In this document: in pieces, positions 1-62,541 of the stretch
Numbering within the stretch: position 1 is the first letter of the stretch
How the letters are laid out: each line of letters opens with the position of its first letter
From: Limibacillus sp.
GTDB lineage: Bacteria; Pseudomonadota; Alphaproteobacteria; Kiloniellales; CECT-8803
Assembly (NCBI GenBank): GCA_037379885.1
Contig: JARRJC010000021.1
Location: forward strand, 1 to 62,541
Reading direction: 5' to 3'
Length of the DNA: 62,541 nt
The notes under the pieces: model-generated
Told to the model about the DNA's origin: nothing
Database searches by the model: none
The model's input: the letters and a program-made list of their open reading frames with translations, nothing else
Made by a program: the position numbers and the translations under genes

Positions 1-40
1 CTCTTTTGCCGGGCAAAGCAGGCCGGAGTGGGGTAGCTGC

Positions 41-60
41 GCGGCGATTCGCGGCGATTC
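41..60. repeat. 10-bp tandem duplication
   Basis: The 10-mer gcggcgattc occurs twice in a row just inside the left edge of the window. No gene can be assigned to bases 1-75. The duplication lies downstream of the small basic ORF (76-228, minus strand) and may be part of its 3' untranslated region or of a neighbour cut off by the window edge. Confidence 0.4.
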
Positions 61-75
61 GATGAGCTTTGCGTA

Positions 76-228
76 TCAGGACTTGCGCGCATGGGCCTGC
101 TGCTTGCGGCGCTTCAGGTTGTCGCGCAGGGCGGCGGCGAGACGCGCCTCGCGGGTCGTCTTGGCGTCTTTCCCACTGCGCTCCCTTTGCTGGGCGGCGG
201 TGTCCTTTTCGGTCTTCTTCTCGCTCAT
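76..228 (-). CDS. Small basic hypothetical protein (50 aa)
   Basis: A 50-residue, highly charged and lysine/arginine-rich protein starting MSEKKTEKD and ending RRKQQAHARKS. The open frame continues further upstream, but the ATG at 228 gives a product like the short basic proteins common in alphaproteobacteria, and the upstream extension looks like translated leader. It has no membrane segment or cysteines and is probably a helical cytoplasmic protein. I do not recognise a function. It is divergent from tRNA-Thr at 371. Confidence 0.55.
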   Translation of the reverse strand: MSEKKTEKDTAAQQRERSGKDAKTTREARLAAALRDNLKRRKQQAHARKS

Positions 229-370
229 GGGCTCTATCTGCGCCCTGCCGCGCGAAGCGTCAAGACAGGCCTGCCTGAAAGCCGAATTCGGGACTTGCCT
301 TTGCGAGGGGCCGGTGGCATCTTGCGCCCGCTTTTCCGGGGCGGGCCGCTGGCCGCGCCCCCATCGCATC

Positions 371-445
<75 letters not shown>

Positions 446-480
446 GCTTCTTTCAGAATTTCCTTTGGATCAAGAGCCGC

Positions 481-1677
481 TCACGCGACCGCGCCGGCTG
501 TCCGGCTGGCTTGCGCTTCTGCCTTCTCCGCCAGGCGCTCTTGCAGGTGCGGGCGCAGCAGGCAGCCGGTGAGCGGCGTGCCGTCCCAGTCGAGCCAGCG
601 GTGGTTCTCGTAGTCGTAGAGGCGGCAGGTGCGCATGCAGTGCAGGTACCAGCCCGGCGTCCAGCGGGTCGAGACGGCCTGCTCCCCCATGATCTCGTTC
701 AGCCGGGCCTGGGCCTTGCCCGCCCGGTAGAAGGGGATGTTGGGGTTCACGTGGTGGGCCGGGTGCTCGTGGATGTGATAGCTGAGCGCCTGATACCACT
801 TGGGAAAGACGATGTGGGCGGAGATGTCTTCCTGACGGAAGAGATGGCGGTCCGGCGCACTGTCGAACCAGGGAATCTCAGGGTGGCTGTGCTGCATGTA
901 GGTGGTGAAGCTGAAGAGGTGCACCGCCACGTAGAAGGGCAGAAGGAAACCCAGCAGCACCGCCGTCAGGCTCCCGGTCCCTGAGTAGATGGGGGCGGCG
1001 GCCAGCAGGCCGACGAAACCCACCGTGTAGACCATCAAGAGCCCGAAGTGGAACCAGGCCCTCTTATGTAGCCGCTCCGGGAAATAGCGGGTCGGGAAGA
1101 GCTTGAAGAGGGGAAAGCGCTCCAGGAGGTAGTAGAGCCCCATGCCCAGCGGGGTGCGGTAGACCTTCTCCAGCACCTGGCGCCAGCGCGGCAGCGCGTC
1201 GAACTCCGCCTTCGAGAAGGGCTTGTAGAGATCGCGGTGCGGGTCGTTGGTCGCATAGTGGTGCGACTTGTTGTGGTCGTAGAGCCAGAGCCGGTAGTTG
1301 AACAGGGTCGGCATGAACCCCAGGATCGAAATCAAGCGGTTGAGCTTCTTCGAGGTGGTGGTGTTGCCGTGGCCCGCGTCATGGGCGATGACCATGAGGG
1401 TCGCCTGCTTGAAGCCCGCGGCGACGCCCGCCGCCACCTTCATCCAGAGATCGGGCAGGAACAGCACCCCGGCGATCGCCGCGACCCAGAGCCCGTAGTC
1501 GAACAGGAAGAGGGCGACGCCCAACAGGGTATTGGGACGCTTGAAGCGCGCCATTTCGCTGCGCACCTCGGAATAGTCCACATCATGGCCGCGGACGGTC
1601 CCGGCGGTCGCGCCGACGCCGTCACGCGCCACCGCCTCACGCCATTGCTGGGATCCTGGAATCGCTCTGGTCGCCAA
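481..1677 (-). CDS. Membrane fatty acid desaturase
   Basis: A 398-residue integral membrane di-iron enzyme of the fatty acid desaturase/hydroxylase superfamily. The three histidine boxes are visible: HDAGH at 99-103, HNKSHH at 135-140 and HIHEHPAHH at 301-309, with an extra HSH at 263-265. Hydrophobic segments lie near 50-95, 208-230 and 238-258. It would introduce a double bond or hydroxyl into an acyl chain or isoprenoid-like substrate using O2 and an electron donor; the substrate cannot be told from sequence. The furthest upstream start is a TTG with only weak Shine-Dalgarno complementarity, so the N-terminus is uncertain; Met42 is an alternative. The gene stands alone downstream of nadX. 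Confidence 0.85.
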   Translation of the reverse strand: MATRAIPGSQQWREAVARDGVGATAGTVRGHDVDYSEVRSEMARFKRPNTLLGVALFLFDYGLWVAAIAGVLFLPDLWMKVAAGVAAGFKQATLMVIAHDAGHGNTTTSKKLNRLISILGFMPTLFNYRLWLYDHNKSHHYATNDPHRDLYKPFSKAEFDALPRWRQVLEKVYRTPLGMGLYYLLERFPLFKLFPTRYFPERLHKRAWFHFGLLMVYTVGFVGLLAAAPIYSGTGSLTAVLLGFLLPFYVAVHLFSFTTYMQHSHPEIPWFDSAPDRHLFRQEDISAHIVFPKWYQALSYHIHEHPAHHVNPNIPFYRAGKAQARLNEIMGEQAVSTRWTPGWYLHCMRTCRLYDYENHRWLDWDGTPLTGCLLRPHLQERLAEKAEAQASRTAGAVA

Positions 1678-1783
1678 ATCTCAACTCACGTCTTGTTCGT
1701 CAGGAACCTTCAAGGGCTCCTTTGATAAGCCAGAATGATTAAACAGCTCATTAATTAAAAATTTCTTTAAATTGGACAGAAAC

Positions 1784-2599
1784 TCAGCTGCCCACCTGAA
1801 GGGTGGCGGTGAGCCGGCGCAGGGCCGCGATCACCGACAGCGCGGTGATCTTGCCCGTGCGCGGATTCTCAGCCGAGGGAATGTTCTCGATGGTCATGGT
1901 GAGCCGCGCGCTGTCCGATTCGAGCGTGATGGTGTGGGTGTTGCGCGTGACCGAGGGGTCGGCCCAGATTTCCAGGGTGGTCTCGTCCGGGCCGATGCCG
2001 GCGAGGCTCAGCGCCGCGGCCACGTTGACGTTCGCGGGAAAGCCGATGGCGCCGTCGCGCGCGCTGCCCTTGAAGACCAGCTTGGCCTCGGTCAAGCCCT
2101 CGACCGAGATGTCGTTCTCCAGAAGATGCGGCGCGCCCGCGAGGCCGCCCGGCGGCTTGCGCGTCACCAGCCGCACGCTCTCGATCTCTCCCTCCGCCGC
2201 CGCCCTGACGGCGTCCAGCCCGAGCAGAGCGCCGGTCGGCACCAGGATCTTCGCGCCGGTCTCCTTGGCGCGGTCGATCAGCGCCATGCGCGGCAAGAGC
2301 GCGCCCACGGAAATGGGAACGAAGATGCGGCCCTGCTCGATGGCGCTGCCGGCCAGTTGGTCGAAGACCTTGGCGGGCGCGCACTCCACCACCACGTCCG
2401 CCTGCCCGGCGAGCGCCTCCAGGTCCAGGACCGGAACGGGTTTCTTGAAGTCGGCCATGTTCGCCTTGGCCTTTTCGTGGTCGCGCGCGGAAACGGCGAC
2501 CAGCTCCAAGCCCTCGATCCCCTGGTCCAGGCGGCGGCCAACGGCCTGGCCGATGGCGCCGAAGCCGCCCAGGGCGACGCGAAGCGGTTTGGTGGTCAT
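1784..2599 (-). CDS. nadX: L-aspartate dehydrogenase (NadX/DUF108 type)
   Basis: A 271-residue NAD(P)-dependent enzyme that oxidises L-aspartate to iminoaspartate (or oxaloacetate plus ammonia), a possible entry to NAD synthesis. The N-terminal Rossmann motif GGFGAIGQAVG starts near residue 10. The middle segment has the family's VVVECAP and PTGALLGLDA stretches, and the C-terminal TRNTHT holds the His expected at the active site. The chosen ATG at 2599 follows a GAGGGGA ribosome site; the longer frame upstream is not needed. The length matches the family (about 265-270). No quinolinate synthase gene lies nearby, so a catabolic or poly-hydroxyalkanoate-linked role remains possible. Confidence 0.85.
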   Translation of the reverse strand: MTTKPLRVALGGFGAIGQAVGRRLDQGIEGLELVAVSARDHEKAKANMADFKKPVPVLDLEALAGQADVVVECAPAKVFDQLAGSAIEQGRIFVPISVGALLPRMALIDRAKETGAKILVPTGALLGLDAVRAAAEGEIESVRLVTRKPPGGLAGAPHLLENDISVEGLTEAKLVFKGSARDGAIGFPANVNVAAALSLAGIGPDETTLEIWADPSVTRNTHTITLESDSARLTMTIENIPSAENPRTGKITALSVIAALRRLTATLQVGS

Positions 2600-2720
2600 G
2601 GTCACGGGTCCCCTCGTCTGGAATCGGTCATGGCTCTGGCCGCCAAGGAGAGCCCGGCGGCCGCGCGACTGCAACAGCTTTTGAAAGTAGAAGGGCGCTA
2701 CGGCGCTTCCAGTGGATCGA

Positions 2721-3152
2721 TCAGTAGCTGGCCACCCAGGCGGCAAAGCCCGCCGCCGTCAGCAGCAGCACCGAGCTTCCGGCGATCTGCATGCGGCGTT
2801 GCAGCGCGGCGCCGCCGCCGGTCTGCGCCAGCCGGAAGGGGCTGTTGGGCGCGTCCAGCAGCGTACGCAGCTGCGCCATGTCGCGCTTCACGCTCGGCGG
2901 CGCGGACTGAAGGAAGGCGAGCGCGCGCTCAGTCCGCCGGAAGCCGATCCCCTCTTCACTAGACATCGGCTCGATCACGCCCAGCGCCAGACAGCGGCGC
3001 AAAGTCTGCGCGTCGATCGGATCGCCCTTGGCGTCAGCCAGGATCAGCAGTCCCGCTTCGTCCTTCGCCACATGGGTCAGCCAATCCAGGTCCTGTTCCC
3101 GAAGGACCGAATGGGCCGCCTCCTCCCCTTTGATATTGCGGTCGTTACTCAT
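2721..3152 (-). CDS. Hypothetical protein with C-terminal membrane anchor
   Basis: A 143-residue protein of unknown function. The first 115 residues are soluble, charged and predicted helical. The last 20 or so (SSVLLLTAAGFAAWVAS) form one hydrophobic segment, so it is probably tail-anchored with the bulk in the cytoplasm. I recognise no catalytic motif or named domain. The start is the ATG at 3152 with a modest GGGAAT site upstream. It lies just upstream of nadX on the same strand (121 bp apart), while its own upstream side is a long AT-rich gap. Co-transcription with nadX is possible. Confidence 0.6.
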   Translation of the reverse strand: MSNDRNIKGEEAAHSVLREQDLDWLTHVAKDEAGLLILADAKGDPIDAQTLRRCLALGVIEPMSSEEGIGFRRTERALAFLQSAPPSVKRDMAQLRTLLDAPNSPFRLAQTGGGAALQRRMQIAGSSVLLLTAAGFAAWVASY

Positions 3153-3383
3153 CGCCAGATTCCCGCCCTGTTTCAGCAGTGGCGAGATTTTATCTCAAAC
3201 TTTATCGAAAGATCGACGCTTCATGCGTAAGCAGAGCTTCAGCCATTAGGACTTTGTTAATAAACCCTAATTTTTTCAGCGAGATATTTGGCGGCACTTC
3301 TCTTTGGACAACCATATCTTGTGCCTGTTGCCCAGAAGTCACGCACAGCGGGCTTCTGCTTTTTGGCCATGACTTCATAATCC

Positions 3384-3399
3384 TTAACGATAGATTAAC
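3384..3399. promoter_or_regulatory. CtrA-like box TTAA-N7-TTAAC
   Basis: TTAA (3384-3387), seven bases, then TTAAC (3395-3399) match the full CtrA recognition site of alphaproteobacteria. It lies in an AT-rich intergenic region about 175 bp upstream of the 34-codon ORF, and about 230 bp upstream of the divergent gene starting at 3152. This is a motif match only; no ctrA gene is in the window. Confidence 0.5.
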
Positions 3400-3448
3400 A
3401 AATAATCTAACGATTTCAGATATTTAATGGACATTTTTTAATTACAAT

Positions 3449-3476
3449 TTGAGAGAAATCTGTTAGAAAGAATCAT
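3449..3476 (+). promoter_or_regulatory. Candidate promoter of small-ORF unit
   Basis: TTGAGA (3449-3454), a 16-bp spacer and AATCAT (3471-3476) resemble a sigma-70 type -35/-10 pair. It would start transcription near 3482, at the foot of the first leader hairpin. An alternative is a CtrA-dependent start nearer 3430, using the box at 3384 and the AT-rich stretch around 3418-3427. Weak consensus, placed by position. Confidence 0.35.
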
Positions 3477-3480
3477 TGCG

Positions 3481-3526
3481 CTGGCCGCCAAGGGACGGGG
3501 GGCCAGCCGCCCGGAGCCTCCGGGCG
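3481..3526 (+). promoter_or_regulatory. Two leader hairpins before the small ORF
   Basis: Hairpin A pairs CTGGCC (3481-3486) with GGCCAG (3501-3506). Hairpin B pairs CGCCCGGAG (3508-3516) with CTCCGGGCG (3518-3526), a perfect 9-bp inverted repeat around one base. They sit side by side between the putative promoter and the ribosome site of the 34-codon ORF, so the transcript would carry a structured 5' leader. The second hairpin has no U-tract, so it is not an intrinsic terminator. Confidence 0.6.
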
Positions 3527-3573
3527 AAATGCCGCGCCACTTTTGTCGAGACCCAAAAGGGGAGGAACGGATC

Positions 3574-3678
3574 ATGGCACGCCAAGTAGTGACGATCGTC
3601 ACGGCGCCGTACAGGCTCTACAACAACTTCATGTGTCTTCGCGCCGTCAACCGGCGGCTGCGCGGCGCAACGGCCTAA
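3574..3678 (+). CDS. Putative 34-aa basic small protein
   Basis: A short ORF (ATG 3574, TAA 3676-3678) with a well-placed ribosome site (GGGGAGGA about 8 bases upstream). The product begins MARQVVTIV and ends RRLRGATA. It has six arginines, one cysteine and two tyrosines, and net charge about +6. The N-terminal third is beta-branched and hydrophobic, the rest basic. Support comes from context: candidate promoter, two leader hairpins, good ribosome site, and a 13-bp-stem terminator 34 bases after the stop. Alternatively the transcript is mainly a regulatory RNA. I recognise no family. Confidence 0.55.
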   Translation: MARQVVTIVTAPYRLYNNFMCLRAVNRRLRGATA

Positions 3679-3711
3679 CAGTTACAGTCTTCCGATTGGT
3701 GGGGGAGAGGA

Positions 3712-3755
3712 AGGGCCGGCGACCCGGACAACGGCGGGGTCGCCGGCCCTTTTTC
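3712..3755 (+). terminator. Strong intrinsic terminator, partly bidirectional
   Basis: A perfect 13-bp stem, AGGGCCGGCGACC (3712-3724) pairing with GGTCGCCGGCCCT (3738-3750), with a 13-base loop and followed by TTTTCC. It ends the small-ORF transcript. Read on the other strand it lies just beyond the stop of the protease gene (3772) and could serve that gene too, although the T-run is shorter there. Confidence 0.9.
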
Positions 3756-3771
3756 CTGTCTGAAGGCGCTC

Positions 3772-4560
3772 TCAGCGCGCGCCCATCGCCGTCAACTGAG
3801 AGAACGGCACGGCCAGGCTGAAGGTCCCCTGATCGGCGATCATGAATCCGACGACGATGGCGACGGGGCGGTAGCCCCCCGCCGTTTCCATGAACACCGG
3901 CCCGCCCGATCCGCCTTCCACGGTATCGCAGTCCAGCAACCAGATTTTGAGCCGCGCTTCCCGGAAGCTGCATCCGGCATGGCGGGACAGGCGGTAGCGC
4001 CGGTCCTTGGCGTAGAAGGCGTAGTCGATCCGCGTGCCCTGTTCGGGAACCACGGAAAGAGGCTCAAGCGGCTCCTGCTCCAACGCCCGGTCCAGGCGGA
4101 TGAGGGCGATGTCGCGGTGCCGCTCGGCCAGGTCCCGCTGCGCGCTCAACTCGAAACCCGGATGCAAGAGAACCTCGCGCGCCTTGGCGTGGCCCAGGTA
4201 GCCGTCCAGGTGCCGCCCGGCGACGAAGTGGATGTCCGAAAGCGCGCGCAAGCGGCCGCTGCCCGGCCAGACCAGACAGTGCGCCGCCGTCACGACCAAG
4301 TCCGGCGCGATCAGGGTTCCCGTGCAGAAGACCTCCCCGGCCACATTGACCTTGCCGAGCGAGCGCCAGGGCGCGGCGGTGGCGTCCAGCATCACCCGGT
4401 CGTCTTCCCCGATGATGCCCTTGCTGACGGGAGAGGCCGCCGACCACCGGCCGGTAAAGAGGATCGCGAGCGCCAGGAGCGCGGCGGCGCAGACCGGCAA
4501 GGAGGCAAGGCGCGAGAAGATGCGACGCTGCTTTGCGAACGACCGCGCTCTACCAATCAT
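3772..4560 (-). CDS. Exported trypsin-like serine protease
   Basis: A 262-residue S1-family (V8/trypsin-like) protease. The catalytic triad is readable: His94 in TAAHC, Asp150 in DIALIRL and Ser218 in GGSGGP. A hydrophobic segment at about 20-37 after a basic N-terminus is a signal peptide or signal anchor, so the enzyme acts in the periplasm or outside. Cys79/Cys95 beside the active-site His and Cys197/Cys211 could form two disulfides. There is no PDZ domain, unlike DegP. Its start overlaps the 3' end of the upstream small gene by 11 bases, so the two are probably co-transcribed. The substrate is unknown. Confidence 0.85.
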   Translation of the reverse strand: MIGRARSFAKQRRIFSRLASLPVCAAALLALAILFTGRWSAASPVSKGIIGEDDRVMLDATAAPWRSLGKVNVAGEVFCTGTLIAPDLVVTAAHCLVWPGSGRLRALSDIHFVAGRHLDGYLGHAKAREVLLHPGFELSAQRDLAERHRDIALIRLDRALEQEPLEPLSVVPEQGTRIDYAFYAKDRRYRLSRHAGCSFREARLKIWLLDCDTVEGGSGGPVFMETAGGYRPVAIVVGFMIADQGTFSLAVPFSQLTAMGAR

Positions 4561-4828
4561 CTTCGGCCCGAGGATCTTTCCGTTGTTCGCGAACCCCGGT
4601 GCTCTGGTTCAGGTCGTCGAAGATCCCCATGATCGCCGTCTTGTTCAGCACGATGATCGAGGTCTCGTCGTTCTCGAAGGGAATGAACATCCGCTCGTCG
4701 TTCAGCAGGTCCAACACCCGGTCGCCCTGGCGCAGGAAGATGCGCCCCTTGACCTCCGATCCGTCCGTCAGCTTGACCCGGACCAGGCGGGAGACTCGGT
4801 CCATATGCTGTTCACTTTCATACCTCAT
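4550..4828 (-). CDS. Small conserved beta-rich protein (DUF6812-like?)
   Basis: A 92-residue protein with a central stretch RVKLTDGSEVKGRIFL...RVLDLLNDERMFIPFE...IIVLNKTAI, typical of a small conserved bacterial family I loosely associate with DUF6812. Its function is unknown to me. No membrane segment or cysteine is present. The start is ambiguous: the ATG at 4828 is given, the ATG at 4804 (MDRVSRL) is nearly as good, and a TTG lies at 4855. It precedes and overlaps the protease gene, which suggests one transcript starting in the short divergent gap at 4829-4972. Confidence 0.6.
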   Translation of the reverse strand: MRYESEQHMDRVSRLVRVKLTDGSEVKGRIFLRQGDRVLDLLNDERMFIPFENDETSIIVLNKTAIMGIFDDLNQSTGVREQRKDPRAEDDW

Positions 4829-4972
4829 GCGGCGAACCCCGGCTGATTGTCGCAATCAGTAATAGTTACACAAATAGCGGGTTTTTGTCCCTGTTTCGCT
4901 GAAGGCTTGCCGCAGGGTGCTTTTTGGCGGGTAATAGGTATCTACGATACCGCTTTCGGGAGAAGGTCCCTG

Positions 4973-5257
4973 ATGAGACCTGGCAGGCTTCCACTGATCT
5001 ACGCCTTGGTGCTGGCCGCGGCTCTCCTCTTGTCCGGCCCGGTGACGGCGCAGCCTTCCGAGGAGAGTCCATCGCTGCTGCTGGAGCGCTTGCTGGAAAG
5101 AGGCGGCGCCGAGGCCGGGGATCCGACGACGCAGCTGTCCCAGCGCTGCTGCAAGACCTGCCGCAAGGGCAAAGCCTGCGGCGATAGCTGCATCGCGCGG
5201 GAAAAGACTTGCGGAAAGCCCGCCGGCTGCGCCTGCGACGCTCAGCCGCCCCAATAG
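4973..5257 (+). CDS. Secreted Cys-rich small protein
   Basis: A 94-residue exported protein. A signal peptide covers about residues 1-26 (hydrophobic core LPLIYALVLAAALLLSG, cleavage likely after VTA). The last 35 residues hold ten cysteines in the pattern CCxxCxxGKxCGDxC...TC...GCAC. This tail occurs in small exported proteobacterial proteins of unknown role and suggests a disulfide knot or metal site formed in the periplasm. The ATG at 4973 follows an AGAAGG site. It is divergent from the 4828 gene and convergent with ppdK. Confidence 0.7.
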   Translation: MRPGRLPLIYALVLAAALLLSGPVTAQPSEESPSLLLERLLERGGAEAGDPTTQLSQRCCKTCRKGKACGDSCIAREKTCGKPAGCACDAQPPQ

Positions 5258-5290
5258 CGCCTGGAGCCGGCCGGCCTCAGACGTCGCGGC

Positions 5291-7966
<2,676 letters not shown>

Positions 7967-7985
7967 GGCTTTTCCGTCTTCCTTT

Positions 7986-10082
7986 CTAACCTTCGATCTT
8001 CGAGAAGTCCGCGACACCTTCGAGCGTCGCCTTGATGGCGTTCAAGAGCCGCAGGCGATTGGCCCTGAGCGACGCCTCCTCCGCATTCACCGTCACCTTG
8101 TCGAAAAAGGCGTCCACCGGCCCGCGCAAAGCCGCCAGGGCGTCCATGGCGGCTGCGAAGTCCTCGGCCTTGAGCGCCTCCTGCACCTTGTCCTGGGCCG
8201 CGCCCAAGGCATCGGCCAAGGCCTTCTCCTCAGGAGCGTCGAACAGGCTGGCGTCCGGCGTCTCCGCATAGCGCGCGCCGTCCTTCTTCTCTTCGATCTG
8301 TACGATGTTCGCCGCACGCCGGTAGGCCGTGAGCAGGTTGGAGCCCGCCTCGCTCTCCACCAGCGCCTGGAGCGCCTGCACCTTCGAAATCGCGCTCACC
8401 AGATCGTCGATGCCACCGCCCTCAAGAACGGCGGCGATCAGGTCGAAGCGGACTCCTTGATCCTTCAAGGCCACCTTCAAGCGATCGGAGAAGAAGGAGA
8501 GAAGGTGCCCTTCGTTGAAGCGATGCTCCCTCTTGAACGCGGAGCCGTAGCAATCATAGGCCTTGTTGAACACGCTGAGCAGTTCCAGCCGCAGATTGTT
8601 CTCAAGAATGAGACGGATCACGCCCAGGGCCGCGCGGCGCAACGCATAAGGGTCCTTCGAGCCGGTCGGCAGCTCATTGATCGCCCAGAAGCCGACCAGC
8701 GTGTCCAGCTTGTCGGCCAGCGCGACGGCCACCGAGGTCGGCGCGGAGGGGCAGGCGTCATTGGGACCCAGGGGCGAATAGTGCTCGGCGATGGCCTCGG
8801 CGACTTCGTCGTGCTCATTGTCTGCCTTGGCATAGTAGCGGCCCATGATGCCCTGAAGTTCAGGGAACTCCCCCACCATGCCGGTCGTGAGGTCGGCCTT
8901 GGCGAGGCGCGCGGCGGAGCGCACACGGTCCACCTCGGCGCCCTCGATATCCTTCGCCAGCGCCACGGCTAGGCTGGTGATCCGGTCCACCTTGTCCTCG
9001 ACCGTGCCGAGCTTGGCGTGGAAGACCACCTGCTTCAGATCGGAGACCCGCGATTGCAGCGTGCGCTTCCTGTCCTGGTCCCAGAAGAAGCGCGCGTCGG
9101 AGAGGCGCGCGCGCAGGACACGCTCGTTGCCCGCGACGATGTTCTTCTCCAACGGCGAGCCCGTTTCGACCTCGCAGTCGGCCACCAGAAGGAAGTGCGG
9201 GGCCAGCGAGCCGTCGCGCTGGGTCAGCGAGAAGTACTTCTGATGGCTGCGCATGGAGGTGCTGAGCACCTCGGCCGGCAGGTCCATGAAGCTCTCGTCG
9301 ATGGCGCCGACCAGGACCGTCGGCCATTCCACCAGCCCCACGACCTCGTCCAGCAGCCCTTCGTCCTTCTTGACCCGGACGCCCAGGTTCATGGCCGCCA
9401 CGTCGGCGCGGCTCTCGATGGAGTTGCGGCGCTGCTTGGGGTCCAGCACGACCCCCTGCCCCAGCAGCCCTTTCCTGTAGCTCTCGAAGTCCGTGACGGT
9501 GAAAGCGCCCTGCCCCATGAAGGGATGGCCGCTGGCCGTCGCGCCGAAGCTCAGCTGCGCGCCGCCGCCCAGGTCGAGCCCGCCGTCCAGAACCTTGCCG
9601 TCGAAGACCGCGAGGATGGAGCGCAAGGGGCGCACCCAGCGGAACTCGCCCTCCGCCCAGCGCATGGACTTGGGCCAGGGCATGGCGCGGATCACGCCTT
9701 CCAGCAGGCCGGGCAGCACCTCTTTCGTCGGCCTGCCTTCAATCTTCTTCACGGCGAACCAGAAGTTGCCCTTGCCGGTGTCGCGCAGCTCGGCCTGCTC
9801 CAGGCTTTCCAGGCCGTTGCCCTTGAGGAAGCCCTGGATCGCCTGATCGGGCGCGCCCTCGCGGGGGCCGCGCTTTTCCTCCTCCACGTCCGGCTGCCGC
9901 TCGGGCAAGCCTGCAACGGTGAGCGCGAGGCGGCGCGGCGTCACGAAGCAGGCCGCGCTCTCGTAGTCCAGCCCGGCCTTCTTCAGGGCCTCTTCCATCA
10001 GGCGCTGGAGATCGCGCGCCGCCCCCGCCTGCATGCGCGCGGGTATCTCCTCGGAGCGCAACTCGACGACGAGCTCGGCCAT
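7986..10082 (-). CDS. glyS: Glycyl-tRNA synthetase beta subunit
   Basis: A 698-residue beta chain of the heterotetrameric bacterial glycyl-tRNA synthetase, needed for tRNA binding and charging. The N-terminus [17 protein letters not shown] is diagnostic of GlyS. The segments FLLVADCE, GNERVLRARLSDARFFWDQD and the C-terminal anticodon-binding region (about 580-690) follow in the expected order, and the length is usual for the family. The ATG overlaps the glyQ stop codon by one base (TGATG), so the subunits are translationally coupled in stoichiometric amounts. Confidence 0.97.
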   Translation of the reverse strand: MAELVVELRSEEIPARMQAGAARDLQRLMEEALKKAGLDYESAACFVTPRRLALTVAGLPERQPDVEEEKRGPREGAPDQAIQGFLKGNGLESLEQAELRDTGKGNFWFAVKKIEGRPTKEVLPGLLEGVIRAMPWPKSMRWAEGEFRWVRPLRSILAVFDGKVLDGGLDLGGGAQLSFGATASGHPFMGQGAFTVTDFESYRKGLLGQGVVLDPKQRRNSIESRADVAAMNLGVRVKKDEGLLDEVVGLVEWPTVLVGAIDESFMDLPAEVLSTSMRSHQKYFSLTQRDGSLAPHFLLVADCEVETGSPLEKNIVAGNERVLRARLSDARFFWDQDRKRTLQSRVSDLKQVVFHAKLGTVEDKVDRITSLAVALAKDIEGAEVDRVRSAARLAKADLTTGMVGEFPELQGIMGRYYAKADNEHDEVAEAIAEHYSPLGPNDACPSAPTSVAVALADKLDTLVGFWAINELPTGSKDPYALRRAALGVIRLILENNLRLELLSVFNKAYDCYGSAFKREHRFNEGHLLSFFSDRLKVALKDQGVRFDLIAAVLEGGGIDDLVSAISKVQALQALVESEAGSNLLTAYRRAANIVQIEEKKDGARYAETPDASLFDAPEEKALADALGAAQDKVQEALKAEDFAAAMDALAALRGPVDAFFDKVTVNAEEASLRANRLRLLNAIKATLEGVADFSKIEG

Positions 10083-11038
10083 CAGGACGCCTCCCCGCCG
10101 TTGCCTTTACCGACCCAGGCCTCGCAGGAGCCCTTGGCCAGCGCGCGCACCCGGCCGATGTAGGCCTGGCGCTCGGTGACCGAGATCACGCCGCGCGCAT
10201 CCAGGAGGTTGAAGAGGTGGCTGGCCTTCATGCACTGGTCGTAGGCGGGCAGCGCCAGTCCGGCGGCGAGCGCGTTCTTGCACTCGGCCTCCGCGTCCGC
10301 GAAGTGGCGGAACAGCGCCTCGGTGTCGGCCTGCTCGAAGTTGTAGGCGGAGAACTCCTTTTCCGCCCGCAGGAAGACATCGCCGTAGGTCTTGCCGCCC
10401 TGCGCGTCCTCGATCCCGTCCCAATCCAGGTCGTAGACGTTCTCGATGCCCTGGACATACATGGCCAGACGCTCAAGCCCGTAGGTCAGCTCGACCGGGA
10501 CCGGGTGGCAGTCGATGCCGCCGACCTGCTGGAAATAGGTGAACTGCGTCACCTCCATGCCGTCGCACCAGACCTCCCAGCCGAGGCCCCAGGCGCCCAG
10601 AGTCGGGCTTTCCCAGTCGTCCTCGACGAAGCGGATGTCGTGCTCCTCGGCGCGGATGCCGATGGCCTCCAGGCTGCCCAGGTAGAGCTGCTGGATGTTC
10701 TCCGGCGAGGGCTTCATCAGCACCTGATACTGGTAGTAGTGCTGCAAGCGATTGGGGTTCTCGCCATAGCGCCCGTCGGTCGGGCGGCGCGAGGGCTGCA
10801 CGTAAGCGCAGTTCCAGTGGTGGTCCGGCCCGAGACTCCTGAGCGTGGTCGCGGGATGGAAAGTGCCGGCCCCCACCTCCATGTCGTAGGGCTGGAGGAT
10901 GACGCAGCCCTTGTCGGCCCAGTAGCTCTGAAGTGTCAGGATCAGGCGTTGAAAGCAGCGCTCGCGGTCGACCAGTTTCTTGGGACCGCGCGCGGGGCTC
11001 GCCGTTTTGTTTCCGTTCTGGGCTTCCTGGGCGCTCAT
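10082..11038 (-). CDS. glyQ: Glycyl-tRNA synthetase alpha subunit
   Basis: A 318-residue class II synthetase catalytic chain for glycine. The diagnostic GlyQ stretches [32 protein letters not shown] and [17 protein letters not shown] lie at about 30-100, followed by [21 protein letters not shown] short basic N-terminal extension of about 20 residues precedes the conserved core. It is the first gene of the glyQ-glyS-ppdK transcription unit; about 100 bp with no other gene lies upstream before the next minus-strand gene ends. Confidence 0.97.
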
Positions 11039-11139
11039 CTCTCGCCGGACCGTCCTCTATCGCCTCTGTTGCGCTGCAAAAAGGTGCGGCAGATTAGCCA
11101 GCGCTCCTCGGGGAATCAAACGCCAATCAGTAGGGGCAA

Positions 11140-11460
11140 TCAGTAAGGACAGTCGCCCCGTCCGCAGTTGCTCGGCTTGGAGGAGGGCACGTAGGCTCCG
11201 CAGACCTTGCACTCCACCATCTCCTCGGCCTCGGCGGCGGCCTTCTTGGACCAGGGCGCGCGCCACTTGCCGCCCTTGGGGTCGCTTTTCGCGGCCGCCT
11301 GTTCCGCGGCCCGCTGCTCGGCCCGGCGCTGATCCTTGCGCTTGTCGAACTCGCCCTGGCGCTCGCGCTCCTTCTGCCAGCGCCCGACCATGCGGAAGGC
11401 GTACCAGACGGCGCCGACGATGCCGATGAGGACAAGTATCTTCTGGAAGGAGAACAACAT
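11140..11460 (-). CDS. Membrane-anchored zinc-ribbon-like protein (PP0621 type)
   Basis: A 106-residue protein with one N-terminal membrane helix (about 5-22, FQKILVLIGIVGAVWYAF), a charged Arg/Glu/Lys/Ala-rich linker (about 25-80) and a C-terminal CKVCGAYVP...CGRGDCPY motif that looks like a small zinc ribbon. The layout resembles the PP0621-type proteins of Proteobacteria, whose function is not established. The soluble part would face the cytoplasm. It follows the methyltransferase gene by 33 bp on the same strand, so a shared transcript is likely. Confidence 0.65.
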   Translation of the reverse strand: MLFSFQKILVLIGIVGAVWYAFRMVGRWQKERERQGEFDKRKDQRRAEQRAAEQAAAKSDPKGGKWRAPWSKKAAAEAEEMVECKVCGAYVPSSKPSNCGRGDCPY

Positions 11461-11493
11461 GGGCCTGTCTTATGACCGCCGCGCGGGTTTCGG

Positions 11494-12258
11494 TCAAGAA
11501 CCCGTAAGATCGAGCGCGCCCGCATCGCGCAGGACTCGCTCGGCCTCTGCGCTGTAACCGCCCCCCGCGGCGTGGAGCGTCAGCCCGCGCGCGAGGGTGA
11601 AGGGCGCCTTGCTCTGTTTTATTCCCTGCACGAGCACGCGCCGCGCCGGTTTCTCCGGCCCCGCCCAGAGCGGATAGACGACAAGAGCGCCCGCCCTGCC
11701 CTCCAACCCGGCGAGCAGGGCGGAGAGCCGGTCCGCGCGCTGGATGAAGGTCACGCTGCCGCCGTCCTTTACGTGGGTGAGCGCCGCGCGGATCCAGTCC
11801 GCCAGCCGGACCTCCCCCTCCATGTCGGCCAGACGGCGGGTCTCCTTGGGCGAGGCCGTGGCCTTGCCTTCCTCCAGGTAGGGCGGGTTGGCCATGACGT
11901 GATCGAAGCCGGCGGGCGCAATGCGCGGCGGCGGCTGCCGCAGGTCGCCGACGACCGGGGCGAAGCGCTTCTCCAGGCCGTTGATCCGGGCGTTCTCCGC
12001 CGCCAAGGCGACCAGCGGACGCTGGATATCGATCCCCGTGACCCGCGCCTCGGGCTGGCGCGCCAGAAGACAGAGGGCCGCCCCGCCGACGCCGCAGCCG
12101 AGGTCCAGCAGGCTCTCTCCCGGACCGGCGGGAACGGCGGCGGCCAGGAACACGCTGTCGATGGCGATCCGGAATCCCGCGCGCGGCTGGCGCAACAGCA
12201 GACGCCCGCCCAAGAGACGGTCCTCGCTGACCTCCAGACCGGCGCTTCCTTCCGTCAT
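11494..12258 (-). CDS. tRNA1(Val) A37 N6-methyltransferase-like (TrmN6)
   Basis: A 254-residue class I SAM-dependent methyltransferase. The SAM-binding motif LLDLGCGVGGAALCL lies near residue 51, followed by GIDIQ and the NPPY catalytic tetrapeptide (about 125-128) typical of N6-adenine or N5-glutamine methylases. The N-terminal RLLLRQPRAGFRIAIDSVFLAA matches the TrmN6 (YfiC) group, which methylates A37 of tRNA-Val; that substrate is inferred. Its ATG overlaps the DUF2007 stop as ATGA, so the genes are translationally coupled. The plus-strand polyprenyl synthase lies divergently upstream. Confidence 0.75.
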   Translation of the reverse strand: MTEGSAGLEVSEDRLLGGRLLLRQPRAGFRIAIDSVFLAAAVPAGPGESLLDLGCGVGGAALCLLARQPEARVTGIDIQRPLVALAAENARINGLEKRFAPVVGDLRQPPPRIAPAGFDHVMANPPYLEEGKATASPKETRRLADMEGEVRLADWIRAALTHVKDGGSVTFIQRADRLSALLAGLEGRAGALVVYPLWAGPEKPARRVLVQGIKQSKAPFTLARGLTLHAAGGGYSAEAERVLRDAGALDLTGS

Positions 12259-12476
12259 GACACGCCCGGCAGCTCTTCGCCCGCTTCCTGAAGGACCCGG
12301 CGGGCGTCGTCGTAGTCTTCGTTCAGCACGGCCAGGCGGCGTTGCAGCAGGGGCAGGCTGCCTTCCAGCACCGACATGTGATTGTCGAGCAGATAGCTCT
12401 CGATCCCGGCATCGCTCAAGAGAGCCTGAAGCCAGGACAGCTTGACCGGATCGTTGCTGCGTACCAGTTCCTTCAT
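12255..12476 (-). CDS. DUF2007 (putative signal-transducing) protein
   Basis: A 73-residue protein matching the DUF2007 pattern: MKELVRSNDPVKLSWLQ, then DAGIESYLLDNHMS and the C-terminal RRLAVLNEDYDDARRVL. This small fold resembles PII-like signalling domains, but no function is proven. The ATG at 12476 has a G-rich ribosome site (AGGGGGG); the longer frame upstream reads through leader. It is the first gene of a DUF2007-TrmN6 pair common in alphaproteobacteria. Confidence 0.8.
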   Translation of the reverse strand: MKELVRSNDPVKLSWLQALLSDAGIESYLLDNHMSVLEGSLPLLQRRLAVLNEDYDDARRVLQEAGEELPGVS

Positions 12477-12625
12477 GGCGTCCCCCACCCCCCTTTCAGC
12501 GCGTGCCTCCGCGGGGAGGCGGCGCCTGACCATGGCTGGGCTTGACGCTTCCCCGCGTCCGCCTATGCTGCCAGCAATAAGCAGCTTGCGCCAAGCCGGA
12601 GAAGAAGGCATAGCCATCCGGCCGC

Positions 12626-13675
12626 ATGCAAGAGACCCGTCGGGAGACTAGAAACTTGGCCGTCGTCGCCGGAGCCACCAACCTGAACAAGGATAGGAGC
12701 GAGCCGCTCGCCCTGCTCCGTGCGCTGGTCGAAGACGACCTGAAGCGCGTCAACAGCACCATCGTCGAGCGCATGCAGTCGCCGGTCGCGCTGATCCCGC
12801 AGCTTGCGGGGCACATCGTGGCGGCGGGCGGCAAGCGCCTGCGCCCGGTCCTGACGCTGGCCTCGGCCCGTCTCTGCGGCTACGAGGGCGAGCGCCACGT
12901 GGCGCTGGCCGCCTGTGTCGAGTTCATCCACACCGCCACGCTGCTGCACGACGACGTGGTCGATGAGAGCGACCTGCGCCGCGGCCTCAAGACCGCCAAC
13001 GCCGTCTGGGGCAACAAGGCCAGCGTGCTGGTCGGCGACTTCCTCTTCTCGCGCGCCTTCCAGTTGATGGTGGCCGACGGCTCCTTGAAGGTCCTGAAGA
13101 TCCTCTCCGACGCCTCTGCGGACATCGCCGAGGGCGAGGTGGGCCAGTTGATGACCGCCAACAACACGGCGACCGGCGAGAAGGAATACATGGACGTTAT
13201 CTGCGCCAAGACGGCGGTGCTCTTCGCCGCCGCCGCCGAGGTGGGCGCGGTCGTGGCCGAACGGCCCGAGGCCGAGGAAGCCGCCTTGCGCGAATACGGC
13301 ATGTCCCTGGGCATCGCCTTCCAGCTCGTCGACGACGTTCTGGACTACTCCGCCGAACAGGCGGCCCTCGGCAAGTCGGTCGGCGACGACTTCCGCGAAG
13401 GCAAGGTGACGCTGCCGGTCGTCCTGGCCTTCCAGCGCGGCGACGAGGAAGAGAAGGCCTTCTGGCGGCGCTGCATCGAGGAGGTCGAGCAGGAGGACGC
13501 CGATCTCGCCAAGGCGCAGGCGCTGATGAAGAAGCACGGCACGCTGGAGGAAACCATGGCGCGCGCGCAAGAGCATGCCGCCGCCGCGCGGCGCGCGCTC
13601 TCGATCTTCCCCGACCGGCCGGAGAAGGAGGCGCTCGACCTCCTGGCCGAGTTCGCGGTCTCCCGCGCCTACTGA
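12626..13675 (+). CDS. ispB: Polyprenyl (octa/decaprenyl) diphosphate synthase
   Basis: A 349-residue trans-prenyltransferase that extends farnesyl diphosphate with IPP to the ubiquinone side chain. Both Asp-rich motifs are intact: DDVVD at 109-113 (in LLHDDVVDE) and DDVLD at 236-240 (in LVDDVLDY). The GGKRLRP motif is at 68-74. Chain length (C40 or C50) cannot be read from sequence. The start is given as the ATG at 12626, but the TTG at 12656 has a better spaced GGGAG site and may be the true start. A strong terminator follows the stop. Confidence 0.9.
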   Translation: MQETRRETRNLAVVAGATNLNKDRSEPLALLRALVEDDLKRVNSTIVERMQSPVALIPQLAGHIVAAGGKRLRPVLTLASARLCGYEGERHVALAACVEFIHTATLLHDDVVDESDLRRGLKTANAVWGNKASVLVGDFLFSRAFQLMVADGSLKVLKILSDASADIAEGEVGQLMTANNTATGEKEYMDVICAKTAVLFAAAAEVGAVVAERPEAEEAALREYGMSLGIAFQLVDDVLDYSAEQAALGKSVGDDFREGKVTLPVVLAFQRGDEEEKAFWRRCIEEVEQEDADLAKAQALMKKHGTLEETMARAQEHAAAARRALSIFPDRPEKEALDLLAEFAVSRAY

Positions 13676-13687
13676 TCCCGGACAAGA

Positions 13688-13736
13688 AAAAGCCGCGGAA
13701 GAGACCGTCGTTCCGGTTCTCGCCGCGGCTTTTGTC
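13688..13736. terminator. Bidirectional intrinsic terminator
   Basis: AAAAGCCGCGG and CCGCGGCTTTT form an 11-bp inverted repeat with a loop of about 24 bases, beginning 12 bases after the polyprenyl synthase stop codon. T-rich bases follow on the plus strand (TTTTGTCTTT) and the mirror A-run gives T-rich sequence on the minus strand, so it can end both ispB and the opposing tRNA-Pro transcript. Confidence 0.8.
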
Positions 13737-13744
13737 TTTGCTGA

Positions 13745-13820
13745 TGGTCGGGGAGAGAGGATTCGAACCTCCGGCCCCTACGTCCCGAACGTAGTGCTCT
13801 ACCAGGCTGAGCTACTCCCC
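13745..13820 (-). tRNA. tRNA-Pro (anticodon CGG)
   Basis: On the minus strand the acceptor stem CGGGGAG pairs with CTCCCCG, followed by discriminator A and an encoded CCA. The anticodon arm is CTACG-TTCGGGA-CGTAG (anticodon CGG) and the T arm is GGAGG-TTCGAAT-CCTCT. All arms are regular. It is a single-gene unit, convergent with ispB. Confidence 0.97.
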
Positions 13821-13962
13821 GTCAGGCGAGCGGGTTTATAGCCAACCACGGCGGTCGGTGCAAGCGGCGTTTCCTTACAGAGAGCCCGGCTTCACTTCTG
13901 CGCGATAGCGGCGCGCGCAGGCTTGTTGACGCCGGCGCAGCAGGCCTATTTTCAAAGGCGTC

Positions 13963-14475
13963 ATGGAACAGTCGAACAAGGACCGACGCAGAACCGGCTG
14001 GATCTCGCCGCGCCGTCTGGCTTCGGCGCTCTTCGCCTTTACGCTGCTGGTGCTCGTCGGCCCCGCAAACGGTCCCTACCAGCGGGCCGCCGCTCAGCAG
14101 CCGGTCCCCGACCTCTCCGCGCCCGAGGCCGAAGCCCGGATGCAGGAAGACGGCCTGCTCCTGATCGATGTGCGCTCAAAGCTCGAATGGGCGGAGACCG
14201 GCATCCCAAAAGGCGCTGAAGCGATCACCATTCACGAGCCGCGAGGCGTCGGATACTTCGTCATGAAGGTGAGCGAGGCCGCAGGCGGCGAGCGCGACCG
14301 GCCCATCGCCTTCATCTGCGCGACCGGCGTGCGCTCGGCCTATGCCTACAGCCTCTTGAAGGAAGCGGGCTTTTCTGAGCTCTACAACATCACCGAAGGG
14401 ATGCTGGGCAACCCGCGCCATGGCCCCGGCTGGCTGAAACGCGGCCTGCCGACCGAACCCTGCCCGGATTGCTAG
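13963..14475 (+). CDS. Exported rhodanese-like protein
   Basis: A 170-residue protein with a signal sequence or anchor (basic N-terminus, hydrophobic LASALFAFTLLVLVG at about 19-33, likely cleavage near the AAAQQ at 42-46) and one rhodanese domain (about 50-160). The active-site loop is CATGVRS with the persulfide Cys119. It also has LIDVRSKLEW (68-76), the usual rhodanese CH2A region. It would carry sulfur or sulfane groups in the periplasm, or act as a sulfurtransferase scaffold. A terminal PCPDC could bind metal or form a disulfide. It ends 4 bp from a convergent gene. Confidence 0.8.
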   Translation: MEQSNKDRRRTGWISPRRLASALFAFTLLVLVGPANGPYQRAAAQQPVPDLSAPEAEARMQEDGLLLIDVRSKLEWAETGIPKGAEAITIHEPRGVGYFVMKVSEAAGGERDRPIAFICATGVRSAYAYSLLKEAGFSELYNITEGMLGNPRHGPGWLKRGLPTEPCPDC

Positions 14476-14479
14476 CGCC

Positions 14480-15232
14480 TCACGCGCCCAGCGCGCGGCC
14501 GACCTTCTGGATCTGGTCCTGCAGGTCGATGCGCATCATGGAGGTGATCTCCAGGGAGCGGTCTTCGAAGACCTCGTCGCTGGGGCTGTCCTTGGCCCAG
14601 TCCTCCACGAAGCGGTCGCGCGCCAGGATCAGTTCGCGGACCTGCGGGCGGAACAGCACCAGCAGCGCCCCGATCCAGCGGTTGACCGGCCAGGAGGGCC
14701 GCGCGTGGTCGATCTCGAATCGGTCGAGCATGGCGATCACGTCCTCGGCCTTGTACCAGACCTCTCCGGTGACCCAGCGGTTGGTGGTGAAGAGACCGAA
14801 GGGAAAGCCCGCGGAGTCCATGGTCACCGCGATCAGGTGGCTCAGATGGTCGTTGGGGTCCTCCGGCAGGGTCGAGCCCGGCACCTTCGCCGGCTTGATC
14901 CCGCGCGGCATGCCCTTGGGCCGCAGGAAGGTGTGGAAGTGGCCGTGCTCGTTGCTCAAGCGCTCATCGAAGGGATGGGCGTGGTAGTAGTACTGCGAAT
15001 GGGTTTCCCGGTCGTAGACGTCGCCGGAGGGATAGTGGTCCCACTCGTAGAAGGTGCCGGCGTCGCGCAGCAGCTCGCCCACCACGTTGTCGCCGGTCTT
15101 GGCCAGGATGCGGTGAATCTCCACCACCTCGTGCCCGGCCTCGGCCATCGTCTCCAGCTCCTTTTTCGGCAGCTTTGCGAAATCGACGCTGGAGGTGATG
15201 AGCGCCTTGTTGACGACTTCTTCGGTTCTCAT
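14480..15232 (-). CDS. Unknown His-rich protein (DUF6969-like)
   Basis: A 250-residue soluble protein without signal peptide. Its middle is strikingly His/Tyr-rich: WDHYPSGDVYD, then THSQYYYHAHP (about 75-87) and EHGHFHTFLR (about 94-103), later HLSHLIAV. The spacing of HxH and EHGHFH resembles a metal centre of the cupin or non-haem iron kind. I associate it tentatively with DUF6969. No reaction can be named. It is the last gene of a minus-strand run behind the SUMF1-like gene, with a 122-bp gap, so it may have its own promoter. Confidence 0.6.
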   Translation of the reverse strand: MRTEEVVNKALITSSVDFAKLPKKELETMAEAGHEVVEIHRILAKTGDNVVGELLRDAGTFYEWDHYPSGDVYDRETHSQYYYHAHPFDERLSNEHGHFHTFLRPKGMPRGIKPAKVPGSTLPEDPNDHLSHLIAVTMDSAGFPFGLFTTNRWVTGEVWYKAEDVIAMLDRFEIDHARPSWPVNRWIGALLVLFRPQVRELILARDRFVEDWAKDSPSDEVFEDRSLEITSMMRIDLQDQIQKVGRALGA

Positions 15233-15354
15233 GGCGGTGCTTGCAACTCCGAGGGAAACTTATCTTCCCCTAAAACCTAGCGATTCGCCGTCCGCTTACA
15301 AGCATCCCTTGAAGGCCGTCGCGCGCTTGTGATGATCAAGTGAGCGAGCGCGCT

Positions 15355-16191
15355 TCAGGGAGCCTCGCGCAGCAGCCGGAAGCCGATCAGGATGTGCTTT
15401 ATGTCTTCGGGCCGCCCGTGCCGGGAGGCCGGACGGCAGACACCGCACCCCGAATCGTCCCATGAACCGCCGCGCACCAGATAGCGCCCCTCGCCCGCCG
15501 GGTCGGCTGTCCACTCGAAGACCTGTCCTGCGGGATCGAGCAGTCCGAAGGGGCTCGCGCCGTCCGGAAAGCTGCCGACCGGAAGCGTGTCGAAGGGTCC
15601 GGCGTCGTGGCTGTTGAGCTTCGAGGGGTCCCAGGCGCCGCCCCAGGGAAAGAGCCGGCCATCGGTGCCGCGCACCGCCTTCTCCCATTCCCGGCCGCTC
15701 GGCAAGCGCCAGCGCTGCCCCGTCTTCCCGCTCAGCCAGCGCGCGTAGGCCTGGGCGTCGCCGTGGCTGACCAGCACCACGGGATGCTCCAGGCGGCCCT
15801 CGGGCGGCGCGCCCTCCTTCCAGGCGTGGCGGCGGGTGCGTTCATAGGGGTGGATCAGGCCATAGCCACGCCAGGTCTCGGGATCGACCCCGGGCGCGCG
15901 ATGGCCGGTGTCAGCGATGAAGGCGGCGTATTGACGGTTGGTGATCGGCGTGCGGGTGATGAGGTAGGCGCCGGTTTGCGCCTCCTGCCGGGGCGGCTCA
16001 TCCTCGTACCAGCCCTGCCTGCGGGTGACGGAATGGCCGTAAGCAGCCTCGTCCAGGCGGTAAGCCGTCTCTCGTTCCGCAGCGTCGGAGCCCTCGATGA
16101 AAGGGCCGGACGGGAAGGCGGCCCCGGACTTGCCTCTGCCCGAGACCGTCCCGATCCCGGCCGGCAGCGCGGCCAGGAGACGCAGAGCCAT
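15355..16191 (-). CDS. SUMF1/formylglycine-generating-enzyme-fold protein
   Basis: A 278-residue protein of the FGE-sulfatase domain family (C-type lectin-like fold). Conserved signs are PITNRQYAAFIADTG (about 82-96), RLPSGREWEKAVRG (162-174), FPWGG, SPFGLLDPAGQVFEW (213-227), LVRGGSWDD (238-246) and the terminal IGFRLL. Cys249 and Cys252 are three apart. By alignment from memory, the first of the two copper-binding cysteines of true FGE is not matched, so sulfatase activation is doubtful. Ergothioneine-type or structural roles are alternatives. It lies 6 bp behind uspA at the end of the TRAP operon. No sulfatase gene is in the window. Confidence 0.8.
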   Translation of the reverse strand: MALRLLAALPAGIGTVSGRGKSGAAFPSGPFIEGSDAAERETAYRLDEAAYGHSVTRRQGWYEDEPPRQEAQTGAYLITRTPITNRQYAAFIADTGHRAPGVDPETWRGYGLIHPYERTRRHAWKEGAPPEGRLEHPVVLVSHGDAQAYARWLSGKTGQRWRLPSGREWEKAVRGTDGRLFPWGGAWDPSKLNSHDAGPFDTLPVGSFPDGASPFGLLDPAGQVFEWTADPAGEGRYLVRGGSWDDSGCGVCRPASRHGRPEDIKHILIGFRLLREAP

Positions 16192-16197
16192 TTCGCC

Positions 16198-16623
16198 CTA
16201 GCGGACCACCAGCACCGAGCAGGCCGCGTGGCTGACCACCTTGGAGGCGTTGGAGCCCAGGAGATGGTCCTCGAACTCCGGACGGTGGGAGGCCATGACG
16301 ATCAGGCCGCAGCCGGTCTCCTTCGCCGCCTGCAGAATCTCCCGCGAGATCGACCCGTGCCCGACGATGTGCTGCGTCGCGACCTCCGCCGGGATGGTCT
16401 CCGCCGACCAGGCGTGGAGGTCCTCGCGGGCCTTATCCAGCGCCTTCTCCTCGAAGTCCGCGGGAAAGAAGCTGCCGACGATCGACATCTTGTAGTCCGG
16501 CACGACGGTTACGAGGTGCAGGGTCGCCCCGAAGGACTTGGCGTACTCCACGGCGGTGGTGACGGCCTTGGCCTGGCTTTTGAGATGCCCCAGGTCGACG
16601 GCCAGAAGGATGTCCTTGTACAT
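16198..16623 (-). CDS. Universal stress protein (UspA family)
   Basis: A 141-residue single-domain Usp protein. It starts MYKDILLAVDL and carries the C-terminal ATP-loop signature GLIVMASHR...LLGSNASKVVSHAACSVLVVR (G-x2-G-x9-G-S style), so it probably binds ATP. It lies 19 bp after the TRAP permease gene. Usp proteins encoded with TRAP transporters (as TeaD with TeaABC) can regulate transport, and that is the likely job here. Confidence 0.9.
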   Translation of the reverse strand: MYKDILLAVDLGHLKSQAKAVTTAVEYAKSFGATLHLVTVVPDYKMSIVGSFFPADFEEKALDKAREDLHAWSAETIPAEVATQHIVGHGSISREILQAAKETGCGLIVMASHRPEFEDHLLGSNASKVVSHAACSVLVVR

Positions 16624-16642
16624 CGCTCTCTCCCCTTTTTCC

Positions 16643-19291
16643 TCAGAAGGCCGGCACGTCGGTGCGGCGGCGTTGCAGGAAGATCACCAAGGCCAGCAGC
16701 AGGAGCGCCGGAAGGTAGAAGATCTCCTTGAAGATACGGTCCTTCTCGACCTCAACCGCGGTGACTTGGACGGGCTCGTCGGCATAGAAGTCGAAGCCGA
16801 TCAGCTTCCTGCCCGGAACCGAACCGACCTCACCGGGACGGAAGGGCTCTTCCAGGATCACCTGATCGCCTTCCACCACGACCTGAAGGTCTTCGCGCTG
16901 CAGGCGCGCCACGCCATCCGATTCGGGCGGACCCAGCGGCAGCATGAGGTGCATGGAGCCGATCTTGTCCGGGTTGTTGTAGTCCGGCCCTTCGATCACG
17001 ACCCGCAACTCCCCGTCGGCGGGCGCCTGGGCGGCGCGTTCCACCACCGCCGTCGGCGGCAGGATTTCATAGGGCGGGTCGATCATGTCGAGCCAGAACC
17101 CAGGCCGGAAGAGCGTGAAGGCGATCAAGAGCAGCGCGACCGCCTCCCAAACCTTGTTGCGGGCGAAGAAGTAGCCTTGTGTCCCTGCCGCGAACAACAA
17201 CATGGCGAAGGTCGCGATGGCGAAGACGAAGACGCCCTCCAGGAAGGTCACGTCGATCAGCAGCAGGTCGGTGTTGAAGATGAAGAGGAAGGGCAGCGCC
17301 ACGGTCCTCAGCGAATAGTAGAAGGCCGTGAAGCCCGTCTTGATGGGATCACCGCCGGAGATCGCCGCCGCCGCGAAGGAGGCGAGACCCACGGGCGGGG
17401 TCACGTCGGCCATGATGCCGAAGTAGAAGACGAAGAGGTGCACGGCGATCAGCGGCACGATCAGGCCGTTCTGCGCGCCCACCTCGACCACGACGCCGGC
17501 CATGAGCGAGGAGACCACGATGTAGTTGGCCGTGGTCGGCAAGCCCATGCCAAGGATCAGGCTGAAGATCGCGACCAGCACCAGCATCAGCATCAGGCTG
17601 CCGCCGGACAGGAACTCGATGAAGGTCCCGATCACCTGGTGCGCGCCGGTCAGAGAGATGGTGCCGACGATGATGCCGGCGATGGCCGTTGCGACCGCGA
17701 TGCCGATCATGTTCCGGGCGCCGGCGATCAAGCCTTCGAACATCTCCCAGAAGCCCTTCTTGACGCCGAGCGCGATTTCACCCGCGCGGCCGCGGAACAG
17801 CCCCTTGATGGGGTGCTGGGTCAGCAGGATGAAGATCATCGCGACCGTCGCCCAATAGGCCGAGAGGCCGGGCGAGAGACGCTCGATCATCAGGCACCAG
17901 ACCAGCGTGACGATGGGCAGAAGGTAGTAAAGGCCCGAGAGCACCGTCGGCTTGACTTCCGGCAGGCTGACCACGGGCGAGTTGGGATCGTCGACCTCCA
18001 GGTCGGGAACCCGCGCGGAAACCGCCACCAGCGCCACGTAGACAGCCGCGAAAAGCAGGGAGACCACGTAGACCGTGCTGTCGCCCGCCAGATCCTTGAT
18101 CCAGCCCAGGCCGTAGTAGGTGATGGCCGCCAGGATGCCGATGCCCGCGAAGCCGCCGACCATGCCGGTCAGCTTGCGCAAGACGGTCTGCGCCGCGCCG
18201 GGCTTGGGCAGGCCCTTCATGTTGGCCTTCAGCGCTTCCAGGTGAACGATGTAGAGCAGCGCGATGTAGGAGATCGAGGCCGGCAGCACCGCGTGGCGCA
18301 CCACCTCAAGATAGGTGACGTTGGCGTACTCGATCATCAAGAAGGCGGCGGCGCCCATGACAGGCGGCATGATCTGACCGTTGACCGAGGAGGCGACTTC
18401 GGTAGCACCCGCCTTTTCCGGCGTGAAGCCGACGCGCTTCATCAAGGGAATGGTGAAGGTGCCGGTGGTCACGGTGTTGGCGATCGAAGAACCCGAGATC
18501 AGACCGGTCATGGCCGAGGAGACCACGGCCGCCTTGGCCGGACCGCCCCGCAGGTGGCCGAGCAGCGCGAAAGCCACCTTGATCAGGTAGTTGCCCGCTC
18601 CCCCCTTGTCGAGCAAGGAGCCGAACAGCACGAAGAGGAAGATCATCGAGGTCGAGACGTCGACGGCGATGCCGAACACGCCCTCGGTCTGCATCCAGAA
18701 GTGCCACATGGCCTTGCCGTAGGATGCGCCCTTCCACTGGATCACCTCGGGGATGAAGGGTTGCGACCCGAAGAAGACGTAGACCAGGAAGACCGATGCG
18801 ACGATCACCAAGGGCAGGCCGAGCGCCCTGTAGGCCGCGATCATCAGGACCACGATGCCGATGGTGGACATCACCAGATCGGCGGTGGTCGGCAGGCCCG
18901 CGCGCAGCGCGATCTGGTCCTGGAAAACCAGCAGATAGAAGCAGGCCGCCACGCCGAGCAGCCCCAGGATCCAGTCGTACCAGGGAATGTAGTTGCGGGG
19001 CGATGACTTGAATAGCGGATAGGACATGGCCGCCAGGAGCAGCGCGAAGGCGACATGCACCGCGCGCGCTTCACTGAGGCTGAAAACCAGGTTGATGCCC
19101 AGGTACTCGTTGATGAGCCCGGGTACGTTGGATGCGTAATAAAGCTGGAAGAGCGACCAGAGCAGCGCGATGGCCGTCATGAGGATCGCGATGACGCCCC
19201 CGGGTTGGCGGTTGCCGGTATCGGCGGAGGCGACCAAATCTTCAAGATCGACGCCCGGCTTTTCCTTGTCGGCTTGGGTCTGTTCGCTCAT
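16643..19291 (-). CDS. TRAP transporter fused permease (DctQM, TAXI type)
   Basis: An 882-residue inner-membrane protein combining the small (4TM) and large (12TM) TRAP permease subunits in one chain. About 45 soluble residues precede membrane helices from about residue 35. The DctM core contains GGAGNYLIKVAFALLGHLRGGPAKAAVVSSAM (in part near 230-260), then TGLISGSSIANTVTTG and the repeat GLPTTANYIVVSSLM. It uses an ion gradient to import an organic substrate delivered by the TAXI binding protein encoded 204 bp upstream. The last 150 residues form extra loops and a terminal TM segment ending in RRRTDVPAF. UspA and the SUMF1-like gene follow closely. Confidence 0.93.
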   Translation of the reverse strand: MSEQTQADKEKPGVDLEDLVASADTGNRQPGGVIAILMTAIALLWSLFQLYYASNVPGLINEYLGINLVFSLSEARAVHVAFALLLAAMSYPLFKSSPRNYIPWYDWILGLLGVAACFYLLVFQDQIALRAGLPTTADLVMSTIGIVVLMIAAYRALGLPLVIVASVFLVYVFFGSQPFIPEVIQWKGASYGKAMWHFWMQTEGVFGIAVDVSTSMIFLFVLFGSLLDKGGAGNYLIKVAFALLGHLRGGPAKAAVVSSAMTGLISGSSIANTVTTGTFTIPLMKRVGFTPEKAGATEVASSVNGQIMPPVMGAAAFLMIEYANVTYLEVVRHAVLPASISYIALLYIVHLEALKANMKGLPKPGAAQTVLRKLTGMVGGFAGIGILAAITYYGLGWIKDLAGDSTVYVVSLLFAAVYVALVAVSARVPDLEVDDPNSPVVSLPEVKPTVLSGLYYLLPIVTLVWCLMIERLSPGLSAYWATVAMIFILLTQHPIKGLFRGRAGEIALGVKKGFWEMFEGLIAGARNMIGIAVATAIAGIIVGTISLTGAHQVIGTFIEFLSGGSLMLMLVLVAIFSLILGMGLPTTANYIVVSSLMAGVVVEVGAQNGLIVPLIAVHLFVFYFGIMADVTPPVGLASFAAAAISGGDPIKTGFTAFYYSLRTVALPFLFIFNTDLLLIDVTFLEGVFVFAIATFAMLLFAAGTQGYFFARNKVWEAVALLLIAFTLFRPGFWLDMIDPPYEILPPTAVVERAAQAPADGELRVVIEGPDYNNPDKIGSMHLMLPLGPPESDGVARLQREDLQVVVEGDQVILEEPFRPGEVGSVPGRKLIGFDFYADEPVQVTAVEVEKDRIFKEIFYLPALLLLALVIFLQRRRTDVPAF

Positions 19292-19423
19292 CTGCTTTCC
19301 CCTGCTGGAAGGCCCCCTTCTCGAAGGCGTTGGCGTGGACTTTCTGCCCGCCTCTTTCGCTTGGGACCGTGTGCCCCCACAGTCCCTAATTTTCTTATTG
19401 TTCTCGCGTTTCTTCGCGGGATC

Positions 19424-19460
19424 GGGGGCGGCGTCTCCTAAGCACGAGCGCGCCGCCCCC
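19424..19460 (-). promoter_or_regulatory. Stable hairpin between TRAP binding protein and permease genes
   Basis: GGGGGCGGCG (19424-19433) and CGCCGCCCCC (19451-19460) form a perfect 10-bp stem with a 17-base loop, 36 bases after the binding-protein stop. On the minus strand no U-tract follows; instead a small CGCG/CGCG hairpin (19405-19418) comes next. It therefore looks like an mRNA-stabilising or attenuating element that lets the periplasmic protein be made in excess of the permease. Confidence 0.7.
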
Positions 19461-19495
19461 TAACCCTGTCGGTCCTTAAGTCGACCGGGACCCGA

Positions 19496-20473
19496 TTACA
19501 TCAGGCCCAGTTCCTTGTAGGCCTTCACGGCGCCCGGATGCAGGGGCGCGGTCAGACCGTCGGTGATCATCTCCTTGGGATCGAGGTTCGAGAAAGCCGG
19601 ATGCAGCTTCTTGAAGTCCTCGATGTTGGACATGACGGCCTTGGCCACCACGTAGACCACGTCCTCGGAAACGTCCGCAGAAGTCACGAAGGTCGCGCCG
19701 ACACCGAAGGTGGTGACGTCCTCGTCCGTGCCCTTGTACATGCCGGCAGGGATGGTGGCCTTCCGGTAGTAGGAGTTCTCGGACACCAGCTTGTCGATCG
19801 GCGCGCCGGTGACGGAGATCAGGCGGGTGTCGCAGGTCGAGGCGGCTTCCTGGATGGCGGCGGCCGGGTGACCCACGGTGTACATCATGACGTCGATCTT
19901 GTTGTCACAGAGCGCCTGGGACATCTCGGAGCCCTTCAGCTCGGTGGCGAGCGCGAAGTCATCCATGGTCATGCCGAAGCCGGCCATGACGATCTCCATG
20001 GTGTCGCGCTGACCCGAACCGGGGTTGCCGACGTTGACGCGCTTACCCTTCAGACCTTCGAAGTCGGTGATGCCGGAATCGGCGCGCACGACGATGGTGA
20101 AGGGCTCGGGATGCACGGAAAAGACCGAGCGCAGTCCCTCAAAAGCGCCCTGATCGGCGAACTTGCCATCGCCATTGTAGGCGGCGGCCTGCACGTCGGA
20201 CTGAGCGACACCGAACTCCAGCTCGCCGGAGCGGATGGTGTTCACGTTGTAGACCGAGCCGCCGGTGGACTCGACCGAGCAGCGGATGCCGTGATCGCGG
20301 CGGTCCTTGTTGACCAGACGGCAGATCGCGCCACCGGTCGGATAGTAGACGCCGGTGACGCCGCCCGTGCCGATGGAGATGAACTGCTGCTGAGCGGCGC
20401 TGGGGGCCGGAGCGGCCAGCCAAGCGCCCGCGGCGAGAGCCAGGGCCGCAGTGGCGATGGTAAAGCGTTTCAT
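19496..20473 (-). CDS. TAXI-family TRAP solute-binding protein
   Basis: A 325-residue periplasmic binding protein. A clear signal peptide ([20 protein letters not shown]..., cleaved near SAA/QQQF at about 26) precedes the diagnostic [20 protein letters not shown] and the [20 protein letters not shown] block of TAXI proteins. Family members bind glutamate or related organic acids; the ligand here is unknown. The start at 20473 has a strong GGGAGGT ribosome site; the longer frame upstream is leader. It feeds the fused permease encoded just downstream. Confidence 0.93.
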
Positions 20474-20886
20474 GTCTGTCTTACCTCCCGATTGATACCA
20501 ATCTTTAGCGAAAAGAACTCTAGGGGCGCAAAGGCCCGCTCTAACGGGGCCTTGGAGGGACCCGAACCGCACCGGAGCGCCCGCAAGCCCGCTCCCGGAA
20601 GGGAGGAGATGCTTTGCCCCATGCGAAAAGGCGGAGGATACCGCCCGACAAGCAAGACCGGACGCTGCGCCGACGAGCGGCGAGAAACGCGGAAAGGTGA
20701 GGCGACAAGCCCCTTCTTGAATAGGTGGCACGTAATGCCAGTTCTCCCCGTTCTCTCCTAGCTGACGCTTATCTGCCGCGTCTTGCTTGGGAGCATTCAA
20801 GCCCATCTATTCCTTTGTTTCTAGCCCAAAATCGAAATCGGGCCATGACGGGCGATGGCGCTCAAGTCTCACGAAGCACGCCGCCC
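20474..20886. other. 413-bp intergenic region upstream of TAXI gene
   Basis: No plausible gene is seen on either strand. It must hold the end of the aminotransferase-BKACE transcript and probably the promoter of the TRAP operon. I see no convincing terminator or consensus promoter. A weak GCCC/GGGC hairpin lies around 20824-20842. Confidence 0.5.
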
Positions 20887-21714
20887 TCAGCCCTCGCCGC
20901 GTAGAATCGCGCGGGCCTTGATGGCGTTGGCGAGCGGCCTGCCGACCGCTTTCGCCGCGGCAGTCGCCTGTCCCACCAGCGCGGCGTTGCTGGGCGCCTG
21001 GGAGCCGTCGCCCAGCAGAAGGTTGTTCTCGAACCCGACACGCACGTGTCCGCCGAGGCAGAGCGCAGCCCCGCCACAGGCCGCCTCCTTCGCGCCGAAG
21101 GCGCAGACCGCCCAGCGGTGGCCCTTGATGTTGCGGTTGACGAAGGGCAGCAGGTCGGTGGGGTCGGACTTCTGCCCGGCCGTGTAGCGCCCCAGGACGA
21201 AGAGCATGAAATGCTCGCCGCGCGGCAGCAGACCCCGCTCGACCAGCCTGTCGAAGTTTGCCAGATCCTCGTCGGAATAGACGATGTACTGGGCCATGCA
21301 GCCGCGCTCGGCCAGCTCGTGGCAGAAGCGCGAAGCCTCCTGCTCCAGGGCGGGATCGCTGAACAGCTCGCGCACCGCGAGGCTGGCGGCCTCGGGCTCG
21401 ACCGCGCGCACAGCGGCCATCTGTTCTTCGGGCGTGTAGATACCCACCGCCTCGGTGGTCATCTGGATGATGATGCCGTCGCCGACCCGCTCCCGGATCG
21501 CATCAATGGCTTCGCCGTAGCGCCCGGCGTCGAGGCTGTGCCCCTCCTTGTCGTCGCGCACGTGCAGATGGATCATCGCCGCACCGGCGTTCCGGCAGGC
21601 CTCGGCCTCGGCGGCCAGTTCCGCCGGTGCGATGGGCAGTGCCGGATGATCGTTCTTCGTTTTGCGCGCGCCGTTTGGCGCGACCGTCAGGATCAGGGGT
21701 TCCTCGAAGGACAT
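20887..21714 (-). CDS. BKACE beta-keto acid cleavage enzyme (DUF849)
   Basis: A 275-residue TIM-barrel zinc enzyme of the 3-keto-5-aminohexanoate cleavage (Kce/BKACE) family, which splits a beta-keto acid with acetyl-CoA into acetoacetate and a new acyl-CoA. The zinc ligands are expected at His49 and His51 in MIHLHVRD, with the third in GGHVRVGFENN. The N-terminus LILTVAPNGARKTK is typical. The substrate in this family is variable and cannot be assigned. The start overlaps the aminotransferase stop (TGATG), so the two enzymes are coupled: an amine is transaminated and the resulting keto acid cleaved. Confidence 0.88.
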   Translation of the reverse strand: MSFEEPLILTVAPNGARKTKNDHPALPIAPAELAAEAEACRNAGAAMIHLHVRDDKEGHSLDAGRYGEAIDAIRERVGDGIIIQMTTEAVGIYTPEEQMAAVRAVEPEAASLAVRELFSDPALEQEASRFCHELAERGCMAQYIVYSDEDLANFDRLVERGLLPRGEHFMLFVLGRYTAGQKSDPTDLLPFVNRNIKGHRWAVCAFGAKEAACGGAALCLGGHVRVGFENNLLLGDGSQAPSNAALVGQATAAAKAVGRPLANAIKARAILRGEG

Positions 21715-23069
21715 CAGGCGCTCACTCCCGCCTCGGAGAAGGCGTCTTCCATCGCCCCCGACAGCTTTTCGATAAGCTCGTCCATCTGCTCCTCCTCCCA
21801 GATGAAGGGCGGGGCGAGCAGAACATGATCGCCTGACAGGCCGTCGACCGTGCCGCCGTTGGGATAGCACATGAGCCCGCGTTGCATGGCCTTGGCCTTG
21901 ATTCGCGCATTCAACTTCAAGCCGGGATCGAAAGGCTTCTTGCTCTCGCGCTCGGCCACGAGTTCCAGCCCGAGGAAGTAGCCCCGGCCCCGGATATCCC
22001 CGATGTAGGGGCGCTGTCCGAAGGCCGCGTCCAGCTTCGCGCGCAGCACCTCACCGTTCTTGGAGACCTTCTCCAGAAGGCCGTCCTTCTCGATGGCGCG
22101 CTGCACGGCCAGGCCGCCCGCGCAGGCGGTCGGGTGGCCGATGTAGGTGAAGCCGTGATGGAAGAAGCCGCTGCCCTCCCGGATGGTGTCGAAGATGAAG
22201 TCGCTGACCAGACAGGCGCCGATGGCCTGATAGCCAGCGCCCAGGCCCTTGGCGCAGGTCAGGATGTCGGGCGCGATGCCGTCCTGCTCGCAGGCGTAGA
22301 GCGTGCCTGTCCTGCCCATGCCGCACATCACCTCGTCCAGGATCAGCAGCACGCCGTACTTGTCGCAGATCTCCCGGATGCGCTTGAAGTAGCCGGGCGC
22401 GGGCGGCACCGCCCCAAGGGTGGCGCCCACCACCGTCTCGGCCACGAAACCGATCACGTTCTCCGCGCCCAGTCGCAGGATCGCCGCCTCCAGCTCGTCG
22501 GCGGAGCGGCGGCCATAGTCCTCCTCGCTCTCGCCCTCCTGCTTGTAGCGGTAGCTGTAGCAGGGGTCGATGTGGGTGGTGTCGATCAGAAGCGGCTGGA
22601 ACAGCGCGCGCCGCCCGGGATTGCCGCCAACGGCCAGCGCGCCCAGGGTGTTGCCGTGGTAGCTCTGATTGCGGGCGATGAAGAAACGCCGTTCGGGCTC
22701 GCCCTTTTCGACCACATACTGGCGCGCCACCTTCAGCGCGGTCTCGTTCGCTTCGGACCCGCCGGACAGGAAATAGACCTTGGAGAGGCGGCCGGGCGCC
22801 TTCTTGATCAAGGTCGCTGCCAGCTCTTCGGAGGGTTCGTTCGTGAAGAAGGAGGTGTGCGCGTAGGGCAGCTTATCGAGCTGGCCCTTGATCGCCTCCA
22901 CCACGTCCTTGCGGCTGTGGCCCAGACAGGAAACGGCGGCGCCGCCCGATGCGTCCAGATAGCGCTTGCCCTCTGAATCGATGACGTAGGGGCCGTCACC
23001 GGCGACCGCCGTGGGATAGCTTGCCCGCGAGTGGCGGTGAAACACGAAGGACTGGCTGCTGTCGGTCAT
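21714..23069 (-). CDS. Class III (omega) aminotransferase, PLP-dependent
   Basis: A 451-residue fold-type I transaminase of subgroup III, which moves an amino group from an omega-amino acid or diamine to pyruvate or 2-oxoglutarate. The cofactor site is intact: LSGGSEANE (101-109), YHGNT (137-141), ILDEVMCGMGRTG (Asp245) and Lys274 in CAKGLGAGY. The length is normal. Paired by overlap with BKACE, it likely works in catabolism of an amino acid with a 3-oxo product. The TRAP system further downstream could supply the substrate, but a 413-bp gap separates it. Confidence 0.92.
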   Translation of the reverse strand: MTDSSQSFVFHRHSRASYPTAVAGDGPYVIDSEGKRYLDASGGAAVSCLGHSRKDVVEAIKGQLDKLPYAHTSFFTNEPSEELAATLIKKAPGRLSKVYFLSGGSEANETALKVARQYVVEKGEPERRFFIARNQSYHGNTLGALAVGGNPGRRALFQPLLIDTTHIDPCYSYRYKQEGESEEDYGRRSADELEAAILRLGAENVIGFVAETVVGATLGAVPPAPGYFKRIREICDKYGVLLILDEVMCGMGRTGTLYACEQDGIAPDILTCAKGLGAGYQAIGACLVSDFIFDTIREGSGFFHHGFTYIGHPTACAGGLAVQRAIEKDGLLEKVSKNGEVLRAKLDAAFGQRPYIGDIRGRGYFLGLELVAERESKKPFDPGLKLNARIKAKAMQRGLMCYPNGGTVDGLSGDHVLLAPPFIWEEEQMDELIEKLSGAMEDAFSEAGVSA

Positions 23070-23229
23070 GGGATGCTCCCTTTAGAATTCACGGGGCTCT
23101 CGGCGCCGCGTGCCGGGTCAGCTTAGACCCCTGCGCGATTGTATCAAGAGCAAGCCCTGTTTAGTCTCACCCCGCGGGCCATCCCCTCCGGGAGAAGCCG
23201 ATCACCGAAAACAAGAAGCGCGGGAAGCC

Positions 23230-23745
23230 ATGAACCTGAAAGACCACATCGCCCCGATCCCGGACTTCCCCAAGCCCGGCATCCTCTTCTACGACATCTC
23301 TCCCCTGTTGGCCCATCCGGCGGCCTGGCGCACGACGGTCGAGCAGATGGCCGACCGGATCGCGCGCCATAAACCGCAGGTCCTGGCCGGGATCGAGTCG
23401 CGCGGCTTCCTGGTCGCCGCCCCGCTGGCGCTCCACATGGGCCTCGGTTTCGTGATGCTGCGCAAGAAGGGCAAGCTGCCGGGCAAGACGGTGCCCTACA
23501 CCTATGACCTGGAATACGGCCAGGACACCATCGAGATTCAGGAGGGCGCGATCGCCGAGGGCGACCGGGTGGTCCTGCTCGACGATCTGCTGGCGACCGG
23601 CGGCACCATGGCCGCGGCCGGCAAGCTTCTGCGGGGCGTCGGAGCCGACCTTCGGGGCGCTGCCTGCATCATCGAGCTGACCTTCCTGAACGGAAGGGAC
23701 AAGCTGGATATCCCTATCGACACCCTGATTTCCTACGACAGCTGA
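23230..23745 (+). CDS. apt: Adenine phosphoribosyltransferase
   Basis: A 171-residue purine salvage enzyme converting adenine and PRPP to AMP and PPi in the cytoplasm. The PRPP-binding loop [14 protein letters not shown] lies at about 118-131, and the N-terminal [14 protein letters not shown] and GIESRGFL motifs are typical of Apt. The ATG at 23230 with GGGAAG upstream gives the usual length; the frame extends upstream only as leader. It is monocistronic, divergent from the aminotransferase and ended by the terminator at 23758. Confidence 0.95.
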
Positions 23746-23757
23746 GAACAAAGAAAA

Positions 23758-23798
23758 CGGCGCCCGCGCCTTTTGGTGAGGAGCGGGCGCCGCATTTT
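23758..23798. terminator. Bidirectional intrinsic terminator between apt and degP
   Basis: CGGCGCCCGC (23758-23767) pairs with GCGGGCGCCG (23783-23792) as a 10-bp stem. T-rich sequence follows on both strands (CATTTTCT on plus; TTTTCTTTG on minus), so it can end both apt and the convergent degP transcript. Confidence 0.88.
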
Positions 23799-23826
23799 CT
23801 CAAGGCCCGGGTGTAGCCGCCGCCGC

Positions 23827-25287
23827 TTACTCGGACAGGCGCACCGCGACCCAGCTCGGATCGCCGTTGCGGATCACGAGCAGGGTGACGACCCTGTAGC
23901 CTTCGTTCTTGGACTGAGTGACGCGCTGGGCGACCTCGCCCGGCGTGGAGACCGGATCCTGGTCGACCTCGATGATCACATCACCGAGCTGAAGACCTTT
24001 CTCGGCGGCATTGCCCGAAGGCTCCACCTCGGTCACCACGACGCCTTCGACATCGTCGGTGATGCCGAACTTCTCGCGAAGGTCCGGGGTGATTGTGGAA
24101 AGCGTTAGGCCCAGCTCCTCTACCGAACCGGCATCGCCGGCCTCCGGTGCTTCCTGGGTCAGGGACGCCAGTTGCTCGTCGTCGGGCAGTTCGCCGAGCG
24201 TGACTTCCAGTTCGACCCGCTCGCTCTTGTTGCGCCAGACCTCGACCGACACCGCCTTGCCGATGCGGGTCTCGGCCACCATGCGCGGCAGACGGCGCAT
24301 GTCGGGGACCTCGCGACCATCGAACTCGATGATGACGTCGCCCTGCTTGATCCCGGCGTTCTCAGCCGGGCCGTCCGGCGTGACGGAGGCGACCAGGGCG
24401 CCCTTGGCCTCGTCGAGCCCCAGGCCCTCGGCCAGCTCGTCGGTGACCGACTGGATGCGCACGCCCAACCAGCCCCGCTTGACCTCGCCGCTGTCACGCA
24501 GCTGCGCGATCACGTTGCGGGCCAGCTGGGAGGGGATCGCAAAACCGATGCCGACAGACCCGCCCGAGGGCGAGAAAATCGCGGTGTTCACGCCGATCAC
24601 CTCACCTTCCATGTTGAACATGGGACCGCCGGAGTTACCGCGGTTGATGGAGGCGTCGGACTGGATGAAGTCGTCGTAGGGTCCGGCGTTGATGTCGCGG
24701 GCACGCGCGGAGATGATGCCCGCCGTGACCGTCCCGCCGAGACCGAAGGGGTTGCCGATCGCAAGCACCCAGTCACCGATGCGCATGGCGTCGGAATCGC
24801 CCCAACCGACCGCGGGCAGTTCCTCGTCCGGCTCGATCTTCAAAAGCGCCAGATCGGTCTTGTCGTCGGTGCCGATCAACTCGGCGTCGTAGCTGCGGTC
24901 GTCCTGCAGGATGACCTTGATCTCGTCGGCGCCTTCGATGACGTGGTTGTTGGTCACCACATAACCGCTGGAATCGATGATGAAGCCGGAGCCGAGCGCG
25001 GAGGGCGCGCGGCGGGGCTGTTCCGGCGCCGGGCGTCCGCGCCGCTCGAAGAAGTCCTTGAAGAACTCATCGAAATTCTCGGCCTGATCGCGCTCGGGCA
25101 TGGATTGGGTGGTGGAGATGTTGACGACCGACGGCAGCAAGGCCTCGGCCAGATCGGCAAAGCTGTCGGGGGCGCCGCGCGCCTCCACTTTCACCGCAGC
25201 CAACGGAACCAACAGCACCGCCAGCATGAACACAAAGGGGCGCCGCAACAGCGAGGCTCTGCCCCTGGTTCCCGCAAGACTAGACAT
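23827..25287 (-). CDS. degP: Do-like periplasmic serine protease (DegP/DegQ)
   Basis: A 486-residue envelope protease-chaperone. A signal peptide (about 15-36) is followed by a trypsin-like domain with catalytic His115 (TNNHVI), Asp145 (TDLALLKI) and Ser219 (GNSGGP), then two PDZ domains (about 265-355 and 390-475). It degrades misfolded periplasmic proteins. An in-frame GTG four codons upstream overlaps the AAGGAG ribosome site, so the ATG at 25287, with an 11-base spacing, is preferred. It is the last gene of the hflK-hflC-DUF2065-degP cluster, with a 242-bp gap that may hold a separate promoter. Confidence 0.95.
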   Translation of the reverse strand: MSSLAGTRGRASLLRRPFVFMLAVLLVPLAAVKVEARGAPDSFADLAEALLPSVVNISTTQSMPERDQAENFDEFFKDFFERRGRPAPEQPRRAPSALGSGFIIDSSGYVVTNNHVIEGADEIKVILQDDRSYDAELIGTDDKTDLALLKIEPDEELPAVGWGDSDAMRIGDWVLAIGNPFGLGGTVTAGIISARARDINAGPYDDFIQSDASINRGNSGGPMFNMEGEVIGVNTAIFSPSGGSVGIGFAIPSQLARNVIAQLRDSGEVKRGWLGVRIQSVTDELAEGLGLDEAKGALVASVTPDGPAENAGIKQGDVIIEFDGREVPDMRRLPRMVAETRIGKAVSVEVWRNKSERVELEVTLGELPDDEQLASLTQEAPEAGDAGSVEELGLTLSTITPDLREKFGITDDVEGVVVTEVEPSGNAAEKGLQLGDVIIEVDQDPVSTPGEVAQRVTQSKNEGYRVVTLLVIRNGDPSWVAVRLSE

Positions 25288-25529
25288 GGGTTTGTTCACT
25301 CCTTCGCATGGAAAGGCCGATACCCCAATATGGGCCGCACCGGCCGCTTCGCAAAACAGTCAAAAGCGCGCAGCAGCCGCCCTCTCATATCCACAAGCAG
25401 GTGATTCGGATAAAAAAGGACGAACATCCACGCAGCCTGTTGCATAGCCTGAACTCTTACCGCCAGCCTTGGGCGTCAAGTAGGCGGAATTGTGACGGTC
25501 TTTCGGCGTGGCCGGCATCGCCGCGTCGA

Positions 25530-25712
25530 TCACCGGACGGCCCAGACCAGCGCGACCCCACTGGCAATCGCCAGGAGGCCGATCCAGCGCCGCGTGTCGG
25601 GCGGTATCTGCGACAGCATCTCGGTCATGCGCTCGACGTAGCGCGGGAAGAGCGCCAGGACCAATCCCTCCAGCACGAAGACGAGCCCAAGGGCCGTGAG
25701 GAGGTCCTGCAT
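25530..25712 (-). CDS. DUF2065 small membrane protein
   Basis: A 60-residue protein with two membrane helices (about 5-23 and 42-58) around a short loop with PRYVERMTEML. It matches the DUF2065 (YjeT) family, whose genes usually sit beside hflKC. The function is unproven; association with the HflKC/FtsH or DegP quality-control machinery is suggested only by gene order. The start lies 44 bp after hflC. Confidence 0.85.
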   Translation of the reverse strand: MQDLLTALGLVFVLEGLVLALFPRYVERMTEMLSQIPPDTRRWIGLLAIASGVALVWAVR

Positions 25713-25756
25713 CGGACCGCCTCACGGCTTTTCTTGTCGCAGGATCGCCTCGGCGA

Positions 25757-26647
25757 TCACTTGTTCGGCGCGACCGGAACCGTGCCGCTGCGGCCAAAGA
25801 AGTCGAAGAACTCCATCTGCGCGGGATCCAGCACCAGATAGCTGTTGGATTCCGAGACGGAGCCCCGGTAGGCCTCCATGGTGCGGAAGAAGCGGAAGAA
25901 ATCCTCGTCCCGGCTATAGGCGTCGGCCAGGATCGTGGTCTTGCGCGCATCGCCAACACCGCGCGTGATGTCGGCTTCCCGCTTGGCCTCGGCCCGGATG
26001 ACCGTGGCTTCGCGGTCGGCGGCGGCGCGGATGCGCTGGCCAGCCTCGAAACCCTGGGCGCGGAACTCGGCCGCTTCGCGTTCACGTTCGGACTGCATGC
26101 GCTGGTAGACCGCCTGAGAGGTCGCCTCGGGCAGATCGGCGCGGCGCAGTCGGACGTCCACGACTTCGATGCCGAAGCGTTCGGTCTGGTCGTTAACCCG
26201 GCTGCGGATGTCGGTCATGATGCCGGTCCGCTCATCGGAGAGCACGCTGGCCAGATTGACGTTACCCAGGATGCTTCGGGTCGAAGAACTGACGATGGGT
26301 CCCAGGTTACGCGCCAGGCCGGTTTCCGTCGTCACGGTCTTGTAGAACTGCAACGGGTCGGTGATGCGGTAGCGGACGTAGCTGTCCACCTGCAAGGGCT
26401 TCTGGTCCGCCAGGATCAGGCTTTCCACCGGCGGGTCGAAGTTCAAGACCCGCTTGTCGTAGAAGACCACGTTCTGGATCAAGGGAACCTTCACGTTGAG
26501 GCCGGGCTCGGTGATGGTGTGAACCGGATCACCGAACTGCAGCACGATGGCCTGCTGGCGTTCGTCCACGACGAAGAGCGCGTTGGAGCCGACGAAACCC
26601 AGGATGATGATCAGCACACCCAGGATGAGGGGCAATTTGCCTTTCAT
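25757..26647 (-). CDS. hflC: HflC, SPFH-domain regulator of FtsH
   Basis: A 296-residue membrane protein that partners HflK in a large periplasm-facing complex controlling the FtsH protease. One N-terminal helix (about 4-23) is followed by the SPFH/band-7 domain (LFVVDERQQAIVLQFG onward) and a long Ala/Glu/Arg-rich coiled coil (about 170-240). The ATG at 26647 has an excellent GGGGAGGAG site. It follows hflK by 22 bp. Confidence 0.95.
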   Translation of the reverse strand: MKGKLPLILGVLIIILGFVGSNALFVVDERQQAIVLQFGDPVHTITEPGLNVKVPLIQNVVFYDKRVLNFDPPVESLILADQKPLQVDSYVRYRITDPLQFYKTVTTETGLARNLGPIVSSSTRSILGNVNLASVLSDERTGIMTDIRSRVNDQTERFGIEVVDVRLRRADLPEATSQAVYQRMQSEREREAAEFRAQGFEAGQRIRAAADREATVIRAEAKREADITRGVGDARKTTILADAYSRDEDFFRFFRTMEAYRGSVSESNSYLVLDPAQMEFFDFFGRSGTVPVAPNK

Positions 26648-26669
26648 GATCTTTTCTCCTCCCCTTTTC

Positions 26670-27878
26670 CTAGTTGCCACCGGCGGATAGGCCGCCGTTG
26701 TTGTTGGTGCCGCGCGTGCCGTTCGGCCGGTTGCGCAGCTGATCGAGAGGCAGGTACTGGACGGCGCCCTGGCCGCCCGCGCCCTCACCCAGCAGGACCT
26801 TGTCGGTGCTGGTCAGCACCTCCTGCATGGTCTCGATGTAGATGCGCTGGCGGGTCACCTCGGGCGCCTTGGCGAAGGACTTGTAGACCTCCAGGAAGCG
26901 CTCGGCTTCACCTTCAGCCTCGTTGATCACCCGTTCGCGGTAGGCTTCGGCCTCCTGCAGCATGCGCTGCGCCTCGCCTCGGGCGCGGGGCAGGATGTCG
27001 TTGCGGTAAGCCTCGGCCTCGTTTCGCTGGCGGTCCCTGTCCTGCAGGGCGCGCTGCACATCGTTGAAGGCGTCGATGACCTGCTGGGGCGGCTGCACGT
27101 TCTGCAGCTTGACCTCGGTCACCAGCACGCCGGCCTGATACTCGTTCAGCAACTCCTGAAGCAGGGTACGGGTGCGCTGCTCGATGTCCTGACGCGCTTC
27201 GGTCAGGGCGGGCTGAATGTCGGTCTGACCGATCACCTCACGCATGGCCGATTCGCCCGCGATCTTCACCGTCGATTCCGGGTCGCGCAGGTTGAAGAGA
27301 TACTCACCCGCGTTGGCGATGCGCCACTGAACCGTGAAGTCGATGTCGATGATGTTCTGGTCGCCCGTCAGCATCAGCGATTCTTCCGCGATGTCGCGCA
27401 CGCCGCTGCCGGCCGGTTGGAAGCCGATCTCGATGGCGTTGATTCGCTCCACCGCCGGGGTGAAGGTCTGGCCCAGCGGATAGGGCAGGTTCCAGTTCAG
27501 GCCCGGGGGCGTGATCTGGCCGTCCCACTCGCCGAACTTCAGCTCGACGCCCTGCTGGTCGGGAAGCACCCGGTAGAAACCCGAGACGCCCCAGACCAAA
27601 AGCGCGCCTGCGACCAGCAGGATGATCAGGAAGCCCGAGCCCATGCCGCCGGGGATCATGCGCTTAACACGATCCTGACCCTTGCGGATGATCTCCTCGA
27701 AGTCGGGGGGTTGCTGGCCTCCTCGGCCACCGCCGCGGTTGCCGCCGCCCCAGGGGTTGTTGCCGCCGCCACGGTCGTCTCCGCCGCCGCTGCCGCCGCC
27801 CCACGGGCCGCCTCCATTAGAACCGCCGCCGCCTCCCCAGGGGCCGCCGCCGCCACCGCCTTGCGATTGCCAGGGCAT
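26670..27878 (-). CDS. hflK: HflK, SPFH-domain regulator of FtsH
   Basis: A 402-residue partner of HflC. The first 50 or so residues are a Gly/Trp/Asn-rich low-complexity tail (repeated PWGGG units), usual for HflK and cytoplasmic. Then come one membrane helix (about 80-98), the SPFH domain starting at YRVLPDQQGVELKFGEW, and an Ala/Glu/Arg coiled coil. The start at 27878 (MPWQSQGGG) has a GGAG site; the much longer frame upstream is the shadow of the divergent Mrp gene. First gene of the cluster. Confidence 0.95.
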   Translation of the reverse strand: MPWQSQGGGGGGPWGGGGGSNGGGPWGGGSGGGDDRGGGNNPWGGGNRGGGRGGQQPPDFEEIIRKGQDRVKRMIPGGMGSGFLIILLVAGALLVWGVSGFYRVLPDQQGVELKFGEWDGQITPPGLNWNLPYPLGQTFTPAVERINAIEIGFQPAGSGVRDIAEESLMLTGDQNIIDIDFTVQWRIANAGEYLFNLRDPESTVKIAGESAMREVIGQTDIQPALTEARQDIEQRTRTLLQELLNEYQAGVLVTEVKLQNVQPPQQVIDAFNDVQRALQDRDRQRNEAEAYRNDILPRARGEAQRMLQEAEAYRERVINEAEGEAERFLEVYKSFAKAPEVTRQRIYIETMQEVLTSTDKVLLGEGAGGQGAVQYLPLDQLRNRPNGTRGTNNNGGLSAGGN

Positions 27879-27959
27879 ATATTTTTTCTCCGCTTCCTTA
27901 ATAAACCGCGCGTGCGCGCAAACCGGCGCACGCTGGTGGTACACAATCCAGGGCCGAAA

Positions 27960-27993
27960 CCCTATATAGGGCCCGTCGACTGCACAACAGTCG
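27960..27993. promoter_or_regulatory. Palindrome pair in the hflK/mrp divergent region
   Basis: CCCTATATAGGG (27960-27971) is a perfect 12-bp palindrome. Five bases on, CGACTG and CAGTCG (27977-27982, 27988-27993) form a 6-bp inverted repeat with a 5-base loop. They lie between divergent hflK (start 27878) and mrp (start 28045). The TATATA core could serve as -10 element in either direction, and the inverted repeats could bind a dimeric regulator. No regulator is identified. Confidence 0.4.
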
Positions 27994-28044
27994 GCGGTAA
28001 AACCTTCCCACCGGGATATCGGCAAGCAAGCGGAGTTTTCAAGG

Positions 28045-29235
28045 ATGGCCTCAATTGGCGAAGAACAAATCATGCAGGCGCTCAAAGGCGTGCAGGACCC
28101 TGACAGCGGCAAGGACATCGTCTCCGCCGGAATGGTCTCCGGCGTGATCGTCAAGGAGGGCAATGTCGGCTTCGCGATCGAGGTGGACCCAAAGCGCGGC
28201 CCACAGCTAGAGCCGCTGCGCAAATCCGCGGAGAAAGCGGTGGAGGCGATTCCCGGCGTCCTATCGGTCACGGCGGTGCTGACCGCGCACAGTGGCGGAT
28301 CCTCTGGCGGCGAACCCTCCGGCGGCGCCCCTTCCGGCGCGCAGCCGAAGCAGCCGCAAAAGCAGACCGAAGGCGGTCCCAGCCCTGCCCAGAAGCAGGC
28401 CCAAGGCGCAGGCGCGGCCCGGGCGCTGGTGCCGGGCGTGCGCTCGATCATCGCCGTCGCCTCGGGCAAGGGCGGCGTCGGCAAGTCGACCACCGCCACC
28501 AACCTCGCCCTCGCGCTGGCCAGTCAGGGTCTGAAGGTGGGCATGCTGGACGCCGACATCTACGGCCCCAGCCAGCCGCGCATGCTGGGCATCTCCGGAC
28601 GGCCCAACTCGCCCGACGGAAAGGTCCTGACGCCGCTTGAGAACTATGGCGTGAAATGCATGTCCATGGGCTTCCTGGTGGCCGAGGACACGCCGATGAT
28701 CTGGCGCGGCCCCATGGTTCAGTCGGCCTTGCAGCAGATGCTGCGCGACGTCGAATGGGGCGAGCTGGACGTGATCGTCGTCGACATGCCGCCGGGCACC
28801 GGCGATGCGCAGCTCACCATGGCCCAGCAGGTTCCTCTGACCGGCGCCGTGATCGTCTCAACGCCCCAGGACATCGCCCTGATCGATGCGAAGAAGGGCC
28901 TCAACATGTTCCGCAAGGTGGATGTGCCCGTGCTGGGGATCGTCGAGAACATGAGCGTTTTCGTCTGCCCCAACTGCGGCCATGAGTCTCACATCTTCAG
29001 CCACGGCGGCGCCAAGAAGGAAGCCGAGCGCCTGGGCATGGAGTTCCTGGGCGAGATGCCGCTGCACATTGCCATCCGGGAGACTTCGGACAGCGGCAAG
29101 CCGATCGTGGTCTCCGATCCGGAATCACCGCAGGCCAAGGCCTACCAGGCGATCGCCAAGCGCATCTGGGAAAAGGCCACGCCCCTGATCGAAGCCGGCG
29201 GCGCGCGCAAGGCGCCCACCATCACGATGCAGTAA
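28045..29235 (+). CDS. apbC: Mrp/NBP35-family Fe-S carrier ATPase (ApbC)
   Basis: A 396-residue P-loop ATPase that binds and transfers iron-sulfur clusters. An N-terminal MIP18/DUF59 domain (about 5-80) and a Gly/Ser/Pro/Gln-rich linker (about 83-125) lead to the deviant Walker A motif SGKGGVGKS (140-148). Then come VDMPPGTGD and the cluster-ligating CPNCG (Cys308, Cys311). The length is normal for alphaproteobacterial Mrp. It is divergent from hflK and ends 4 bp from the convergent thyX stop. Confidence 0.95.
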
Positions 29236-29239
29236 GCGC

Positions 29240-30175
29240 CTACTCGCGTCCCAGCGACTGCATCAGCTCGCGCCACTCGCGCAGCGACAGGCCGCTGCTT
29301 TCGGGATCGACCGCTTCGCCGTCCAGCAGGCGCTGGACCACGGCGAGCGCGCCCTTGGAGAGCGAGACTGAGCCAGTTGCGTAGTCCTGGAACGCCTCGT
29401 AGGTCAGCGGGACCCAGCGGCGCAGGGTCTCCAGCATGGCTTCCGCGTAGACGCGGATCTCGTACTGCGCATGCGGATCGGCGCGCAGCGAGAGGAAGTG
29501 CAGCAGATTGTGCAGGTCCGCCTTCCAGTACCATTGAGTATAGATGTTCAGCGGCAGGTTCATGCGCGCCAGTTCGCGCGCAAGGCCCTGGCGGTTCGGA
29601 TCGCGCGGTTCGCCGTCCGGCCCCTCGTTCAAAAGCCGTTCGTAGTGGTCGTAGCAGGCGGCCGCATCCTCTTTTAGAAGACGCAAAGCCTCCGCCGCCT
29701 CCTCGCCTTGCAGCACGTCGCCGCGCCCCTGACGGTTCGATTGCGACTGGGCGGCCAGGTTCTCGGGCGCCGGGATATAGAACTCGCGGTCCAGGATCGA
29801 ATAGCGCGCCGAGTACTCGTTGACGTTCGCGGTCCTGTGGCGGATCCACTGACGGGCGACGAAGACCGGCAGCTTCACGTGATACTTGATCTCGCACATC
29901 TCGAAGGGCGTGGTGTGGCGGTGACGCAGCAGGTAGCGGATCAGGCCCCGGTCCTCGCTCACCTTCTTGGTGCCACGGCCGTAGGAGACGCGCGCGGCCT
30001 GCACCACGGCGGAATCGTCGCCCATGTAGTCGACCACGCGCACGAAGCCGTGGTCGAGCACCGGGATCGGTTCGTAAAGGATCTCCTCCAGCTCCGGCAC
30101 GACGGCGCGGCGGGTCGGCTGCTGCTGGGCGCGCAGCTCTTCGATTTCCTGCTTCTGGTCGTCGTTGATGGGCAT
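29240..30175 (-). CDS. thyX: FAD-dependent thymidylate synthase ThyX
   Basis: A 311-residue flavoenzyme making dTMP from dUMP with methylene-tetrahydrofolate and NADPH. The ThyX signature [15 protein letters not shown] begins at Arg112, with RHRHTTPFE (84-92) before it and [18 protein letters not shown] later. The N-terminal 30 residues are a charged extension. A thyA gene is not in the window. The single gene is convergent with mrp; its promoter shares the 30176-30398 region with the tmRNA gene. Confidence 0.95.
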
Positions 30176-30398
30176 GGGCGGGCGTCCTCTCCCCTGATGC
30201 TGGTCCCCTGGTGCTGGCTCTCCGGTCTCGCAGAGTGGATTTCGACGTTAGCTTTTGCCGCGCCGCTAGGAAAGTGCCTGCCCCAAGCCGTTGAAGGAAA
30301 AGGCCCGCAATCGCAGCCCCTGGCGCGACTCCACCCTTTCGTTCCGCCTTCGGGAGCCTTATATAGAAGGCGTCCCGCAAGGGACTATGGCGATAAAC

Positions 30399-30720
30399 GC
30401 CGTGTGTAATAGACAGTACGGACCCGGGGGCAGTACCCGGCGCCTCCACCAGTTTATCGCGAGAGAGCGCTTCATCGAGGCTGGATCAGCCTTTGCGCCT
30501 CTCGCGCCCGACGGGGGCGAAACAGGATCGACGTCTGTTGAAAGGCACGGTTTTTGCCCGGCATGGCACCACCGTTATCGGGCCATTGCAATAGTTGCCA
30601 ACGACAACTTTGCTGAGGCTCGTGCGGCTGCGTAAAGCAGCTTAACGACCTGAACTCAATCCCTGGCGGCTAGCCCCGCCAGGTGGGGTCTGCCGGGCAC
30701 CTAGCAACAGAAGCCCGGCA
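30399..30720 (+). ncRNA. ssrA: Two-piece (circularly permuted) tmRNA, ssrA
   Basis: The 3' acceptor piece comes first: T arm CCGGG-GGCAGTA-CCCGG (30424-30440) and CGCCTCC-ACCA ending at 30451. After a 61-base spacer the coding piece starts with GGGGGCG (30513-30519), which pairs with CGCCTCC. Helix P2 joins the pieces (CCGTG 30400-30404 with CACGG 30546-30550; AATAGAC 30408-30414 with GTCTGTT 30533-30539). A pseudoknot stem GCCCG/CGGGC (30556-30560/30579-30583) precedes the tag ORF at 30597-30635, encoding ANDNFAEARAAA and stop. Downstream helices (662-669/676-683, 692-698/713-719 after 30000) close the coding piece. Outer ends are approximate. It rescues stalled ribosomes and tags proteins for ClpXP. 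Confidence 0.95.
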
Positions 30721-30859
30721 CCTTACTATCTCCGTCAAACCCAGCGTCCGCTTTTTCGCCGCTTCGCCCTCGCCAGCGCCGCCCGCACGTGCTACCCAGT
30801 AAAAATCGCGTCTCGGAAGCCGGGACGCTGCGGCTAAAGAATGGGACATCGAGGTTTCA

Positions 30860-31414
30860 ATGTCCGACGAAGAAGACGAAGACATCCTTCGCTATGACCT
30901 GATGGTTGAACGCGCGCTTCGCGCGGTGGTCCGCGATTCCCTGGAGGTCGCGGCGGAAGAGGGTCTGCCGGGCGACCACCACTTCTACATCACTTTCCGC
31001 ACGGACTTTCCCGGGGTGGAGATCAGCGAGACCCTGCGCAGCCGCTACAACGACGAGATGACCATCGTCATCCAGCACCAGTTCTGGGACCTTGCGGTGG
31101 CCGAGGACTACTTCGCGATCACGCTCAGTTTCTCCGGCCGCCCGGAACGGCTCGTCGTGCCCTATGAGTCGGTGACCGCCTTCGCCGATCCGGCGGTGCG
31201 CTTCGGCCTGCAGTTCGAATCCCTGTTCAGCAGCGAAGACGACGAGGAGGGCGAAAGCACCCTTCAGGACCTGGGCGCCGGCAACGACAGTCTCGGCGAC
31301 GGCGAGGAAGCGGCGCCCAAGGGACCCGCAGCCGAGCAGGCCGTCGAGGACGACAGCAAGGACGCCAAGGGCAACGACAAGGTCGTGACCCTGGACTCCT
31401 TCCGCAAGAAATAA
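30860..31414 (+). CDS. sspB: SspB, alpha-type ClpXP adaptor
   Basis: A 184-residue adaptor that binds the ssrA tag and tethers tagged proteins to ClpXP. The SspB fold spans about 8-125 (YDLMVERALRAVVRDSL, HHFYITFRTDFPGVEI, MTIVIQHQFWDL, AITLSFSGRPERLVVPY). A long acidic Gly/Ala/Glu linker follows, and the C-terminal KVVTLDSFRKK is the ClpX-binding tail. The ATG at 30860 follows GAGG. It lies about 140 bp downstream of ssrA on the same strand, so the tag RNA and its adaptor are neighbours. Confidence 0.93.
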   Translation: MSDEEDEDILRYDLMVERALRAVVRDSLEVAAEEGLPGDHHFYITFRTDFPGVEISETLRSRYNDEMTIVIQHQFWDLAVAEDYFAITLSFSGRPERLVVPYESVTAFADPAVRFGLQFESLFSSEDDEEGESTLQDLGAGNDSLGDGEEAAPKGPAAEQAVEDDSKDAKGNDKVVTLDSFRKK

Positions 31415-31443
31415 CCAAGAGGCCAGAGCGCCCTTCGCCGGCC

Positions 31444-32037
31444 ATGACAGCTTTTCTGCAAGACGGCCCAAAAAAGGCCCCGCTCACGCTCCTTCTGGCG
31501 CACGGCGCGGGCGCGCCCATGGACAGCCCCTTCATGACCGAGATCGCAGCGCAGCTCGGCGCAAAGGGCTGGCGCGTGCTGCGTTTTGAGTTCCCTTACA
31601 TGGTCAAGCGGCGCGAAGAGGGGCGAAAGCGGCCGCCGGACCCCGCCGACAAGCTTCAGGCCGCATTCCGGCAGGCGGCAGAGGCGGCGGGCCCCGGCCC
31701 GCTGGTCCTGGGCGGCAAGTCCATGGGCGGGCGCATGGCGAGCCTGGTCGCCGACGAGGTGGGCGCCGCGGGCCTGATCTGCCTTGGCTACCCGTTCCAT
31801 CCGCCGGGCAAGCCGGAGAAGCTGCGCACGGCGCACCTGGAAACCCTCAAGACCCCCGCCCTCATCCTGCAAGGCGAGCGCGACCCCTTCGGCACGGCGG
31901 AGGAAGTACCCGGCTATCGGCTTTCTCCCTCAATCGACGTGGTTTGGGTCCGCGACGGAAACCATGACCTGAAGCGGGCGGATCGACACCTTCCTCCGGG
32001 GGCTATGAGACCCCATATCACGACTCGGACGCCCTAG
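31444..32037 (+). CDS. Alpha/beta hydrolase (KANL3/Tex30-like)
   Basis: A 197-residue soluble hydrolase. The oxyanion strand LLLAHGAGAPMDSPFM is at 16-31, the nucleophile elbow GGKSMGGRM carries Ser93, Asp147 is in GERDPFG and His174 in GNHDLK, so a full triad is present. The family is widespread in bacteria with unknown substrates. After the His the protein ends with an unusual Arg/His/Pro-rich tail (about 20 residues) where related proteins usually have another helix, so a small 3' change is possible. It lies 29 bp behind sspB. Confidence 0.8.
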   Translation: MTAFLQDGPKKAPLTLLLAHGAGAPMDSPFMTEIAAQLGAKGWRVLRFEFPYMVKRREEGRKRPPDPADKLQAAFRQAAEAAGPGPLVLGGKSMGGRMASLVADEVGAAGLICLGYPFHPPGKPEKLRTAHLETLKTPALILQGERDPFGTAEEVPGYRLSPSIDVVWVRDGNHDLKRADRHLPPGAMRPHITTRTP

Positions 32038-32070
32038 ATCGACCCGCAACCAGCCGAGCGAGGGCCTGAC

Positions 32071-33492
<1,422 letters not shown>

Positions 33493-33496
33493 CGCC

Positions 33497-33754
33497 ATGC
33501 CGGGCAGCTCCCAGACCAAGCGATCCGTCACCGTTGCCGGACACCGCACCAGCCTGTCGCTGGAAGATATCTTCTGGGAGGAATTAAAGGCCTGGGCCGC
33601 GGAAGAGAACCTGTCCCTCAACGCCCTGGTCTCGCAACTGGACGAAGGACGACAGACCAACCTCTCAAGCTGCCTCAGGGTCGCCGTGCTGCGGCGCCTT
33701 CAAGACCGGCTGGCCGAGCAGGAGGCCAAGGCGAAGCGCTTGCCTACTGCGTGA
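33497..33754 (+). CDS. Ribbon-helix-helix domain protein
   Basis: An 85-residue protein with the RHH_4 pattern: KRSVTVAGHRTSLSLEDIFWEELKAWAAEENLS (in part, 8-40), a beta strand followed by two helices typical of MetJ/Arc-type DNA binders, then a short basic tail. The family is usually encoded beside fumC; its target is unknown. Its last 11 bases overlap the 3' end of the convergent asmA gene. Confidence 0.85.
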   Translation: MPGSSQTKRSVTVAGHRTSLSLEDIFWEELKAWAAEENLSLNALVSQLDEGRQTNLSSCLRVAVLRRLQDRLAEQEAKAKRLPTA

Positions 33755-36700
33755 GTTTCTCCAGGATCCCCTTGATCAAGGCGTCCGGGTCCGGCTCCTG
33801 CCGTTTGGGCTGGGGCGGCGGCGCGGGCTTGGGCTCCGGGATCACCGGGATCACCGGGGCCGCCTGCTCCGTCTCCTGGGGCGCGGCTTCGGGCTCAGGA
33901 GAGGCCTCCGGCTCCGGTTGCGGCTCGGGTTGCGGCTCAGGTTCGGGCGAAGGCGCGGCCTGCTGTCCCTGAGGCGCCGGCGCTTCCTGTTGCTGGCTTT
34001 GAGGGACCAGTCCCGGCACCACCTTTTGCAATTGATCCATCAGGGGATTACCGGTTGAAGCGCCGCTTTCCTGGGAATCCGTGCCGCCGTCCTGCTGGCC
34101 GCCGTCCTTTTGGCCGCTGCCCGAGGTGGCGGCGCCCGGCGTTGTGAAGGCCCGGCCGGCGACGCGGTAGTTGGGCTCGTCCAGCGGTCCCTTGGCCTCA
34201 AGCGTCAGGTAGGGCGGCTGGCCGGGCGCGTCCTCGTTGCGGTAGAGGTCGGCGGTGGTCTCCAGCGTCCAACCCGGCAGATCGACACGCAAGCGGTCCT
34301 CCAGCCGCGCGCGGTCGCTCTCCAGCTTCAGATCGTTGGAGGTGAGGATCCCGGCGTCGATGCGGTAGCTGCCGCTGAGCTCGGCGGGCCGCCCGGCGAA
34401 GGCGTTGAAGAAACTGTTCGCCGAGGCCGTGACGCCTTGAAGCTCCTTGACCTTCTGACCCAGGATCGTGAGCGCGAGGTTGCCCAGCCGCTCCTCCTCC
34501 TTCACTTCGAAGGTGAGCGTGCCGCCGACCTTGCCGAGGCCGCTCAGATTCTCGACCAGTTCGGCTTCGCTCCGCCCGGTGCTGTTCAGCGTGCCGCTCA
34601 GCGTCACCGGGCCGGACACCCGGTCGAAATCGAAGAAGCGGCGCAGGATCGGCTTGCTGGAAAGCTGCGTTGCATCGAAGGAAAGGCTGGCGTTGGGCCG
34701 TGCGCGGGCATCCAGCGCGCCCTCCGCCGTCACCACTCCGCCGGCATAGCGGCCCTCAAAGCGCTCAAGCGTCAGCAGCCCTGCGTCCAGGATCGCGGCC
34801 AGCTCGACCTTGTTCATCACGATCCGGTCGGCCTTTAGACGGTCGAGCGAAAGGTCCAGGCGGCCATCCAGAGCTTGCAACCCGCTCAAGTCGATCGCCT
34901 TGCGCGACCAGCGTGCGCCGCCCTCTCCTGCCGCCTTCGGGGCCGAAGCAGCGCCTTCGCTCTGCCCCCCACCTGCCGGAGGCGGACGGCTACCCGACAG
35001 CGCTTCGAGGGCGGCAAGGTCCAACTCGGGCGCGCTGAGATCGGCCTCGACGCGAGGGCGCGCTCCCTCGCCGTCGTAGGATAGGCTCCCCGCCAGAGTC
35101 ATGTCGCCCAGCGCCGCCGCAAGATCGCTCAGCGCAAAGCGCTGGGGCCGGCCGCTGAAAGCGGTTTCGAGGTTCAGCGCGCCCAAATCCGGCCCCGCCT
35201 CGCCACCGAAACTGCGCAGCAAGGCGCGGGCTTCCGGGTGGGACGCGCTCAGAGCGAGCGCCAGCTCCGGCCCCTCCGCCGCCGGCGTCACGCTGCCCTT
35301 GGCGGAGTAGCGGCCATCGCCCAGCGTCGCGGCCAGATCCAGATCGAAGCGCGAAAGGTCGCCGGCAACCGCGCCGGAAAGGTCAAGAGCGCCGGGGGTC
35401 GCCCGCTCGAACCCCGGCAGGTCCAGGGCGCGGGCGAGTCCGCCCAGTTGCCCGTGCCGCGCGGCCAGCGTCATGTCGAAGGCCAGCGGATCGGCAAGCG
35501 GCTGCAGAGAGCCCGCGGCTTCCAGCGTCCCCGAAAGCGCACTCAATTGCAGGTCGAGGTCGAGCGCGGAGAGCCCTCCCTTGACCTTACCTGCCAGGAC
35601 ACTGGGCCCGACACGCTCCAGAACCGGCTGCTCCTGCCCCAGCGCGCGGGCCAGCGCCGCCGGGTCGGGGGCCGTGACCTGCAGGGTGAGATCGGCCTCG
35701 GGCGCTCCCGTCGCCGCGCTGAGCGCGCCGGACAGTTCCAGATAGCTCTCCGCCAGGTCGCCCACCACGAGACGCCGCAGGTCCAAGGCGCCCTCGGCAA
35801 GCGAGGCGTCCAGATAGACCTGCTCAGCCGTGACGCCGCGATAGGTGAGGCTATCGACCCGGACGTCCATATTGGCGTTGATGCTGGTCATCAGCGCGGC
35901 CAGGCCGCCGGGGCCCGGCTCGCCCGAGCTCTCAGGGGCGCCGGACCCCCCGGTCGGGGCCGCCTCTGCTTCCGGCAAATAGGCGTCAAGGTCGAGCCGG
36001 TCGAGCGTGACGCCGACGCCCAGACCCGGACGCGGGCCGGGCACCACCGCGATCCCGCCGGTCAGCCGGGAAAGGTCGAGCCGCAGGTCGAGGTCCGTGA
36101 CGGAAAAGGAGGCAGGCGTGCCGGAGAGCGCCGCCGTGACGCTGGCCTGCCGCAGGCGGTCGCGCGGCACGCGGTCAAGCTCCACGCCCAGCCAAGCCAG
36201 CAGACCTCTCAGGTTATCGGAGGCTCCCTCGATGCGTGCGTCGAAGCGCGGCTGCCCCGCTTCGGAGCGCAGGCTGCCGGTCACGCCGAGATCGGAGCCG
36301 CCGGGCAGAAGCGCCACGGCGCGGGAAATCTCCAGGGCGCCATCCGACAGGCGGCTGTCGAGCCCAACCTCGCGGACCACTTGGCCCCGGTATAGCAGCG
36401 CGCCGACGGAAAGGCGCAGCTCGGCGGTCAGGCCCTCCGGCAAGCTGAAATCGCTGTCGGGCAGGGGCATGCCGCTCTGGGACCCGCTTCCGGCGCTCTC
36501 CCCCCCGCTCTGCGGCGGCGCCAGTTGCGCCAGGAGTTCGTCCAGGTCAAGGCGCGGCAGCAAAAGCTCCGCGCGGTAGAAAGGCTCGCCGCCATCGAAC
36601 TCGGCCAGCGCCGTGATCTCGGCGCTTTGGCCGCCCAACAGAACACGCTCGCTGGTCAGGCTCACGGCTTGCGGACCGGCCTCGATGCGGCCCTCCAGCT

Positions 36701-37559
36701 CGAAGGACTGGTCCAGAACGGCGATCTCCTCGCCGGGACCGCCCAGAAGACGGGTGACGCGGGCCAGACGCCCGGCTTGCAGGGCGACGCTGCCGCTGAA
36801 GCCGATCTCCCCGCTCTCCAACCCCTCGAGGTGCCCGCGAAGCGCAGCCTCGCCACCGGCCTCCGGCAGACCGAGGTCCAGCGACAGCGCAAGGCGCTCG
36901 CCGCCCATCTGACCGCTCTTGACCTCCACCGCCAGGGCGCGGCCCTGGTAGGAGAAACCGCCCTGGAGGTCGAAGGGTCCCTTCAAGCTCGGGGCCGAAA
37001 GCTCCCCGTTGATCTTCTCGAGACGCTGTTCCCTGCCGGTCGCGAGGTCGCGGTAGGTCAGCGTCCCGTCCTGAATGCGCAACGCCTCCAGCGAGACCTC
37101 CTGTATGAAGCCTCCTCCCCCGGGCTCCTGGACGCCGCTCGCAGCGCCGCCATCAGCGGAGCCTCCACCGGATGCCGCGAAGGACCAGTTCACGCGCCCA
37201 TCCGGCAAACGCTCCAACAGGACATTGGGGCGGAGCAACTCGACGCGGGCCACCTCGACCTTGCCCTGCAACAGCGCCAGGGGGCGCAAGCGCACCCGCA
37301 AACTCTCCAGGTCCAGAAGGGGGCTGTCCGAGCCGCCCTCCAGATTCGCCAGGGTCACGCCTTGGATCGAAAAGGCCGTCGTGGGCAGGAGGGAGAGGCT
37401 GAGATCGCCCTGGATCGAGACGGAACGGCCCGTCGCGCGCTCAAGCTCGGCCGCCAGCCGATCGCGGTGATCATTCCAGTCGATGACCCCGGGCAACAGG
37501 AAGATCGCCGCCACGATGAGCAGCAGAAGGATGATCAAGCCCAGAAAAAGCCGTTTCAT
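33744..37559 (-). CDS. AsmA-family large envelope protein
   Basis: A 1271-residue protein anchored by one N-terminal membrane helix (about 3-24, LFLGLIILLLLIVAAIFLLP) with the rest in the periplasm. The N-terminal AsmA domain (DWNDHRDRLAAELERATGRSVSIQG...) leads into a long repetitive beta-rich body of the bridge-type lipid-transfer family. The C-terminal DUF part includes LDARARPNASLSFDATQL and an ELSGSYRIDAGIL segment. A low-complexity stretch of Gln/Pro/Glu repeats (about 1180-1240) precedes the final helix ALIKGILEKLTQ. It likely affects outer-membrane phospholipid traffic. It is a single gene with a large AT-rich upstream region. Confidence 0.88.
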   Translation of the reverse strand: MKRLFLGLIILLLLIVAAIFLLPGVIDWNDHRDRLAAELERATGRSVSIQGDLSLSLLPTTAFSIQGVTLANLEGGSDSPLLDLESLRVRLRPLALLQGKVEVARVELLRPNVLLERLPDGRVNWSFAASGGGSADGGAASGVQEPGGGGFIQEVSLEALRIQDGTLTYRDLATGREQRLEKINGELSAPSLKGPFDLQGGFSYQGRALAVEVKSGQMGGERLALSLDLGLPEAGGEAALRGHLEGLESGEIGFSGSVALQAGRLARVTRLLGGPGEEIAVLDQSFELEGRIEAGPQAVSLTSERVLLGGQSAEITALAEFDGGEPFYRAELLLPRLDLDELLAQLAPPQSGGESAGSGSQSGMPLPDSDFSLPEGLTAELRLSVGALLYRGQVVREVGLDSRLSDGALEISRAVALLPGGSDLGVTGSLRSEAGQPRFDARIEGASDNLRGLLAWLGVELDRVPRDRLRQASVTAALSGTPASFSVTDLDLRLDLSRLTGGIAVVPGPRPGLGVGVTLDRLDLDAYLPEAEAAPTGGSGAPESSGEPGPGGLAALMTSINANMDVRVDSLTYRGVTAEQVYLDASLAEGALDLRRLVVGDLAESYLELSGALSAATGAPEADLTLQVTAPDPAALARALGQEQPVLERVGPSVLAGKVKGGLSALDLDLQLSALSGTLEAAGSLQPLADPLAFDMTLAARHGQLGGLARALDLPGFERATPGALDLSGAVAGDLSRFDLDLAATLGDGRYSAKGSVTPAAEGPELALALSASHPEARALLRSFGGEAGPDLGALNLETAFSGRPQRFALSDLAAALGDMTLAGSLSYDGEGARPRVEADLSAPELDLAALEALSGSRPPPAGGGQSEGAASAPKAAGEGGARWSRKAIDLSGLQALDGRLDLSLDRLKADRIVMNKVELAAILDAGLLTLERFEGRYAGGVVTAEGALDARARPNASLSFDATQLSSKPILRRFFDFDRVSGPVTLSGTLNSTGRSEAELVENLSGLGKVGGTLTFEVKEEERLGNLALTILGQKVKELQGVTASANSFFNAFAGRPAELSGSYRIDAGILTSNDLKLESDRARLEDRLRVDLPGWTLETTADLYRNEDAPGQPPYLTLEAKGPLDEPNYRVAGRAFTTPGAATSGSGQKDGGQQDGGTDSQESGASTGNPLMDQLQKVVPGLVPQSQQQEAPAPQGQQAAPSPEPEPQPEPQPEPEASPEPEAAPQETEQAAPVIPVIPEPKPAPPPQPKRQEPDPDALIKGILEKLTQ

Positions 37560-37769
37560 TTTTTGCTTGCGATTCCCTTGTTCGCCTATTGGTCGAGTCT
37601 GCGGTCAGCCTCTGCTCGCAGGTGAATTTTTGCCAGCATAATAGATTGCTGGCGAGTTCTCAGGTCTCTTCTTGAAAAGTCATCTGAAAAATCAGGCAAT
37701 TACGTAAAATTGTGCGTAATGTGACATATTCGTCTTCCAGGATTATCCCTTGGAATCCCATGGGAATTT

Positions 37770-37784
37770 TTAACCTTTCGTTAA
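37770..37784. promoter_or_regulatory. CtrA-like box TTAA-N7-TTAA
   Basis: TTAA (37770-37773), CCTTTCG, TTAA (37781-37784) match the CtrA full site. It is located between asmA (start 37559, about 210 bp away) and the cell-wall hydrolase gene (start 38105). Confidence 0.5.
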
Positions 37785-38006
37785 GCTCTGGTCTGCACGG
37801 AGCTGTCTGTGGCCGATATGTCACAATACCAATACTTAGGAACTACACTCTGAGTAATGCCTGCGAACGGCAGTACAAAGTATAAAATGTGGCATTTCCG
37901 CGGCCCACTCTGTCTTATTTCTGCTCCAATTCTTTGTCTCTATCCTTGCGCATGACTGGCATGCATCGCGCCCCATCGGCTTGACCATTTGGCCGGCGTG
38001 ATTAGA

Positions 38007-38022
38007 TTAAAGATCAGTTAAC
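38007..38022. promoter_or_regulatory. CtrA-like box TTAA-N7-TTAAC
   Basis: TTAA (38007-38010), AGATCAG, TTAAC (38018-38022) match the CtrA full site. It lies 83 bp upstream of the cell-wall hydrolase ATG, a position compatible with a CtrA-activated promoter. It is the second such box in this gap. Confidence 0.55.
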
Positions 38023-38031
38023 GGACGTCCT

Positions 38032-38065
38032 CCTCTCCCATGATCCGAGAGGTGGGCGTTTTTTT
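38032..38065 (+). terminator. Hairpin with T-run in hydrolase leader
   Basis: CCTCTC (38032-38037) pairs with GAGAGG (38047-38052). After TGGGCG comes TTTTTTT (38059-38065). It could end an upstream small transcript, or act as an attenuator in the leader of the cell-wall hydrolase mRNA, which starts 40 bases further on. The six-base gap between stem and T-run weakens the terminator reading. Confidence 0.4.
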
Positions 38066-38104
38066 GAAGATGATTCCACGACCCCTTACGTAGGACTGCG
38101 ACAG

Positions 38105-38710
38105 ATGACGACATCGCCATTCTTCGCCCTGACTCATTCGGCCAAGGCCGGTCCGATCGCGCTCGCCGCCGCGATCCTGGCCCTGGGTATCTGCGTCACC
38201 TTTTCGGGCGCGACCGCCAACAACAAGAACAACTCCGAGGAAGGCATTATCGCCACCGAGGAACTGAACTGCCTGGCCATGACGCTCTATCACGAGGCGC
38301 GCGGGGAGCCCGACGAGGGCAAAGTCGCGGTCGGCCACGTCGTGATGAACCGCGTTGCCGACGAGCGCTATCCCGACACCGTTTGCGGCGTGATGAAGCA
38401 GGGCGGGGCCGAAACGCTCCACCGCTGCCAGTTCTCCTTCTGGTGCGACGGCGTCAGCGACAACCCCGCCAATCCGGAGGCCTGGTCCCGTTCCGAAGCG
38501 ATCGCCCGCGCGATCTATTGGGGCTACAGCCAGGACCCGACCGAAGGCGCGCTCAGCTACCACGCCGATTATGTCGACCCGAACTGGGGTCCCCGGCTGG
38601 TGCGCGGGCCGCAGATCGGCCGTCACATCTTCTATCACCCCGTCGACGGCATCCGCCGTTCGGAAAAGAACGCAGGGGCGCAGCCGGGCGCACAGACCGT
38701 CCGCCGCTGA
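38105..38710 (+). CDS. Exported cell-wall hydrolase (SleB/CwlJ type)
   Basis: A 201-residue protein of the Hydrolase_2 family, which cleaves peptidoglycan (lytic transglycosylase or muramidase type). An N-terminal hydrophobic segment (about 15-35) is a signal peptide or anchor. The domain begins with ELNCLAMTLYHEARGEPDEGKVAVGHVVMNR (in part, 53-82), where Glu64 of YHEARGE is the likely catalytic acid, and continues with CQFSFWCDG. Four cysteines (56, 94, 108, 114) may pair. In this non-spore-former it would serve growth, division or flagellar assembly. The CtrA-like boxes upstream suggest cell-cycle control. Confidence 0.85.
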   Translation: MTTSPFFALTHSAKAGPIALAAAILALGICVTFSGATANNKNNSEEGIIATEELNCLAMTLYHEARGEPDEGKVAVGHVVMNRVADERYPDTVCGVMKQGGAETLHRCQFSFWCDGVSDNPANPEAWSRSEAIARAIYWGYSQDPTEGALSYHADYVDPNWGPRLVRGPQIGRHIFYHPVDGIRRSEKNAGAQPGAQTVRR

Positions 38711-38735
38711 CCGGCATTCAAGGCAAGCATGAAAC

Positions 38736-38768
38736 AGGGCCGGCTTTCGTAGCCGGCCCTTTCTGCTT
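38736..38768 (+). terminator. Intrinsic terminator after cell-wall hydrolase
   Basis: AGGGCCGGCT (38736-38745) pairs with AGCCGGCCCT (38751-38760) around a TTCGT loop and is followed by TTCTGCTT. The perfect 10-bp stem lies 25 bases after the stop codon. The convergent flavoprotein gene ends at 38792 and may use the same structure. Confidence 0.85.
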
Positions 38769-38791
38769 CAGCGCTGATTTAAAAGAGCCTC

Positions 38792-40186
38792 TTAGCTGCT
38801 GAATATCTTTCCAGGGTTCATGATGTTGTCCGGGTCGAGCGCCTGCTTGACGCTGCGCATCAAGGACACGGCCTCGCCCTGCTCGGCCTTCAGGAATTCC
38901 ATTTTGCCGTAGCCGATGCCGTGTTCGCCGGTGCAGGTGCCGCCGAGCGCAAGCGCCCGCATCACCATGCGGTCGTTATGGGCCTCGGCCCGCTTGATCT
39001 CTTCCGGGTCGTCCTTATCGAGCAGGTAGATCAGGTGGAAGTTGCCGTCCCCCACGTGCCCCACGATGGGGGCGGTCAGGCCGCTCTCGTCGATGTCGCG
39101 CCTGGTCTCGGCGATGCACTCGGCGAGCCGGGAGATGGGCACGCAGACGTCCGTCGCCCAGCCGCCCGCGCCCGGGCGCAAGGCCAGCGCGGCGTAGTAG
39201 GCGTCATGGCGGGCCTGCCAAAGCTTGTTGCGCTCCTCGGCCAGGGTCGCCCAGCGGAAGGCTCCGCCGCCGTTCTCCTCGGCGATCGCGGCGACGCTCT
39301 CGGCCTGCTCCTTGGCGGAGGCCTCGGAGCCGTGAAACTCGAAGAACAGCGTCGGCTGCTCCGGGTAGTCGAGGTCGGAGTAGCGGTTGCTGGCCGCCAT
39401 CTGCACCTCGTCCAGCAGCTCGATGCGGGCCACCGGAATGCCCATCTGGATGGTCGCGATCACGCTGTCGACCGCGCCTGCCAGGGTCTCGAAGGAACAG
39501 ACCGCCGAGGCGATGGTCTCGGGGATGCCGTGCAGGCGCAACTGCACCTCGGTGATCACGCCGAGCGTGCCCTCGGAACCGACGAAAAGCCGGGTCAGGT
39601 CGTAGCCGGCCGAGGACTTGCGGGCGCGCCCGCCCGTCTTCACCACCCGGCCGTCCGCCGTCACCACCGTCAGGCCCAGCACGTTCTCGCGCATGGTGCC
39701 GTAGCGCACGGCGTTGGTGCCGGAGGCGCGGGTCGCCGTCATGCCGCCCAGCGAGGCGTCCGCCCCGGGATCGATCGGAAACATCAGTCCCTGGTCGCGC
39801 AGGTATTCGTTGAGCTGCTTGCGGGTCACTCCAGCCTGAACCCGGCAATCGAGGTCGGCGGCATTGACCTCAAGAATCTGGTTCATCTGTGAAAGGTCGA
39901 GGCAGACGCCGCCCGCCAGGGCGGCGATGTGCCCCTCCAGCGAGGTGCCGGTGCCGAAGGGTACGACAGGCACCTTGTGAGCGGCGCAGATCCGGACGAT
40001 CTCCGCCACCTCCTCGTTGGAGGCGGCGAAGGCCACGGCATCCGGCGCGGCGCCCTCATGATAGGAAACGTCCTTGCCATGATGCTCGCGCACCGCCGCA
40101 GCCGTGGAAAGGCGGTCGCCCAGAAGCTGGCGCAGCGCGTCCAGCGCCGGTGCGGCGTCTCGGTGTTTCAGGGCGGGCAGGGACAT
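38792..40186 (-). CDS. FAD-binding oxidoreductase, D-lactate dehydrogenase/GlcD-like
   Basis: A 464-residue flavoprotein of the vanillyl-alcohol-oxidase superfamily. The FAD-binding PCMH part (about 45-225) contains VPVVPFGTGTSLEGH, IDPGADASLGGMTATRASGTNAVRYGTM and SSAGYDLTRLFVGSEGTLGVITE. The C-terminal FAD-oxidase domain ends with GHVGDGNFHL and the GTCTGEHGIGYGK loop. It resembles mitochondrial-type D-lactate dehydrogenase (cytochrome) more than the multi-subunit GlcDEF; D-2-hydroxy acids are the likely substrates. The monocistronic gene begins 87 bp from the next minus-strand gene. Confidence 0.88.
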   Translation of the reverse strand: MSLPALKHRDAAPALDALRQLLGDRLSTAAAVREHHGKDVSYHEGAAPDAVAFAASNEEVAEIVRICAAHKVPVVPFGTGTSLEGHIAALAGGVCLDLSQMNQILEVNAADLDCRVQAGVTRKQLNEYLRDQGLMFPIDPGADASLGGMTATRASGTNAVRYGTMRENVLGLTVVTADGRVVKTGGRARKSSAGYDLTRLFVGSEGTLGVITEVQLRLHGIPETIASAVCSFETLAGAVDSVIATIQMGIPVARIELLDEVQMAASNRYSDLDYPEQPTLFFEFHGSEASAKEQAESVAAIAEENGGGAFRWATLAEERNKLWQARHDAYYAALALRPGAGGWATDVCVPISRLAECIAETRRDIDESGLTAPIVGHVGDGNFHLIYLLDKDDPEEIKRAEAHNDRMVMRALALGGTCTGEHGIGYGKMEFLKAEQGEAVSLMRSVKQALDPDNIMNPGKIFSS

Positions 40187-40271
40187 CGAACCTCCTTGCG
40201 TTCGTTCGGCTGCCTTCGATTGGCCGCCTTAGAATAGAGAATCTGGGCGCGAAGGCCAGCCGCGCAAGCCC

Positions 40272-41306
40272 CTAGAACTTCAGGGTCAGGGTCAGGGAGG
40301 CGAACCTGTCGGGCGCGTCCTGCCCGTCGAACTCCTTGGAGCGCATCACGAAGCTGTAGGTCAGGCGCACGCGCTCGTAGGCCATCGAGGCGCCCAGCAC
40401 CAGATCCCCGACCAGCGGTTTCTTGGAGACCGAGGCGCTGTCCTTGAAGCTATTGCCGTCCAGGAAGATGTTGCGCGCCACCGCGCGGCCCTCGGCGCCC
40501 GCGAAGAGGTACCAGGAAAAGCCGCCCGAAGGCCGGTAGAGCGGCGAACCAATCGACCCGGGACGGATCGACAGGGGCCCGAAATCATCGGGCAAATTCT
40601 GGCCGAAGCGCAGCGTCGCGCCCGCGCCCGCATAGGTGTAGGCGTTGCCCAGCGCGCCGGAGACATGCGGCATCAGATCGACCCCGATGCCGTTCTCCGG
40701 CCTCAACTCGAAGACGTTCTGCCACCTGTGGTCATAAGCCAGCGTGATGGTCGGCTCGTTGCGGATCTGGTTGTCCCAGCCCTGGGGTTCGTCCGACCCG
40801 ATCACGTCGTGGACGAAGGACTGCGCCTCCTCCCCAAAGGCCGCCGGCCCGACCACGCCAAGATCGAGGGTCAGCGCGCGCAACTCGTGGGCGCTCTCCG
40901 AGACCATCGAGACCCCGCCATGAAGCCAGGCGCCATAGGGACGGTCGTCGGGCTGCGGCGCCGAAACGCCGATGTCCTCGGGCGTGAACATGGACTGGCC
41001 GAGGTGAAAGCCGATCCGCGCCTTGCTCGCCCCGCCCCGGTGACCGGGAAGGACGTTCCACCAGTCGGCGGGGAGCCCCAGGGTCTCGTCCTGCGGCGAG
41101 AGGGCGCTGGCCAGCACGCCATTGGTGTAGTGGCGGTCGGTCCCGGCGAAGAGATCGTTCTCCAGGACGCCGGAAACAGCCCAGCGGTCGTCGGGGGTCG
41201 GCATCTCATCCTCCGCCAGCGCCATCCTGGCGGCCAGAGGGACGGCGCAGAGGAAGACGGCGCAGAGAAAGCCCAGGGACGCAAAAGGTTTCATCGCATG
41301 GCGCAA
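40272..41306 (-). CDS. LpxR-like lipid A 3'-O-deacylase family (DUF2219)
   Basis: A 344-residue outer-membrane beta-barrel protein. A signal peptide (to about residue 31, ...ARMALA) is followed by the family signature ENDLFAGTDRHYTNGV (Asn50, Asp51, Thr61), RPYGAWLHGG, VHDVIGSDEPQGWDNQI with a likely active-site His, and a terminal phenylalanine (LTLKF) typical of barrels. LpxR removes the 3'-acyloxyacyl group of lipid A; activity here is inferred. The TTG at 41306 has an AAAGGAG site at the right distance, while the in-frame ATG at 41294 does not, so TTG is preferred. Confidence 0.82.
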   Translation of the reverse strand: MRHAMKPFASLGFLCAVFLCAVPLAARMALAEDEMPTPDDRWAVSGVLENDLFAGTDRHYTNGVLASALSPQDETLGLPADWWNVLPGHRGGASKARIGFHLGQSMFTPEDIGVSAPQPDDRPYGAWLHGGVSMVSESAHELRALTLDLGVVGPAAFGEEAQSFVHDVIGSDEPQGWDNQIRNEPTITLAYDHRWQNVFELRPENGIGVDLMPHVSGALGNAYTYAGAGATLRFGQNLPDDFGPLSIRPGSIGSPLYRPSGGFSWYLFAGAEGRAVARNIFLDGNSFKDSASVSKKPLVGDLVLGASMAYERVRLTYSFVMRSKEFDGQDAPDRFASLTLTLKF

Positions 41307-41438
41307 GAGACCGCGCTCCTTTTGTTGGCGGGTAAGACCGGGCCCGTCGGGCCATTGGACGGCGAAGCCTTCAAGAACTAGGGGTCGGCGGCCAGAGGCT
41401 TCAAGCCGGGACCGCCGTGTTTTTCCTGTGACAGATTT

Positions 41439-42266
41439 CTAACCGGCCTCGGCCCGCATGGCCATCATGCCTTCGGGGTCTTCGATCCAGAGCTGCCCAT
41501 CGGCGCGCCCGCAGACCTTGAAGGGCGCGATGTCGAAGATGGGCCGCAAGGCCCGGAAGCTGTAGCGCGTCAGCGCGCGCCCGCGGCGCTCCTTCAGGTA
41601 GCGCCCCAGCAGCAGGGTCGCCAGGAGCGGTCCGTGCACGATCAGGCCGGGGTAGCCTTCGACCTCCCGCGCGTAGTCGGGGTCGTAGTGGATGCGATGG
41701 CCGTTGAAGGTCAGGGCCGAATAGCGGAACAGCTGCGTCGGCGTCGCCTCGACCTCGGCGCGCCAGTCGGCCTCCAGCTCGCAGGCCTTGCCGGGCGGCG
41801 GCGCGAAGGGGCCTTCCGGTGCGTCGCGGTAGACGATGTCCTGCTCCTCTATCACCGCGGGATCGCCGCTGGCGGCCAACTCGTGACGGACGGTGACGAA
41901 GACCAGCCTGCCGCTCTTGCCTTCCTTTTCCTGCACGTCCTTGATGGTCGAGCGGCGGGTCGCGCGCTGGCCGAGCGGCAGGCGGCCCGGAAACTCCAGT
42001 CGCCCCCCGGCCCACATGCGGCGCTGCAAGGGCACCGGCGGTAGGAAGCCGCCGCGTGCCGGGTGACCGTCGGGACCCAGACCGGAAAGCGGCGCGATCT
42101 GCCAAAAGTAGAGCCAATGCCAGAGCGGCGGCAGGGTGTCGCCCAGCTCCAGCGGCCGCTCGCTCAGGTCCAGGGTCGCCTGCATGGCCCGGGCGCGGGT
42201 CAGGTCCAGGCGGTCGTCCACCACCTCCTGCCTGCCGATCCAGTCGGTGAGGGCGGGGCTGCTCAT
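41439..42266 (-). CDS. MaoC/HTD2-family acyl-CoA hydratase
   Basis: A 275-residue double-hotdog hydratase. The N-terminal FAS1-like hotdog (about 10-140) and the C-terminal half carry the hydratase motif FNGHRIHYD (187-195). Relatives hydrate mesaconyl-C4-CoA, itaconyl-CoA or 3-hydroxyacyl-thioesters; the sequence does not decide. It lies 18 bp downstream of an acyl-CoA dehydrogenase on the same strand, so the pair would carry out dehydrogenation followed by hydration of one acyl-CoA. Confidence 0.8.
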   Translation of the reverse strand: MSSPALTDWIGRQEVVDDRLDLTRARAMQATLDLSERPLELGDTLPPLWHWLYFWQIAPLSGLGPDGHPARGGFLPPVPLQRRMWAGGRLEFPGRLPLGQRATRRSTIKDVQEKEGKSGRLVFVTVRHELAASGDPAVIEEQDIVYRDAPEGPFAPPPGKACELEADWRAEVEATPTQLFRYSALTFNGHRIHYDPDYAREVEGYPGLIVHGPLLATLLLGRYLKERRGRALTRYSFRALRPIFDIAPFKVCGRADGQLWIEDPEGMMAMRAEAG

Positions 42267-42284
42267 GGGCGTCTGCGGCTCCGG

Positions 42285-43439
42285 TCAGTAGCTGCGCGGC
42301 AGGCCCAGCACATGCTCGGCCAGATAGGAGAGGATCATATTGGTTGAAATCGGCGCGATCTGATAGAGCCGCGTCTCGCGCCACTTGCGCTCCACGTCGT
42401 ACTCCTCGGCGAAACCGAATCCGCCGTGGGTCTGCAGGCAGGCCTCCGCCGCCGCCCAGGAGGCCTCGGAGGCCAGCAGCTTGGCCATGTTGGCCTCGGG
42501 CCCGCACTTCTCACCGCCGTCGAAGAGCGCGGCGGCGCGCTGCACCATCAGGGCGGCGGCCTCCTTCTGGGCGAAGGCGCGGGCGATGGGAAACTGGACG
42601 CCCTGGTTCTGCCCGATCGGGCGGTTGAAAACCCGGCGCTCTCCGGCATAGGCGCTGGCTTTCTCGATGAACCAGCGGGCATCGCCGATACATTCCGAGG
42701 CGATCAGGATGCGCTCGGCGTTCATGCCGTCCAGGATGTAGCGGAAGCCCTTGCCCTCCTCGCCGATCAGGTTCTCGGCCGGGATCTCCAGATCGTCGAA
42801 GAAGACCTCGGTGGAGGAGTGGTTGATCATGGCGCGCAGGGGCCGGATCTCGACGCCCTTGCCCAGAACCTCGCGCAGGTCGACCAGGAAGACGGAGAGC
42901 CCCTCGCCTTTCCTTTCCACCTCCTCCTTGGGCGTGGTGCGCGCCAGCAAAAGCATAAGGTCGCTGTGCTCGGCGCGGCTGGTCCAGACCTTCTGCCCGT
43001 TCACCACATAGCGCTCGCCCTTCCGGACCGCCGTGGTCCGCAGGGAAAGCGTATCCGTGCCCGAGGTCGGCTCGGTGACGCCGAAGGCCTGGAGCCGCAA
43101 CTCGCCGCTGGCGATCTTGGGCAGCCAGGTCTTCTTCTGCGCGTCCGAGCCGTGCTTCAGCACCGTGCCCATGGTGTACATCTGGGCATGGCAGGCCGCC
43201 GCGTTGGCGCCGCTCGCCTGGATCTCCTCCAGGATCGCGGTGCCCGCGGCCAGCGGCAGGCCGGAGCCGCCGTACTCCTCGGGGATCAGGCAGGCGAGAT
43301 AACCCGCCTCGGTCAGCGCGTTCACGAAGGCGCTGGGGTAGGCCTTCTCCCGATCGAGCTTGCGCCAGTAGTCCGCGGGATACTCCTCGCAAAGCTGACG
43401 CACGGCATCGCGGATGTCCTGAAAGCTCTCCTGCGTCAT
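42285..43439 (-). CDS. Acyl-CoA dehydrogenase
   Basis: A 384-residue FAD enzyme that introduces an alpha,beta double bond into an acyl-CoA. The typical blocks are present: LIPEEYGGSGLPL (about 52-64), FGVTEPTSGTDTLSLRTTA (flavin-binding, about 119-137), GQKVWTSRAEHSDLMLLLAR, ERILIASE and the C-terminal QTHGGFGFAEEYDVERKWRETRLYQIAPIS (in part), whose GGFGFAEE region is close to the flavin. The chain-length preference is unknown. First gene of a two-gene operon with the MaoC hydratase. Confidence 0.93.
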   Translation of the reverse strand: MTQESFQDIRDAVRQLCEEYPADYWRKLDREKAYPSAFVNALTEAGYLACLIPEEYGGSGLPLAAGTAILEEIQASGANAAACHAQMYTMGTVLKHGSDAQKKTWLPKIASGELRLQAFGVTEPTSGTDTLSLRTTAVRKGERYVVNGQKVWTSRAEHSDLMLLLARTTPKEEVERKGEGLSVFLVDLREVLGKGVEIRPLRAMINHSSTEVFFDDLEIPAENLIGEEGKGFRYILDGMNAERILIASECIGDARWFIEKASAYAGERRVFNRPIGQNQGVQFPIARAFAQKEAAALMVQRAAALFDGGEKCGPEANMAKLLASEASWAAAEACLQTHGGFGFAEEYDVERKWRETRLYQIAPISTNMILSYLAEHVLGLPRSY

Positions 43440-43548
43440 ACTCCACTCCTCCCTTGGCCTGAGCTGCTCTCTGGTCTAGACGAGAAGACGCGCACCCGGC
43501 AAGGGTGCCGGGAGGAAAAGCAAAGCCCCGGAAGGAGGCAACAGCACC

Positions 43549-44646
43549 ATGACCGCCGCCTACGCCAGCATCCTAGCCGGGCTGCCTGCCTCGACCCCCT
43601 TCGTCGGACCCGAGACGCTGCAAAGGCAGTTGGGGCGCCCCTATGAGCTGCGGCTCGGCGCGAACGAGAGCAACTTCGGCGTCTCGCCGGACGCCGTTGC
43701 GGTCCTTCAGCAAGAGGCCGCCCGCGCAAGCTGGTACTGCGATGCCGAGCACTTCGAGCTGAAGCAGGCGCTCTGCGCCGCCCTCGGCTGCGAGCCCGCC
43801 AACATCGTGGTGGGAGAGGGCATCGACGGCCTGCTGGGGCTCCTGGTCCGCGCCTATGTCGATCCGGGCGACGCCATCGTGACCTCGCTCGGCGGCTATC
43901 CCACCTTCAACTACCACGTCCGGGGCTACGGCGGGCGGCTGATCGAGGTGCCCTACCGGGAGGACTTCCACAACGACCTGGACGGGCTCTTGGCCGCCGC
44001 GCGGGAGGAAAAGGCAAAGCTGCTCTACCTCGCGAATCCCGACAATCCCACCGGCACCCTCCTGGGCCGCGAGGCCATCGCCGATCTGCTGGAGCGCTTG
44101 CCCGAAGGCTGCCTGCTGCTGCTGGACGAGGCCTACTACGAGTTCATGCCGCAGGAGGCGCTGCTGCCGCTTCAGGCGGAAGACCCGCGCCTGATCCGGC
44201 TTCGCACCTTCTCCAAGGCGCACGGCCTGGCGGGCTTGCGCATCGGCTATGCCCTCGCGACCGCAGAGGTCGGCGCGGCGCTGGACAAGATCCGCATGCA
44301 TTTCGGCGTGGGGCGGCTCTCCCAGCTCGCGGCGGCGGCCTCGCTCGGCGACGAAGGCTTCGTCTCCGGCGTGATCGCGGAGGTGGCGGCCGCGCGCAAG
44401 GACTACGAGGCCCTGGCGGCGAGCCTCTCCCTCCCCTTCATCCCCAGCCACACCAACTTCGTGGCGATCGACGTCGGCAGCGAGGACCGCTCCCAGACCA
44501 TGGTGCGGCTGCTGCACGAGGCCGGCGTCTTCGTGCGCCGTCCCGGCGTGCCGCGCCTGGGCCGCCACGTACGGGTCAGCGTCGGCACGCAGGCCGAACG
44601 CGCGCTGCTGGCCGAGCGCTTTGCCGATGCCTATGCAAGCCTCTAG
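43549..44646 (+). CDS. Histidinol-phosphate-aminotransferase-like PLP enzyme
   Basis: A 365-residue class I/II aminotransferase. Signs are LGANESNFGVSP (substrate/N-terminal arm), NPDNPTGTLL, LLDEAYYEFMP and the cofactor lysine Lys223 in TFSKAHGLAGLRIGY. HisC is the nearest family, but many such homologues act on other amino acids, and no histidine-synthesis gene lies nearby. It is preceded by a CCCGGCA/TGCCGGG hairpin (43497-43514) and a GGAGG ribosome site. The methyltransferase gene follows at once. Confidence 0.85.
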   Translation: MTAAYASILAGLPASTPFVGPETLQRQLGRPYELRLGANESNFGVSPDAVAVLQQEAARASWYCDAEHFELKQALCAALGCEPANIVVGEGIDGLLGLLVRAYVDPGDAIVTSLGGYPTFNYHVRGYGGRLIEVPYREDFHNDLDGLLAAAREEKAKLLYLANPDNPTGTLLGREAIADLLERLPEGCLLLLDEAYYEFMPQEALLPLQAEDPRLIRLRTFSKAHGLAGLRIGYALATAEVGAALDKIRMHFGVGRLSQLAAAASLGDEGFVSGVIAEVAAARKDYEALAASLSLPFIPSHTNFVAIDVGSEDRSQTMVRLLHEAGVFVRRPGVPRLGRHVRVSVGTQAERALLAERFADAYASL

Positions 44647-44650
44647 CGCC

Positions 44651-45364
44651 ATGACCGGGCGACCGAAGGCACGCCACATGGAGCGGCTCGCCGCTTTCGT
44701 TCCCATCGAGGGGCACCTCTTGGCCGACATCGGCTGCGGCGAGGGCTCGCTCGTGCGCTCGCTCACCAAGCGCGGCGCCAGGGTTATCGGCATCGACCCG
44801 AACGGCGCACAGCTTGAGAAGGCCGAGGCGGCGGGGCCAGTGGGCAGTGAGCGCTACCTTCAGGCGGGCGCTCAGAGCCTGCCGCTGGAAAGCGGCAGCC
44901 TGGACGGTGCAATCTTCTTCAATGCGTTGCATCACCTGCCGCTGGATCTCATGGACGCCGGACTGGCGGAGGCCGCACGGGTCCTGAAGCCGGGCGCGCC
45001 GCTCTACGTGCTGGAGCCCATCGCCGAGGGCGCTTTGCACGACCTGCTGGCGCCGGTCGATGACGAGACCTTCGTGCGCGCCAAGGCGGAGGAGGCGTTG
45101 CAGCGCGCCGCCGCCCTGCCGGACTGGGAACTGCTGGCGCGCGGCGAGTATCTGGGCGCCTGGAAGGTCGCCGGCGTGGACAGCCTGCTGGCGGAGCTGC
45201 TGCGCATCGATCCCGCCCGGCGCGACGCTCTGGAAGCGGCGGAGGACGCCATCAGGCGAGATTTCGACGCTGTTGTGGACGAGCGTCCGGAGACGGGCGG
45301 CTGTCTCTTTTGGCTGCCCTACCGCTTCACCGTCTTGCGCCGCAGGAAAGCCGCCGCCCGATGA
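44651..45364 (+). CDS. Class I SAM-dependent methyltransferase
   Basis: A 237-residue methyltransferase. The SAM motif LLADIGCGEGSLVRSL lies near residue 24, VIGIDPNGAQ near 45 and FFNALHHLPLD near 90, matching the UbiE/methyltransf_11 type; ALHHLP is the motif-IV region. The substrate is unknown. The ATG at 44651 lies 4 bp after the aminotransferase stop; an earlier in-frame ATG at 44621 would overlap it. Its stop overlaps the next start as ATGA. Confidence 0.8.
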   Translation: MTGRPKARHMERLAAFVPIEGHLLADIGCGEGSLVRSLTKRGARVIGIDPNGAQLEKAEAAGPVGSERYLQAGAQSLPLESGSLDGAIFFNALHHLPLDLMDAGLAEAARVLKPGAPLYVLEPIAEGALHDLLAPVDDETFVRAKAEEALQRAAALPDWELLARGEYLGAWKVAGVDSLLAELLRIDPARRDALEAAEDAIRRDFDAVVDERPETGGCLFWLPYRFTVLRRRKAAAR

Positions 45365-45675
45365 TCATTCGATACCAAAGCAGCTTCGACAGCCCGGAAG
45401 ACCCGCAAGGGATCATCAAGATGTCCCTGGAAATGGGCGAGGAGTTCCCCGGCCCGGCCGAGGACGTGTTTCTCGCCTGGACCCTGAGGCTGGGCGTCGA
45501 CGCGGACGTAGCCGCCGCCGCGAAGCGCTTGATCGAGGACTACGCGGTTGCGGAGATGAAGGCCGCCAACGACCAACACGCCAGACTCATTGCGCTCTTG
45601 AAGGAAGCGGCGGAAGGACGGCGCATCCAAGCCAAACGGCGCGGCGGCCCAGCGGGACGCCGACGCCAGCAATAG
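45361..45675 (+). CDS. Hypothetical protein in aminotransferase operon
   Basis: A 104-residue soluble protein starting MIIRYQSSFDSPEDPQ, with helices and a basic tail (RRIQAKRRGGPAGRRRQQ) that could touch nucleic acid. A segment VFLAWTLRLGVDADVAAAAKRLIEDY is probably helical. I recognise no family. It is translationally coupled (ATGA) to the methyltransferase, so it is likely part of the same pathway or its regulation. Confidence 0.65.
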   Translation: MIIRYQSSFDSPEDPQGIIKMSLEMGEEFPGPAEDVFLAWTLRLGVDADVAAAAKRLIEDYAVAEMKAANDQHARLIALLKEAAEGRRIQAKRRGGPAGRRRQQ

Positions 45676-45702
45676 CGCCCAAGGGTTATCGAAGAGTCCG
45701 GT

Positions 45703-45978
45703 CTAGTAAAGTCCGCCGCCGAAGCGGGTCATGCGCGCCAGTATCTGGCGGCGTCGGCTTTCGAAATACTCCTCACCCGAGGAGCTGCTTTCGAACTCAT
45801 TGGCCAGACCGTGCAGAGCGTCGGCCAGACGGCGCAGCCGGGCGACCACCTCTTGACGGCGGGCCCCCCGCCGGATCATGCCCTTCAAGACGGAATCGGC
45901 CAGCCCCGCACCGTCGATATGCTCGAGCGCGCGGGTCAGAGGCTGTGCTTCCTGGTCTCGTGACTTAACCTCAATCAT
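45703..45978 (-). CDS. Hypothetical 91-aa protein behind a CtrA-like box
   Basis: A 91-residue soluble, Arg-rich and helical protein, with leucine-rich heptads (VVARLRRLADALHGLANEF, about 44-62) suggesting a coiled coil or helical hairpin. The C-terminus is RQILARMTRFGGGLY. I do not recognise a family. The ATG at 45978 lies 40 bp from a near-perfect CtrA box, so the gene may belong to the cell-cycle or motility programme. It is convergent with the preceding operon. Confidence 0.65.
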   Translation of the reverse strand: MIEVKSRDQEAQPLTRALEHIDGAGLADSVLKGMIRRGARRQEVVARLRRLADALHGLANEFESSSSGEEYFESRRRQILARMTRFGGGLY

Positions 45979-46018
45979 GGCGAAATCCTAAGCAGCCATG
46001 AGAAAACGTCCAATTATA

Positions 46019-46035
46019 TTAACGCTTCTTTAACC
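46019..46035 (-). promoter_or_regulatory. CtrA-like box TTAA-N7-TTAACC
   Basis: TTAA (46019-46022), CGCTTCT, TTAACC (46030-46035), followed by AT, give the extended consensus TTAA-N7-TTAACCAT. It lies 40 bp upstream of the 91-aa gene on the minus strand and 48 bp from the 3' end of the gamma-glutamyltransferase gene. It is the best CtrA match in the window. Confidence 0.6.
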
Positions 46036-46082
46036 ATTTTTAATAGGACATTTTAAGGACATCGCCCGCGAGCCGAAGAGGC

Positions 46083-47867
46083 TCAGCGCCCGATGGCGTA
46101 GCCTTGGTTGAACCGGGGATTGGCCGCTGCCTTCAGCAGATCGCCTTCCTTGGTGGCCGCCGAGATGCGCCCCAGGGACCAACCGTCGACCAGCGTCACC
46201 TTATGACCCCGCTCCTTCAGGCCCTCGACCGTCGCCTTGGGAAAGCGGTCTTCGAGCGTCAGCGAGCCCAGATCGGCGTTCCGGGGCCAGAAGGAAGAGG
46301 GGAAGTGGTCGGTCTGCCACATGGGGCAGTCGATGGATTCCTGAAGGTTCATGCCGTGATGGAGGTGGCGCAGCAGGAAGCCGACCGTCCACTGATCCTG
46401 ACGGTCGCCGCCGGGCGTGCCGAAGACCATGTAGGGCTCTTCCTCCCGGTAGACCAGATTGACGGACAGCGTGGTGCGCGGGCGCTTGCCGGGGGCCAGC
46501 GCGGCGGGCACGTCCTCCTCCAGCCAGAACATCTGCGCGCGGCTGTTGAGGCAGAAGCCCAGCTCCGGGATCACCGGAGAGGACTGCAGCCAGCCGCCGG
46601 AGGGCGTGGCGGAGACCATGTTGCCCCAACGGTCGATCACGTCGATGTGGCAGGTGTCGCCCTTGGTCTGGCCATCGGTCTGCACCGTGGGCTCGCCCGC
46701 GCCGGTGGCGTCGAAATCGTCGTCGTCTTCGTCCAGGCCGTAGATCACCCTGGGCTCGTAGCCCTCGATGCTGCCGGGAATGATCTCCAGCGAGGCGGTA
46801 TCGCCGATCAGCTTGCGGCGCTCTTCGGCATAGGCCCGCGAAAGCAGCGTCGCTTCGGGCACGTCGACGAACTTCGGGTCGCCGTAGTAGCCCTCCCGGT
46901 CGGCCATGGCGAGCTTGCAGGCCTCGGTGATGAGGTGCACGAACTCCGGGCCCTTTGGGTCGAGCGAGGCGAGGTCGAAGCCTTCCAGCAGTCGCATCTG
47001 TTGCAGGAACACCGGCCCCTGGCTCCAGAAGCCGCCCTTGCAGAAGCGATAACCGTGGTAGTCGACCGAGGTTGGCTCTTCGTAGTGCGCCTGCCAGTCC
47101 GCCATGTCCTGGCCGGTGATGACGCCCAGATGACGCTCGCCGGAGGAATCCATGGTCGGCGTGGAGGAGGCGAAGCGGTCGATCGCCTCGGCGATGAAGC
47201 CCTGGGACCAGGTGCGGCGGGCCGCCTCGATCTGCGCTTCGCGGTCGCCGCCCGCGGCCTCGGCCTCGGCGACGATGCGCTTATAGGTTTCGGCGAGCTG
47301 GCGGTTGCGGAACAGCGTGCCGGGCTCCGGCACCTTTCCGTCGGCCATGTAAAGGGCGCGCGAGCCCTCCCATTCGGTCAGGAAGAGATCCTCGACCCGT
47401 TCGATGGTCGCGCAGATCAGCGGCACCAGCGCATAGCCCTTCTCGGCGTAGCCGATGGCGTAGCTCAGGACCTCCGCCGGCTTCATGGTGCCGTGGTCGC
47501 GCAACAACTGCATCCAGGCGTCGAAGGCGCCGGGGATCACGGTCGCCAAAAGGCCCGTGCCGGGGACCAGGTCCAGCCCCTCGCGCCGGTAATGCTCGAT
47601 GGTGGCGCCCGCCGGGGCCGTGCCCTGGCCGCAGAGAACCTCGCCCTTTCCGGTCTTGGCCGAATGGAAGATGATCGGCACCTCGCCGCCGGGGCCGTTC
47701 AGGTGCGGCTCCACCACCTGCAGCGCAAAGCCCATGGCGACCGCCGCATCGAAGGCGTTCCCGCCCTTTTCCAGGATCCCCATGCCGGCGGCGCTCGCCA
47801 GCCAGTGGGTGCTGCCGACGACGCCGAAGGTGCCCTTGATCTCGGGCCGAGTGGTGAAAGTGGACAA
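46083..47867 (-). CDS. Gamma-glutamyltransferase family protein
   Basis: A 594-residue Ntn-hydrolase that hydrolyses or transfers gamma-glutamyl groups. Family signs are ASAAGMGILEKGGNAFDAAVAM (in part), VVEPHLNGPGG, the self-cleavage Thr (Thr405, TKGDTCHIDVID), GNMVSATPSGG and the C-terminal GTPGGDRQDQW. No obvious signal peptide is visible. The preferred start is the TTG at 47867, with AGGGAG nine bases upstream; the frame opens further to 47948 but without a ribosome site. It is divergent from dgcN, so a shared regulatory region (about 140 bp) is plausible. Confidence 0.88.
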   Translation of the reverse strand: MSTFTTRPEIKGTFGVVGSTHWLASAAGMGILEKGGNAFDAAVAMGFALQVVEPHLNGPGGEVPIIFHSAKTGKGEVLCGQGTAPAGATIEHYRREGLDLVPGTGLLATVIPGAFDAWMQLLRDHGTMKPAEVLSYAIGYAEKGYALVPLICATIERVEDLFLTEWEGSRALYMADGKVPEPGTLFRNRQLAETYKRIVAEAEAAGGDREAQIEAARRTWSQGFIAEAIDRFASSTPTMDSSGERHLGVITGQDMADWQAHYEEPTSVDYHGYRFCKGGFWSQGPVFLQQMRLLEGFDLASLDPKGPEFVHLITEACKLAMADREGYYGDPKFVDVPEATLLSRAYAEERRKLIGDTASLEIIPGSIEGYEPRVIYGLDEDDDDFDATGAGEPTVQTDGQTKGDTCHIDVIDRWGNMVSATPSGGWLQSSPVIPELGFCLNSRAQMFWLEEDVPAALAPGKRPRTTLSVNLVYREEEPYMVFGTPGGDRQDQWTVGFLLRHLHHGMNLQESIDCPMWQTDHFPSSFWPRNADLGSLTLEDRFPKATVEGLKERGHKVTLVDGWSLGRISAATKEGDLLKAAANPRFNQGYAIGR

Positions 47868-48009
47868 GTCCGGTTGCTCCCTGCTAAATCTCGCGTCCCG
47901 TCGCTTGATAGGCGCTATAAAGCCGCCCTTCCAGCGACTTTGCAACATCTGGAGCTACAGATAGCTCCCTCTGACAGGCTTTCCAAAAGCGGAAGGATTT
48001 TTTGACGTC

Positions 48010-49008
48010 ATGGCGATCGAACACCCCTATCTCATGTTCCTGGGCGATGCCCCCGACCAATTGGCCGCGAAGGTGGCAGGCGGCGTCGCGCACTGGCGTC
48101 CCGAGTGGTGCAAGGGCCAGTTCCGGCTGGAAGGCTGCAAGGCCGACCTGAAACTGCCCGACATGACCATCGAAGAGGCCGCCGAGGCCGGCATCAAGAC
48201 CGTCGTGGTGGGTGTCGCCAACCGGGGCGGCGTGATCGGCAAGACCTGGGTGGAGCAGCTGGTCAAGGCGCTCGACCTCGGCATGGACGTGGCCGCCGGG
48301 CTCCACAACAAGGTCGCCGACGTGCCCGAGATCGCCGAGGCAGCCAAGCGCAACGGCCGCAAGCTCTTCGACGTGCGTCACCCGACCCGCAGCTTCGACG
48401 TGGCCGCCGGAACCAAGCGGCCCGGCAAGCGCCTGCTGGCGGTCGGCACCGACTGCTCGGTCGGCAAGATGTACACAGCCCTCGCCATGGAAAAGGAGAT
48501 GAAGGCGCAAGGCATGAAGGCCAGCTTCCGCGCCACCGGCCAGACCGGCATCTTCATCGCCGGCGATGGGGTCTCCGTGGATGCCGTGGTGGCCGACTTC
48601 ATCTCCGGCTGCGTCGAGTGGCTCTGTCCCGCGAACGACGAGGACCACTGGGACGTGGTCGAGGGGCAGGGCTCTCTCTTCCACGCCTCCTTCGCCGGCG
48701 TGTCGCTGGGCCTGATCCACGGCTCCCAGCCTGATGCGCTGATCCTCTGCCACGAGCCGACGCGCGCCCACATGCGCGGCCTGCCGGACTACAAGCTGCC
48801 CGACCTGGGCGAGTGCATGGAGGTCAACCTAACCATGGCCCGCATGGTGAACCCGGACTGCCGCTTCGTCGGCATCTGCGTCAACACTTCGGGGCTGGAG
48901 GCGGAAGAGGCCAAGGGCTACCTCGCCGAGCTTGAGGCGCAGTACGGCCTGCCCAGCGTCGACCCGGTGCGCGACGGCGTCGCGCGCATTGCCGCGAACC
49001 TCGGCTGA
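48010..49008 (+). CDS. dgcN: DUF1611 protein, DgcN-like D-glutamate N-acetyltransferase
   Basis: A 332-residue protein of the DUF1611 family: an N-terminal Rossmann-like domain (about 5-130) and a C-terminal P-loop domain with Walker A GTDCSVGK (146-153), TGQTGIFIAGDGV and DVVEGQGSLFH. From knowledge of the family, DgcN homologues N-acetylate D-glutamate, and the neighbouring DgcA then converts it to the L form. The next gene is an enolase-superfamily racemase starting 10 bp on, which supports that assignment. The start follows a weak AAGGA. Confidence 0.8.
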   Translation: MAIEHPYLMFLGDAPDQLAAKVAGGVAHWRPEWCKGQFRLEGCKADLKLPDMTIEEAAEAGIKTVVVGVANRGGVIGKTWVEQLVKALDLGMDVAAGLHNKVADVPEIAEAAKRNGRKLFDVRHPTRSFDVAAGTKRPGKRLLAVGTDCSVGKMYTALAMEKEMKAQGMKASFRATGQTGIFIAGDGVSVDAVVADFISGCVEWLCPANDEDHWDVVEGQGSLFHASFAGVSLGLIHGSQPDALILCHEPTRAHMRGLPDYKLPDLGECMEVNLTMARMVNPDCRFVGICVNTSGLEAEEAKGYLAELEAQYGLPSVDPVRDGVARIAANLG

Positions 49009-49018
49009 GCGGCGGATC

Positions 49019-50005
49019 ATGCCCGCCGTCAACCTGAAACTGGAGCGTCAGTCCTGGCCCATGCGCGGGGTCTTCACCATCTCGCGCGGCTCGCGTACGG
49101 AGCAGGAAGTCCTAATGGTCCGGCTCGATGACGGCAGCTTCCAGGGGCGCGGCGAATGCGTTCCCTACAAGCGCTACGGCGAGAGCTTCGAGAGCGTCAT
49201 GGCGGAGATCGAGTCGCTGCGCGGCTCGCTGTCCGCCGGGCTCGACCGGGAGGCCCTGCAGGAGTTACTGCCCGCCGGAGCGGCCCGGAACGGCCTGGAT
49301 TGCGCGCTCTGGGACCTCGAGGCCAAGCGCAGCGGCAAGCGGGCCTGGGAGCTTGCGGGCATCCCCGCGCCGGAGGGCGTGGTCAGCGCCTACACCCTTT
49401 CCCTCGACACGCCGGAGAAGATGGGCGAGGCCGCCAAGGCCAACGCCCAGCGCCCGCTCCTGAAGCTGAAGCTGGCGGGGCCGGAAGACCTGGACCGTGT
49501 ACGTGCCGTACGTGCGAACGCCCCGGACTCCACGGTTATCGTGGACGCCAACGAGGGCTGGAGCCTGCTACAGTACAGGGATCTGGCGCCGAAGCTGGCA
49601 GAGCTGGGCGTCGCCCTCATCGAGCAGCCCCTGCACGCCGATATGGACGATGCGCTTCTGGGCGAAGACCGGCCCGTGCCGCTCTGCGCGGACGAGTCCT
49701 GTCACGACCGGGCCAGCCTGCCCAAGCTGAAGGGCAAGTACGACATCGCCAACATCAAGCTCGACAAGGCCGGCGGCCTGACCGAGGCGTTGGCCCTGAA
49801 GGAGGCGGCGCTGGCCGAGGGTTACGGCATCATGATCGGCTGCATGATGGCGACCTCGCTCGCCATGGCCCCCGCCATGCTGCTGGCTCAGGGCGCGGAC
49901 TACACCGACCTGGACGGGCCGCTCTGGATCGCCGAGGACAATCAGCCGGCGATCGCCTTTTCCGGCAGCGTCATGGCGCCGCCCGAAGCCGCCCTCTGGG
50001 GCTGA
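49019..50005 (+). CDS. dgcA: Enolase-superfamily epimerase, DgcA-like
   Basis: A 328-residue (beta/alpha)7-barrel enzyme of the muconate-lactonising/dipeptide-epimerase group. Catalytic lysines in LLKLKL (Lys149, Lys151), metal ligands Asp176 (VDANEGW), Glu202 (IEQP) and Asp225 (CADES), and the second-face lysine in IKLDKAGG (Lys247/Lys250) are all present, so it is a 1,1-proton-transfer racemase or epimerase. Beside DgcN it would racemise N-acetyl-D-glutamate; an Ala-Glu dipeptide epimerase role in murein recycling is the alternative. It starts 10 bp after dgcN. Confidence 0.82.
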   Translation: MPAVNLKLERQSWPMRGVFTISRGSRTEQEVLMVRLDDGSFQGRGECVPYKRYGESFESVMAEIESLRGSLSAGLDREALQELLPAGAARNGLDCALWDLEAKRSGKRAWELAGIPAPEGVVSAYTLSLDTPEKMGEAAKANAQRPLLKLKLAGPEDLDRVRAVRANAPDSTVIVDANEGWSLLQYRDLAPKLAELGVALIEQPLHADMDDALLGEDRPVPLCADESCHDRASLPKLKGKYDIANIKLDKAGGLTEALALKEAALAEGYGIMIGCMMATSLAMAPAMLLAQGADYTDLDGPLWIAEDNQPAIAFSGSVMAPPEAALWG

Positions 50006-50040
50006 TCGCCGATAACCGACCCCGAGGGAGCCGCGGGCCC

Positions 50041-51279
50041 ATGGATCTGAACGTCGAGACCTTCGTCACCCATCTGGAATGCTCCCTGACGGGAGAGACC
50101 TATGAGGCCGATCAGGTCCAGGGTCTCTCCAAGGCCGGACGGCCGCTTCTGGTGCGCTACGACCTGCCGGCGCTGGCCGCGGCCATCTCCAAGCGCGCCC
50201 TGAAGGAGCGCAAGGGCATGGGATTCTGGCGCTACCGGGAGTTCCTGCCGGTGCGCGAGACCAAGAACTGCCTATCGCTCGGCGAGGTCATGACGCCGCT
50301 CATCCCGCTCGACCGTCTCGGCCCGTCGAACGGCAAGCTGCTGGTCAAGGACGAGGGGCGCCTTCCGACCGGGTCCTTCAAGGCGCGTGGCCTGGCGCTG
50401 GCGGTCTCCATGGCCAAGGAGCTGGGCATCAAGCACCTCGCCATGCCGACCAACGGCAACGCGGGCGCGGCCATGGCGGCCTATGCGGCCAAGGCGGGCA
50501 TCAAGGCGACCGTGCTGGCGCCGGAGGACACGCCGGAGATCAACCTGCGCGAGATCGCGCTGCAGGGCGCGGACGTCTACAAGGTCAACGGCCTGATCAA
50601 CGACTGCGGCAAGATCGTCGGGGAAGGCAAGGAGAAGGCCGGCTGGTTCGACCTCTCGACCCTGAAGGAGCCCTACCGGATCGAAGGCAAGAAGACCATG
50701 GGGCTGGAACTGGCCGAGCAACTGGGCTGGCGTCTGCCCGACGTGATCTTCTACCCGACCGGCGGCGGCACCGGCCTGATCGGCATGTGGAAGGCCTTCC
50801 AGGAACTGGCCGACATGGGCTGGATCGGCTCCAAGCGCCCGAAGATGGTGGCGGTGCAGGCCAGCGGCTGCGCGCCCATCGTCAAGGCCTGGGAGGACGG
50901 CGAAGAGCACGCCCCTCTCTGGGAGAACGCCCACACGGTGGCAGCCGGCATCCGCGTGCCGGTGGCGGTCGGGGACTTCCTGATTCTGCGGGCGGTGCGG
51001 GAATCGAACGGCTTCGCCATGGCGCTCGACGACGCGGCGATCATGGAGGCCCGCGACCGCTGCGCGCGCGAGGAGGGCCTGCTGCTCTGCCCCGAGGGCG
51101 CCGCCACCCTGGCCGCCTATGAAAGGGCGCTGGCCGAGGGGCTCATAAAGCCCAGCGACAAGGCCGTGCTCTACAACTGCGCAAGCGGCCTGAAATATCC
51201 CATGCCGGAGACTCACCAGACCCTCGACCGCAGCAAGCCGATAGACTTCTCGCGCTTCGGCGGGACGCTTGGCGCTTGA
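50041..51279 (+). CDS. Threonine-synthase-like PLP enzyme
   Basis: A 412-residue fold-type II PLP enzyme. The cofactor lysine is Lys114 in GSFKARG, followed by PTNGNAGAAMAAYAAKAG and the phosphate-binding PTGGGTGLIGMW. The overall layout is that of plant/archaeal-type threonine synthase (O-phosphohomoserine to threonine). Given the D-glutamate neighbours 35 bp upstream it may instead act on another beta- or gamma-substituted amino acid. The ATG at 50041 follows GAGGGAG; the much longer frame opening at 49156 is a shadow of dgcA. Confidence 0.8.
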   Translation: MDLNVETFVTHLECSLTGETYEADQVQGLSKAGRPLLVRYDLPALAAAISKRALKERKGMGFWRYREFLPVRETKNCLSLGEVMTPLIPLDRLGPSNGKLLVKDEGRLPTGSFKARGLALAVSMAKELGIKHLAMPTNGNAGAAMAAYAAKAGIKATVLAPEDTPEINLREIALQGADVYKVNGLINDCGKIVGEGKEKAGWFDLSTLKEPYRIEGKKTMGLELAEQLGWRLPDVIFYPTGGGTGLIGMWKAFQELADMGWIGSKRPKMVAVQASGCAPIVKAWEDGEEHAPLWENAHTVAAGIRVPVAVGDFLILRAVRESNGFAMALDDAAIMEARDRCAREEGLLLCPEGAATLAAYERALAEGLIKPSDKAVLYNCASGLKYPMPETHQTLDRSKPIDFSRFGGTLGA

Positions 51280-51515
51280 GCCAGCGGCGAGAACCAAATA
51301 AGTTTCCGAACCATTTTGATGTCCGGGACTTGTTCCGGGGGTCGGGTCCGCCATCCTTGAAAAGGGCGCCGGATCAGGGGGAGAACCGGGGTGCAGGTAC
51401 TGGACCGGGGGGAGCTTTGGAGCCAATTCACCTATCAGTTTTCAAGAGAGAGGTGTTCGCGCGGGACCGTCGCGTGCCCGCTCTCGCTGTCCAGGATCTG
51501 GCGGACTAGGTAGCA
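51280..51515 (+). promoter_or_regulatory. 236-bp leader of the Mrp antiporter operon
   Basis: No gene is seen. The region contains CCGGGACTTGTTCCGG (51323-51338), a REP-like imperfect palindrome, followed by G-rich runs (around 51390-51415). It must hold the promoter of the mnh operon. I find no match to a known riboswitch and no clear -35/-10 pair. Confidence 0.4.
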
Positions 51516-54386
51516 ATGGCCGTTGAGAGCAACCTCCTTCTGATCATCGCAGCGCTGCCGTTCCTGGGCGCGCTGGTGCCGGGGCTCATGATCCGCGCGG
51601 GGCGGACGGCCTGCGCCTGGTTCACGGCGGCGCCCACGGCCCTGGCGCTGGTGATGCTGTGCGTTCTGGCGCCCGAGGTGATGCAGGGCAAGGTGATCCA
51701 GGCGGAGCTCGCCTGGCTGCCGCAACTGGGCTTGTCGGCCACTTTCTTCCTGGACGGACTGGGTCTGCTGTTCGCGGGGATGATCCTGGGCGTCGGCCTG
51801 CTGATCACCCTCTATGCGCGCTACTACCTGTCGGGCGACGACCCGATGGGGCAGTTCTACACCTATCTGCTTCTGTTCCAGGGCGCGATGCTGGGTATCG
51901 TCGTCTCCGACAACATCCTGTTGCTGCTGATCTTCTGGGAGCTGACGAGCCTCTCCTCCTTCCTGTTGATCGGCTACTGGAAGCACCTGCCGGAGGGACG
52001 GCAGGGCGCGCGCATGGCGCTGGCGGTGACCGGCGCGGGCGGGCTCGCGATGATCGGCGGCATGCTGATCCTGGGCGACATCGTGGGCAGCTACAACCTG
52101 ACCGACATCCTGACCGCGGGGGAGCAGATCCGCGCCTCCGAGTGGTACTTGCCAGCGCTGATCCTGATCCTCTTGGGCGCCTTTACGAAGTCCGCGCAGT
52201 TCCCGTTCCATTTCTGGCTGCCGCACGCCATGGCGGCGCCGACCCCGGTTTCGGCCTACCTGCACTCGGCCACCATGGTGAAGGCCGGCGTCTTCCTGAT
52301 GGCCCGGATGTGGCCCGTGCTTTCCGGGACCGACGCCTGGTTCTACATCGTCGCCACCACGGGGCTGATCACGATGGTGCTGGGCGCCTTGATCGCGCTG
52401 TTCAAGGACGACCTGAAGGCGTTGCTGGCCTTCTCCACGGTCAGTCACCTGGGCCTGCTGACCATGCTGCTGGGCTTCGGCAGCCCTCTGGCGGCGGTCG
52501 TGGCGGTGTTCCACATCATCAACCACCTGACCTTCAAGGCCTCGCTCTTCATGGTCGCCGGCATCGTCGACCACGAGACGCACACCCGCGACATCAAGCG
52601 CTTGGGCGGCTTGAGGCACCTGATGCCCGTCACCTTCGTGATCGGCACCGTGGCGGCGCTCTCCATGGCCGGAATCCCGCTGTTCAACGGCTTCCTCTCC
52701 AAGGAGATGATGCTGGAGGAGGCGGCGCACACCGCCTGGGCGGGGAGCCACCTGGCGGTGCCGGTGCTGGCCACGCTGGGCGCGCTGCTCTCGGTCGCCT
52801 ATTCCTTCCGCTTCATCGCCCATGTCTTCCTGGGCCCGGTCCGCGACGACTATCCGCACAAGCCGCACGATCCGCCCTTCGGCATGTGGGCGGCACCCGG
52901 TCTGCTGGCCGTGCTGGTGGTGGTGATCGGTATCCTGCCCGCGCTCATCGTCGGCCCGCTGGTCGCGGTCGCGGGCGGGGCCGTGATCGGCAGCCCGGAG
53001 CTGCCCTACTACTCGCTCAAGATCTGGCACGGCATCACGCCGGCGCTCTTCATGTCGATCGCAGCGGTGCTCGGCGGCCTCGGCCTGCTGAGCCTGCACC
53101 GTCCGCTCGACGGCGTCTGGAACGCCCTGCCGCGCCCCGAGGCCAAGGTCATCTTCGACCGCCTGATCGCCGGTTGCGTCGGCGCGGCGCGCTGGGTGAG
53201 CGAGGCAACGCACAACGGCGCCATCAGCCGCTATCTCGCGATCTTCGTCCTGGCCAGCGTGTTCCTGGGCTACGCGGCCTGGTCAGGCGGCGGCATGACC
53301 GAGCCGACGCGCGATCTCCTGCCCGTCCCGCCGGTCGTCCTGGCGGGCTGGATCCTGCTGATGGTGGCCTCGCTCTCGCTGGTGGTGATGCACCGCCGCC
53401 GCTTCCGCGCCCTGGTGCTGATCGGGATCATCGGCTTGATGCTCTCCGCGGGCTTCATCTACCTCTCAGCGCCCGATCTGGCGCTCACCCAGATCTCGGT
53501 CGAGACGGTGACCATCATGCTGCTGCTGCTGGCGCTGCACTTCCTGCCGAAGGAGACGCCGGCGGAAAGCAGCACTGCGCTGCGCCTGCGCGATGCCGGG
53601 ATCGCCGGGGCCGCCGGTCTCGGCATCGGGGCCTTGGCCTACGCCTTCATGGTCCGCGACATCAGCACGATCTCCGACTATCACCTGGCCAATTCCTACA
53701 AAGGCGGCGGCGGCACCAATGTGGTCAACGTGATCCTGGTCGACTTCCGTGGCTACGACACCTACGGCGAGATCATCGTGCTGGGGATCGCCGGTTTGCT
53801 GATCTTCGCCCTGATGGAGACGCTCTTGAACGGGCCGGCCGCCCGGCGGCTCCGGAACACCGACTATTCCCAGGACCGCTCGCCGGACCGCCACCCGCTG
53901 ATGATGGTTATCGCGACACGGGTCATGATGCCGATCGCGGTGATGGTGGGCATCTACATCTTCCTGCGCGGGCACAATCAGCCGGGCGGCGGCTTCGTCG
54001 CGGGCCTGGTCATCTCGATCGCGCTGCTGATGCAGTACATGGCGTCGGGCTTTGCCTGGACGCAGGCCCGCAAGCGGATCGAATACCACGCCATGATCGG
54101 CTGGGGCGTCGTGATCGCGGGCCTGACGGGCGCGGGCGCGATGGTGGCGGGCACGCCCTTCCTGACCAGCGATTTCGGCTACGTGCACCTCCCGCCCATC
54201 GAGGAGTTCGAGCTGGCGACGGCGGCGCTGTTCGACCTGGGCGTGTTCCTGACGGTCCTGGGCGCGGTGATGCTGATGCTCTACAGCCTGTCGCGGATCG
54301 CGCGCTACGCGGGCGAGACGGTCAACGTGGACCCCATGGACTACGACCCGAAGAACCGGATCCACCACGCGAAGGAAGAGGCCTGA
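51516..54386 (+). CDS. mnhA: Mrp Na+/H+ antiporter subunit A fused to subunit B
   Basis: A 956-residue membrane protein. The NuoL-like MrpA core contains the conserved FWELTSLSSFLLIGYW (Glu in TM5) and LPHAMAAPTPVSAYLHSATMVKAG (about 237-260). After about 16 helices the DUF4040/MrpA tail (about 620-790) follows. The last 150 residues (IATRVMMPIAVMVGIYIFLRGHNQPGGGFVAGL..., in part) are subunit B, here joined to A in one chain. The complex exchanges cytoplasmic Na+ for protons. First gene of a seven-domain operon, one base before mnhC. Confidence 0.95.
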   Translation: MAVESNLLLIIAALPFLGALVPGLMIRAGRTACAWFTAAPTALALVMLCVLAPEVMQGKVIQAELAWLPQLGLSATFFLDGLGLLFAGMILGVGLLITLYARYYLSGDDPMGQFYTYLLLFQGAMLGIVVSDNILLLLIFWELTSLSSFLLIGYWKHLPEGRQGARMALAVTGAGGLAMIGGMLILGDIVGSYNLTDILTAGEQIRASEWYLPALILILLGAFTKSAQFPFHFWLPHAMAAPTPVSAYLHSATMVKAGVFLMARMWPVLSGTDAWFYIVATTGLITMVLGALIALFKDDLKALLAFSTVSHLGLLTMLLGFGSPLAAVVAVFHIINHLTFKASLFMVAGIVDHETHTRDIKRLGGLRHLMPVTFVIGTVAALSMAGIPLFNGFLSKEMMLEEAAHTAWAGSHLAVPVLATLGALLSVAYSFRFIAHVFLGPVRDDYPHKPHDPPFGMWAAPGLLAVLVVVIGILPALIVGPLVAVAGGAVIGSPELPYYSLKIWHGITPALFMSIAAVLGGLGLLSLHRPLDGVWNALPRPEAKVIFDRLIAGCVGAARWVSEATHNGAISRYLAIFVLASVFLGYAAWSGGGMTEPTRDLLPVPPVVLAGWILLMVASLSLVVMHRRRFRALVLIGIIGLMLSAGFIYLSAPDLALTQISVETVTIMLLLLALHFLPKETPAESSTALRLRDAGIAGAAGLGIGALAYAFMVRDISTISDYHLANSYKGGGGTNVVNVILVDFRGYDTYGEIIVLGIAGLLIFALMETLLNGPAARRLRNTDYSQDRSPDRHPLMMVIATRVMMPIAVMVGIYIFLRGHNQPGGGFVAGLVISIALLMQYMASGFAWTQARKRIEYHAMIGWGVVIAGLTGAGAMVAGTPFLTSDFGYVHLPPIEEFELATAALFDLGVFLTVLGAVMLMLYSLSRIARYAGETVNVDPMDYDPKNRIHHAKEEA

Positions 54387-54387
54387 T

Positions 54388-54750
54388 ATGGAATTGCTGG
54401 TCGCAAGTTCCGTCGGCGTGCTGACCGCAAGCGGGGTCTACCTCCTTCTGCGCCTGAGGGCCTTTCCCGTGATTCTGGGGCTGGCGCTGCTGTCCTATGC
54501 CGTGAACGTCTTCCTGTTCTCCTCCGGCAGGCTCGCGATCAACCTGCCGCCGATCCTCTCCAAGTACGAGGGCGCGGCCTATACCGACCCGCTGCCCCAG
54601 GCCCTGGTCCTGACGGCCATCGTGATCTCCTTCGGCATGACGGCGGTCCTGGTGTTGGTGGCGCTGGCGGCCTACCTCGAGCGGGGCAACGACAGAGTGA
54701 ACATAGACGAGGAAGCCTCCGACCCCGGCGATGGGGAGGCGCGGTCGTAA
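54388..54750 (+). CDS. mnhC: Mrp antiporter subunit C
   Basis: A 120-residue NuoK-like membrane subunit with three helices (about 4-22, 28-47, 72-97). VILGLALLSYAVNVFLFSSGR is characteristic of MnhC. The acidic C-terminal tail (NIDEEASDPGDGEA) is cytoplasmic. It lies one base after the mnhA stop, and its own stop overlaps the mnhD start (TAATG). Confidence 0.93.
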   Translation: MELLVASSVGVLTASGVYLLLRLRAFPVILGLALLSYAVNVFLFSSGRLAINLPPILSKYEGAAYTDPLPQALVLTAIVISFGMTAVLVLVALAAYLERGNDRVNIDEEASDPGDGEARS

Positions 54751-56300
54751 TGCATTGGATCATCGCACCGGTGCTGCTGCCGGCCCTGCTCGCCCCCATG
54801 ATCGGTTTCGTCATGCGCCACGACATCGTGCTGGCGCGCGCCGCCTCCTTCGCGGGCACGGCCTGCCTCGTCGGCATCTCGGCCTACTTGCTGTCCATGA
54901 CCCTGGGTGGGGAGACCTTCGTATACCGCCTGGGCGACTGGCAGCCGCCCTTCGGCATCGTGCTGGTCCTGGACCGGCTGTCGGCGCTGATGGTGCTCCT
55001 CACCTCGGTGCTCGCGCTGATCGTGCTCTGGCATGCGGCCGCGACCGGCTGGGACTCGCGCGGACGGCACTTCCACGCCCTCTTCCAGTTCCAGTTGATG
55101 GGCGTGGCGGGCGCCTTTCTGACCGGGGACGTCTTCAACCTCTTCGTCTTCTTCGAGGTGCTGCTGATCGCCTCCTACGGGTTGATGATCCACGGCGGCG
55201 GGCAGCAGCGTCTCGGCGCCGGGCTGCAGTACATCGTGATCAACCTAGCGGGCTCGACCCTCTTCCTGTTCGCGCTCGGCGTCCTTTACGCCACGACCGG
55301 CACCCTCAACCTCGCCGATCTCACCCTGCGCATGCAGGAGATCGCGGTCGAAGACGCGGCCCTGGTCCGGGTCGCCGCCATGCTGCTGATGATCGTCTTC
55401 GCCGTGAAGGCGGCGCTCTTCCCCGTCCAGTTCTGGTTGCCGGGCACCTACGCCAACGCGCCCGCCCCGGTCGCCGCCCTTTTCGCCATCATGACCAAGG
55501 TCGGCGCCTACGCCATCATCCGCGTCCATGGCAGCGCCTTTGGGCCGGGGATCGAAGCGACCGACGGACAGAGCGCGGCCTGGCTGTTCCCCGCCGCGAT
55601 CGTGACCATCGCCATCGGCGCCGTGGGCGTCCTGGGGGCAAAACGGCTGCTGCCGCTGATCTCCTTCTCCGTGGTGGGATCGATGGGCACGCTGCTGGTC
55701 GCCGTGGCGGCCTTCACGCCGGAAGCGACCACGGCGGGCCTCTACTATCTGCTGCACTCGACCTTCGCCGCCGCCGCGCTGTTCCTGCTCGCCGACCTGG
55801 TGTTGGCGCGGCGAGGCAGCGAGGCGCTCTCGCTGCTTCCGGCCACGGTGCAGAACGGTCTCTTCGCCGCGCTGTTCTTCGCGGCGGCGATCGGCATGGC
55901 CGGGATGCCGCCGCTCAGCGGCTTCCTGGGCAAGCTCTTCGTGCTCGACACTCTGCGCGATCCGGGAACCATCGTCTGGGCCTGGTCGAGCGTCCTGATC
56001 GGCTCGCTGCTCACCATCGTCGGCTTCGCGCGCGCCGGCAGCATCCTGTTCTGGAAATCCACCGCGCCCGAAGCCGGCGCGCCGCCCGCGGTGCAAGAGC
56101 CAGAGGGAAGAGCGGAGCCGGAGGCCCCGGCGCGCGCCGGAGTGGCCCAGCTTGTCCCGACCTTCGCGACGCTCGCGATCCTCGCATCGCTCGCGGTCTT
56201 CGCCGGACCGGTTGTCGATTTCCTGGAGGCGACCTCGCTGCAGCTCTACGACCGCTCGAGCTATATCGAGGCCGTGCTCGGCCAGAGCGGAGGGAACTGA
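54750..56300 (+). CDS. mnhD: Mrp antiporter subunit D
   Basis: A 516-residue NuoN/NuoM-like membrane subunit with about 14 helices. FFEVLLIASYGLMIHGG carries the conserved TM5 glutamate and FAVKAALFPVQFWLPGTYANAPAPVAALFA the key lysine of the proton channel. A polar insert (about 435-460) lies before the last helix. The ATG overlaps the mnhC stop by one base. Confidence 0.94.
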   Translation: MHWIIAPVLLPALLAPMIGFVMRHDIVLARAASFAGTACLVGISAYLLSMTLGGETFVYRLGDWQPPFGIVLVLDRLSALMVLLTSVLALIVLWHAAATGWDSRGRHFHALFQFQLMGVAGAFLTGDVFNLFVFFEVLLIASYGLMIHGGGQQRLGAGLQYIVINLAGSTLFLFALGVLYATTGTLNLADLTLRMQEIAVEDAALVRVAAMLLMIVFAVKAALFPVQFWLPGTYANAPAPVAALFAIMTKVGAYAIIRVHGSAFGPGIEATDGQSAAWLFPAAIVTIAIGAVGVLGAKRLLPLISFSVVGSMGTLLVAVAAFTPEATTAGLYYLLHSTFAAAALFLLADLVLARRGSEALSLLPATVQNGLFAALFFAAAIGMAGMPPLSGFLGKLFVLDTLRDPGTIVWAWSSVLIGSLLTIVGFARAGSILFWKSTAPEAGAPPAVQEPEGRAEPEAPARAGVAQLVPTFATLAILASLAVFAGPVVDFLEATSLQLYDRSSYIEAVLGQSGGN

Positions 56301-56303
56301 CCG

Positions 56304-56795
56304 ATGCTCCAGCGTTTTCTCCCTCACCCGCTGCTCAGCCTCACGCTCACGCTGGTATGGCTTGGCCTCGTCAACACGGTGTCGCTGGGCAACCTCCTGC
56401 TGGGCGCGGCGTTGGGCCTGGTGGTGCCGATCCTGACGGCGCCCTATTGGCCCGACCGGCCCAAGCTGAAGAAGCCGCTGGTCGCGGCCGAATACATCCT
56501 GATCGTGCTGTGGGACATCATCGTCGCCAACGTGCAGGTGGCGATGATCATCCTGTTCAAACCGAACGATAAGATCCATTCGCGCTGGATCTCGGTGCCG
56601 CTTGAACTGCGTGCGCCCGAAGCGATCACGGTCCTAGCGGGCACGATCACCATGACGCCCGGAACGGTTTCGGCCATTCTCAGCGCCGATGCCGGCTGCA
56701 TCCTGGTGCACTGCCTGCACACCGACGATCCCGACGGGGTTCGCGACCAGATCAAGCAACGCTACGAGGGGCGACTGAAGGAGATCTTCGAATGA
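56304..56795 (+). CDS. mnhE: Mrp antiporter subunit E
   Basis: A 163-residue subunit with two N-terminal membrane helices and a cytoplasmic domain containing the family stretch ITVLAGTITMTPGTVS (about 111-126) and ILVHCLHTDDPDG. It is needed for full antiporter assembly. It starts 3 bp after mnhD and overlaps mnhF by four bases (ATGA). Confidence 0.93.
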   Translation: MLQRFLPHPLLSLTLTLVWLGLVNTVSLGNLLLGAALGLVVPILTAPYWPDRPKLKKPLVAAEYILIVLWDIIVANVQVAMIILFKPNDKIHSRWISVPLELRAPEAITVLAGTITMTPGTVSAILSADAGCILVHCLHTDDPDGVRDQIKQRYEGRLKEIFE

Positions 56796-57061
56796 TCCAC
56801 GCCACACTCGCTTTCGCCATGGGGTGCTTCGGCATCGGCTTACTTCTGAACCTCTGGCGCATCATGCGCGGGCCGGACCTGGCCGACCGGATCCTCGCCC
56901 TGGACACCATGGTGATCAACGTGATCGCGCTCCTGATCCTCTACGGGATCTATGGTGGCACCGCCATCTACTACGAGGCGGCGATGCTGATCGCCATGGT
57001 CGGTTTCGTCTCCACCGTCGCCTACTGCCGCTTCGTTCTGCGCGGCGACATCATCGAGTGA
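56792..57061 (+). CDS. mnhF: Mrp antiporter subunit F
   Basis: An 89-residue subunit with three membrane helices and the MnhF signature RIMRGPDLADRILALDTMVINVIALLIL (in part, 24-50). It overlaps mnhE by ATGA and precedes mnhG by 10 bp. Confidence 0.93.
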   Translation: MIHATLAFAMGCFGIGLLLNLWRIMRGPDLADRILALDTMVINVIALLILYGIYGGTAIYYEAAMLIAMVGFVSTVAYCRFVLRGDIIE

Positions 57062-57071
57062 GGGGGGCGGC

Positions 57072-57449
57072 ATGGAACTGATCGTGGAGATCCTGGTTTC
57101 CTTCTTCCTCGTGATCGCGGGCATCTTCGGCCTGGTCGGATCCTTCGGGATGATCAAGCTGAAGGACACGATGCAGCGGCTGCACGCACCGACCAAAGCG
57201 ACGACGCTGGGGATCGGCGGGGTGCTGATCGCCTCGATGCTCTACTTCTCTCTGGTGAAGGGCCACTTCTCCTTCCACGAACTGCTGATCACCCTGTTCC
57301 TGTTCCTGACGGCGGCCATCACGGCGAACTTCATCGCCAAGACCTACATGGTGAGGAACGTCGCGCGGGACGAGCTGCCTGAAACCGGGCGGCGCATTGG
57401 CTGGTCGATCTTCGACGACCCGCCCGAAACACCGCCCTCAAAAGAGTGA
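57072..57449 (+). CDS. mnhG: Mrp antiporter subunit G
   Basis: A 125-residue subunit with three membrane helices and the MnhG pattern GSFGMIKLKDTMQRLHAPTKATTLG (in part, about 25-48). The C-terminal 30 residues are a charged cytoplasmic extension. Its stop overlaps the GTG start of the MATE exporter (GTGA), which ties that gene to the antiporter operon. Confidence 0.93.
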   Translation: MELIVEILVSFFLVIAGIFGLVGSFGMIKLKDTMQRLHAPTKATTLGIGGVLIASMLYFSLVKGHFSFHELLITLFLFLTAAITANFIAKTYMVRNVARDELPETGRRIGWSIFDDPPETPPSKE

Positions 57450-58780
57450 CGGACGCCAAGATCTGGAACCGGCGCGTCCTCGGCCTGGCGCTGCCGATCA
57501 TCCTGTCCAATGCCTCGGTGCCGCTCCTGGGCGCGGTCGATACCGCCGTCATGGGCCACCTGCCCGATCCCGCCTACATCGGCGCGGTCGCCGTGGGCGC
57601 CATGATCTTCTCCTTCCTCTACTGGGGTTTCGGCTTTCTGCGCATGGGCACGACCGGCTTCACCGCCCAGGCCTTCGGCGCGGAAGACGCAGAGGAGCTG
57701 CGCGCCACGCTGGCCCGCCCGGTCCTGCTGGGCCTCGTCATCGGCCTGCTGCTGATCGCGCTCCAGATCCTGATCCGCCCGCTCGCCTTCACGCTGATGG
57801 ACGCCAGCGACCAGGTGGAAAACCTGGCGATGGTCTACTTCGATATCCGCATCTGGGGCGCGCCCGCGACGCTGATCACCTATGCGCTCCTGGGCTGGAT
57901 GCTGGGCTCCGGCGATGCGCGCTCCGTGCTGCTTTTGCAACTGCTGCTCAACGGGCTCAACATCGCGCTCAACCTCCTCTTCGTGCTGGGGCTGGGCATG
58001 ACCATCGACGGCGTGGCCCTGGCGACCCTGATCGCCGAGTACAGCGCTCTGGCCTTCGGGTTCTGGATCGTCGCGCGCAACCTGCGCGCCCGGCCCGGCG
58101 TCTGGGACTGGAACCGGGTTCTGGAGCGCACGCGGCTGCTGGCGCTCTTCCGGGTCAATCTCGACATCTTCATCCGGACGCTCTGCCTGGAGACCGCCTT
58201 CTTCGTCTTCACCGCGCGCTCGGCTCAGCTTGGCGAGCTGCAACTGGCGGCCAACGCCATCCTCTTGCAGCTCCAGACCTTCACCGCCTATGCGCTCGAT
58301 GGATTCGCGCATGCGGTCGAGGTGCTGGCGGGCAATGCGCTGGGCGCGCGCAACCGGGCAGCCTTCCGGGGGGCGGTCAAGGCCTCCACCATCTGGGCGG
58401 CGGCCTTCGCCTTGGTTTTCTGCGCGCTCTATGCCCTGGCGGGCGCGCCGATCGTGGCGCTCTTCACCGACATCGAGGCGGTGCGTGCAGCCACGGACGA
58501 CTTCCTGCCCTGGATCGCCGTGATCCCCTTGGTCGCGGTCTGGGCCTATCAGCTCGACGGCATCTTCATCGGGGCGACGCGGACCGCGGCCATGCGCAAC
58601 GCCATGCTGATCTCGCTCGCCTTCTATCTGCTCGCGGTCTGGCTGCTGGTCCCTGCCTTCGGCAACCACGGACTTTGGCTGTCCATGGCGCTTTTCTTGG
58701 GCTTGCGAGGCCTGACGCTCGCGGCCTTCTTCCCGGCGCTGGACGCCGCAATCGAGCCCAGGGAGGCGACACCGGCATGA
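57446..58780 (+). CDS. MATE-family multidrug exporter (DinF-like)
   Basis: A 444-residue membrane protein with twelve helices in two related halves. The N-terminal ALPIILSNASVPLLGAVDTAVMGHL is diagnostic of MATE/DinF transporters, which expel cationic or organic compounds using Na+ or H+ gradients. The start is GTG, overlapping the mnhG stop. Co-expression with the Na+/H+ antiporter suggests it may use the sodium gradient, but that is inference. The next gene overlaps its stop (ATGA). Confidence 0.9.
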   Translation: MTDAKIWNRRVLGLALPIILSNASVPLLGAVDTAVMGHLPDPAYIGAVAVGAMIFSFLYWGFGFLRMGTTGFTAQAFGAEDAEELRATLARPVLLGLVIGLLLIALQILIRPLAFTLMDASDQVENLAMVYFDIRIWGAPATLITYALLGWMLGSGDARSVLLLQLLLNGLNIALNLLFVLGLGMTIDGVALATLIAEYSALAFGFWIVARNLRARPGVWDWNRVLERTRLLALFRVNLDIFIRTLCLETAFFVFTARSAQLGELQLAANAILLQLQTFTAYALDGFAHAVEVLAGNALGARNRAAFRGAVKASTIWAAAFALVFCALYALAGAPIVALFTDIEAVRAATDDFLPWIAVIPLVAVWAYQLDGIFIGATRTAAMRNAMLISLAFYLLAVWLLVPAFGNHGLWLSMALFLGLRGLTLAAFFPALDAAIEPREATPA

Positions 58781-59688
58781 GCCGCATTCTCGTCACCGGC
58801 GCCTCCGGCTTCATCGGCGGGGCGCTCACCGACCATCTCCTCGCCAAGGGGCACCGCGTGGTCGGCAGCTACAACAAGCGCAAGCCGGAGCCGCGCCAGG
58901 GCGCGATCTTCGAGCGGGTGCGCGGCCTGCATTCCTTTTCCGACTGGCGTCCCCTGCTGGAGGGCGCGGACCTCGTGGTGCACTGCGCGGCCAGGGTCCA
59001 CCGCAACGACAAGAACCGGCTGGGCATGAACAAGCAGCGCGCGGCCAACCGCGACGCGACGCTCAGCCTCGCCGAGCAGGCCCAGGCCGCCGGCGTCCGG
59101 CGCTTCGTCTTCCTCTCCACCATCGGCGCGAAGCTCGCCAAGCGGCCCTACCAGATCGCCAAGCTGGAGGCCGAGGAGATGCTGCGCTCCCTCTACGAGG
59201 AAAAGGAGATGGAGATCGTCATCCTGCGCGCGCCGCTGGTGGTCGGTCCCGGCGGCCCCGGCAACCTGCCGCGTCTGGCGCGCTGGATCGCCAAGGGACG
59301 CTCCCTGCCCTTGGCCTCCATCGACAACCAGCGCAGCTACGTAACCTTGGAAAGCCTGTTGGCGGCGATCGAGCTCTGCCTGACCCACCCGGCCGCTCCC
59401 GGCGGGCGCTTCGAGGTGGCCGACCCGCCGCCGCTCGCCACGCCGGATGTCGCCCGCGCGCTCGCCGAGGGCATGGGCCGGGAAGCAAAACTCAGTGCCT
59501 TTCCGCCCTGGCTCCTCAACTTTCTGCTCTGGGCCGTGGGGCGGGAGATCATGGCCGAGGGCCTGATCACCGACATGCTGGCAGACGACGGCGGCTTGCG
59601 CGAAACGCTCGGCTGGCAGCCCCCAGGCGACCTCCGCGCCGCGCTGAACGAGGTCGGGGCGGCGGCGCTCAAGCGGATTTCAGGCTAG
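58777..59688 (+). CDS. NAD-dependent epimerase/dehydratase
   Basis: A 303-residue extended short-chain dehydrogenase. The Rossmann motif GASGFIGG is at 7-14 and LVVHCAARVH near 65, and the region LSTIGAKLAKRPYQIAKLEAE holds a Ser and a YxxxK-like Tyr-Gln-Ile-Ala-Lys. It resembles UDP-sugar 4-epimerase/dehydratase-like enzymes; the substrate is unknown. The ATG at 58777 follows GGGAGG and overlaps the MATE stop. It ends the plus-strand operon and overlaps the convergent dusA by four bases. Confidence 0.85.
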   Translation: MSRILVTGASGFIGGALTDHLLAKGHRVVGSYNKRKPEPRQGAIFERVRGLHSFSDWRPLLEGADLVVHCAARVHRNDKNRLGMNKQRAANRDATLSLAEQAQAAGVRRFVFLSTIGAKLAKRPYQIAKLEAEEMLRSLYEEKEMEIVILRAPLVVGPGGPGNLPRLARWIAKGRSLPLASIDNQRSYVTLESLLAAIELCLTHPAAPGGRFEVADPPPLATPDVARALAEGMGREAKLSAFPPWLLNFLLWAVGREIMAEGLITDMLADDGGLRETLGWQPPGDLRAALNEVGAAALKRISG

Positions 59689-60752
59689 GCCGCCTCGCGG
59701 GCGGCGATCTGGGCTTCCACGGCTTCCAGTGCGCGCAGCACGACCTCGGGGCCCGCGCCCTCGCGGTGCGCCTCCTCGCTCAGGATGCGCCGCCAGAGCT
59801 TTGCGCCGGGCAGGCCATTGTAGAGGCCCAGGATGTGGCGCGTGATGGACTTGAGCGGCGTGCCCTCGGCCATCCGCGCCTCTATGTAGGGAACCAGGGC
59901 CTCCACCACCTGACGGCGGCTGGGCGGCGCCGTCTCCGCCCCGAAGAAGCGCCGGTCGGCCTCGGCCAGGATGTAGGGGGTCTGGTAGGCGGCGCGCCCG
60001 ATCATGACGCCGTCCACGCCCTCGGCCAGATGGGCCTCGGCCTCCTCCAGCGTCTTGATCCCGCCGTTGATGCAGACCTCCAACTCCGGCAGTTCCCGCT
60101 TCAGGCGGTAGACCGTCTCGTAGGAGAGCGGCGGGATATCGCGGTTCTCCTTGGGGCTGAGACCCTGGAGCCAGGCCTTGCGGGCATGCACCGTGAAGCT
60201 GCGGCACCCGGCCGCGGCGACGGTTTCCACGAAGGCCTTAAGGTCCGGATAGTCCTCCATGTCGTCGATGCCGATGCGGCACTTGACCGTCACCGGCAGG
60301 TCCACCTCGGCGATCATGGCGGCGACACCGGCGGCGACGGTCTGCGGCTCGGCCATGAGGCAGGCCCCGAAGCGGCCCGACTGCACGCGGTCGCTGGGAC
60401 AGCCGACATTGAGGTTGATCTCGTCGTAGCCCGCCTGCTGCCCGAAGACGGCGGCGCGCGCCAGCTCCTCCGGCTCGCTGCCGCCGACCTGCAAGGCGAC
60501 GGGGTGCTCGGCCGGATCGAAGGCGAGCAGCCGCTCGCGCGGCCCATGAATCAGCGCGCCTGTCGTCACCATCTCGCTGTAGAGCAGCACCCGCCGCGAG
60601 ATGATCCGCAGGAAATAGCGGTCATGCCGGTCCGTCCAATCCATCATTGGAGCGACTGATAGGCGGCGATCCAGTTTTTCAGCGGTTTTTGAGGACAAGT
60701 CAGTCTCGCGTGTATCGATTCCGTATCGCTGAATATCAGAACCTTTGTGCAT
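59685..60752 (-). CDS. dusA: tRNA-dihydrouridine synthase A
   Basis: A 355-residue flavoenzyme reducing uridine in the tRNA D-loop. The FMN barrel starts at SVAPMMDWTDRHDRYFLR (32-49), with YSEMVTTGALIHG as in DusA, the catalytic Cys118 in LNVGCPSDRVQ, TVKCRIGID, and GVMIGRAAYQTPY. The C-terminal helical tRNA-binding domain spans about 270-345. The N-terminal 28 residues may include untranslated leader, as the core begins near Leu28; ATG 60752 is the first start. GC content drops upstream of this gene. Confidence 0.92.
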   Translation of the reverse strand: MHKGSDIQRYGIDTRETDLSSKTAEKLDRRLSVAPMMDWTDRHDRYFLRIISRRVLLYSEMVTTGALIHGPRERLLAFDPAEHPVALQVGGSEPEELARAAVFGQQAGYDEINLNVGCPSDRVQSGRFGACLMAEPQTVAAGVAAMIAEVDLPVTVKCRIGIDDMEDYPDLKAFVETVAAAGCRSFTVHARKAWLQGLSPKENRDIPPLSYETVYRLKRELPELEVCINGGIKTLEEAEAHLAEGVDGVMIGRAAYQTPYILAEADRRFFGAETAPPSRRQVVEALVPYIEARMAEGTPLKSITRHILGLYNGLPGAKLWRRILSEEAHREGAGPEVVLRALEAVEAQIAAREAA

Positions 60753-60851
60753 TGTCTCAAGACGATTGCCGAGCGTGCGCGTGATCTTTTTCTTGGGTTC
60801 ATTCGTTATCAGGCATTTGAGTGCCTGCGTGGTGGCGTCAGAGGACCGCTT

Positions 60852-60866
60852 TTAGCCAATAGCGGA
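60852..60866. repeat. 15-bp repeat TTAGCCAATAGCGGA, copy 1
   Basis: An exact copy of the element at 61788. Here it is part of an imperfect hairpin: CCGCT (60846-60850), then TTTAGCCAAT, then AGCGG (60861-60865). It lies just after the stop of the PMT-like methyltransferase. Confidence 0.7.
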
Positions 60867-60876
60867 CATAAGTCGA

Positions 60877-61665
60877 TTAGTGACGCCACCTCGCTCGAAC
60901 ATGAGTCGGACGTAACTCACCAGATTCGGCGATCGAAGCGAGCTTTTGAACGGCGTTAATCGAAGCCATTGCATTCTCCTCGCCAACCGCCTTGATATAC
61001 TCCTCCTTTCGCGGGCCGGATAACTGGTCCGCCTCCCGCTTAGTAAGTTCCTTGAACCAGGAATGCCGGTCGTCTGTATCGATGTCTGAAAAACCGATCG
61101 AACCCAGCAGTTCCTGCACCTCTTGGACGGTCTGGAAGACGACGGTAAGACCCAAGTCTTCCGAAAAGAATGATTCAAGTGCAAGGCAATCTCCCTCAGC
61201 TTTAAGCCAATCGGAGATTGCCAAAGCGCCTCCGCTTTTCAGGAGCCTACTGAACTCTTCATATATCCAACGTTTGTCATCGATGTGCAGGATCGCGTCC
61301 TTACTGAACACAACGTCGAAACTATCATTCTCAAAATCCAGTTTCCCTGGGTCAGACTTGACGAACTGCACCTTGCCATCCAATCCGGCCTCCTTTGCCA
61401 AAGCCCTGGCTTTGGTGATCAGTCCCGCATCAATATCCAATCCTATCACTGAACTCGGATGGCACTTCTCAGCCAGAACAAGATCTGCGCCTCCCAGTCC
61501 ACATCCGAAATCAAGAACCTTTCTACCCTCAATCTGGATTCCCTGAGCTATGGTCAGGACCTCGGTGGCGCCTCCAGGTGACAAAAAACCCTTTCCCCAC
61601 CTGAACTCCAAGCGGGCAATGAAGTCATCGTCGTACTCTGTGTCTTCGCTGAGCGGTGTATTCAT
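60877..61665 (-). CDS. Phosphoethanolamine N-methyltransferase homologue (PMT type)
   Basis: A 262-residue SAM methyltransferase. The motif LDFGCGLGG is at 51-59 and GLDID near 75. Compared from memory with the Plasmodium PMT, the FLSPGG and SKDAILHI stretches align. Tyr11, Asp123 and His127 fall where that enzyme has catalytic Tyr19, Asp128 and His132, and the C-terminal HSWFKELTKREAD...RKEEYIKAV also follows its pattern. It would methylate phosphoethanolamine towards phosphocholine; number of steps unproven. A+T content and codon use differ clearly from the rest of the window, suggesting transfer. Starting ATG 61665. Confidence 0.72.
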   Translation of the reverse strand: MNTPLSEDTEYDDDFIARLEFRWGKGFLSPGGATEVLTIAQGIQIEGRKVLDFGCGLGGADLVLAEKCHPSSVIGLDIDAGLITKARALAKEAGLDGKVQFVKSDPGKLDFENDSFDVVFSKDAILHIDDKRWIYEEFSRLLKSGGALAISDWLKAEGDCLALESFFSEDLGLTVVFQTVQEVQELLGSIGFSDIDTDDRHSWFKELTKREADQLSGPRKEEYIKAVGEENAMASINAVQKLASIAESGELRPTHVRARWRH

Positions 61666-61787
61666 CTCACAGATGCTCCAAAGCGATTAGGACCAATATC
61701 ATTATAGGCGGGTCGAGCGCTGAACCGCGATAGCCGACCAAGGCTCTGAAGCAATGAACGGTCGAAACTCCAAGCGATTGCCACTAT

Positions 61788-61802
61788 TAGCCAATAGCGG
61801 AA
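61788..61802. repeat. 15-bp repeat TTAGCCAATAGCGGA, copy 2
   Basis: An exact second copy, inside the perfect inverted repeat CTATT-AGCC-AATAG (61785-61798). It lies upstream of the PMT-like gene, so the two copies bracket that gene. It looks like a dispersed intergenic palindromic element. Confidence 0.7.
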
Positions 61803-61827
61803 CCCTAGTTCGCGCTTACGGAATCCT

Positions 61828-62541
61828 TTATTGGAAATTGATACCACCGTCGATGACGAGCGATTGCCCCGTGATGGTCGAGCTTTCACAGAAGGCGATC
61901 ACTTGGTTGGCAACGTCATCTAGTGAAGTAGTCTCCTTGCAGAGAGCGCGATCACGCCAGACATCGGCGTGGGCCCCTTGTCCATCACCACCTAGTCCGG
62001 TCCCCAACATTAAGCCTGGGAGGACGGCATTTACTGTGACATCAGGCGCGAGAGAGCTAGCCAGAAACCGCGTTAGCGGCACAACGGCCGCCTTGCTGGG
62101 GTGGAAGATGCGGTCCGCGTAAAAGGAGCCGACGCCGATCGTGGAGCCAACGTTCACCACGCGCCCCAACGCAGAAGCTCTCAAGGCCTTTGCAGCAGCC
62201 CGGGTTAGGAGATACGGCCCTCTAACATTCAGGGCCATTAGCTCGTCCCAAATCTCTGGCGTGAAACTTTCAAGGTCGCCAGGCTCAATGGAGTATCCTC
62301 CAGCCGCAACTCCGGCATTGTTGATCAATATGTCCAAGGCCCCTAGCTCTGAGACGACAGTCTCGACGGCGGCTTCAATGGCAGTCGGGTCGCTCAGGTC
62401 GACTTTCACGGGAATGGCTCTGCGACCCTGGTCGATTACCTCTTGGCTTACCCGACCTGCACGGTCCTCTCCGCTCGCATAGCCCACCGCGACATTTGCC
62501 CCGGCACTGGCGAGGGCCAGACAGATGCGACCGCCAAGACC
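61828..62541 (-). CDS. Short-chain dehydrogenase/reductase, 5' end outside window
   Basis: At least 238 residues of an SDR-family NAD(P)-dependent oxidoreductase. The frame runs off the right edge and, just inside it, reads GLGGRICLALASAGANVAVG, the end of the TGxxxGxG cofactor motif. NNAGVAAGG and VVNVGS (catalytic-Ser position) are present. The usual Tyr of YxxxK is Phe here (IFHPSK), so catalysis by the standard route is doubtful. The C-terminus NAVLPGLM...GQSLVIDGGINFQ is normal for 3-oxoacyl-ACP-reductase-like SDRs. AT-rich relative to the window, like its neighbour. Confidence 0.85.
   Translation of the reverse strand, partial: GLGGRICLALASAGANVAVGYASGEDRAGRVSQEVIDQGRRAIPVKVDLSDPTAIEAAVETVVSELGALDILINNAGVAAGGYSIEPGDLESFTPEIWDELMALNVRGPYLLTRAAAKALRASALGRVVNVGSTIGVGSFYADRIFHPSKAAVVPLTRFLASSLAPDVTVNAVLPGLMLGTGLGGDGQGAHADVWRDRALCKETTSLDDVANQVIAFCESSTITGQSLVIDGGINFQ

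Follow-up and report, generated by a model that had tools for sequence, protein, structure and literature searches.

A probable CtrA-linked small transcription unit with a 34-codon reading frame in a draft Limibacillus genome

The 62,541-nucleotide stretch of DNA that we analysed (the window) contains, at positions 3384–3755, what is very probably a stand-alone transcription unit, predicted from an ordered set of signals on the plus strand. We hold the unit to be real and neatly built and probably under the control of CtrA, and its function is proposed here from its sequence features. The reading that we tentatively put first, at somewhat less than even chances, is a small mRNA, stand-alone, lineage-specific and controlled by CtrA, that encodes a basic helical peptide. 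The window belongs to a draft genome of 3.1 Mb in 128 contigs, whose tmRNA fits the alphaproteobacterial Rfam model at 269.4 bits. The unit occupies a gap between a 143-aa gene and a trypsin-like protease gene, AT-rich in its left part and GC-rich in its right part. The box, hairpins, ribosome-binding site, ORF and terminator are present in the sequence at the positions given below; the promoters are candidates.

371–442, plus strand: tRNA, 3 kb from the unit, with minus-strand gene models in between
Start 3152, minus strand: 143-aa gene, left flank of the gap
3384–3399, plus strand: full CtrA-type box TTAA-N7-TTAAC (TTAACGATAGATTAAC), exact match
3384–3411, plus strand: candidate CtrA-type promoter TTAACG-16-TCTAAC, hexamer score 8 of 12, predicted start ~3418
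3395–3424, plus strand: alternative promoter TTAACA-18-GATATT, 9 of 12, predicted start ~3431; the box's right half supplies its −35 hexamer
3449–3476, plus strand: alternative downstream promoter TTGAGA-16-AATCAT, 9 of 12, predicted start ~3483; overlaps a GANTC site at 3470
3480–3507, plus strand: hairpin 1, GCTGGCC(n)GGCCAGC with a G-rich loop, −19.0 kcal/mol
3508–3526, plus strand: hairpin 2, perfect 8-bp stem CGCCCGGA/TCCGGGCG with a 3-nt loop, abutting hairpin 1, −14.6 kcal/mol
3537–3561, plus strand: weak hairpin 3 (CUUUUG/CAAAAG and two outer pairs), −6.6 kcal/mol, extending to the first G of GGAGG
3561–3565, plus strand: ribosome-binding site GGAGG, 8 nt 5′ of the ATG at 3574
3574–3678, plus strand: 34-codon ORF (MARQVVTIVTAPYRLYNNFMCLRAVNRRLRGATA), with six Arg and no Asp, Glu or Lys
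3713–3754, plus strand: intrinsic terminator, perfect 13-bp GC-rich stem with an 11-nt loop (stem-loop 3713–3749) and TTTTT; 3700–3755 folds at −40.7 kcal/mol
3772–4560, minus strand: trypsin-like protease gene (Pfam Trypsin), right flank of the gap

Much of this arrangement had been described in an earlier sequence-only reading, and most of that description is borne out: the CtrA-like box is an exact TTAA-N7-TTAAC at 3384–3399, promoter-like hexamers are found at 3395–3424 and 3449–3476, the good ribosome site and 34-codon ORF are in place, the 13-bp terminator stem is followed by its T-run, and the product is basic, its charged residues including six Arg and neither Asp, Glu nor Lys.

Exact matches to TTAA-N7-TTAAC number three in the window against a mean of 0.00 in 100 shuffles. 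The whole genome holds ten, two of which form one overlapping site, leaving nine distinct sites, and a control pattern read in reverse occurs nowhere in the same genome. CtrA itself is encoded (NF045991 equivalog, 393.5 bits against a cut-off of 350; L036:556–1320), and the nine perfect boxes have the following neighbours.

ctrA on one side (NF045991 above cut-off) and the DksA gene on the other
ftsZ (TIGR00065)
A SPOR-domain protein gene
A Hydrolase_2 cell-wall hydrolase gene, window 38105–38710
A MarR-type regulator with an LdtR match below cut-off
A CBS-domain protein gene, at its 3′ end
A MaoC-like gene with a divergent 161-aa ORF
A gamma-glutamyltransferase gene, likewise at its 3′ end, and next to it a 91-aa ORF
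The present site, 3384–3399

Since ctrA is encoded and perfect boxes stand by ctrA, ftsZ and cell-wall genes, we regard the CtrA-like box at 3384–3399 as a credible signal in this genome. In another genome of the same family (G001) the reverse-read control and the box are equally frequent, 13 and 14, and the specificity of the pattern therefore does not extend to every genome.

The two other boxes of the window have surroundings of their own. One, within 38007–38065, lies upstream of the hydrolase gene (38105, plus strand), and between the two is a hairpin with TTTTTTT (38023–38065) at which another short plus-strand RNA may end; this hairpin is unlisted in the consensus scan, and Rfam gave no match to it at E ≤0.5. 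The other (46019–46034) falls between the 91-aa ORF (45703–45978, minus strand, no Pfam match) and the 3′ end of the gamma-glutamyltransferase gene. The sequence GGACATTTT occurs twice in the window against 0.25 expected, at 3429 and 46046, each time shortly 3′ of a CtrA-type box. Just 5′ of the present box, at 3333–3364 on the plus strand, a hairpin CAGAAGTC...GGCTTCTG is followed by TTTTT; it is not in the consensus scan and may mark where a further short transcript ends, or act as an insulator.

Between 2400 and 5000 there are two promoter-like hexamer pairs where 0.3 are expected, and both fall within the unit. A start at ~3418 would place the 5′ base of the box at about −34. In Caulobacter the 5′ base of a full CtrA motif is found at about −35 where the start site is activated, and a position of −14 accompanies repression (PMC4287350). 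The geometry from box to start can thus fit CtrA activation, as judged from the predicted position; candidate starts including 3431 and 3483 score equal to or above 3418. The choice of promoter sets the predicted length of the transcript, ~272 nt from 3483 and ~337 nt from 3418, so that the ~275 nt proposed earlier agrees with the downstream start. Every gene model from 481 to 4855 is on the minus strand while the plus-strand terminator is strong, and for this reason a plus-strand transcript beginning in the gap, between 3153 and 3700, is the simplest and an economical reading of the region.

The leader of the predicted transcript is strongly structured. The two hairpins had been described as adjacent and perfect; both are there and they abut, and hairpin 2 is perfect, but the stem of hairpin 1 consists of 7 bp and a further 2 bp beyond a 1 × 1 mismatch. 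Abutting hairpin pairs arose in 1 of 1000 shuffles of 3476–3712, and the window holds two pairs of this kind, the other (55788–55836) being inside a gene model. The whole of 3476–3757 folds with z = −3.4, none of 200 shuffles being as stable. Around the ribosome site, positions 3559–3561 are predicted to be paired at ≥0.91, 3562–3564 to be mostly free and 3565 to be paired at 0.66–0.69; for the T and G of the start codon the predicted pairing is 0.85–0.99. An RNA thermometer was considered and rejected, the pairing of the ribosome site being constant at 0.46–0.50 from 25 to 42 °C. The terminator stem is the longest perfect stem among the window-scan matches listed. Its minus-strand tail, TTCCTCT, also passes a loose rule (4 T in 7), so that the convergent protease gene may use this hairpin too; an unbroken T-run is found on the plus strand only.

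The coding evidence for the ORF is moderate. Of 2000 shuffles of 3418–3753, 35 contained an ORF that began with ATG, ran to ≥30 codons and had a ribosome-site word ahead of it, and the 10,647 bases of the window that lie outside gene models hold four short ORFs led by a ribosome site (30–46 codons), the others being of 30, 37 and 46 codons. The codon score exceeds that of the ORF's own shuffles (P = 0.0086, 5000 shuffles), with GC1/2/3 of 0.59/0.50/0.82. Per codon the score is 0.03, far under the 0.21–0.68 of accepted gene models, which were themselves accepted by score. Taking these together with the fold, we predict translation at about even odds. On the question posed at the outset, whether the locus gives a small protein or a regulatory RNA, the evidence is divided: the codon signal and the well-spaced ribosome site speak for the former, but the start codon is predicted to be mostly paired, and for neither the peptide nor the RNA did the searches below give a convincing relative. 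A longer reading of 49 aa, beginning at 3529, was rejected: its added part scores −7.4 bits and is not coding-like.

The peptide is predicted to form one helix over residues 2–33 (AlphaFold2 single-sequence; mean pLDDT 83.9, pTM 0.40), which is weak evidence because short helices are easily predicted. Its highest 19-residue Kyte–Doolittle mean is 0.69 and its overall mean 0.09, values too little hydrophobic for a membrane span. A type I toxin is a small hydrophobic membrane peptide with an antisense RNA, and that identity was rejected on the same 19-residue maximum and the six Arg. DUF1127 proteins are arginine-rich and have small transcription units of their own. Kinship with them (PF06568) was rejected, since no Pfam family matched the peptide at E ≤10. 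The likeness is that they too are short alphaproteobacterial proteins (PMC12501420). Two other genes of the genome exceed the PF06568 cut-off. Upstream of DUF1127 genes in two genera (L076 and L077) we noticed by eye a common stretch, aaaaactaatccg...gatgaaataacatcgtttgt, which is perhaps a regulator site.

Relatives of the peptide were sought in several collections, the genome counts including the window's own genome. Among 58 relatives, at E up to 1, there were two non-self matches, both judged to be chance on a reading of their DNA: L004 (E = 0.195) lies in a 196-aa open frame, and L005 (E = 0.333, or 6e-4 if its 9-kb stretch alone is searched) has a stop within the frame. The 61 genomes of the order gave no non-self match at E 0.05. 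The 385 genomes of the class gave three at E 0.01, all rejected after inspection. Two of these, L062 and L063 (E = 0.005), come from two genomes of one genus and match 21 residues touching a tRNA-Leu gene, and were judged to be chance; in L062 a Phage_integrase gene adjoins the tRNA-Leu gene. The third, L064, has an internal stop. In the GTDB contigs none of 346 pattern matches was confirmed (49-aa query, 8-residue seeds). The match in viral contigs, L017, was put down to chance, consisting mainly of PKGEERIM from the upstream 49-aa reading and lying within a 1458-aa ORF. Among phages a single phage matched, in two records and at E = 6, and plasmids gave no peptide match. Neither the 34-aa nor the 49-aa form matched a Pfam family at E up to 10, with HMMER filters that drop most matches above ~0.1, and the peptide had no match in PHROGs at E up to 10.

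The RNA was searched for in the same spirit. Within its own genome, at E up to 0.001, 3470–3755 found itself and the palindrome of its own terminator alone, and a repetitive extragenic palindrome (REP/MITE) was rejected on the lack of further copies. No Rfam family reached its gathering cut-off over 3200–3900, the top score being asX1 at 23.9 bits against 70. In the class, with two candidates scored for each genome, 37 of the 385 genomes gave matches at E up to 0.01, at 41 non-self places in all, each of ≤44 bases and 24 of them within query positions 159–206. This exceeds the ~4 genomes expected, an excess that we put down to GC-rich sequence. Nineteen of the 41 were read: 14 lie inside open frames of at least 100 aa in the phase of the peptide, and in none of the 19 do the flanking residues continue the peptide (L045, L048, L058 and L061 being incompletely recovered, and the read ungapped). 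Two, L043 and L044, have LRAVKRRL and RAVNRRL in short frames, resembling residues 22–29 of the peptide. A covariance model, R1, built from the window's own sequence alone and run with strict filters (≤67 candidates scored per genome), gave seven non-self matches across the 61 genomes of the order, all weak. The best (L066, L067 and L068) are in or across long coding frames and were rejected; another, L071 (E = 0.054), is in a non-coding stretch beside tRNA-Met.

Conservation of the ORF or hairpins in close relatives had been set beforehand as the test that could refute the unit, and it came out negative in every search: we found no convincing relative of peptide or RNA, by these sequence comparisons, in the order (61 genomes), the class (385), GTDB contigs, phages, plasmids or viral contigs. 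This is a weak test, and the absence says little about function, because the searched set had no congeneric genome and the neighbouring genes are lineage-specific too. The 143-aa neighbour has no match in G001, the family's only other genome in the searched set. The protease has none there either, in a search run without a positive control, and none in GTDB contigs or viral contigs. Within the collections searched, the neighbourhood of the unit thus appears lineage-specific. A DUF6812 gene at 4550–4855 is repeated, with 72% identity, at the end of another stretch of the genome (G000:C77, a contig end), and both G001 and G032 contain relatives of it. In G001 it sits between genes with Pyr_redox_2 and 2-oxoacid_dh domains, and in the 20-kb stretch around it none of nine other tested window proteins has a match.

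The mechanism that we propose for the small mRNA is as follows. Phosphorylated CtrA would bind the box at 3384–3399 and activate the adjoining promoter, and the RNA would be produced while CtrA is active, which in Caulobacter is in the predivisional cell. The RNA, of ~270–340 nt, would have its 5′ end shielded by the two very stable hairpins and its 3′ end set by the strong terminator, and the weak third hairpin and the pairing of the start codon would tune translation. The 34-residue, strongly basic helical peptide might then bind an acidic partner, whether RNA, the surface of a membrane, or a protein of the envelope or of division. We infer that CtrA binds, where transcription starts, that the ORF is translated, and all that concerns the action of the peptide.

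A close rival is that the transcript is a CtrA-controlled non-coding regulatory RNA, acting by base-pairing with cell-cycle mRNAs in the manner of CcnA, with the 34-codon ORF incidental; we hold this to be slightly less likely than the small mRNA. CcnA (cell-cycle non-coding RNA A) of Caulobacter crescentus is a non-coding RNA of 182 nt within the replication origin, whose CCCC loop base-pairs to GGGG in the leaders of ctrA and gcrA (PMC8959179). Compared by description and not by sequence, the two are alike in being small intergenic alphaproteobacterial RNAs behind a CtrA box, with stem-loops, and differ in that a Shine–Dalgarno-led ORF is present here whereas CcnA is non-coding. In PMC4287350, six non-coding RNAs are among the 183 cell-cycle-regulated Caulobacter start sites with a CtrA motif, full or half motifs lying 5′ of the RNAs as here; those start sites were experimentally mapped and the present one is predicted. 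For such an RNA the promoter and terminator evidence is equal to that for the small mRNA, and the stable 5′ hairpins with their G-rich loop, the fold of the whole RNA against shuffles, these Caulobacter precedents, the low codon score and the mostly paired start codon would all suit it. On the other side, the spacing of the ribosome site and codon usage above shuffles favour translation, the CcnA pairing core CCCC is absent from 3418–3753, and 20 comparisons with the 5′ regions of ctrA, ftsZ, dksA, the SPOR-domain gene and the hydrolase gave no clear pairing. The best of the 20 was ftsZ with the unfolded 5′ end of the RNA, 1 of 100 shuffled targets being as good, and the next had 6 of 100. A dual-function RNA, pairing with cell-cycle mRNAs and also encoding the lineage-specific basic helical peptide for division or the envelope, seems to us decidedly unlikely.

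It is also unlikely, if less so, that the small unit is free of CtrA control and starts from the 3449–3476 promoter, the box serving the leftward 143-aa gene or being incidental. That promoter would start the RNA at hairpin 1 and yield ~272 nt, the box would then be ~100 nt upstream of the 3483 start and beyond the typical CtrA activation distance (PMC4287350), and in G001 the reversed pattern is as common as the box. In the present genome, however, the box is rare and often beside known CtrA targets, and promoter-like hexamers are rightly placed next to it. Very unlikely, in our view, is a locus with no functional product at all, its transcript being a remnant or an insulator within a rapidly changing gap, and its hairpins and terminator serving solely to stop transcription around the convergent protease gene. 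Conservation was not found, the protease and the 143-aa gene are likewise without a match in the nearest genome, and the terminator hairpin is just 3′ of the protease gene and passes the loose tail rule on that strand; against this, the promoter, ribosome site, ORF and terminator form a complete and ordered set of elements that are rarer in shuffles. Because the start codon is predicted to be paired and the hairpin could serve the protease gene, the small-mRNA reading is weighed down a little and the readings as a non-coding RNA or as no product are slightly raised.

The unit had been put forward as the window's best candidate for something new. Non-coding RNAs with CtrA motifs are already described in Caulobacter (PMC4287350 and PMC8959179), and the unit would belong to this known class of CtrA-regulated small transcripts, compact and testable and not extraordinary on present evidence. 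A literature search limited to open papers found no description of the locus itself. Should the small-mRNA reading be wrong, the locus is another unstudied intergenic transcript. Should the dual-function reading be true, it would connect a taxon-restricted gene straight to the core cell-cycle circuit of alphaproteobacteria. If the small-mRNA reading is right, the unit would offer, with one box, one RNA and one short ORF, a compact case for deciding between RNA, peptide or both, and it would show the conserved CtrA cell-cycle circuit recruiting lineage-specific small genes.
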